Shown here: piece by piece, positions 1 through 35,458 of the stretch
Layout: every line of letters begins with the position of its first letter
How positions within the stretch are numbered: position 1 is the first letter of the stretch
Assembly (NCBI GenBank): GCA_902805735.1
Contig: CADCTW010000210.1
Span: forward strand, 1-35,458
Length of the DNA stretch: 35,458 nucleotides
Source of the DNA: an uncultured Gemmatimonadota bacterium
Lineage (GTDB): Bacteria; Gemmatimonadota; Gemmatimonadetes; Longimicrobiales; Longimicrobiaceae
Reading direction: 5' to 3'
Made by a program: the position numbers and the translations under genes
Notes under the pieces: generated by a model
What the model was told of the DNA's origin: nothing
What the model saw: the letters and a program-made list of their open reading frames with translations, nothing else
The model's database searches: none

Positions 1-395
1 GCCGAGGCCGTGGCGCGGCTGCCGCCGCCGCCGCCGAAGTCGCCGCCGCCGCCGCCTTCGCGGCCGCCGAGCATCACCATCTCGCGGGCCTCGATCTCGG
101 TGACGTAGCGCTTGCCGCTGCCGTCCTTGGCCTCGTACTCGCGGTACTGGATCTCGCCCTCGATGTAGACCTTGTCCCCCTTCTTGAGGTAGCGGTCCGC
201 GATCTCGGCGAGCTTGCGCCAGGCCACGATGCGGTGCCACTCCGTCTTCTCCTGCTTCTCCCCCGAGGCGTTGCTCCACGAGCGGCTGGTGGCCACGCTG
301 AACTGGGCCACCTGCTGCCCCCCGCCGGTCGTCCGCAGCTCCGGGTCCGAGCCGAGGTTGCCGATGATGATTACCTTGTTGACGCTGCGAGACAC
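1..395 (-). CDS. ssb: Single-stranded DNA-binding protein SSB (3' end outside window)
   Basis: The product binds and protects single-stranded DNA during replication, recombination and repair. The translation from the GTG at 395 starts MSRSVNKVIIIGNLGSDPEL, the classic SSB OB-fold opening, and continues through TEWHRIVAWRKLAEIADRYL and KGDKVYIEGEIQYREYE to about residue 110. After that comes a glycine-rich linker (runs of GGGGG between about 113 and 128), where the window ends, so the acidic C-terminal tip that recruits partner proteins is not visible. The GTG start is chosen because an AAGGAGGAG Shine-Dalgarno lies a few bases upstream and the protein begins at the expected family position. 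A separate promoter sits just upstream, so the gene need not depend on the rimI block that precedes it on the same strand. Family assignment is very secure. Confidence 0.95.
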   Translation of the reverse strand, partial: MSRSVNKVIIIGNLGSDPELRTTGGGQQVAQFSVATSRSWSNASGEKQEKTEWHRIVAWRKLAEIADRYLKKGDKVYIEGEIQYREYEAKDGSGKRYVTEIEAREMVMLGGREGGGGGDFGGGGGSRATAS

Positions 396-445
396 AGCTC
401 CTCCTTCCGCCTCAAAGTGAACAGAGTTGACACCCGGATTCGGCT

Positions 446-474
446 ACTATGGCTCCGCCGCCGTCCGCTGTCAA
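446..474 (-). promoter_or_regulatory. Sigma70-like promoter of ssb
   Basis: On the minus strand TTGACA (469-474) is followed by exactly 17 bases and CATAGT (446-451), a perfect -35 and a 4/6 -10. It lies about 50 bases upstream of the ssb GTG, immediately after the rimI stop. Spacing and position support a real promoter; the transcription start is inferred. Confidence 0.6.
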
Positions 475-482
475 GAAGATCG

Positions 483-959
483 TCAAACGCGGAGACGCAT
501 AATGAGCGCGTCTTCCGTGGGTGACGAATAGTACGAGCGGCGGCGGCCGACCACGTCGAACCCGCGCTCGGTGTACACCGACTGCGCGCCCGTGTTGGAC
601 TCGCGCACCTCCAGGAAGAGCTCGAGGGCGCCGCGCTCCCTCACCCGCCGCACCACCGCGTCCACCAGCCCGCCGCCGATCCCGCGCCCGCGCGACTCCG
701 GCGCCACGGCCACGTTCCCCAGCTCGCTCTGGTCCGCCACCGTCCAGCAGGCGGCGTAGCCCACCAGCAGCCCCCACGACTCGGCCACGAACAGGTCCGT
801 GTCCGTGCGCCGCATGAGGCCGCGGAAGGTGGTCTCCTTCCAGGGGGTGGAGAAGGAGGCGGTCTCGATCTCCATCACCCGCGGCAGGTCTCCCTCGCGC
901 AGGAGGCGGATGCGGAAGCGGGAGGCGCCCTTCTGCTCCACGTGCGCCGCGTCCCTCAC
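483..959 (-). CDS. rimI: GNAT acetyltransferase, RimI-like (ribosomal protein S18 N-acetyltransferase family)
   Basis: A 158-residue GNAT-fold protein. The acetyl-CoA pyrophosphate-binding loop RGRGIG is at residues 90-95, preceded by the RimI-type strand GNVAVAPES and followed by a helix and LFLEVRESNTGAQSVYTERGF, typical of RimI. RimI acetylates the N-terminal amine of ribosomal protein S18 in E. coli; in other phyla the substrate range is less certain. The start is the GTG overlapping the tsaB stop (GTGA, 4 nt), with a purine-rich GAGGGGAGG upstream; a GTG six codons later is an alternative. It is the last gene of the uvrB-tsaE-tsaB-rimI block. The association of rimI with tsaB and tsaE is widespread in bacteria and supports the name. 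Confidence 0.88.
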   Translation of the reverse strand: MRDAAHVEQKGASRFRIRLLREGDLPRVMEIETASFSTPWKETTFRGLMRRTDTDLFVAESWGLLVGYAACWTVADQSELGNVAVAPESRGRGIGGGLVDAVVRRVRERGALELFLEVRESNTGAQSVYTERGFDVVGRRRSYYSSPTEDALIMRLRV

Positions 960-1651
960 CGCACCCTCCCCTCGGCGGCGATGCGCTCGGCGCCGGAGGA
1001 GCGCACGTAGTCCGGCTCCCACGCGGGCGCGTCGGCCACGCGCCCGAGGCCGGGCACCGCGCCCGCCAGCCAGAGGAGGCCGGCGGCGGTGGAGGGCCCT
1101 TCCTCCGGCGTGACGGCGTCGTCGCCGAAAGCGGCGGAGAGGGTGTCGCGGTGCATCCACGCCCCGTCGCCCGTGAAGAGGGGCGGGTCGTCGCGGAACC
1201 TCTCGACCAGCGCGTCCAGCGCGAGCGCCTCGATCCCCATCACCTCCTCCACACCGGCGCCGAAGCGCCAGCACCCGGCGTACACCTCGCGGTTGCGGGC
1301 GTCGAAGAGGGCGCACACCGCGCGCCCCTCCTCCCGCCGCGCCGCCGCGGCGCCCAGCAGCCCGCTGAAGGCGAAGAGCGGGATCCCCAGCACCCGCACC
1401 GCCGCCTTGGCCGTGGCCGCGGCGATGCGCAGCCCCGTGAACGACCCCGGCCCGCCGCCCACCACCAGCGCCGCCACGTCGCGGGGAGCCAGCCCCGCCG
1501 CCCGCAGCGCCTCGTCCGCGTTGGGGAGCAGCGTTCCCGACGCGCCGGCCCGGTTGGGGAGGACGCGCTCGGCCACCACGCGCCCGTCCACCCCCACGGC
1601 CACCGAGCCGCCCAGCGTGGAGCTGTCCAGCGCCAGCACGGGCCCGCTCAC
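956..1651 (-). CDS. tsaB: tRNA threonylcarbamoyladenosine biosynthesis protein TsaB
   Basis: A 231-residue ASKHA-fold protein that partners TsaD and TsaE in making the t6A modification at tRNA position 37 (ANN-decoding tRNAs). Visible family marks are the N-terminal LALDSSTLGGSVAV and the signature GGGPGSFTGLR at residues 65-75, followed by LRIAAATAKA. The C-terminal half is variable, as usual for TsaB, and ends EPDYVRSSGAER, resembling the tail that ends many TsaB proteins. The GTG start overlaps the tsaE stop by 4 nt (GTGA), so translation is probably coupled. The length fits the family. TsaD and TsaC are not in the window. Confidence 0.93.
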   Translation of the reverse strand: MSGPVLALDSSTLGGSVAVGVDGRVVAERVLPNRAGASGTLLPNADEALRAAGLAPRDVAALVVGGGPGSFTGLRIAAATAKAAVRVLGIPLFAFSGLLGAAAARREEGRAVCALFDARNREVYAGCWRFGAGVEEVMGIEALALDALVERFRDDPPLFTGDGAWMHRDTLSAAFGDDAVTPEEGPSTAAGLLWLAGAVPGLGRVADAPAWEPDYVRSSGAERIAAEGRVR

Positions 1652-2107
1652 CGCCCGCCCTCCATGGGCGGCAGCGGGGGCGGGGCGCCCACGGGGGTGG
1701 CGCGCACCCGGCGCAGGGCGCCGCCGTCCGCCTCCTCCAGCTCCACCTCCCAACGCGTCCCTGGCAGCATCGTCTCCGCGCGCTCCGGCCACTCGATCAG
1801 CACCACGTCGTCCGCGGCGCCCAGCTCCGCCCACCCCAGCTCCCACACCTCGTCGGGGTCTTCCAGCCGGTACAGGTCCAGGTGATGCACCCGCACGCCG
1901 CGCGGGGCCTCGTACAGGAAGAGGAGGTTGAAGGTGGGCGAGGGGATGTCGCCCCGCACCCCGGTGCCGTGCACGACGGCGCGGGCCAGCGTGCTCTTCC
2001 CCGCCCCCAGGTCGCCGCGCAGGGCGAGCACCAGCGGCGTCTCCGCCTCCCGCCCGATCCGCTCTCCCCAGGCCACCAGCTCCGCCTCGGAAAGCTCCGC
2101 CACGAGG

Positions 2108-2115
<8 letters not shown>
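1648..2115 (-). CDS. tsaE: tRNA t6A biosynthesis ATPase TsaE
   Basis: A 155-residue P-loop ATPase that drives turnover of the TsaB-TsaD complex in t6A synthesis. The Walker A motif GDLGAGKST is at residues 34-42, followed by the family sequences [12 protein letters not shown] and [18 protein letters not shown] and by VVLIEWPER, all diagnostic of TsaE (formerly YjeE). The ATG lies 8 nt inside the end of uvrB, implying translational coupling. The C-terminus carries a proline-rich tail ([12 protein letters not shown]) beyond the usual core. Assignment is secure. Confidence 0.95.
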
Positions 2116-4165
<2,050 letters not shown>

Positions 4166-4348
4166 GTTACCTCGTCTGCAGACCGCGAAGGAGGCGCGAA
4201 GGGCGCACCTTCCCATACACCGAATATAACCCGAAGTTCGCTCCGGGCGCAGCCCTCACGGTGCGGCCCCAGGGCAGCATCCGCAAGACTCCCGCCCGCG
4301 AGATGGCCTCAGGTCCCCGTGCCTCCGGGCCGCGGGGCGAGCCGGTTT

Positions 4349-5503
4349 TCAGGCGTTGAGCGCCTGCTCGAAGTCCGCGATCAGGTCGGCCGCGTCCTCG
4401 ATCCCCAGGGATATGCGGATGAAGCCTTCCCGGATCCCGTTCGCGGCACGCTCCTCGGGCGTCATGTGCACGTGCGAGGTGTGGCGCGGCTCGGAGACCA
4501 GCGTCTCCACGCCGCCCAGCGACGGGGCCAGCTTGGCCAGGCGCAGCGCGCCCACGAAGCGCGTGGCCGCATCGTTCCCGCCCTCCACCTCGATCCCGAT
4601 CATCCCGCCGAAGCCGTCCAGCACGCGGCGCGCGAGCTCGTGGTCCGGGTGCGACGGGAGGCCGGGGTAGTGCACGCGCGCCACCCCCGCCGCCGTCTCC
4701 GCCCAGCGCGCCACGGCCATCCCGTTGGCGTTGTGGCGCTCCATGCGCAGCGCCAGCGTCTTGATGCCGCGCTCCAGCAGCCAGCACGCGTGCGGGTCGA
4801 GCGCCGGCCCCCACACCCGGGCCCGCTCGCGCACCACCGCCATGCGCTCGGCGGAGCCGATCAGCGCCCCGGCCGTCACGTCGCTGTGCCCGCCCAGGTA
4901 CTTGGTGGCGCTGTGCATCACCAGGTCCACCCCGTGCTCCAGCGGGCGCAGGTTGATGGGCGACGCGAAGGTGGCATCCACGATCACCAGCGCCCCGCGC
5001 GCATGCGCCGCCTCGCTGATGGCGCGCAGGTCCAGCACGCGCAGCACGGGATTGGACGGCGACTCCGCGAGCACCACGCGCGTCTCGGGGCGGAACGCGC
5101 GCTCCCACCCCGCCTCCGTCATGTCCACGTAGGTGGTGCCGATCCCCAGGCGCGACAGCTCCTGGTCCAGCAGCACGCGCGTGCCCCCGTAGATGGCGTG
5201 CGTCGCCACCAGGTGGTCGCCCGCGCGCAGGCACGAGAGGAGCGCGCACGCCATCGCCGCCATCCCGCTCGCCAGCACCATGGCATCCTCCCCGCCCTCC
5301 AGCGCCACCAGCCGCTCCGCGAGCAGCATGTGGTTGGGCCCGTTCCCGTACCGTGTATAGAGCACCTCCCCCTCCCCCGACGGATCGCCGTAGAAGGTGG
5401 TGCTGGGAACGATCGGGCTCACCACCGGCGCCCCGACCTCGGCCGGGGGCTCGCCGGAGTGGACGGCGCGGGTGGAGGGGCCGGAGAAGCGCGGGCTGTT
5501 CAT
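4349..5503 (-). CDS. PLP-dependent trans-sulfuration enzyme (cystathionine gamma-synthase/beta- or gamma-lyase family)
   Basis: A 384-residue Cys/Met-metabolism PLP enzyme, cytosolic. It opens with TRAVHSGEPP and has the active-site tyrosine region YTRYGNGPNH, the substrate loop ESPSNPVLRVLDL, and the cofactor lysine in MHSATKYLGGHSDV (Lys201 forms the Schiff base). The C-terminal ending EDAADLIADFEQAL is typical. Sequence alone does not separate cystathionine gamma-synthase from cystathionine gamma-lyase or methionine gamma-lyase, so no symbol is given. The ATG at 5503 is chosen because MNSPRFSGPSTRAVHSGE matches the family N-terminus; upstream in-frame sequence crosses an intergenic palindrome. 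No strong Shine-Dalgarno is seen. It stands alone between the uvrB promoter region and a repeat-filled gap. Confidence 0.88.
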   Translation of the reverse strand: MNSPRFSGPSTRAVHSGEPPAEVGAPVVSPIVPSTTFYGDPSGEGEVLYTRYGNGPNHMLLAERLVALEGGEDAMVLASGMAAMACALLSCLRAGDHLVATHAIYGGTRVLLDQELSRLGIGTTYVDMTEAGWERAFRPETRVVLAESPSNPVLRVLDLRAISEAAHARGALVIVDATFASPINLRPLEHGVDLVMHSATKYLGGHSDVTAGALIGSAERMAVVRERARVWGPALDPHACWLLERGIKTLALRMERHNANGMAVARWAETAAGVARVHYPGLPSHPDHELARRVLDGFGGMIGIEVEGGNDAATRFVGALRLAKLAPSLGGVETLVSEPRHTSHVHMTPEERAANGIREGFIRISLGIEDAADLIADFEQALNA

Positions 5504-5585
5504 GAATTCACGGAGCCAAAGGGTCGGCCGGGATCGGCCAGGTTCAAGCACAAGTGCGCGAGCGGAGACCTCGCCGCGGCCGCGG

Positions 5586-5635
5586 GGGCCCTCACCCCCC
5601 GACCCCCTCTCCCGATAACGGGAGAGGGGGCGATT
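5586..5635. repeat. Palindromic intergenic repeat, copy 1 (C/T-rich stem)
   Basis: A perfect 12-bp stem (CCCCCTCTCCCG at 5603-5614, CGGGAGAGGGGG at 5619-5630) with a 4-nt loop, preceded by CCCTCACCCCCC. It lies upstream of the trans-sulfuration gene and is an inverted copy of the element at 5718-5770. Confidence 0.8.
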
Positions 5636-5717
5636 TCCCATCATCCAGCCGCGACCGGCGTTCAGCGGAGCCGCGGGTCAGTAGAAACCCCGAGGTCCGC
5701 AGCGACACAGAAGATGC

Positions 5718-5770
5718 GCCCCCCCTCTCCCGTTATCGGGAGAGCGGGGGGTCGGGGGGGGTGAGGGTCC
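5718..5770. repeat. Palindromic intergenic repeat, copy 2 (inverted relative to copy 1)
   Basis: The stem CTCTCCCG (5725-5732) / CGGGAGAG (5737-5744) with loop TTAT is extended on each side by C-runs and G-runs and flanked by GGTGAGGGTCC, the reverse complement of the flank of copy 1. It sits 12 nt past the stop of the STAS-like gene ending at 5783 and could act as its terminator, though no T-run follows. Confidence 0.75.
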
Positions 5771-5782
5771 TTTCAGCGCACC

Positions 5783-6358
5783 TCACGCACTTCCATCTTC
5801 ATCCAGCAGCAGCGCCGACAGCGGCGACACCGTGCCGTCGCCGTGCGGCACCACCACGCGCTGGATCATGAAGCCCGTGAACGTCGCCGCGATGGCCTCT
5901 TCGGCCAGGCCCGTCTCGGCCACCAGCTCGGCGGCGGTGGCGCGGCCACGGCGGGCCAGGGCGTCCCAGGTGACGCGGTGCACGGGGTTGGCGCCGCCCA
6001 GCAGGTGCACGTACCCCTCGTCGTCCTCGGCCACCAGCAGCAACTCGTGGCGCTCGAGGACGGCCTCGATGGCCTCCACGTGGTGCTCCTGCACCCCGCG
6101 CACCACGAAGTACGCCTCGGCCGGGCGCTCCTCCCCCAGGAAGCGGAGGAGGAGCTTGGCCACGATCTCGTCCGCGCAGGAGTAGTCCAGGATGCGGACC
6201 TGCGAGAAGTCGAGGATCGAGAGGCAGAGCGAAGGCCCCGCCTCCATCTCGGCGAGCTGGCTCTCCACGGCGGTGCGGATGGCCCGGCCGGTGGGCCGGG
6301 TCACCAGGTTGCTGAAGAGCGAGCTCACCGAGCGGCGCGGCGAGAAGCGGTCGGACAT
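5783..6358 (-). CDS. STAS-like domain protein with C-terminal winged-helix-like region
   Basis: A 191-residue cytosolic protein. Residues about 20-110 resemble a STAS/anti-anti-sigma-like (DUF4325-type) domain: LSILDFSQVRILDYSCADEI matches the strand-helix element of STAS proteins that carries the phosphorylatable serine (here YSCADE). The C-terminal part (WDALARRGRATAAELVAETG, LAEEAIAATFTGFMIQR) looks like a small winged helix. It follows the cyclophilin gene by 22 nt on the same strand, and two genes upstream is a STAS-plus-histidine-kinase-like ATPase protein; the pair could be a partner-switching unit (inference). The ATG at 6358 is chosen, but a GTG at 6379 would add seven residues; neither has a strong ribosome site. 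Confidence 0.7.
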   Translation of the reverse strand: MSDRFSPRRSVSSLFSNLVTRPTGRAIRTAVESQLAEMEAGPSLCLSILDFSQVRILDYSCADEIVAKLLLRFLGEERPAEAYFVVRGVQEHHVEAIEAVLERHELLLVAEDDEGYVHLLGGANPVHRVTWDALARRGRATAAELVAETGLAEEAIAATFTGFMIQRVVVPHGDGTVSPLSALLLDEDGSA

Positions 6359-6380
6359 CCGGAGAGCCTGCGCCCCCACC

Positions 6381-6857
6381 TCAGCCCTGCGCGTCGCCGG
6401 ATACGGTGACGCGCTCCATCCTGTCGCCCGCGCGGATCTGGTTCACCACGTCCATCCCCTGCGTCACCTTGCCGAACACGGTGTGCTCGCCGTTCAGGTG
6501 GCGGGTGTTCTGCTCGCTGAGCACGATGAAGAACTGGCTGCCCCCCGTGTTGCGCCCCGCGTGGGCCATGGAGAGGGCGCCCACCTCGTGGCGGTGCGGG
6601 TTCCCCTGCAGCTCGCACTTGATGGTGTAGCCGGGGCCGCCGGTGCCCACGCCGCGCTCGTTGAGGCCGGCCGGGCCCTTGGTGATGGGATCGCCGCCCT
6701 GCACCACGAAATCGGGGATCACGCGGTGGAAGATGATCCCGTCGTAGAAGCCTTCGCGCGCCAGCTTCTCGAAGTTGCCGGCGGCGAGGGGCGCCTCGCC
6801 GTGGTACAGCTCGGCGGTGAAGCTGCCCTTGTTGGTCTCAAAGGTTACGGTCTTCAT
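6381..6857 (-). CDS. Peptidyl-prolyl cis-trans isomerase, cyclophilin type
   Basis: A 158-residue single-domain cyclophilin catalysing cis/trans isomerisation of X-Pro bonds. It contains the core [18 protein letters not shown] (catalytic Arg in FHRV), [18 protein letters not shown] (the Gln and Phe of the proline pocket) and [18 protein letters not shown] (active-site His). There is no signal peptide, so it is probably cytoplasmic. The ATG at 6857 gives the canonical short N-terminus [18 protein letters not shown]. It lies 46 nt after the ATPase/STAS gene and 22 nt before the STAS-like gene, probably one transcript. Fold and activity are secure; its physiological client is unknown. Confidence 0.93.
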
Positions 6858-6903
6858 GGGTGCTCGGGTGCGAGGGTGCGTAAGTGAGCGGCCGGGGCCG
6901 CGT

Positions 6904-7848
6904 TCAGGGGCGTGCACGGAGGCCGCGGGCGCGGGCCGGCGCCTCGGCGGCGGCGGGCGCGGCGTCCTTGGCGGGGAGCACGATCAGGATCTGCGCGCCC
7001 GGGAAGGGAGCGAGGTCCTTTTCCATCGGCACGCCGTCCGCCCAGTCGGGCACGTCGGCGATGCGGGCGGTACCGCTGCGGATGGCGATCTTGCCCCCCC
7101 AGCGCCCCACCTTCTTGCGGATCTGCTTGAGCCCCTGGCCGCGGCCCGGGTCGCGGAAGCGCGTGACGCCGTGGATGAACGCCGCCTCCAGCGCCGTGGC
7201 GTCGCCCCAGCGCTCGCCGAAGCGGGCGGAGTGCTCGCGCTGCAGCGAGCCCTGGAAGCCGATCCCCAGGTCCATCACGGCGATCACCGCCACGCGCCGC
7301 CCCGCCTTGCGCCGGCTCCAGTCGTACGTCTGGATGGCGACCCAGCCCGGTGCGTCCGCGTGCTCGATGATGTTCTGCGACACCTCGCTCAGCAGCATGC
7401 TGAAGCCGATGGCGTCGGCCCGCGAGTACCCCAGCTGCTCGCTGAGGAGCGACGAGATGCGCCCCTCGTTGAGCACGTCGATGACGCCGTGGACGTCCTC
7501 GTGGGTGTCGATGACGGTGATGGGGAGGAGGACGGAGGGCCCCTCGCCCCGCCGCCCCCTGGGCAGGTTGTGGAGCTCGAAGACGCGCTCGGCCGCCGTC
7601 AGGAACCCCATCCGCCCCAGGTACCCGGTGACCTCGGGCGCGGTGGGGAGCTGCAGGATGGGCTGCGTCCCGTCCCTGCCGAAGTGCTCGCCGATGGCCA
7701 GCAGCCCCACCATCCCGTACGGATCGGCGAAGCGGACGTGGCGCGCGTCCACCAGCAGGCGCTCGTCGCCCGCCGTGTCCGCGCCCTCGATCAGGCGGTC
7801 GAACGCCTCGCTGTCCAGCGTGGGCGGAACTTCAAGCACGCGCGTCAC
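6904..7848 (-). CDS. STAS domain plus histidine-kinase-like ATPase regulator
   Basis: A 314-residue protein with an N-terminal STAS-like half ([20 protein letters not shown], residues 31-50) and a C-terminal GHKL/HATPase half. ATP-site boxes are visible: N box [14 protein letters not shown] (152-165), G1 box DLGIGFQG (193-200), and G2-like [13 protein letters not shown] (236-248). There is no membrane segment, dimerisation histidine or receiver, so it resembles an RsbW/SpoIIAB-type switch kinase fused to a STAS domain rather than a sensor kinase. In the STAS half the usual phospho-serine position reads DPYG, so it may be non-phosphorylatable. The C-terminus ends in an Ala/Pro/Arg-rich tail. 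The GTG start has GGAG 9 nt upstream. The neighbour at 5783-6358 is a plausible partner. Confidence 0.78.
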
Positions 7849-7910
7849 GGGCGGCGCTCCAGGGGGTTTGGCATGCGGGCAAGATACCACGCGCCGCGGG
7901 GAAACGGCAA

Positions 7911-7936
7911 TCTCATCACACAGAGGCACAGAGAGG
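7911..7936. repeat. Half copy of the dispersed hairpin repeat
   Basis: Only the left arm (TCTCATCACACAGAGGCACA and a few more bases) of the CACAGAG-type palindrome is present, ending 3 nt before the PfkB kinase stop codon. The right arm is absent, so no hairpin is predicted. Confidence 0.75.
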
Positions 7937-7939
7937 CGT

Positions 7940-8884
7940 TCACCGCAGATGTTCGTACAGGCGGCTGGTGCCGCGCACGCCCATCTTGCGCGCGGCGGCG
8001 GAGTGGGCGGCCGCGACGGCGCCGTCCCACCCCCGCCCGCCGAGGAGGGACGCGAAAAAGGTGGCGCCCCACACGTCGCCGCACCCGGTGGGGTCGCCCG
8101 CGGCGGGGTTGCTGGGGTAGCGTCGTCCCGCGGCGCGGCCGGGCGCGCCTCCCCGCCCCGCCGGCCAGCCGAGCGGATCGGCGGGGGTCCCATCGCGGCG
8201 GAGGAGGGAGGCGCCCTCGGCGCCGTGCGTCACGGCGACCACGCGCGGGCCGGCGTCCATCAGCACGCGCGCCGCGTCCGGGCCCGGCGCCAGCATGCGC
8301 AGCTCGTCGTCGTTGAGCTGCACGGCGTCGAAGCAGGCGGCCCACCGCTCCCACTCCGGCAGGTGTCGCATCTGCCGCGTCCCCGCGCCCGGGCAGCCCA
8401 GGAAGAGCGAGTGCAGGTCGCTGTAGAGCGGCCCGGCGAACGATGCGCGGAGCCGCTCCGTGGCCTCCAGCCCCATCTCGAACCCGGTGACGTAGTTGAC
8501 GTACAGCGCGTCCAGCCCGGCCACGCGCGGCGCCAGCTCCTCCCAGGTCCACGCCTCCACGCCGCCGGTCAGCCGCTCCCCCCGCCGCGCATCGTCCGTG
8601 TAGCGCAGCTCCACCCGGTTGTTGGCCTCCGGCGCCGCCACCACCGCCGCCTCCGCGTCCACCCCGGGGAGCGTGGCGCAGAAGGCGCGCGCCTCCTCCA
8701 CCAGGTCCTCCCCCACGCGCGCCACGGCCACGACCTGCCACCCCTGCGGGCGCGCGGCGGCCGCGGCGGCGAGCGAGTACGCCACCCCGCCCCAGCTTTC
8801 AAAGGCCCGCCCCGCCGCCTGGTCCTCCAGCGTCCAGATGCGGTCCCACACGAAGGTGCCGAGGATGCCGAGACGCAGGGGCAT
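7940..8884 (-). CDS. PfkB-family carbohydrate/nucleoside kinase
   Basis: A 314-residue ribokinase-fold kinase. The second PfkB signature is AGDPTGCGDVWGATF near residues 262-276, with Asp270 as the predicted catalytic base; VQLNDDELRML (188-198) is the usual nucleotide-proximal segment and FESWGGVAYSLAAAAA (28-43) corresponds to the substrate-side GG motif. The canonical GAGD anion hole reads GCGD. The substrate cannot be told from sequence: fructose, ribose, adenosine and others are possible. The ATG at 8884 gives MPLRLGILGTFVWDRI, a normal family start, but no Shine-Dalgarno is evident. The gene is separated from the downstream ATPase/STAS gene by a half repeat, and from the ROK kinase by nested palindromes. 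Confidence 0.85.
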   Translation of the reverse strand: MPLRLGILGTFVWDRIWTLEDQAAGRAFESWGGVAYSLAAAAAARPQGWQVVAVARVGEDLVEEARAFCATLPGVDAEAAVVAAPEANNRVELRYTDDARRGERLTGGVEAWTWEELAPRVAGLDALYVNYVTGFEMGLEATERLRASFAGPLYSDLHSLFLGCPGAGTRQMRHLPEWERWAACFDAVQLNDDELRMLAPGPDAARVLMDAGPRVVAVTHGAEGASLLRRDGTPADPLGWPAGRGGAPGRAAGRRYPSNPAAGDPTGCGDVWGATFFASLLGGRGWDGAVAAAHSAAARKMGVRGTSRLYEHLR

Positions 8885-8905
8885 GGGGGAACGGGGGATC
8901 GGTGT

Positions 8906-8980
8906 GCCCTCACCCGGCGGCCTGATAGCCGCCACCCTCTCCCAGTAACTGCCCTGGGAGAGGGGACTACTTCGGGTGCG
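8906..8980. repeat. Two-stem palindromic repeat, left copy of an inverted pair
   Basis: It contains two stems: GGCGGC/GCCGCC (8916-8921, 8928-8933) and an 11-bp stem CCCTCTCCCAG/CTGGGAGAGGG (8935-8945, 8954-8964). Its ends CCCTCACCCGGC and ACTTCGGGTGCG recur in reverse complement at 9090-9162. It is related to the repeats at 5586 and 5718. Confidence 0.85.
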
Positions 8981-8990
8981 TTTGCGGCAG

Positions 8991-9046
8991 GGGCACAGAG
9001 ACACGGAGGAGCCGTTCTCCCTGTGTCTCCGTGCCTCTGCGTGAGA
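8991..9046. repeat. Degenerate copy of the dispersed CACAGAG hairpin, nested inside the inverted pair
   Basis: The left arm GCACAGAGACACGGAGG (from 8993) pairs imperfectly with TCTCCCTGTGTCTCCGTGC (9016-9034), with several mismatches. It lies between the repeats at 8906-8980 and 9090-9162. Confidence 0.7.
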
Positions 9047-9089
9047 CTGCCTTTACTTCATCCTGCGCAACACTCCAAAACCTGCTCGC

Positions 9090-9162
9090 CGCACCCGAAG
9101 TCGTCCCCTCTCCCATGGTGTTTATGGGAGAGGGTGGCAGCTGTAAGCTGCCGGGTGAGGGC
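9090..9162. repeat. Two-stem palindromic repeat, right copy of the inverted pair
   Basis: An 11-bp stem CCCTCTCCCAT/ATGGGAGAGGG (9106-9116, 9124-9134) is followed by GGCAGCT/AGCTGCC (9136-9142, 9146-9152). It is the reverse complement in plan of 8906-8980, but the stems have compensatory changes (CAG/CTG versus CAT/ATG). It ends 4 nt before the ROK kinase stop codon. Confidence 0.85.
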
Positions 9163-9166
9163 CCCT

Positions 9167-10171
9167 TCACATCGACCCGTAATTCTCCTTCTTGAACACC
9201 CCCGCGGCACCCACCACCCCCGCCGTGCCCGGCAGCTCGGCGGGGACGATGCGGCAGCACTCCTGGGCCGAGCGGAAGGCGCGGCGGCGCACCTCGGCGA
9301 TCAGGGGGGTGAACAGGTGGTCGCCGGCGCGGGTGACGCCGCCCGCGATCACCACCATCTCGGGGTTCAGGATGTTGATCATGCTGGCGACGCCGGCGCC
9401 CAGGAACTTGGCCGTTTCCTTCATCACCTCGGTGGCGTACGGGTCGCCCATCACGGCGGCCTCGTAGACGGTGGCGGCGGTCACGTCGTCCAGCTTGCCG
9501 TCCACCATCTCCTCCAGCAGCGACTCGGCGCCGGCCTCGATCCCCTCCACCGCGCGCGCGGCGATGGCGGGGCCGCTGGCGTACTGCTCCAGGCAGCCGT
9601 AGTTGCCGCACTTGCACTTGCGGCCGTTGCTGTCGATGGTCATGTGGCCGATCTCGCCGGCCACGTCGCTGCACCCGTGGTAGATCTCGCCGTTCAGCAC
9701 GATCCCGCCGCCGATGCCGGTGCCCAAGGTGAAGCCCACCAGCGTCTTGGTCCCCCGCCCCGCGCCCAGCCACCACTCGCCGTAGGTGGCGCAGTTCGCG
9801 TCGTTGTCCAGCGTGCAGGGAAGCTTGACGGCGTTGGCGATCAGGTCGCGCAGGGGGAAGTTGCGCCACCCCAGGTTGGGGGTGTTGATCACCGTGCCCG
9901 TCTTGCGGTTGAGGGGCCCCGGCGAGCCGATCCCCACCCCGGCCACGGCGTCGCGCGTGGTGTCGTGCGCCGCCACCACCTCGGCGATGGCGTCGGTCAC
10001 CATGTGGGCGATGCGGTCCACCACGAACTTGGCGCCGCGCACCGAGTCGGTGGGAAGGGTGCGCAGCCCCAGCACGTCGCCCCCCTCGATGGGCACCAGC
10101 CCCACGACGATGTTGGTGCCGCCGAGGTCCACCCCCACGATCCACCGCTTTTCGGCTTTGCCGGGTGTCAT
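9167..10171 (-). CDS. glk: ROK-family glucokinase
   Basis: A 334-residue ROK sugar kinase, probably phosphorylating glucose with ATP. The ATP-phosphate motif VGVDLGGTN is at residues 12-20; the catalytic aspartate is in LDNDANCATYGE (Asp124); the GTGIGGGIV loop is at 150-158; the ROK zinc site is GEIGH (His176) with CKCGNYGCLEQYASG (Cys186, Cys188, Cys193). Length and motif order match bacterial ROK glucokinases; mannokinase or fructokinase activity cannot be excluded. The ATG at 10171 has AGGA 6-7 nt upstream. It is the gene just before the PfkB kinase on the same strand, but the 280-bp palindrome cluster between them makes simple co-transcription doubtful. Confidence 0.9.
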   Translation of the reverse strand: MTPGKAEKRWIVGVDLGGTNIVVGLVPIEGGDVLGLRTLPTDSVRGAKFVVDRIAHMVTDAIAEVVAAHDTTRDAVAGVGIGSPGPLNRKTGTVINTPNLGWRNFPLRDLIANAVKLPCTLDNDANCATYGEWWLGAGRGTKTLVGFTLGTGIGGGIVLNGEIYHGCSDVAGEIGHMTIDSNGRKCKCGNYGCLEQYASGPAIAARAVEGIEAGAESLLEEMVDGKLDDVTAATVYEAAVMGDPYATEVMKETAKFLGAGVASMINILNPEMVVIAGGVTRAGDHLFTPLIAEVRRRAFRSAQECCRIVPAELPGTAGVVGAAGVFKKENYGSM

Positions 10172-10191
10172 GCGTCGTCCTGATGTACGGT

Positions 10192-11034
10192 TCAGCGCAG
10201 CACGCGCACGGATGGATCCGGCGCGAGCTCGGCGATTCCCTGCTCCGCGCGCACCAGCCGCCCGCGGGTGATGGCCGCGAGGATCTCGCGGTTCTGGCGG
10301 ATCACCTCCGGCCGCCGGTAGGGGCGGTCGTGGTGAAGGTGCAGGGCGACGGCGCGGTGGCGGCTCTGGATCCCCTTCACCCCCAGGTTCTCCAGCCGGT
10401 ACCCCAGCGCGCGGTCCAGCCCGCCGTACCCCATCTTCCCCTCGAAGCCGTTCGCGGCCACGATGGCCTCGCGCCAGGTGGAGGCGTTGTTCCCGTGGAA
10501 GTGGGCCGCGGTGGGCGTGACCCGGTCGAAGAGCGCCGCCAGCCGGCGGGACCGCACCAGGCGCAGCGCGCGGCGGCCCGGCCGCCACCCCTGCGCGCGC
10601 AGCCATCCCAGCTCCGACACCCGCCCCGAGGCCACGTCGTCCACCGTGATGCGCTCGCTCACCTCCGCGGGCAGCTTCAGGTACCCGCCGGCCAGGTACC
10701 GGCCCGGCCGCGCCAGCGTCCGGTGCACCTCGATCAGGTCGCGCCGCGGGATGCAGTCGCCGTCGGTGAAGAGCAGGTAGTCGCCGGCCGAGGCCACGAT
10801 GGCGCGGTTGAGGATCTCGCTCTTCCGGAAGCCGCGGTCTTCGTGCCACACGTGCACGAGGTCCATCCCCGTCTCCGCGCGCACGCGGCGGATCAGCGCA
10901 TCCGTCTCCGGGCCGGACCCGTCGTCCGCCACCACCAGCTCGAAGCCGCCGTCCGTCTGCGCGGCGTACCCCCGGAGCACGCGCTCCAGGAAGTGCGGCT
11001 TGTTGTAGGTGGATACGATCACCGACAGCCGCAT
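10192..11034 (-). CDS. Family 2 glycosyltransferase with galactosyltransferase-like C-terminus
   Basis: A 280-residue GT-A glycosyltransferase. The N-terminus SVIVSTYNKPHFLERVLRGY is the standard GT2 start; ADDGS (36-40) binds the nucleotide and FTDGDCIPRRD (89-99) contains the metal-binding DxD (Asp91, Asp93). The segment FEGKMGYGGLDRALGYRLEN near 197-216 matches the C-terminal module of galactosyltransferase-type GT2 enzymes, holding the catalytic base. No membrane segment is seen, so the acceptor is probably a cytosolic lipid-linked glycan or a protein; donor and acceptor are unknown. The ATG at 11034 lies 5 nt after the FkbM methyltransferase stop, so it is the third gene of lepA-fkbM-GT. 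The GGTAGGGGCG before the ATG is a plausible but tight ribosome site. Confidence 0.85.
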   Translation of the reverse strand: MRLSVIVSTYNKPHFLERVLRGYAAQTDGGFELVVADDGSGPETDALIRRVRAETGMDLVHVWHEDRGFRKSEILNRAIVASAGDYLLFTDGDCIPRRDLIEVHRTLARPGRYLAGGYLKLPAEVSERITVDDVASGRVSELGWLRAQGWRPGRRALRLVRSRRLAALFDRVTPTAAHFHGNNASTWREAIVAANGFEGKMGYGGLDRALGYRLENLGVKGIQSRHRAVALHLHHDRPYRRPEVIRQNREILAAITRGRLVRAEQGIAELAPDPSVRVLR

Positions 11035-11039
11035 CGCCC

Positions 11040-11707
11040 CTACCGCGCCACGGGAGTGCAGAAGAGCTCGCTGGTCGTGTGCACGTCGTCGCCCAGGATG
11101 GGCGCGCAGGCGTACCCCGCCCCCTCCATGAAGGCCAGGCAGGCGCGGTGCACCTCCTCCCCGTGCGTGGAAAGGAAGACGATGGGCCGGTGCCGCGCCA
11201 GGACTTCGCGGGCGCCTTCCAGCACCGCGTCCTCGGCGCCTTCCACGTCGATCTTGACCGCGGCCGGGGCGATCCCGTGCCCGGCGCAGAAGTCGTCCAG
11301 CCGCAGGGTGCGCACCTCCACCTCGCCGCCGGCCGCCAGGCGGCCCGTTCCGCTCCCCCGGCCGAAGCCGAAGCGGGCGGTGCCGTTGGCGTCGGATACG
11401 GCCGCCTCCGTCACGCGCACCTGGCCGAGCCCGTTGATCTCCGCGTGGCGGCGCAGGAAGCGGGCGTTGGCGGGGTTGGGCTCGAAGGCCCACACGGCGC
11501 CCCGCTCCCCCGCCAGCACGGCGGAGAGCACCGTGTAGTAGCCCACGTGGGCGCCCACGTCCAGCACCGTGTCGCCGGGGCGCACGTGCTCCTGGAAGAG
11601 GCGCGTCTGCTCCGGCTCGTAGCTGCCGCCCAGGATGCGGAGGATCTTGCCGCGGCTGGCGGGAAGCCACCAGCGCCCCCGCAGCCGGCCGCCCACGATG
11701 GGCAGCC

Positions 11708-11711
<4 letters not shown>
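11040..11711 (-). CDS. FkbM-family SAM-dependent methyltransferase
   Basis: A 223-residue class I methyltransferase. SAM-binding motif I is [12 protein letters not shown] (49-60), the acidic ribose loop is [13 protein letters not shown] (74-86), and [11 protein letters not shown] and [16 protein letters not shown] are the diagnostic FkbM motifs. FkbM enzymes O-methylate sugars or small molecules. Its GTG start overlaps the lepA stop by 4 nt (GTGA) and the glycosyltransferase follows after 5 nt, which suggests the pair makes or decorates a glycan with translation tied to lepA. The coupling to lepA is unusual and its meaning is not evident from sequence. The substrate is unknown. Confidence 0.88.
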
Positions 11712-13507
<1,796 letters not shown>

Positions 13508-13761
13508 GATGCAGGTCCCGTCATGGTAAGCGTTTGTGGTAGAACAAGCCGCGTACAAGCTACCCAATCGGGGGGGCGAGTGAAAGGGCGGGTGTCCCCG
13601 CACCGGCTCCGATCTTGCCCCGCTGCGGGCCCGCCGGCCGGCGCCGCCCCCCGCGGAACGGACGGCCGGCACGGGGAAAACACGGCCCCGCATCGGTACT
13701 CCGTCCACTCCCGGCCCCGGCGCGCAGAGCCGGAGCCGAACTTTCCAGCACGAGCAAACCC

Positions 13762-15090
13762 ATGCATTTCGCAAGACTGGTGGCATCCTGCGCGGCCGTC
13801 GCGGCCGTGGCGTCGCCCCTTTCCGCGCAGCTCCCCTCCACCCCGCGGGCCCTGGGAATGGGCGGCGCGTACGTGGCGGTGGCGCGCGGGCAGGAGGCGC
13901 TCTTCACCAACCCCGCAAACCTGGCCCTGCCGGGGAACCCGCACACCTCCGCCGCGGCCCCGCAGATCACCTTCACGGGCACGCTGAACGGCATCACCTT
14001 CGGCGACGCCAACGACCTGCGCGGCTTCGACGACCTTTCGGCCGAGCAGCGCGCCGACATCCTGGGCCGCATCCCCGAAGAGGGCACCTCGGCCGACGTG
14101 GACCTGCGCGTCCCGGTCTTCTCCATGTCCGTGCGGCGCGCCATGTTCGGTGTATCGTACAACATCACCGGGCGGCATGGCGTGGCGCGCGACGTGGCGG
14201 ACCTGGTGCTGAACGGAGTGAGCATCGGGCGCCTCATCCCCGGCAACACCAACCCCTACGACGCGCAGGACATCCTGGACCGCTCGCAGGGCTACCGCGC
14301 CTCGTACTGGGACTTCGCGGGCGGCTACGCGCACCGCGTGGGCCCGGTAAGCCTGGGCGTCGTGGGGCACTACCTGCTCGGCGGCCGCCTGGTGCGCTCC
14401 GGCGCCGTGGGGGTGGACACGGTGCTCTCGCTGACCGCGCCGGACGTGCGCGTGACGTACGCGGGCGTGCGGCGCGAGGGCGCCAGCGGCTTCGGCCTGG
14501 ACGTGGGCGCGGCCTACCAGCCCACCCCCGCCCTCACCCTGAGCGCCGCCGTCGCCAACGCCGTCAATACGCTGGAGTGGAAGGGCGACCGCGAGATCTA
14601 CAACGTGGTCCTCAGCCGCGCCAACTACCGGAACGGCGACCCGGAACAGATCCGCAACGAGTACGCGGAGAGCGGCCAGCCGCTGGAGCGGGCCGACGCC
14701 CGCCTCCTGGCCCGCGCGCAGGGCCTGGTCGCCGACCTGGACGTGGGCGCCGAGCTGGCCCCCACCCTCCGCGCGGGCGCCGCCTGGCAGCCGCGCGCCG
14801 GCACCACCGTCGCCACTTCGTACCAGGGCGAGCTCTCCGACAGCCGCCTGAGCGGCCCCTGGAACCGCTCGCTGAGCATCGGCTGGCAGCAGAAGATCCC
14901 CGTGGTCACCGTGCGCGCCGGCGCCGCCACCGACCTGGAGAGCGGCGCCCTCCTGGGCGGCGGCCTTTCCCTGGGCCCGCTGCACCTGGGCGCCGCCCGC
15001 GTCACCGGCAGCGCCGAGGGCAACTCCAGCCAGCGCGGGTGGATTTTCACCTTCGGCCTCGGCGGGCGCACCAATAGCACCATGAACTAA
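13762..15090 (+). CDS. Outer-membrane beta-barrel protein, PorV/DUF5723-like
   Basis: A 442-residue protein with a signal peptide ([23 protein letters not shown], cleavage likely after LSA at about 22). The start of the mature chain, [20 protein letters not shown] followed by TNPANLAL, is the motif shared by FadL/PorV-type and related outer-membrane barrels in Bacteroidota and Gemmatimonadota. The rest alternates short hydrophobic strands ([40 protein letters not shown]) and ends near a strand-like WIFTFGLGG, followed by a short polar tail. Transport substrate or role is unknown. The ATG has no strong ribosome site; it diverges from lepA across about 250 bp in which I see no confident promoter. 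A strong hairpin terminator begins 8 nt past its stop. Confidence 0.72.
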
Positions 15091-15098
15091 AAAGAAGT

Positions 15099-15173
15099 CT
15101 CACACAGAGACACAGAGGCACAGAGATGACTTCATCTCTGTGCCTCTGTGTCTCTGTGTGAGTCCAGTTTTTT
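15099..15173. terminator. Perfect 31-bp palindrome with T-run: bidirectional terminator and copy of the dispersed repeat
   Basis: Arms at 15099-15129 and 15132-15162 are exact reverse complements (31 bp). A TTTTTT run follows at 15168-15173 and an AAAAA run precedes the left arm, so both strands have the hairpin-plus-U-run form of an intrinsic terminator. It sits between the convergent stops of the outer-membrane gene (15090) and the M28 peptidase (15172). Confidence 0.85.
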
Positions 15174-16743
15174 AGCGGGTCATCCCCCGTACTTCCTGCA
15201 GCCCTCTGGGGTCCCAGCGCGGCCGCTCGGGCGCGTTGGCGATGTCGTTGACCAGGTAGAACACGATGCGCGAGATGCGGGCGGCCTTGTCGGCGTCGAT
15301 CTTCTCCACGTGGTCGGACGGGCGGTGGTAATCCTCGTGCGGGCCGCTGAAGAAGAAGATGGAGGGGATCTCCTTGCGGGCGAAGTTGAAGTGGTCCGAG
15401 CGGAAGAAGAAGCGCTCCTCCGGCCACTTGTCGTCCGCCAGCGCCAGCCGCAGCTCCGGGTGCGCCGCGCCGATGCGGTCGGTGGTGCGGCCCAGCGTCG
15501 AGTAGTTCTTGCCGATCACCACCACCGTGTCCGGGTGGTTCCGCCCGATCATGTCCACGTTCACGTTGGCCACCATCTGCGCCAGCGGCAGCGTGGGATG
15601 GTCCGCGAACCACTCCGAGCCCAGCAGCCCCTTCTCCTCGCCGCTCACGTGCAGGAAGACGATGGAGCGCTTCGGCCGGTCGCGCATCATCGAGAGGGCC
15701 TGCGCCACCTCCAGCAGCGCCGTGGTCCCCGACGCGTCGTCGTCCGCGCCGTTGTAGATGGAGTCGCCGTTCACCGGCTGCCCCACGCCCACGTGGTCCA
15801 TGTGCGCGGAAACGACCACGTACTCGTTGCGCAGCCGCGGGTCGCTCCCCGGCAGCACGGCGATCACGTTGGGCGCCAGCCCGCGGTCCAGCTCCTCCTG
15901 CGGCAGCCCCACCGCCGCCGTCGCGCCCGTCAGCGCCACGGGGCGGAAGCCGGGGGCGGCGCCGCTCGTCCACAGCGTCTCCAGGGAGAGGCCGGCGCTC
16001 GTGAACATCCGGCTGGCGGCGTCGAAGCTCACGAACAGCTCGGGGTAGCCGGGCGCGCCGCCCAGCACGCGCCCGCCGCGGGTGGCCACGGCGCCGTACT
16101 TGGCGATGCTGTCCGCCGTCCACGAGCGCTCCAGCACGTGCACCACGGCCGCGGCGCCGGCCCGGCGGGCGGCGTTGCGCTGGCGGTTGCGCTCCAGGCG
16201 CCAGTCACGCGTGGCGCCGCCGGGGAGGGCCAACACCACCACGCGGCCCCGCATCGTCCCCTCGCCCAGCGCGGCGTCGGCGCCGCGCCCGGCGTACACC
16301 AGCCCGCCCGAAAGGGGCTGCGCGGTGCCGCCCGTGCCCCAGTAGTCGCGCCCCAGCTCCAGCGTCTGCCCGGCCAGCTCCAGCCGCGCGCCCGAAGCGC
16401 TCAGGCGGCGCAGCGGGTACGGGTACCACTGGTAGTACGAACGGTTCTCGCCGCCCGGCTGCAGCCCGAAAAGCTTGTGCTGGTTGACCAGGTACGACGC
16501 CGCGATGTTCAGCTCCGGGCTGGGCGTGTCGCGCCCGCGCATTGCGTCCGACGCCAGGAACTCGATGCGCGAGTACACGTCGGAAGGGGTGATGGTGGCC
16601 GCCGCATCGCGCAGCGTGAGCGTTCCCGGCGCGGGCGGCGCGGGGATGGCGCTGCTCTGCGCCGCGGCGTGGGGAACGACTGCCGCCGCGCTGGCGGCGA
16701 GCGCCAGCGCGGCGGAGATCACTACGGTCGGGCTGCGGGTCAT
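15172..16743 (-). CDS. Secreted M28-family zinc aminopeptidase
   Basis: A 523-residue exported metallopeptidase. An N-terminal signal peptide (about 1-28, ending AAAQ) is followed by a pro/PA-like region and the M28 catalytic domain. The two-zinc site is visible: SAHMDHVG (His314), NGADDDASG (bridging Asp near 335), the catalytic pair HVSGEEKG (Glu369/Glu370), VNVDMIGR (Asp397) and the C-terminal HEDYHRPSDHVEKID (His ligand). M28 enzymes release N-terminal residues from peptides; this one probably works in the periplasm or outside, supplying amino acids. The ATG at 16743 has a nearby AGG. Its 3' end meets the bidirectional terminator. An inserted domain between about 140 and 280 looks like the PA subdomain of M28 proteins. 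Confidence 0.92.
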   Translation of the reverse strand: MTRSPTVVISAALALAASAAAVVPHAAAQSSAIPAPPAPGTLTLRDAAATITPSDVYSRIEFLASDAMRGRDTPSPELNIAASYLVNQHKLFGLQPGGENRSYYQWYPYPLRRLSASGARLELAGQTLELGRDYWGTGGTAQPLSGGLVYAGRGADAALGEGTMRGRVVVLALPGGATRDWRLERNRQRNAARRAGAAAVVHVLERSWTADSIAKYGAVATRGGRVLGGAPGYPELFVSFDAASRMFTSAGLSLETLWTSGAAPGFRPVALTGATAAVGLPQEELDRGLAPNVIAVLPGSDPRLRNEYVVVSAHMDHVGVGQPVNGDSIYNGADDDASGTTALLEVAQALSMMRDRPKRSIVFLHVSGEEKGLLGSEWFADHPTLPLAQMVANVNVDMIGRNHPDTVVVIGKNYSTLGRTTDRIGAAHPELRLALADDKWPEERFFFRSDHFNFARKEIPSIFFFSGPHEDYHRPSDHVEKIDADKAARISRIVFYLVNDIANAPERPRWDPRGLQEVRGMTR

Positions 16744-16748
16744 TGCCT

Positions 16749-16783
16749 GGCCAGGTGAGGGGTGTGGCGGGCCTCACCTGGCC
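16749..16783 (-). terminator. Hairpin between the DUF4384 gene and the M28 peptidase gene
   Basis: Perfect 12-bp stem GGCCAGGTGAGG (16749-16760) / CCTCACCTGGCC (16772-16783) with an 11-nt loop, 7 nt past the stop of the upstream gene and overlapping the leader of the peptidase. No T-run, so terminator function is inferred; it would also hide the peptidase ribosome site. Confidence 0.5.
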
Positions 16784-16790
16784 CGCCGGC

Positions 16791-18035
16791 CTACTCCAGC
16801 GGGGGCCTCACCCGGGGCGAGGACCGCTCCGCCGGGGCGGATTCTCTGCTGGGCGAGCCGGATTCGCGGCGCGGCTCGTCCCGGCGCACTTCCTCGCGGC
16901 GCGGTGCCTCGCGCCGCGGCTCTTCCCTGCGCGACGGGGGCTCGGCCCGGCGCGTCTCCGGGGCCGCCTCCGGCGGGCGCCGCTCGAAGGTGGGGCGCGT
17001 CCGCTCCGGGCGGGCCACCCGCGGCTCCTGCTGGGCGTCGCGCTCCGCCGTGTAGCTCCCGGACCCGCGCTGGGCGGGCGGTGCCGGGCGGCGCGAGTCG
17101 CCACGGCTCTGCCCGGCGTCGCCGCGCACGTCGGTGCGCTCCTTGTACCCGTGCGTGGGCTGCGTGCGGCGGCCGTAGCGGTCGTCGTAGTAGTAGCCGT
17201 TGTTGCGCCCGTAGTACACGCGCCGGTCGCCGCGGTAGTACCGCGTATCATAATAGTAGGGCACCTGCACGAGCAAAACGCGTACGCGGTCGCAGCTGTC
17301 GTAGTACGCGCCGCGGCTGCTGTACCACGAGCCGTAGCTGTCGTAGCAGGCGTAGCGGGGGTGCGAGTAGCGGCGCCCCACGTGGTAGCTGTAGTAGTCC
17401 GTGTCGTGCTCGCCGTACTCGTAGTCCAGCACCAGCATCCGCTCGAAGCGGTCCATGGCGCGGAAGGGGTCGCCGTACACGCTGTACTCGTGGCTCCAGG
17501 AGCCGGCGCGCCGGTAGTACAGGTCGCGCAGCACGCGGCTGTCCAGCGGCTCCTGCGACGCCACCGCGAACACGTACCCGATCCCGTACCCGCCACGCAC
17601 GGACAGGTACGAGTAGCCGCGCGGGTGCAGCGTGTGCACGCGCCCGCCGCGCAGGTATCCGTCGTCGGCGGGCGACCGGGGGTGCAGCACCTCCACGTCG
17701 CCGTTGGTGTCGATGTGGAGGACGGCCACGTACGCGTCGCGGTCGGTGCGCACCAGCACGCGCGAGCGGTCGCCCACGCGGAACACGTCGCGGTCGTCGT
17801 CCATCCAGACGCGCACGCCCACGCGCCCGTACTGGTCGCGCCGGTCGTAGCCGTCCTGGTACCCGTCGTAGCGGGCGGAGATCTGCACGGCGCTGGCGTG
17901 CATCGGCCCCGGCGCGATCTCCTGCACGGGGGCGCTGGGGGCCGGAACGGCCCGTGTGGTGTCCGCGGCGGAGGCCGCGCCTTCGGAGCTTCCGAAGGCG
18001 AGCAGGGTGATCGCCGCGAGGAGGGTGGTACGCAT
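16791..18035 (-). CDS. Exported DUF4384-type protein with Tyr-rich middle and Arg/Glu/Pro-rich tail
   Basis: A 414-residue exported protein. After a signal peptide (residues 1-23, ending ASA) comes a region resembling DUF4384 (VRVWMDDDRDVFRVGD, VRTDRDAYVAVLHIDTNGDV, residues about 70-115), a domain found in surface or secreted proteins that handle 'vital' display functions. The middle (about 190-300) is very rich in Tyr, Asp, Arg and Ser (YYSYHVGRRYSHPRY, YYYDTRYYRGDRRVYYGRNN). The last 110 residues are low-complexity, with tandem RREEP/RREAP/RREEV/RRDEP units. The tail is probably disordered. The ATG at 18035 gives a clean signal peptide; GGAG is about 11 nt upstream. Role unknown; neighbours are a secreted peptidase and a toxin-antitoxin pair. 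Confidence 0.75.
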   Translation of the reverse strand: MRTTLLAAITLLAFGSSEGAASAADTTRAVPAPSAPVQEIAPGPMHASAVQISARYDGYQDGYDRRDQYGRVGVRVWMDDDRDVFRVGDRSRVLVRTDRDAYVAVLHIDTNGDVEVLHPRSPADDGYLRGGRVHTLHPRGYSYLSVRGGYGIGYVFAVASQEPLDSRVLRDLYYRRAGSWSHEYSVYGDPFRAMDRFERMLVLDYEYGEHDTDYYSYHVGRRYSHPRYACYDSYGSWYSSRGAYYDSCDRVRVLLVQVPYYYDTRYYRGDRRVYYGRNNGYYYDDRYGRRTQPTHGYKERTDVRGDAGQSRGDSRRPAPPAQRGSGSYTAERDAQQEPRVARPERTRPTFERRPPEAAPETRRAEPPSRREEPRREAPRREEVRRDEPRRESGSPSRESAPAERSSPRVRPPLE

Positions 18036-18216
18036 ATGAGGTGTATCTCCAGTTGGGCGGGAAGCTGCACCCTCCACCGAGCAAGCGCCGTTCCCACCCG
18101 CCCGCTTTTCCCAAGCTATTCCATCGCAACGAATTACGCCACCGCCTCCCCTCCGCCCGGCCCTCCCGTGTCCCCGCACGTGGACGCGCGTTCTCGCGTT
18201 TTGGACGGGCGAGGGG

Positions 18217-18278
18217 TCACACAGAGACACAGAGGCACAGAGAAGAGCTGTTCTCTGTGCCTCTGTGTCTCTGTGTGA
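18217..18278. repeat. Dispersed hairpin repeat, 28-bp perfect arms
   Basis: Arms 18217-18244 and 18251-18278 are exact reverse complements with a 6-nt loop (GAGCTG). The right arm ends 8 nt from the VapC stop. No T-run follows on the minus strand. Confidence 0.9.
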
Positions 18279-18286
18279 GCCTTTCG

Positions 18287-18709
18287 TCACCCGTTCCAGG
18301 GGTTGAGGATGTCGACGCCGTGGCCGCGGAAGTCGCGCTCGTTGCGGGTGACGACGACAAGCTGTCGCATCCTCGCCGTGGCGAGGAGCACCGCATCGGC
18401 GAACGAGAGCGCACGCCCGGCTCGGATGCTCTCCGCCAGTGACCGCCCCCACTCGCGGGCGATGGAGATGTCCACGGGAATGGAACGCTCCAGGAAACTT
18501 TCGATTAGCCATTCGTCCAACCACCGGGTCAGCGTCTCGCGCTTCTTTCCTGGAGGAAGGAGCAGGATGCCTTTCTGGATCTCACCTACGCTGATCGAGC
18601 TGACCGCGAGGTCGCCGGGCGATTGGCGGAGTACCCAGCCGATCACGTGCGGGTCAGGGCGTGGCCGGGAGAACTCGGATAGCACGTTCGTGTCCAGGAG
18701 GTAGCGCAC
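18287..18709 (-). CDS. vapC: VapC-like PIN-domain ribonuclease toxin
   Basis: A 140-residue PIN-domain protein. The acidic, metal-binding residues are all present: Asp6 (LLDTNVLSE), Glu43 (SVGEIQKG), Asp105 (FADAVLLATA) and Asp126 (NERDF). VapC toxins cut tRNA or rRNA and are held inactive by their cognate antitoxin. The GTG start lies 3 nt after the stop of the antitoxin gene, so the two are co-translated. No strong Shine-Dalgarno is seen, consistent with coupling. RNA target unknown. The gene pair is bracketed by copies of the dispersed hairpin at 18217-18278 and 19186-19253. Confidence 0.92.
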   Translation of the reverse strand: MRYLLDTNVLSEFSRPRPDPHVIGWVLRQSPGDLAVSSISVGEIQKGILLLPPGKKRETLTRWLDEWLIESFLERSIPVDISIAREWGRSLAESIRAGRALSFADAVLLATARMRQLVVVTRNERDFRGHGVDILNPWNG

Positions 18710-18712
18710 GCG

Positions 18713-19051
18713 TCAATCCGCAGCGTCGACGCCGCGGGCGCGTTCCCGCCGCCGGCCGCAGCATTCACAGTGGCGCGATGCCTCCCGCGAGCGTTCCAGC
18801 CAATCCTCTGGTATGTCGCCATCGCGGATGCCCTGCGCGAGAGGCGAATTCTGCATCATATCGAAGATCTCCTTCCCACCGAACCCGATCGCGCCAGCCG
18901 GCACCTGCCCCGTCAGCCGCTGGTACTCCGCCTCGTCCAGCACCACCACCGCCCGTTGCCCGCTCATCACGCGCTGCGGACCGGAGGCAAGGGCCAGTTC
19001 CACCAATTTGGCGAGCTTCTCCGCCGCGTCAGCCAACTCCCAGTTCGTCAT
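18713..19051 (-). CDS. Phd/YefM-like type II antitoxin
   Basis: A 112-residue protein. Its N-terminal half (ELADAAEKLAKLVELALASG, then QRVMSGQRAVVVLDEAEYQRL) has the plan of the Phd/YefM DNA-binding fold, and the C-terminal part (EIFDMMQNSPLAQGIRDGD, EDWLERSREASRH) would wrap the toxin. It precedes vapC by 3 nt, the usual antitoxin-first order, and by family knowledge would repress its own promoter. An oddity is a C-terminal cluster Cys95, Cys97, Cys98 followed by GRRRERARG, not typical of Phd proteins. The ATG at 19051 has GGGAGG five nt upstream, an excellent ribosome site. Confidence 0.83.
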   Translation of the reverse strand: MTNWELADAAEKLAKLVELALASGPQRVMSGQRAVVVLDEAEYQRLTGQVPAGAIGFGGKEIFDMMQNSPLAQGIRDGDIPEDWLERSREASRHCECCGRRRERARGVDAAD

Positions 19052-19185
19052 CCGCGCCTCCCGGTTGCAACTCGATTCAAGCCCCTCAATCCGAAGGTAA
19101 CCGAAGCATTTCGGACGCGGCAACGGGACAGCAGAAACCGGATCTGCCGGTGGCGCAAGCAGATCCGTACGATTGGGCCACGGGG

Positions 19186-19253
19186 GGCTCACACAGAGAC
19201 ACAGAGGCACAGAGAAGAGCTTTTCTCTGTGCCTCTGTGTCTCTGTGTGAGCC
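19186..19253. repeat. Dispersed hairpin repeat, 31-bp perfect arms
   Basis: Arms 19186-19216 and 19223-19253 are exact reverse complements with a 6-nt loop. It ends 2 nt before the SDR stop codon and lies upstream of the antitoxin gene; probable 3' end of the trehalose/maltosyl operon transcript. Confidence 0.9.
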
Positions 19254-19255
19254 AA

Positions 19256-19960
19256 TCAGTACAGGGAGATGGCGCTTCCGCTGGGCTCGGGCGCGGCGCT
19301 GGAGCAGAGGGCCACGATCCGCGCGGCGACCGCTTCCGTCGAGGTCCAGGCGGAGGGGTCGGCGTCGGGCATGGCGGCGCGGTTGGCCGGGGTGTCGAGG
19401 GTGTCCGGGAGCACGGCGTAGGAGCGGAGCGCCGGGTACTCCTCGGCGATGACCTCGGCCAGCGTGAGGAGGGCGGACTTGGAGACCGCGTACGCGCCGT
19501 TGCGGGCCCGCCGCTCGCGCGCGGCGCGCGACGAAACGAAGAGGATCGTGCCTCCCTCGCCCAGCACGGGAAGCGCGGCGCGCGCCACCAGGTAGGCGGA
19601 GCGGAGGTTCAGGTCGATCATGCGGTCCCACAGGTCGGCGGGGGTGTCGCCGAGCAGCACGCCGCCGGACCAGGCGCCCACCAGGTGCGCCACCGAGTCC
19701 AGCCGGCCCGACCATTCGAACGCCTCCTGCACGGCGGCGGCGGCGCCCCGCTCCGTGGTCAGGTCCAGGTGGCACGAGTCCACCCGGCCGCTGAACTCGT
19801 GCGCCAGGCCGTCCAGCGCGCCCGCGTCGCCCTTGTGCAGCGGCACGAAGACGCGATGGCCCGCCTGGAGGAAGGCGCGCGTGACGGCGCGGCCCAGGTT
19901 GCCCGCGCCCCCGGTAACCATCGTCACCGGCCCAGCGTTTTCAGGTGAGTTCTTCGCCAT
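19256..19960 (-). CDS. Short-chain dehydrogenase/reductase
   Basis: A 234-residue classical SDR. The nucleotide-binding motif TGGAGNLG is at 16-23, the structural DLT is in HLDLTTE, and the catalytic set is Ser143/Ser144 (FVSSRAA), Tyr157 and Lys161 (YAVSK). The substrate is not predictable. It overlaps the 3' end of malQ by 20 nt, so it is the last gene of the treS-GH13-malQ operon, though the link to glucan metabolism is only positional. The ATG at 19960 is the furthest upstream start; the alternative M14 would cut into the Rossmann strand, so it is less likely. The normal NAG motif (AHLVGAW here) is altered. Confidence 0.85.
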   Translation of the reverse strand: MAKNSPENAGPVTMVTGGAGNLGRAVTRAFLQAGHRVFVPLHKGDAGALDGLAHEFSGRVDSCHLDLTTERGAAAAVQEAFEWSGRLDSVAHLVGAWSGGVLLGDTPADLWDRMIDLNLRSAYLVARAALPVLGEGGTILFVSSRAARERRARNGAYAVSKSALLTLAEVIAEEYPALRSYAVLPDTLDTPANRAAMPDADPSAWTSTEAVAARIVALCSSAAPEPSGSAISLY

Positions 19961-21443
19961 GGAGCCGGCCGGTCGCGTGGGTGAGCTTGTTGAGGCGCTC
20001 GGCCAGCGCCGGCGTCAGGTCGCCGGCGCGGAAGCGCCACCCCCAGTTGCCTTCGATGGTGCCGGGGATGTTCATGCGGTCCTCGCTCCCCAGCCCCAGC
20101 ACGTCCTGCAGCGGCACCACCGCCAGCGCGGCCGGCGATTGGAAGACCACCTCCATCATCCCCCAGTTCACCGAGCGGTCGGGCGCGTCGGTCAGCCGGC
20201 GCAGCCCCGCGCGGTCCCCCTCGGCGGCGCAGCGGTACCAGCCCAGCGCGGTGTCGTTGTCGTGCGTGCCCGTGTACGCCACCGTGTTCGCTGCGTAGTT
20301 CGCCGGGAGGTGCGGGTTCCGCTCGTCGTCGCCGAAGGCGAACTGGAGCACGCGCATCCCCGGCAGCCCCAGCGACTCGCGCAGGGCGTCCACCTCGGGG
20401 GTGATGACGCCCAGGTCCTCCGCGATCAGCGGCAGCGGACCCAGCTCCTTCGCCACCGCGGCGAAGAGGCGCGACCCGGGCCCCGGCTTCCACGCGCCGT
20501 TCAGCGCCGTCTCCTCGTGGCCCGGCACCTCCCAGTACGCCTCGAAGCCGCGGAAGTGGTCCACCCGCGCAAGGTCCACCCATTCCAGTGTACGTCGGAA
20601 GCGCTCCGTCCACCAGCGGAATCGGTTGCGCGCCATCACGTCCCAGCGATACAGCGGGTTCCCCCAGCGCTGCCCCGTCTCGCTGAAGTAGTCGGGGGGC
20701 ACGCCCGAGACCACCGTCGGCTCCCCCTCTTCGTCCAGCGAGAAGAGCTTGGGGTGCGCCCACACGTCCGCGCTGTCGTGCGCCACGAAGATGGGGATGT
20801 CGCCCACGATGGCGACTCCCGCGTCGTTGGCGTAGCGCCGCAGCGCCCGCCACTGCCGGTCGAAGAGGAACTGCCCGAAGGCGTGGCGCTCGACCGCGTC
20901 CGCGTGCTGCGCGCGAGCCTTCTTCAGCGCCGCGGGCCTGCGCGAGCGCAGCGCCGGCTCCCACATCGTCCACGGCGACCCGTGCGCGTCGCGCAGGGCG
21001 CGGAAGAGCGCGTAGTCGTCCAGCCAGTACGCGTGTTTTCCCCGGTACTCCTCGAACTCGCCGCGCAGCGCGGGGGCGCGGCCGGCGCGGAACCCCTCGT
21101 GCGCGCGGCGCACCAGCCCGTCCGAGCGCGCGGCCGCCGCGGCGAAGTCCACGCGGGGCGTCGCGGCGGGGTTTCGATCGTCCGCGTCCACCAGCCCGTC
21201 GGCGGCCAGGCGCCCCGCGTCCAGCAGCAGGGTGTTCCCCGCCATGGCGGAGAGGCCGTTGTACGGCGAGCCACCCTCGCTCACCGCCACCAGCGGGAGC
21301 ATCTGCCAGAGCCCCTGTCCCGCCGCCTTCAGCCAGTCCACGAACCGGAAAGCTTCGTCCCCCAGGGTACCGATGGGGCCGCCGGGGAGCGAGGTGGGGT
21401 GAAGGAGGACCCCGCTCCGCCTGCGGTCAACGACGCTCTTCAT
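19941..21443 (-). CDS. malQ: 4-alpha-glucanotransferase (amylomaltase, GH77)
   Basis: A 500-residue GH77 enzyme that transfers alpha-1,4-glucan segments between maltooligosaccharides, releasing glucose. The N-terminus RRSGVLLHPTSLPGGPIGTL is the MalQ hallmark. Catalytic residues are Asp295 (ARVDHFRGF, nucleophile), Glu342 (IAEDLG, acid/base) and the aspartate in GTHDNDTALGW. Its length matches the bacterial family. The ATG overlaps the upstream GH13 gene by 17 nt, and the SDR gene overlaps its 3' end, giving a coupled operon. In context it would process linear glucans made or consumed by the TreS-Mak and GlgE-like enzymes upstream. Confidence 0.96.
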   Translation of the reverse strand: MKSVVDRRRSGVLLHPTSLPGGPIGTLGDEAFRFVDWLKAAGQGLWQMLPLVAVSEGGSPYNGLSAMAGNTLLLDAGRLAADGLVDADDRNPAATPRVDFAAAAARSDGLVRRAHEGFRAGRAPALRGEFEEYRGKHAYWLDDYALFRALRDAHGSPWTMWEPALRSRRPAALKKARAQHADAVERHAFGQFLFDRQWRALRRYANDAGVAIVGDIPIFVAHDSADVWAHPKLFSLDEEGEPTVVSGVPPDYFSETGQRWGNPLYRWDVMARNRFRWWTERFRRTLEWVDLARVDHFRGFEAYWEVPGHEETALNGAWKPGPGSRLFAAVAKELGPLPLIAEDLGVITPEVDALRESLGLPGMRVLQFAFGDDERNPHLPANYAANTVAYTGTHDNDTALGWYRCAAEGDRAGLRRLTDAPDRSVNWGMMEVVFQSPAALAVVPLQDVLGLGSEDRMNIPGTIEGNWGWRFRAGDLTPALAERLNKLTHATGRLHGEELT

Positions 21444-22770
21444 TCAACACCGGGGACGGGTAGAGCGGGATGCCGCCCACGGGGAGGATGAACGCCACCT
21501 CCGCCCGCTCCAGCGCGACCGTCGCGCCCGGCTCCTCGCCCTCCTCGGGGGCGTCGTCGCGGCAGACGCGGAAGAGCCGGTACTCGCCCGCCCCCTGGCT
21601 GTCCGGCGCCAGCTGGGCCAGGGGCACCTCGCCGCCGGAATCCTTGCGCTTGTTGATGAGGATCCAGCCGCGCTCGGCGGCGGGGGTGTCCGCGGCGTGT
21701 CGCTCCAGCACCAGCGTGTCGCCCTTGAGCCCGCCCAGCGCGCGCAGCACGCCCTCGCCGCGCAGCAGCGCGTGGCCGGCCTTGAGCCCGTTGACGCGCT
21801 TCACGAACGCGCGCAGGTCCATGGCGCGGCGCTCCCAGTGCGTCGGCACCGTCTCCACCACGTTCACCTGCCGGCGGAAGCCGAACTCATACCCCACGGG
21901 CATCATGATCCCCGCCGAGAACGCCGCCGCGAAGGCGTAGCGCTGCCGCTGCACCGCCTCGTCCCCGCCCGAGTCCGCCGCTACGCGCGTGGTGTCGTGC
22001 GACTCGGGGAAGGCCACGCTGGGGGCGATGGTCCTGAACTCCTCGTGCTGGTCCAGCGCCCAGGACTCGTTGAATTCCCACCACTTGGAGGAGTTGAAGA
22101 AGAAGTCGAAGCCCGCGTCGGCAAGAGAGGCGACGTCTTCGGTGGGCGCGCCGAGCGTTTCCGCGAAGAAGCGCACCTCGCGGTCCACGCCGCGCGCCTC
22201 TTCGATCAGGTGGCGCCACAGCTCGGAGGGCACCTTGTACGCGGCGTCGCAGCGGAAGCCGTGGAAGCCCAGCTCGATGGACTCGCGCACCAGCTGCGCC
22301 CAGTAGGCCCACAGCTCCTCCCGCCCGTGGCGCGTCTCGTTGTCGATCTCCGCCAGGTCGCCCCACACGGTGACTTTGGCCGGATCGTCCGGGTCGGTCA
22401 CGAACGGGCTCTGCACCTCGCCCCGGTCGTCGCGCACGTACCACTCGGGGTGCTCCTGGATGAGGGGCGAGTCCTTGGCCGTGTGGTTGATGACCAGGTC
22501 CATCATCGGCCGCATCCCCAGCGCGGAGATCTCCGCCAGCGCCGCGCGCAGCGGCTCCAGGCTCATCGGGTCCGCCCCGGCGGGGACGAAGAGCGGGTTG
22601 AGGCGGCGGTATTCCTTGACCGCGTACAGGCTGCCGCTGAACCCCGGGTAGTGCCAGGGGTTGAGGTACACCCAGTCGAACCCCATGTCGCGGGCCCGGC
22701 GTGCGTGCTCCGCCCAGCGCGTGGTGGGGCCCACCAGGCGCTGGAAGAGGTTGTAGATGCGTGGCGTCAT
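21427..22770 (-). CDS. Compact GH13 enzyme, GlgE-like (putative maltosyltransferase or alpha-glucanase)
   Basis: A 447-residue GH13 barrel with no signal peptide. Motifs: region [14 protein letters not shown] (91-103), nucleophile in [18 protein letters not shown] (Asp175), acid/base in FFAETLG (Glu204), and SHDTTR (Asp259). The nucleophile region ([13 protein letters not shown]) lines up with the D-NPHTKP-NFW-LI block of GlgE, and the segments WWEFNESW and [14 protein letters not shown] also resemble GlgE. GlgE normally has about 650 residues with extra N-terminal domains, which are missing here. It overlaps treS-mak by 4 nt (ATGA), so maltose-1-phosphate would be a natural substrate, but this is inference; plain alpha-glucanase or phosphorylase-type activity is possible. 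Confidence 0.75.
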
Positions 22771-25700
22771 GCGCCTCCCCCCAGGATGGAGCGGATCCCC
22801 TCCAGCGGAACCCAGATCCAGTCCGGACGGTTGTTCATCTCGTACCCCAGCTCGTACACCGCCTTCTCCAGCTCGAACACCGCCAGCGTCCGCGCGAACA
22901 CCTCCGGGTCGGCCGGCACGATGGCCGAGCCCGCCACCGTCGCGCGGTAGGCGCCCAGGAAGAGCTTGCGGGCCTCGCGCTCCCACGCCGCCGACCACCG
23001 CTCCAGCGACATGCGCGTGCGGTAGTCGTCCGTGCGGAACTCCTTCATCGCCATGCGCACGGCGTAGTTGAAGGAGCGCAGCATCCCCGCCACGTCGCGC
23101 AGGGGCGAGCCCTTGGCGCGGCGCTCGGGGAGCGGACGGGCCGGCTCCCCCTCGTAGTCCAGGATGTACCACTCCGAGCCGTCGGGCCCCGGCTGGTCGG
23201 CGCGCAGCACCTGCCCCAGGTGGTAGTCGCCGTGGTAGCGCGTGCGCACCGTGCCGGCTTCCTTCAGCAGCCGCAGGTCGTCACCGCGCTGCCGCACGTC
23301 GGCCGTGGAGCGCACCACGGCCGACAGGTCGTTGAGGAGGGCGGAGGGGAAGGCGCCCGGGATCTTCTCCAGCCGCTGCCCCAGCTCGCCCAGCACGCTG
23401 TCCACGTGGCGGGTGAAGGCCTCGGCAGAGGCGCGCACCTCGGCGTCGCCCACCGGCTCGGGGGTGAAGTCGGGCTCGTCCGGCCCCGCCGAGGCCAGCG
23501 CCAGGTGCAGGCGCCCCGTGGTGGCGCCCAGCCGCTCGATGGAGGGGAAGAACTCCCCCGCCATCCGCCGCACCGCCTCCTGCCCCGCCACCGTCTCCGG
23601 ATCGGCCGCGCTGCGCGAGGCGGCGCCCAGGTAGCGCTCCAGCGCCTTCAGCGCCACCGTCCACGCATCCCCCCTGTTGGGGATGAAGGCGAAGAGCCCC
23701 GCGACCGAGGCCGGCTCGCCGGTGCCCTGGTGCTCGATCCACCCGCCCAGCGCCGGCAGGTTGCGGAAGGAGGTGCGCCCGGTGAGGAAGCGCGTCACCT
23801 CCAGGTCCGGGTTCATTCCCGCTTCCAGCTTGCGGAAGACCTTGAGGATGGCCGTGTCGCCCACGATCAGCGACGTGTTGCTCTGCTCGGCCGAGATGGG
23901 GCGGATGGGCCCGCGCTGGCGGTCCAGCTCCTCGAACGCCACGCCGCGGCGCGCCACCAGGCGGCCGTGCTCGCCCTCGACGACCGCTTCGTCGCGCATG
24001 GCGTCCAGCAGCGCGCCGGCGAAGCGGCGGTCGTCCAGCGCCTCGAAGACGCGGAACTCCCCCGCCTGGGTGGACTGCGAGACGATGGCCTCCGGGTTCA
24101 CCCCCGGCTGCAGCGTGGGGTGCAGCGAGAGGGGGAGGAAGTAGATCTCCGGCTCACCCTCCTCGTACTTCACCCGCAGCACGGAGGCGATGCCGCGCGG
24201 GCCCCGCTCCGGCCGCACGATGGCGTGGTCCACCAGCTCGGTGGCCAGGATCTCGCGCGCCTTGCCGCGGAACCAGCGCTGCCCGCGCAGCCACTCGTGC
24301 GGCACGGCCGACACCATCCCCGCCAGCACCCCCGCGTCCTCGAAGACGCGCGCCTCCGCCTCCGCCCACTCCGCCGGCACGTCGTTCCCCGCGTCCGCCT
24401 CCACCCGCACGGGCCGCAGCCCAAACCAGAAGAAGCCGTACGGGCTCAGCGTGAGCGCGTAGGGCGTCTCGTCGACGGGGAGAAACGAGGTCTGCCCCAG
24501 CAGCTCCACCGGCACCCGGCCCGCGAAGCGCGCGAGGTCCAGCTGCACCGCCTGCGCCGTGCCGCTCAGGTTGTTGACCACCAGGATGGCGTCGCCCTCG
24601 TACTCGCGGATGTAGGCGAGGACGTGCGGGTTCTCCGGCTGCAGGAACTCGATGGTCCCCCGCCCGAAGGCGTGGTGCTGCTTGCGCACCTGGATCAGCC
24701 GCTTGGTCCAGTTGAGCAGCGAAAAGGGCGAGCGCTCCTGCGCCTCCACGTTGATGGCCTGGAAGCCGTACTGCGTGTCCGAGATGGGGGGCAGGAAGAG
24801 GCGCGCGGCCTCGGCGCGGCTGAAGCCCGCGTTGCGGTCCGGCGACCACTGCATGGGCGTGCGCACCCCGTCGCGGTCGCCCAAAAAGATGTTGTCGCCC
24901 ATCCCCAGCTCGTCGCCGTAGTACACGATCGGCGACCCGGGCATGGTGAAGAGGATCGAATTGAGGAGCTCGATCTTGCGCCGGTCGTTGTCCATCAGCG
25001 GCGCCAGCCGGCGGCGGATGCCCAGGTTGAGGCGCATCCGCGGGTCGGCGGCGTACTCGCGGTACATGTAGTCGCGCTCCTCGTCGGTCACCATCTCCAG
25101 GGTGAGCTCGTCGTGGTTGCGCAGGAACATGCACCACTGGCAGTCTTCCGGGATCGCCGGCGTACGCTCGATGATCTCCACGATGGGCTTCCGGATCCCC
25201 TGCCGCACCGCCATGAAGATGCGCGGCATGAGGGGGAAGTGGAACGCCATCTGGAACTCGTCGCCGTCGCCGAAGTAGGGGCGCACGTCGTCCGGCCACT
25301 GGTTGGCCTCGGCCAGCAGGATGCGGCCCGGGAAGTTCTTGTCGAGCCGGGTACGGAACTCCTTGAGGATCTCGTGCGTCTCCGGGAGGTTCTCGCAGAT
25401 CGTCCCTTCGCGCTCGATCAGGTACGGCACCGCGTCCGCGCGGAAGCCGTCCAGCCCCCGCTCCAGCCAGAACTCCATCACCTGGAACATCGCCTCCTTG
25501 ACGGCGGGGTTGTCCCAGTTGAGGTCGGGCTGGTGGCTGAAGAAGCGGTGCCAGTAGTACTGCCCCGCCACCGGGTCCCACGTCCAGTTGCTGGGCTCCG
25601 TGTCCGTGAAGATGACGCGCGCGTCCCTGTACTGCGTGTCGTCGTCGGACCACACGTAGAAGTCGCGCTCCGGCGAGCCCTTGGGCGCGCGGCGGGCGCG

Positions 25701-26045
25701 CTGGAACCAGGGGTGGTCGCTGGAGGTGTGGTTCAGCACCAGGTCCGAGATCACGCGCAGCCCGCGCCGGTGCGCCTCCTCCATGAAGCGCGTGAAGTCG
25801 TCCACCGTCCCGTACGAGGGGTGGATGTTGTAGTAGTCCGCGATGTCGTACCCGTCGTCGCGCAGCGGCGAGGGGTAGTACGGAAGGAGCCAGATGACGT
25901 CCACGCCCAGACTCTGCACGTAGTCCAGGCGCTGCATCAGCCCGGCGAAGTCGCCGATGCCGTCGGCGTTGGAGTCCTGGAAGGCCTTGACGTGGAGCTC
26001 GTAGAAAACGGCGTCCTTGTACCAGAGCGGGTCGGAAGCGCTCAA
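22767..26045 (-). CDS. treS: Trehalose synthase-maltokinase fusion (TreS-Mak/Pep2)
   Basis: A 1092-residue two-domain enzyme. Residues 1 to about 560 are the GH13 trehalose synthase that interconverts trehalose and maltose: [38 protein letters not shown], nucleophile Asp204 (FRADAVPYL), acid/base Glu246 (LLAEANQW) and [11 protein letters not shown]. The rest is the maltokinase that uses ATP to make maltose-1-phosphate: [10 protein letters not shown], the catalytic [10 protein letters not shown] and metal-binding ILDYEGEP motifs, ending [20 protein letters not shown]. The start is a TTG at 26045 (no ATG nearby), with GAGGAG 10 nt upstream. It heads the treS-GH13-malQ-SDR operon. Confidence 0.95.
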
Positions 26046-26067
26046 CGGGGACTTTCTCCTCGTTCGG

Positions 26068-26082
26068 GTCGGGCCGCCCGAC
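26068..26082. other. 15-nt perfect palindrome in the treS leader
   Basis: GTCGGGCCGCCCGAC: 7-bp arms around one base, 23 nt upstream of the treS TTG start. It could be an operator or a small hairpin; no sigma70-like promoter is evident around it. Confidence 0.3.
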
Positions 26083-26135
26083 GCGTTCGGTTCGGCTCAG
26101 GGGGCCGCCGCGCTGCATGAAGTGCGCCCACCGCA

Positions 26136-26203
26136 ATCTCACACAGAGACACGGAGGCACAGAGATCACTTCATCTCTGTGCCTCCGTGTCTCTGTGTGA
26201 GAT
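26136..26203. repeat. Dispersed hairpin repeat, 31-bp perfect arms
   Basis: Arms 26136-26166 and 26173-26203 pair exactly, including a compensated A-to-G change (ACACGGAGG/CCTCCGTGT) relative to other copies. It lies 12 nt past the substrate-binding protein stop and upstream of treS. Confidence 0.9.
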
Positions 26204-26215
26204 GATGCCGTTGTA

Positions 26216-27346
26216 CTACCGCGCCGTCACCAGCTCGCCGCCGCGCACCACGCCGATCAGCACCGGCTTGCGCACCACGTCGCCGTTCTGGTCGAACTGG
26301 ATGTTGCCGGAGACGCCCTCGTGGGCGTTGCCCTCCCTCACCGTCTCCAGGTGGGCGCGGATGGCCGCGCGGTCGGTGCCGGCCTTCTCGATGGCACGGC
26401 GCAGCAGGTAGACGATGTCGTACGTCTGCGCGGCGCGGTGGTCGGGCGACTTGTTGAAGCGGCGGCGGTACTCGGCCACGAAGGCGCGCGCCCGCGGCTC
26501 CTGGCTGTCCGCCAGGAAGGCGGAGCTCACGAACACCCCCTCGCCCACCCCGCCCGCGTCCTTGACCCCCGTGAGGCCGTCGGAGCCCATGATGGGCCCG
26601 CGGAAGCCCAGGCGCCGCGCGGCCTGGATGATGGACACCCCCGCGTCCGCCTGCCCGCCGATCACCAGCGCGTCGGCGCCGCGCCGCATGGCGCGCACCA
26701 GGTACGCGTCCAGCGACTGGGGGTTCTTGATGACGGCGGGAAGGTACGGGTCCGCCGAGACGATCTGGCCCCCCTGCCCGCGGAAGGCAGACTCGAAGGT
26801 GGAGGTCACGCCCTGGCCGTACTCGTCGTTCGCGTACAGCACCGCCGCCCTGCTGCTCCCCAGCACCGTGCGCGCGTGCCGCGCCAGCGCGGGCGAGAAC
26901 TCCAGGTCCGTAGGCGTCACGCGGAAGGTCCACGGCCCCGCGCCCGTCAGCGCCGGCGCGCTGGAGGCGGGCGAGATCTCCACCACGGGATCGCCCGCCA
27001 TGCTGTCGCTCTTCACCGCGTTGTAGATGGTGGCCGCCTTCACGGAGACGGCGGAGTTGACGTGGCCGATCACCGCGACCACGTCCTCGTCCATGCGCAG
27101 CTCGCGGGCGACCTCGATCCCCCGCTTCTCGCTCTTCTCGTCGTCCTCGATCCGCAGCTCCAGCATGCGGCCGCCGATCCCGCCCTTGCGGTTGATCTCA
27201 GCCACGGCCATCTCGGCCGCGTTCCGCACCGATTGGCCGTTGGTCTCCTTCATCGGCCCGGCCACGCCGAGGACGATGGTCTCCTCGCTCCGGCCGCACG
27301 CGGCGAGCAGGAGCACGGCGAGGGAGGCCGCGAGCCGCATTTTCAT
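26216..27346 (-). CDS. Branched-chain amino acid-type ABC transporter substrate-binding lipoprotein
   Basis: A 376-residue periplasmic binding protein of the LivJ/LivK (type I) fold. A lipoprotein signal runs from residue 1 with lipobox LLAAC (Cys17). The mature part starts IVLGVAGPMKETNGQSVRNA and contains AVAEINRKGGIGGRMLELRI, VVAVIGHVNSAVSVKAA, VLYANDEYGQGVTSTFESAF and a second lobe MGSDGLTGV, all standard in this family. No permease or ATPase genes follow in the window, so it may be an orphan binding or sensing component. An ATG at 27358 is an alternative start. It follows the HTH gene by only 19 nt, so the two are probably co-transcribed from the promoter at 27788-27815. Confidence 0.87.
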   Translation of the reverse strand: MKMRLAASLAVLLLAACGRSEETIVLGVAGPMKETNGQSVRNAAEMAVAEINRKGGIGGRMLELRIEDDEKSEKRGIEVARELRMDEDVVAVIGHVNSAVSVKAATIYNAVKSDSMAGDPVVEISPASSAPALTGAGPWTFRVTPTDLEFSPALARHARTVLGSSRAAVLYANDEYGQGVTSTFESAFRGQGGQIVSADPYLPAVIKNPQSLDAYLVRAMRRGADALVIGGQADAGVSIIQAARRLGFRGPIMGSDGLTGVKDAGGVGEGVFVSSAFLADSQEPRARAFVAEYRRRFNKSPDHRAAQTYDIVYLLRRAIEKAGTDRAAIRAHLETVREGNAHEGVSGNIQFDQNGDVVRKPVLIGVVRGGELVTAR

Positions 27347-27365
27347 CGTGAAGTGCATCGAAGTG

Positions 27366-27767
27366 CTAGGGTAGGGGATCTCCGGGAGTGGCATCCAGCG
27401 CCTGGCGCGCCCCCGCCAGCCACTCGGGAACGACCCCGGCTTCGGCGTGGGCGGACTCCAGCACGGCCAGCAGACGGTCCACCACTTCCGCATGTAGGCG
27501 CGGATGGAGCGCACCCGCGAGAAAGCGGAGCACGGCCAGGGCGCTCTCCGGCGTGGGAGGCTCGCCCCGGGCGGCCTTCTCGAACGCCCAGCGCTCCAGC
27601 TTTCGGCAGGTGCTCTCGGCAGGCGCGGTGCCGGACAGGAACTTCTGCAGCCCGGTGGGGCTCATCCCCACCTGACGGGCCGCGTGGCGCAACGACCGCT
27701 CGGCTACCTGCTGCTCCACGGCTTCGCGCAGGCGGGCCAGCGGTGCGGCCCCATCGTTCGCCGCCAT
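27366..27767 (-). CDS. Small helix-turn-helix DNA-binding protein
   Basis: A 133-residue protein. The segment VAERSLRHAARQVGMSPTGL followed by QKFLSGTAPAESTCRKLERW (about 21-60) has the XRE-type helix-turn-helix pattern (SLRHAARQVGMS as helices 2 and 3). The C-terminal half is helical and of unknown fold. It sits upstream of the substrate-binding lipoprotein (19 nt), and the plus-strand promoter for the divergent TPR gene overlaps its start codon; a regulator of this divergent region, including itself, is a reasonable inference. The ATG is the only convincing start. Confidence 0.65.
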   Translation of the reverse strand: MAANDGAAPLARLREAVEQQVAERSLRHAARQVGMSPTGLQKFLSGTAPAESTCRKLERWAFEKAARGEPPTPESALAVLRFLAGALHPRLHAEVVDRLLAVLESAHAEAGVVPEWLAGARQALDATPGDPLP

Positions 27768-27795
27768 TGACGCGCTCGGTACAGGGGACTATACT
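27767..27795 (+). promoter_or_regulatory. Sigma70-like promoter toward the TPR gene
   Basis: TTGACG (27767-27772), 17-nt spacer, TATACT (27790-27795): 5/6 matches to each consensus box. The -35 box overlaps the HTH gene start codon on the other strand. The leader to the TPR gene start at 27974 would be about 170 nt. Confidence 0.6.
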
Positions 27796-27815
27796 GCGGC
27801 TGTCCACTCTGTCTA
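27788..27815 (-). promoter_or_regulatory. Sigma70-like promoter of the HTH/binding-protein operon, overlapping the divergent promoter
   Basis: On the minus strand TAGACA (27810-27815), 16-nt spacer, TATAGT (27788-27793): 5/6 matches each. Its -10 overlaps the plus-strand -10, so polymerase can load on only one strand at a time. AGTAGACAG and AGTGGACAG nearby form a direct repeat and could be operator half-sites. Confidence 0.6.
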
Positions 27816-27973
27816 CTTTGGGGTGGGATACCTGAGCAAGTGTACATCGGAGGGGGCCGCTCCCGCAAGGGTGCTCTCCGCGATCAAGCGGCGCGCGCCT
27901 GCCCGGCCCGCACCCCGCACCCTGCCCTCGCCGCCCTACGCCGCGCGGCGCGGAGCACAACCCGGAGGCCGTC

Positions 27974-29191
27974 ATGGAGCCAGTGACACCACGCGGCGCG
28001 CGCTTACGGGCGCGCACTCCGCGCCGTAACACAGTCCGGCGGTGGTGCATCCCCCCCGCCATCCTGAGCGAGCCGGACGAGACGCTGGAGGGTACGGGGA
28101 TCCTGGACGAGCACCGCGGCGAGGCGGGGCTCCTCCTGTGGCACTCCCTTCGGGACGTCACGCTGTGGGCGGCCGTGTCGCCGGCGGAGCGCGCGGCCCT
28201 CTTCGCCCCGCCAGCGGCGGCCGAGCGGCTGCGCCTGCTGCGCGCCGCCGGGGTGGAGCCCACGCTGGAGGTGTCGCTGACCACGCTGGCGGCGCTGGTG
28301 GGGAACCCGTCCGGCGCCAGCGCGGAGATCGTGACGCTGGTGTGCCTGCAGGTGTCGCGCTGGGCGCAGGAGCGGGGCGCGCCCAACACCACGCTGGCCT
28401 TCGCGCAGGCGGGGGCCCTCGCGTCGCCGGAAGACGCGTCGGCCGCGCTGGCCGTGGGGGTGCTGGCCCTGCACTTCCGCCGCCTGCCCCGGGCGGAGAC
28501 GTGGCTGCGCCGCACCGTGGGGCTGGCGCGGCGGCGGCGGGACTGGGGCTCGTACGCGCAGGCGTGGGTGGAGCTGGGCCGCCTGTACACGCGCCGGGGC
28601 TCCGCCGACATCGCCCGCCGCGCCCTGATCAAGGGGCTGCGGGCCAGCCGCCGCCACGGACTTCTTTCGATCCGGGCCACCGCACTGCACGGCCTTTTCT
28701 TGCTCACCCTGGAATCGGGGGAGTTCGACGACGCGGAGCGCCTGGCGCGGCTGGCGATGCGCGCGTACGGCCGCGGCAGCGCTCGCCAGCCGGAGCTGCA
28801 GCACGACCTGGCGCGCCTGTGGGTGCACCGCGGCGCGTACGACCGGGCGGTCCCCGCGCTGCAGAAGCTCCTCCCCACCCGCGTGCACCCGGACGAGCGG
28901 GTGCTGACGCTGGCCCTGCTGGCGCGTGCCGCCGCGGGGGTGGGCAACCGCCCGCTGTACCAGGAGATGTGGTGGGACGCGTGGACGCTGGTGGAGCGCG
29001 GCGGCGACCACGAGACGCTGGCCCGCGCGCTGCTGCAGATGGCGCACGCCTCCGCGCTGCTGCGCGACGCGCCCCGGCTGGACCAGGCGTGCCGCCACGC
29101 CCTGCGCGGCCCCCTGCGCGGCGCGGAGCCCCGCGTGCTGGACGAGGTGGAGGCGCTGGCCGCGACGCTGCGTGCGCCCGCCACCCCGTGA
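27974..29191 (+). CDS. Tetratricopeptide-repeat protein, function unknown
   Basis: A 405-residue helical repeat protein without signal peptide or membrane segment. An N-terminal region (about 32-150: EGTGILDEHRGEAGLLLWHS, LRDVTLWAAVSP, VSRWAQERGAPNTTLAFAQA) is followed by about six TPR-like helix pairs, e.g. DWGSYAQAWVELGRLYTRRG, DIARRALIKGLRASRRHGLL, FDDAERLARLAMRAYGRG and LARLWVHRGAYDRAVPALQK. No enzymatic motif is seen; TPRs suggest protein-protein contacts, perhaps in regulation. The ATG at 27974 has CCCGGAGG six nt upstream. A GTGA overlap joins it to a truncated paralogue of its own N-terminal region. It is driven by the promoter at 27767-27795. Confidence 0.75.
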   Translation: MEPVTPRGARLRARTPRRNTVRRWCIPPAILSEPDETLEGTGILDEHRGEAGLLLWHSLRDVTLWAAVSPAERAALFAPPAAAERLRLLRAAGVEPTLEVSLTTLAALVGNPSGASAEIVTLVCLQVSRWAQERGAPNTTLAFAQAGALASPEDASAALAVGVLALHFRRLPRAETWLRRTVGLARRRRDWGSYAQAWVELGRLYTRRGSADIARRALIKGLRASRRHGLLSIRATALHGLFLLTLESGEFDDAERLARLAMRAYGRGSARQPELQHDLARLWVHRGAYDRAVPALQKLLPTRVHPDERVLTLALLARAAAGVGNRPLYQEMWWDAWTLVERGGDHETLARALLQMAHASALLRDAPRLDQACRHALRGPLRGAEPRVLDEVEALAATLRAPATP

Positions 29192-29559
29192 CTCCGCTCC
29201 ACCCGGAGGACGAGCTGATGGAGGGGTGCCTGCTGGTGGCGGAGCTGGGGGAGGAGGCGGGGCTGGCCGTATGGCACGCGCTGCGCGACGCCCGCTGCTG
29301 GACCCCGCAGCGCACCCCGGCGGGCCGCATCGGCAGGCTGCGCGGCCTCTCCCTGCCGCAGGAGCTGTGGGCCCCGCTCGCCGTCGTGGCCTGCCTCGCC
29401 GACGGCGTGGGCCCGGCGGACGAGACGCGCCTGCGCCACGCCTGCCGCCAGATCGTCCGCTGGGCCGAGGCCAACCGCGCCTGGCGCACCGCCCTGGCCT
29501 GGGAAGCGCTGCTGGCTACCAGAAGGGGCTCACACAGAGACGCAGAGGCACAGAGATGA
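29188..29559 (+). pseudogene. Truncated paralogue of the upstream TPR gene, cut at a hairpin repeat
   Basis: A 123-residue product from the GTG at 29188 (or the better-spaced ATG at 29218, GGAGG upstream). HPEDELMEGCLLVAELGEEA, GLAVWHALRDARCW and later CRQIVRWAEANRAWRTALAW match the N-terminal third of the upstream TPR protein (about residues 30-150) in order. The homology stops exactly where the hairpin at 29526 begins; the last residues, GSHRDAEAQR, are translated from the repeat. All TPR units are missing. It is therefore probably a degraded copy rather than a functional small protein, although translation could still occur. Confidence 0.65.
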
Positions 29560-29599
29560 AGTCTCCGTGCCTCTGTGTCTCTGTGTGAGCCCTGTTTTT
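29526..29599. repeat. Dispersed hairpin repeat (31-bp arms, 2 mismatches) with T-run
   Basis: Arms 29526-29556 and 29562-29592 pair with two mismatches. TTTTT (29595-29599) follows on the plus strand, so it can act as an intrinsic terminator for plus-strand transcripts. It contains the stop region of the truncated paralogue and ends 6 nt from the lipoprotein stop. Confidence 0.8.
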
Positions 29600-30138
29600 C
29601 AGCGGCGGTCGGTGCCGCACTCCCGCATGAGCTGCTGCTCCGCCAGGCCCCAGGCCGCTCCCTGCTTGCGGTAGCGGAGCCGCCACACGCGGTCGCAGAT
29701 GGTGGTGGGGAAGGCGCGGCGGTCGGTGACGTAGCCCACCACGATCATGGTGATCTGGCCCTCGGTGGCGCGCACCACGTTGGGGGAGACGTAGGTGCCG
29801 TACTCGCGCACCCAGGTGCCGCCCAGCCCGCCCTGCTCCTCGCTGTCGATCAGGAGCACCTGGTTGGGGTCGGCGATGCGGGGCCTCCCCAGGAGCTGCA
29901 TCATCCGCGCGACGGGGATGGTGTCGCCGGTGGCCTGCGCGGCGCGCTTGGCGAACCCCTTCACGTCCACCCAGCGGGGCCCGTCGGAGGGGCGGCCCAG
30001 GTTGTGGGTGCGCGTGTCCTCCTGGATGAAGGCGACGACCTGCCGCACCACGGTGACGTACTCGTCGTGCGTCGGGCGCGGGCCGGTGCACCCCGCCAGG
30101 AGGGGGAGAAGAGCCAGCAGGTACCGGGGTCGCATCAT
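29599..30138 (-). CDS. Small putative lipoprotein, function unknown
   Basis: A 179-residue exported protein (178 if the second ATG is used). The N-terminus MMRPRYLLALLPLLAGC is a lipoprotein signal with the lipobox LLAGC (Cys17). The remainder has no recognised domain; it includes YVTVVRQVVAFIQEDTRTHN, VLLIDSEEQGGLGGTWVREY and MIVVGYVTDRRAFPTTICDR, a predicted alpha/beta body with paired cysteines late in the chain (ICDR, RECG). No Shine-Dalgarno is evident. It is convergent with the truncated TPR copy across a hairpin terminator, and divergent from the small gene at 30286. Confidence 0.6.
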   Translation of the reverse strand: MMRPRYLLALLPLLAGCTGPRPTHDEYVTVVRQVVAFIQEDTRTHNLGRPSDGPRWVDVKGFAKRAAQATGDTIPVARMMQLLGRPRIADPNQVLLIDSEEQGGLGGTWVREYGTYVSPNVVRATEGQITMIVVGYVTDRRAFPTTICDRVWRLRYRKQGAAWGLAEQQLMRECGTDRR

Positions 30139-30285
30139 GGGCCGGGCGCGTAACGGGTGTGGGAGCGGCTTCTCCATCCAACGATAACCGCGCGGGCGCG
30201 TCGCGCAACCTGCGCCCTCCCGCGGCGGCGCGCGGGGCGCTACGTTGAGCGCGGACGGAGCGCACCCACCCGCACGCGAGCAAGG

Positions 30286-30558
30286 ATGAAGTTCTGGAGA
30301 CTGACCCCCCGCCACGACACCCTGTGGTGGTGCGTGGACGGCAAGGACCCCTGGCAGCCACACCACGAGCGCGCCTTCGGCTTCGTGGTACGCGCGGCCG
30401 ACGCCGAAGAGGCGCGCTGGCTGGCCCACCAGGCCGGCGGCGAGGAGAACGGCACCATCGAGGGGATCCGCCCCTGGCTGGACGACAGCTACTCCACCTG
30501 CGAAGAGCTCGGGGGCGACGGCTCCGCCGAGGTGCTCCTCGTCAACTTCAGGCACTGA
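30286..30558 (+). CDS. Small conserved-looking protein, function unknown
   Basis: A 90-residue soluble protein, MKFWRLTPRHDTLWWCVDGK at the start, then RAFGFVVRAADAEEARWLAH, QAGGEENG and a tail DDSYSTCEELGGDGSAEVLL. The A-D-A-E-E-A-R-W pattern after a strand resembles small domains whose 'AADAEEA' helix handles a ligand or a partner, but I cannot name a family. AAGG lies directly before the ATG. It is flanked by the divergent lipoprotein and, at its stop codon, by a 34-bp hairpin repeat. Confidence 0.6.
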   Translation: MKFWRLTPRHDTLWWCVDGKDPWQPHHERAFGFVVRAADAEEARWLAHQAGGEENGTIEGIRPWLDDSYSTCEELGGDGSAEVLLVNFRH

Positions 30559-30632
30559 GAATCTCACACAGAGACACAGAGCCACAGAGAAAAGCCTCTT
30601 TCTCTGTGGCTCTGTGTCTCCGTGTGAGATTC
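30559..30632. repeat. Dispersed hairpin repeat, 34-bp arms with one mismatch
   Basis: Arms 30559-30592 and 30599-30632 pair with a single mismatch (position 30621). Unlike other copies, it reads GAGCC/GGCTC in the centre, a compensated change. It begins immediately after the small gene's stop and ends 1 nt before the leucine dehydrogenase stop; probable bidirectional terminator. Confidence 0.85.
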
Positions 30633-30633
30633 T

Positions 30634-31689
30634 TTAGACCCAGGTGCTCTGGATCTTCCCGATGCTCTCGATGCGGCGCTCGGCGATGCGGTCCGCGGCG
30701 ACGTAGGTCGGCACGTTCTCGGCCTCGGCGAGGGAGAAGATGTCGACCAGGGTGGTGTAGATGTCGCCCGCCTTGCGCATGGAGCGCTCGGCCGACCACC
30801 CGTTCAGCTCGCCGAAGACGTTGATCAGGCCGCCGGCGTTGATCACGTAGTCCGGGGCGTACAGGATGCCGCGGCGGTGGAGCTCGTCGCCGTGGCGCGC
30901 CTCGGCGAGCACGTTGTTCGCCGCGCCGGCCACGATCTGGGCCTTGAGCTGCGGGATCGTCTCGTCGTTGATAGTGGCGCCCAGCGCGCTGGGGGCGTAC
31001 ACGTCCACCTCCACGCCGTAGATCTCGTTGAGGCCCACGGCCCGCGCGCCGAATTCCTGCACCACCACCTCCACCCGCTCCTGGTCGATGTCCGTCACCA
31101 CGAGCTGCGCGCCCTCGCCGGCGAGGTACTGGCACAGGTAGTAGCCCACGTGCCCCACGCCCTGCACGCTCACCGAGCGCCCGGCCAGGTCGTCCGAGCC
31201 GAACTTGGCCTGCGCGGCCGCCTTGATCCCGCGGTACACGCCGTACGCCGTCACCGGCGACGGGTCGCCCGAGGCGCCGTGGCGGCCGGTGACGTGCTCC
31301 GTCTCCATCGCCACGAACTCCATGTCGTCGGGCGAGGTGCCCACGTCCTCGGCCGTGATGTAGCGGCCCTTGAGCGTCTCCACGAAGCGCCCGTGCGCGC
31401 GGAAGATCTCCTCGCGGCGCGTGGTCTTGGGGTCGCCCACGATGACGGACTTGCCGCCGCCCAGGTTGAGCCCCGCCACCGCGGCCTTGTACGTCATCCC
31501 GCGCGACAGGCGCAGGGCGTCCACGAACGCCTCCTGGTCCGAGGCGTAATTCCAGAAGCGCGTGCCGCCCAGCGCCGGCCCGAGCACGGTGTTGTGGATG
31601 GCGATGATCCCCTTGTACCCACAGGACGGCTCGTGGCAGACGACGATCTGCTCGTGCTCGTGCTCGCCCATCATCGAAAACAGTTCCAT
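30634..31689 (-). CDS. bcd: Leucine (branched-chain amino acid) dehydrogenase
   Basis: A 351-residue NAD-dependent dehydrogenase of the Glu/Leu/Phe/Val family. It has the leucine-dehydrogenase N-terminus (MELFSMMGEHEHEQIVVCHE), substrate/catalytic lysines Lys68 and Lys80 in MTYKAAVAGLNLGGGKSVI, the Rossmann motif GVGHVG (177-182), and NAGGLINVFGELNG. These match the Bacillus leucine dehydrogenase numbering (K68, K80). It reversibly deaminates leucine, valine and isoleucine to 2-oxoacids. Same-strand neighbours upstream are an acyl-CoA dehydrogenase and a 3-hydroxyacyl-CoA dehydrogenase, which fits branched-chain amino acid catabolism. The start at 31689 is the only ATG; no strong Shine-Dalgarno. 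Confidence 0.92.
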   Translation of the reverse strand: MELFSMMGEHEHEQIVVCHEPSCGYKGIIAIHNTVLGPALGGTRFWNYASDQEAFVDALRLSRGMTYKAAVAGLNLGGGKSVIVGDPKTTRREEIFRAHGRFVETLKGRYITAEDVGTSPDDMEFVAMETEHVTGRHGASGDPSPVTAYGVYRGIKAAAQAKFGSDDLAGRSVSVQGVGHVGYYLCQYLAGEGAQLVVTDIDQERVEVVVQEFGARAVGLNEIYGVEVDVYAPSALGATINDETIPQLKAQIVAGAANNVLAEARHGDELHRRGILYAPDYVINAGGLINVFGELNGWSAERSMRKAGDIYTTLVDIFSLAEAENVPTYVAADRIAERRIESIGKIQSTWV

Positions 31690-31778
31690 GCCCTGGCTCA
31701 GTGCAGAAGTGCTTGGAGTGCGTGGGCGGCCTTTCGCGTGGCGGCTCACGTGCCGGCGCGGCGGCGCCGCGCGGTAAC

Positions 31779-32918
31779 CTACTGCCGGTAAAGCTCGCGC
31801 GCGATAACCGTGCGCTGTACCTCGCTGGTGCCCTCGTAGATCTCCGTCACCTTGGCGTCGCGGAAGAGCCGCTCCACCGGGTACTCCTTGACGTACCCGT
31901 AGCCGCCGTGCACCTGCACGGCCTCGGTCGTCACGTACATCGCCGCCTCCGAGGCGAACAGCTTGGCCATGGAGGAGAGCCGCGACACGGGCTCGCCCGC
32001 GTCCTTGGCCGCGGCGGCGCGGTGGGTGAGCGCGCGCGCCGCCTCGATGCGCACCGCCATGTTGGCCAGCTTCCACTGCATCCCCTGGAACTCGCGTACG
32101 GCCGTGCCGAACTGCTTGCGCTCCGCCGCGTAGCCCAGCGAGTGCTCCAGCGCCGCCTGCGCGATCCCCGTGGCCAGCGCGGCGATCCCCATCCGCCCGT
32201 TGTCCAGCCCCTGCAGCGCGTAGATGAACCCCATCCCCGGCTCGCCCAGGAGCTGGTCGTCGGCCACGAACAGCTCCTTGAAGGCGATCCCCACCGTCTC
32301 GGAGGCGCGCTGCCCCATCTTGTCTTCCTTCTTGCCGACGATGTACCCCTCCGCGTCCGTGGGCACGATGAAGGCGCCGATCCCCTTGGCGCCGCGGCGG
32401 TCGCCGGGGGTGTCGGTGCGGGCCATCACCACCATGACGTCGCCGAAGCCGCCGTTGGTGATCCACGCCTTGGCGCCGTTCAGCACCCACCCGCCGTCCG
32501 TCCGGGTGGCCTGCGCGGCCAGCGCCGCCGCGTCGGACCCGGCCTCGGCCTCGGAGAGGGCGAAGCCGCCCAGCAGCTCGCCGCGCGCCATGGGCCGCAA
32601 CCAGCGCTCCTTCTGCGCGTCGCTGCCGTGGGCCAGGATCATCTGGGTGGGGAGCGAGTTGTGCACGCTCATCGCCACCGCCACCGACGCGTCGCCGCGC
32701 GCGATCTCCTCCAGCGCGGTGAGGTAGGTGGTGGTATCCATCCCCAGCCCGTCCCACTCTTCGGGGATCAGCATCCCCAGGAAGCCCAGCTCCCCCAGGC
32801 TGCCGATCACCTCGCGCGGGAAGTGCGCATCGCGGTCCCACTCTTCCGCGTGGGGCCGCAGCTCGCCTTCCGCGAACTCGCGGGCGAGGGACTGGATCTG
32901 TAGCTGTTCCTCGGTCAT
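31779..32918 (-). CDS. Acyl-CoA dehydrogenase (short/branched-chain type)
   Basis: A 379-residue FAD flavoprotein. It shows [17 protein letters not shown] and WITNGG (flavin and substrate side), the signature [20 protein letters not shown], and the catalytic Glu362 in [13 protein letters not shown], a placement used by short-chain and isovaleryl/branched-chain enzymes. It oxidises acyl-CoAs to 2-enoyl-CoAs and passes electrons to ETF. Its neighbours suggest a branched-chain or butyryl-CoA substrate, but the exact chain length cannot be told. The ATG at 32918 gives a normal N-terminus; Shine-Dalgarno is poor. A half hairpin repeat separates it from the hydroxyacyl-CoA dehydrogenase. Confidence 0.93.
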
Positions 32919-32947
32919 CGACGCAGGTGAAAGGGTGTCGAAAACGG

Positions 32948-32979
32948 TCTCACACAGACGCACGGAGACACGGAGAGAA
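32948..32979. repeat. Half copy of the dispersed hairpin repeat
   Basis: Only one arm (TCTCACACAGACGCACGGAG and following bases) is present, with variant positions; it ends 5 nt before the hydroxyacyl-CoA dehydrogenase stop. No pairing arm, so no strong hairpin. Confidence 0.7.
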
Positions 32980-32984
32980 ACGAC

Positions 32985-33845
32985 TCACGCGCTTCTGTAG
33001 TCGTAGAACCCTTCGCCCGACTTCCGGCCCAGCTTGCCGGCGGCCACGTACTTCCGCAGCAGCGGGCAGGGGCGGTACTTGTCGTCGCCCAGGCCGCTGT
33101 GCAGGACTTCCATGATGGCCAGGCAGGTGTCCAGCCCGATGAGGTCCGCCAGGGCGAGCGGGCCCATGGGGTGGTTCATCCCCAGCTTCATCACGGTGTC
33201 GATCGCCTCCTTCTCCGCGACGCCCTCCATGAGGCAGAAGACCGCCTCGTTGATCATGGGCATCAGGATGCGGTTGGCCACGAAGCCGGGGTAGTCCTGC
33301 GCCTCGGCCACCGTCTTCCCCAGGCGCTCCGCGAGCTGCACCGTGGCGCGCGTGGTCTCGTCGGAGGTGGCGAGGCCGCGGATGATCTCCACCAGCTTCA
33401 TCACCGGCACCGGGTTCATGAAGTGCATCCCGATCACCTGCGCCGGGCGCCCCGTCTGCGCGGCGATCTCGGTGATGGAGATGGACGACGTGTTGGTGGC
33501 CAGGATGGCGTGCGCCGGCGCGTGCGCGTCCATGTCGCGGAAGATGCGGAACTTGAGGTCCCGGCTCTCCGTCGCCGCCTCCACCACGAGGTCCGCGTCC
33601 GCCACGGCGCTCAGCTCCGTGGCGGAGGCGATCCGCCCCAGCGCCGCGTCGCGGTCGGCCTCGGCCAGCGTGCCCTTTTTGATCTGCCGGTCCATGTTCC
33701 CGGTAATGGTGGCGCGCGCCTGGTCCAGCGCTTCCTGCCGCACGTCCACCATCGTCACGTCGAAGCCGTTCTGGGCGAAGACGTGAACGATCCCGTTCCC
33801 CATCGTCCCCGCGCCGATCACGGCGACTTTCTTGATCTCAGCCAT
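32985..33845 (-). CDS. 3-hydroxyacyl-CoA (3-hydroxybutyryl-CoA) dehydrogenase
   Basis: A 286-residue NAD(P)-dependent dehydrogenase. The Rossmann motif GAGTMGNGI starts at residue 11; [11 protein letters not shown] (118-128) and [17 protein letters not shown] (catalytic His141) are the family motifs; the C-terminal domain follows with [15 protein letters not shown] and ends KSGEGFYDY, the normal ending of Hbd/PaaH-type enzymes. It reduces or oxidises 3-hydroxybutyryl-type CoAs. TTTGGAGC precedes the ATG at 33845. It is the first gene of the hbd-acyl-CoA dehydrogenase-leucine dehydrogenase run (gaps of 66 and 89 nt), so shared transcription is plausible. Confidence 0.95.
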
Positions 33846-33920
33846 GCTCCAAAGAGTCGGATGTACGGAAATCGAAACGCCTCGATGCCTCGCCAGCGCG
33901 GGAAGACAGGCCGCGCCCGC

Positions 33921-33938
33921 ACTCAGGACTCAGGACTC
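33921..33938. repeat. Short tandem repeat, 7-nt unit (ACTCAGG)
   Basis: ACTCAGGACTCAGGACTC: 2.6 exact copies in the 102-bp gap between the membrane-protein stop and the hydroxyacyl-CoA dehydrogenase start. No other feature seen in this gap. Confidence 0.75.
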
Positions 33939-33947
33939 CGCTTTTCG

Positions 33948-34331
33948 TCACTTCTGCAGCACCCACAGCACGAAGTAGATGCCGATCAGGAAGCCGCCCA
34001 TCGCCACCGTCCACGCGGCGGGATTGCCGTAGCGCGGCCGGTCGCCGCGGGCCTTGTCGGCCTTCTCCCTGGCTGCGCGGGCCTGGTCCACCCCGCCGCT
34101 CTCCACCACGTCGCGCAGGGAGATCATCTTGGGGCCGCCCACCCAGGCGGCGGCGCCGAAGAGGATCGCCATCACCCCCGCCGTGAAGACCGCCAGGAGC
34201 CAGACGCGCGCCCGGTCTTCCGGCGTCACCAGGCCCAGCTGGCGGAAGGGGAAGAGCACGGGGATGAGGCCGGCCAGCGCCATCGCCACCCCCAGCGCGC
34301 TCCCCCAGAAGGTCAGCGCGCGCCGTTCCAC
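33948..34331 (-). CDS. Small membrane protein with three predicted transmembrane segments
   Basis: A 127-residue protein of unknown function. Hydrophobic segments are at about 7-28 (TFWGSALGVAMALAGLIPVL), 42-64 (VWLLAVFTAGVMAILFGAAA) and 107-124 (WTVAMGGFLIGIYFVLWV); a polar, charged stretch (VDQARAAREKADKARGDRPR) lies between the last two. The start is a GTG at 34331, 19 nt inside the end of the CPBP protease gene, with GGGGGA just upstream, so translation is probably coupled. It ends in LQK. No family recognised. Confidence 0.65.
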   Translation of the reverse strand: MERRALTFWGSALGVAMALAGLIPVLFPFRQLGLVTPEDRARVWLLAVFTAGVMAILFGAAAWVGGPKMISLRDVVESGGVDQARAAREKADKARGDRPRYGNPAAWTVAMGGFLIGIYFVLWVLQK

Positions 34332-35251
34332 CGGTCCCCCAGCCGAACGTCCACCAGCGGGCGCATCTCCCGCATCCGCGCCGACTCCGAGAGGCGGGGC
34401 GTGCGGAGCATCCACAGGGTACCGCCCACGATCACCAGCGTCGCGGCGAGCCCCGCCTCCGGACCGAACGGGCCGCCCGTCCACCAGTCCGCCCCCAGCT
34501 CGCGGGCGCTGTAGAGCGGCGTGTCGCGCTGCAGCCCGCTCACCGGGAAGTCCAGCAGGGCGGACATCACCCAGTTCCACGCCAGGTGCAGCGCCGTGGC
34601 GAACCAGAGCGACCTGGTCCGCAGGTACGCCACCGCCAGCATGATCCCGGCGAGGAAGATGTTCGCCAGCGCCACCCAGGTGACGTTGGGGTTGCTGGCG
34701 TGCCCCGCGCTGAACAGCGCCGAAGACACCAGCACCGCCGGCCACACGCCGATCCCCTGCACCATCACCTGCAGGGGGTAGCCGCGGAAGACCACCTCCT
34801 CCGCCGCCGCCGCCACCGCGAACATCGCCAGCGCCCCGCCGAGAGAGGCAGCATATTCGGGGACAGTCCCCGAGTCGGCAACCCACCGCGCTGTTCCGGC
34901 CACCGCAAGGAGAAGCACCGAGCAGCCCAGCATCGCGCCGCCCAGCGCGAAGCCGCCCAGGGTCTCGCCCACCGCCCGCGGCTCGGCCGCGAAACCCAGC
35001 GCGCCGAAGGGGCGCCGCTCCACCCAGCGCATCATCACGAAGCTGGCCGCGAGCGCCGCCACCAGCATCGCGACGAACCCCACGACGAGATCGCTGAACA
35101 GGCCGCTCGCCGCCAGGGCGGAAGCCGTCATCAGCAGGAACGCCGCGCAGAAGATCACGAAAAGGAGGATGCGCCAGCCGGCCCGCACCCCGTGCGGGCC
35201 GACGAACGCATCCGTTCGCCGCGCGGTCTCAGCCTGCGCGGGTCCGTCCAT
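34313..35251 (-). CDS. CPBP-family intramembrane metalloprotease
   Basis: A 312-residue multi-pass membrane protein of the CAAX protease/bacteriocin-processing (CPBP, Abi) family. The three conserved motifs are in order: EEVVFRGY (151-158, catalytic glutamates), SAGHASNP (181-188, His184) with NIF (Asn197), and HLAWNW (222-227). At least six hydrophobic helices are visible. Roles in the family include prenyl-protein processing, bacteriocin immunity and regulated membrane proteolysis; this one cannot be assigned. It starts at the ATG sharing one base with the upstream bioY stop (TGATG), and the small membrane protein overlaps its end. Confidence 0.9.
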   Translation of the reverse strand: MDGPAQAETARRTDAFVGPHGVRAGWRILLFVIFCAAFLLMTASALAASGLFSDLVVGFVAMLVAALAASFVMMRWVERRPFGALGFAAEPRAVGETLGGFALGGAMLGCSVLLLAVAGTARWVADSGTVPEYAASLGGALAMFAVAAAAEEVVFRGYPLQVMVQGIGVWPAVLVSSALFSAGHASNPNVTWVALANIFLAGIMLAVAYLRTRSLWFATALHLAWNWVMSALLDFPVSGLQRDTPLYSARELGADWWTGGPFGPEAGLAATLVIVGGTLWMLRTPRLSESARMREMRPLVDVRLGDRWNGAR

Positions 35252-35458
35252 CAGCGGTCGAGCAGCTCGCCCGCGCGCCCGCCCACGCGGCGCGCGACCA
35301 GGGTGGCGATCCCGACCTTGACCAGGTCGGCCAGGAGGAAGGGGGCCACGCCGAGCGCGACCGCCGCCGTCACCGAGCCCACCACGGCGAGCCAGATGAG
35401 CCCGCCCGCGTAGATGGCCGCGAGCGCTGCCAGCACGCCGGCCGCCAGGCGCCCGGTG
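35251..35458 (-). CDS. bioY: BioY biotin transporter, ECF S-component (5' part outside window)
   Basis: Only the last 68 codons are in the window. They read TGRLAAGVLAALAAIYAGGL, then IWLAVVGSVTAAVALGVAPF and LLADLVKVGIATLVARRVGG, matching the end of BioY proteins (conserved GVAPFLLADLVK helix near the C-terminus). BioY binds biotin in the membrane as the substrate-specific part of an energy-coupling-factor transporter. No EcfA or EcfT genes are visible here. Its stop overlaps the CPBP protease start by one base. Confidence 0.82.
   Translation of the reverse strand, partial: TGRLAAGVLAALAAIYAGGLIWLAVVGSVTAAVALGVAPFLLADLVKVGIATLVARRVGGRAGELLDR

What the first reader, a model, noticed from the sequence alone, without database searches (positions are those of the whole stretch)
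15099..15173. A dispersed 28-34-bp-arm palindrome family lies at gene 3' ends throughout the window
Full copies are at 15099, 18217, 19186, 26136, 29526 and 30559; a degenerate one is at 8991; half copies are at 7911 and 32948. The core is CTCACACAGAGACACAGAGG. Eight of the nine lie 0-12 nt from a stop codon. Centre positions vary but change in compensated pairs (A/T to G/C at 26136; GAGCC/GGCTC at 30559), so base pairing, not primary sequence, appears to be kept. This points to an RNA or DNA hairpin with a function such as termination, 3'-end protection, or a mobile REP-like element that prefers 3' ends.
Basis: partly seen in the sequence, partly recalled or inferred. Interest (0 to 1): 0.72.

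Follow-up and report, generated by a model that had tools for sequence, protein, structure and literature searches.

The report
Repeat hairpins serving as gene terminators
One bacterium carries an estimated 1,500 copies of a short repeat, just over half of them complete palindromes of about 62 bases, which sit right after stop codons and appear to have taken over the job of ending transcription, while related species mostly use ordinary terminators there.

Summary
The palindromes are real and far more widespread than the window. The unnamed 5.79-Mb draft genome has 370 matches to a degenerate full-palindrome pattern; an 823-kb sample has 214 copies (118 full, 96 single-arm). Full copies hug stop codons: 148 of 169 flanking stops lie within 25 nt; 52 of 93 convergent gaps hold one, 4 of 95 divergent gaps do. 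A- and T-tracts flank them on the correct strand, though a run of four T follows only 31% of convergent and 16% of tandem copies. Another intrinsic terminator is found at 4 of 51 convergent junctions with a full copy, against 62 of 95 in six congeners. Best reading: a bidirectional terminator hairpin that multiplied in one species and displaced ordinary terminators. It fails the REP tests applied. Arms are tandem 8-mers (CACAGAGR); congeners have variant letters, and at one orthologous junction three species have hairpins of three different short repeats. Precedents: uptake sequences in Neisseria terminators, cyanobacterial STRRs, REPINs. Termination is inferred, not measured; what spreads the repeat is unknown.

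The parts
15089..15172 (.). Full palindrome with A-tract (TAAAAAG) and T-tract (GTTTTTTA); the only sequence between two convergent stop codons (15090 and 15172)
   Evidence: (15085-15175 as RNA: -66.4 kcal/mol, z -15.9)
18214..18281 (.). Full palindrome, 5 nt from the stop of the minus-strand ORF ending at 18287
19185..19253 (.). Full palindrome, 2 nt from the stop of the minus-strand gene ending at 19256
26136..26203 (.). Full palindrome with a mirrored A-to-G change in both arms; 12 nt from the stop at 26216
29526..29592 (.). Full palindrome with a short loop between convergent genes, followed by GTTTTT; the called upstream gene (29188-29559) ends inside its loop, the opposite stop is at 29599
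30559..30633 (.). Full palindrome between convergent stops at 30558 and 30634, mirrored G-to-C change. At the orthologous place G005 has a single arm and G006 a degenerate palindrome, each with a further GC-rich terminator-like hairpin (read by eye)
8991..9047 (.). Degenerate palindrome nested inside a longer inverted-repeat element (about 8907-9161)
7911..7935 (+). Single arm beside the stop of the minus-strand gene ending at 7940
32948..32979 (+). Single arm, 5 mismatches to the core, 5 nt from the stop at 32985; at the orthologous place G006 has a hairpin of inverted AGGGATT repeats

Best explanation
Each full copy is a bidirectional intrinsic transcription terminator. The gene's stop codon runs into an A-rich tract, then a stem of 27 bp or more whose arms are three tandem 8-mers (TCA-CACAGAGA-CACAGAGG-CACAGAGA) around a short variable loop, then a T-rich tract; read from the other side it is the same, so one copy can end two convergent genes. 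The palindrome, usually 62 bp, multiplied recently in this one species and displaced the ordinary hairpin-plus-T terminators that its congeners mostly have at this kind of junction. Single-arm copies are most simply truncated or never-completed units. Shown by calls: copy number, placement, tract enrichment, scarcity of other terminators, species restriction. Inferred: that the hairpin terminates transcription, and that it displaced the older terminators. Unknown: what copies it.
For: Placement: 118 full copies in 823 kb: 55 in convergent, 57 in tandem, 4 in divergent gaps, 2 elsewhere; 148 of 169 flanking stops within 25 nt; 0 full copies in 212 tandem gaps under 40 nt. Random intergenic placement gives 13% of stops within 25 nt (first 435 kb). 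Tracts, in 106 of the 118 full copies with both ends recognised: a T-run of 4 or more within 20 nt downstream in 31% of 104 convergent strands and 16% of 50 tandem copies; intergenic background 2%, A-runs downstream of tandem copies 2%. Other intrinsic terminator at 4 of 51 convergent junctions with a full copy, 9 of 19 own junctions without a copy (Fisher p 5e-4), 62 of 95 in six congeners (58 of 85 at their no-repeat junctions, p 2e-12). At 15099 and 29526 two congeners have gaps of about 360-380 nt with other repeats and hairpins, where this genome has only the palindrome. In G005, 9 of the 10 full copies in 20 chosen regions lie within 30 nt of a stop, and several of its longer copies end in GAGGCTTTT or GAGGCTTTTT right after the hairpin.
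Against: Most copies lack a strong T-tract: 69% of convergent strands and 84% of tandem copies have no run of 4 T within 20 nt. The T-rich stretch lies about 7-11 nt beyond the conserved stem, and the flanks between are complementary in only 25-58% of copies per position. The stem is far longer than usual terminators. Mismatches show no RNA-strand bias (tandem 20 G-U, 19 A-C; convergent 8 and 16). Own convergent gaps are short (median 78 nt), which leaves little room for a second terminator whatever the cause. In congeners, junctions with other periodic hairpins do not clearly lack classical terminators (4 of 10 v 58 of 85, p 0.09). The gene caller and terminator finder are my own simple scripts, not benchmarked.
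Confidence: 0.62

Rival explanations
1. A selfish REPIN-like hairpin element mobilised by a RAYT or an unknown enzyme, which inserts at, or survives only at, 3' ends; termination is incidental.
For: Burst in one species: 238 strict copies here, 0 in 40 relatives. Symmetric arms with a poorly kept loop, mirrored changes and hundreds of extragenic copies, as passages of PMC3116915 describe for REPINs. Two Y1_Tnp genes are present, and one (L032) has copies of the element on both sides, outside its own palindromes.
Against: Each Y1_Tnp gene is immediately flanked by other palindromes, which recur in the sample (48 and 21 matches counted on both strands, so fewer places). Y1_Tnp number does not follow element number: G003 has 6 matches, one partial, with 12 half-arm matches; G004 (86% complete, 530 contigs) has none with 39 half-arm matches. 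No GTAG end. Insertion bias alone does not predict strand-correct T-tracts or scarcity of other terminators.
Confidence: 0.2
2. A 3'-end mRNA stabiliser: a strong hairpin that blocks 3' exonucleases after termination further down.
For: Very stable stem (median -53.7 kcal/mol for 88 copies), tight placement after stops, weak T-tract in most copies.
Against: Convergent genes with a copy mostly lie within 80 nt of each other (33 of 52 such gaps are under 80 nt), so transcripts passing the hairpin would run antisense into the neighbour; the scarcity of other terminators there then needs another explanation.
Confidence: 0.12
3. A DNA-level signal such as an uptake sequence or a protein-binding site that happens to be paired into hairpins.
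For: Letter 'dialects' between species and terminators built from paired repeats parallel Neisseria uptake sequences (passages of PMC1852404; search listing of PMC3630211). Arm sequence as well as pairing is kept.
Against: Only 5 of 214 sites were not assigned to a gap between genes, gaps being widened by 28 nt on each side; uptake sequences are, from recall, common inside genes. No competence gene or receptor was sought.
Confidence: 0.06

Closest known systems
DNA uptake sequences paired into terminators (Neisseria, Pasteurellaceae; PMC1852404, passages read)
   Same: A short, hugely repeated sequence in inverted pairs forms terminator hairpins (the passage gives about 55% of a set of predicted Neisseria terminators; here 52 of 93 sampled convergent gaps hold a full copy).
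   Different: Here the arm is a tandem array of 8-mers, single arms are mostly at 3' ends too, sites inside genes are rare, and no link to competence was tested.
Cyanobacterial STRR (short tandemly repeated repetitive) sequences (PMC2670836, passages read)
   Same: Intergenic arrays of usually 7-bp repeats that can fold into a hairpin; [quoted passage not shown]
   Different: 8-bp unit, near-perfect inverted arrays with a short loop, stop-codon placement at genome scale. Homology was not tested.
REPIN and GTAG- or CGTC-tagged REPs (PMC3116915, PMC3733652, passages read)
   Same: Hundreds of extragenic palindromic copies, symmetric hairpin, mirrored changes, variable loop.
   Different: No GTAG or CGTC end; stem of 27 bp or more against 5-13 bp in the table of PMC3733652; a single arm is not itself a palindrome; no matching RAYT found.
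Ordinary bidirectional intrinsic terminators (general knowledge)
   Same: A-tract, hairpin and T-tract between convergent stops.
   Different: The same sequence at hundreds of loci; very long stem; often a weak T-tract.

Membership tests
Bidirectional intrinsic terminator | Stable hairpin just after stop codons, between convergent genes or at the end of tandem genes | tested here: met
Bidirectional intrinsic terminator | T-tract following the stem on the transcribed side | tested here: inconclusive
   Strongly enriched, but a run of 4 or more in only 31% of convergent strands and 16% of tandem copies
Bidirectional intrinsic terminator | Transcripts end there | not testable with these tools
   no RNA data
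[quoted passage not shown]
   Ends are CTCA..TGAG; definition from passages of PMC3733652
REP / REPIN | Cognate RAYT gene directly flanked by the same repeat | tested here: not met
   Both Y1_Tnp genes have other palindromes next to them; L032 has copies of this element further out. The genome is 86% complete, so a third gene may be missing
REP / REPIN | Extragenic, hundreds of copies, symmetric hairpin | tested here: met
DNA uptake sequence | Many single copies inside coding DNA | tested here: not met
   5 of 214 sites not assigned to a gap; the defining feature is recalled
DNA uptake sequence | Uptake receptor and uptake bias | not tested
   -
STRR | Intergenic tandem 7-bp units that can form a hairpin | tested here: inconclusive
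   8-bp unit here; 7-, 8- and 9-bp units in congeners; homology to cyanobacterial STRRs not tested
Rfam families | Match at the gathering score | tested here: not met
   0 matches in the window

The most novel reading that the evidence does not exclude
Within this genus there is a class of 3'-end terminator hairpins whose stems are inverted arrays of 7-9-bp tandem repeats. The unit is a species-level 'dialect' (CACAGAGR, GGGGAATG, GGGATGAG, AAGTGCT, AAGTCCT, AGTGCGTG and others), is exchanged at orthologous gene ends, and propagates as a repeat, so that in this genome transcription termination has been largely taken over by one self-spreading sequence. (Odds lowered from 0.35 to 0.30 on recheck, because such hairpins sit at only 10 of 95 convergent junctions of the congeners and their lack of other terminators there is not significant, p 0.09.)
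Probability: 0.3. Interest if true: 0.75.

Novelty: new variant of a known kind. Interest (0 to 1): 0.6.

Why it matters
Terminators are usually thought of as arising one by one at each gene. Here one repeat seems to supply the terminator at more than half of the sampled convergent junctions of a species, while close relatives mostly have classical terminators, or hairpins of other repeats, in such places. If right, it shows rapid genome-wide turnover of terminators by an amplifying repeat, gives a natural series for measuring which hairpin features end transcription, and offers an explanation for the unnamed tandem-repeat hairpins seen at gene ends.

Tried and rejected
Canonical REP/RAYT: rejected as membership. 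Phage or plasmid origin: no match in 50,697 phage or 72,556 plasmid records at E 1e-3 (low-complexity filtering may hide some); 2 viral contigs hold palindromes of this kind. Rfam: no match in the window. RNA-level wobble test: no signal. Lack of SbcCD as the reason why long palindromes survive: not supported, an sbcD match over the cut-off exists. The reversed-sequence control for site counts (201 sites) is not valid, because the reversed core resembles the repeat in a shifted register; I replaced it by a Markov control. The reversed-pattern controls of the half-arm search (105/86 here) suffer in the same way. A first, strict periodicity filter found only 16 periodic hairpins here and was loosened (102); no random-placement baseline was computed. 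The flank motif AACNGC is enriched beside CACRGAG-like hairpins (38 of 194 sides here, 11 of 36 in relatives) and other-unit hairpins of relatives (9 of 48), not beside other-unit hairpins here (1 of 26), against 28 of 471 and 49 of 786 other gene ends: suggestive only. Literature: letter searches for the core (one irrelevant paper) and for other units (none), and topic searches, gave only the related systems named here; that the family is undescribed rests on these searches alone.

Full report
What is there. The window is one whole contig (C210) of an unnamed 5.79-Mb draft genome in 254 contigs, 86% complete, 5% contaminated. All nine places of the finding hold the described sequence. The full unit is a palindrome of usually 62 bp: TCA-CACAGAGA-CACAGAGG-CACAGAGA, a loop of mostly 8 nt, and the reverse complement; each arm is three tandem 8-mers.

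Genome scale. A strict degenerate palindrome pattern has 238 matches in the genome and the reversed pattern 0; a looser one has 370. In 822,719 bases (and the window, 14% of the genome; the contigs were taken from those seen in hit lists, mostly long ones, so the sample is not random) I find 214 sites: 118 with both arms, 96 with one; a Markov control of the same length gives 0. Extrapolated, about 1,500 sites and 830 full copies. Of the 96 single arms, 76 have no exact complement of 10 nt or more in the next 90 nt, so most are truly single.

Species restriction. The strict pattern has no match in 40 relatives, nine of them of the same genus; the looser one matches once in one of 394 other genomes of the phylum. 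Half-arm matches with one mismatch allowed (forward/reverse) are 924/898 here, 60/87 in G005, 46/44 in G006, 18/30 in G001, 20/19 in G004, 12 or fewer in all in each of the other five of the genus, and 2/0, 1/3 and 3/0 in three of 31 genomes outside the genus (its reversed control is not independent). So hairpins of this kind occur elsewhere, but the burst is specific to this species among the genomes searched.

Placement. With my own simple gene caller, full copies lie in 55 convergent, 57 tandem and 4 divergent gaps and 2 other places; single arms in 17, 63, 13 and 3. 52 of 93 convergent gaps hold a full copy and 15 more a single arm; 57 of 525 tandem gaps hold a full copy, none of the 212 under 40 nt (6 of those hold a single arm); 4 of 95 divergent gaps hold a full copy. 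148 of 169 stops flanking full copies are within 25 nt. Random placement in intergenic DNA gives 13% (on the first 435 kb, where 99 of 126 stops flanking full and single copies were that near). For single arms 68 of 98 stops are within 25 nt, and there the CTCA end faces the stop in 49 of 68.

Terminator layout. In the 106 of 118 full copies whose two ends were recognised, upstream positions are A-rich and downstream positions T-rich on the transcribed strand; T-runs of 4 or more are found in 31% of 104 convergent strands (each copy counted from both sides) and 16% of 50 tandem copies, against 2% for A-runs downstream of tandem copies and 2% in background. Against this, most copies have no such run, and the T-rich positions lie about 7-11 nt beyond the conserved stem. 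The stretch 15085-15175 folds at -66.4 kcal/mol (z -15.9).

Other terminators. With the repeat masked, a simple intrinsic-terminator finder scores 4 of 51 convergent junctions with a full copy, 2 of 15 with a single arm, 9 of 19 with neither, and 62 of 95 in six congeners (gaps of 20 nt or more; an earlier smaller run gave 15 of 18 in relatives). The difference also holds between own junctions with and without a copy (p 5e-4). For tandem gaps of 80 nt or more there is no contrast: 7 of 54 with a full copy, 8 of 36 with a single arm, 27 of 151 without. Short gaps contribute to the convergent result. Reading by eye: at 15099 and 29526, G005 and G006 have gaps of about 360-380 nt with hairpins and other repeats; at 30559, G005 has a single arm plus a GC-rich hairpin and G006 a degenerate copy plus one.

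Sequence evolution. In 88 full copies arms differ by 6-7% on average, 8-nt loops by 42% even when the better strand is taken (random loops 65%), with a palindromic loop consensus TGARYTCA and 61 distinct loops. Arm changes sit at six purine positions (141 of 171), and mirrored changes exceed shuffles (37 against 9.5). Tandem copies have 20 G-U and 19 A-C mismatches, convergent ones 8 and 16 on the strand read, so there is no sign of selection on the RNA strand. In the five loop classes with four or more copies the flanks differ from copy to copy, so the moving or homogenised unit is the palindrome itself.

Dialects and a wider class. In the listed matches the third unit is preceded mainly by G here, A in G005 and C in G006 (lists are capped). 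G005 carries a longer form with ends AGAACTGCAACTGCATGG..CCATGCAGTTGCAGTTCT. A scan for hairpins whose arms have 6-10-bp periodicity finds 102 here and 35 in 1.03 Mb of six congeners; 14 of the 35 are CACRGAG-like by my reading of the list and 21 have other units (AAGTGCT, AAGTCCT, CACTGGG, AATGGGG, AGTGCGTG and others); 28 of the 35 have a stop within 40 nt (no baseline computed). G009 has only 2 in 231 kb. At the orthologous convergent junction C134:9733-9810 this genome has (CACAGAGR)3, G005 (GGGGAATG)n and G006 (GGGATGAG)n inverted arrays, folding at -60.6, -52.4 and -65.2 kcal/mol. At the tandem place 32948 this genome has a single arm and G006 a hairpin of AGGGATT repeats. The other convergent junction with orthologues (C134:18711-18789) has a GC-rich hairpin and an extra gene-like stretch in both congeners. 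In congeners only 10 of 95 convergent junctions have a periodic hairpin, and 4 of these 10 also have a classical terminator (p 0.09 against no-repeat junctions), so the wide reading is less secure than the one for this genome.

What spreads it. Unknown. Two Y1_Tnp genes are present, each between its own other palindromes; L032 has copies of the present element outside those. Y1_Tnp counts do not follow element counts across the genus. An inverted structure at about C134:2810-3150 joins two copies, in opposite order, to another element, so inverted duplication of such DNA does occur here; one case.

Verdict. Observation confirmed; interpretation partly supported. It works most like a bidirectional terminator and, as far as tested, belongs to no named repeat family. 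The taxon is not named by any search; a relative of Longimicrobium (Gemmatimonadota) is a guess from recall only.

Noticed in passing
window 8907-9161: A longer inverted-repeat element (CCCTCACCCGGCGGCC..CTCTCCCA.. / ..TGGGAGAGGG..GCCGGGTGAGGG) that contains the degenerate copy at 8991; the same element recurs at about C134:2870-3100 between two copies of the palindrome in opposite order.
   Followed up: partly
window 5590-5761: Another inverted pair (CCTCACCCCCCGACCCCCTCTCCCGATAACGGGAGAGGGGG, 83% complementary, 90 nt apart) about 20 nt from the stop of the minus-strand gene ending at 5783.
   Followed up: no
L031 (C238) and L032 (C66): Two IS200-like Y1_Tnp genes, each between its own palindromes (AGTCCGC..GCGGACT and AGCCCGCTGAAGCGGGCT types; 48 and 21 matches in 823 kb counted on both strands).
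   Followed up: partly
L089-L092 (G006:C37, G005:C265): GTAGGGGC-headed repeats: 10 in 40 kb of G006 and 9 in 28 kb of G005, 31 in 823 kb of this genome; the repeat families of congeners differ strongly.
   Followed up: no
L051:3487-3544, L047:13752-13831, L156:1945-1999: Single arms stretched into arrays of about 7 to 10 tandem 8-mers, suggesting slippage of the unit.
   Followed up: no
L125, L126 (viral contigs): Palindromes of the same kind with other ends (CCACAGAG..CTCTGTGG) in two IMG/VR contigs.
   Followed up: no
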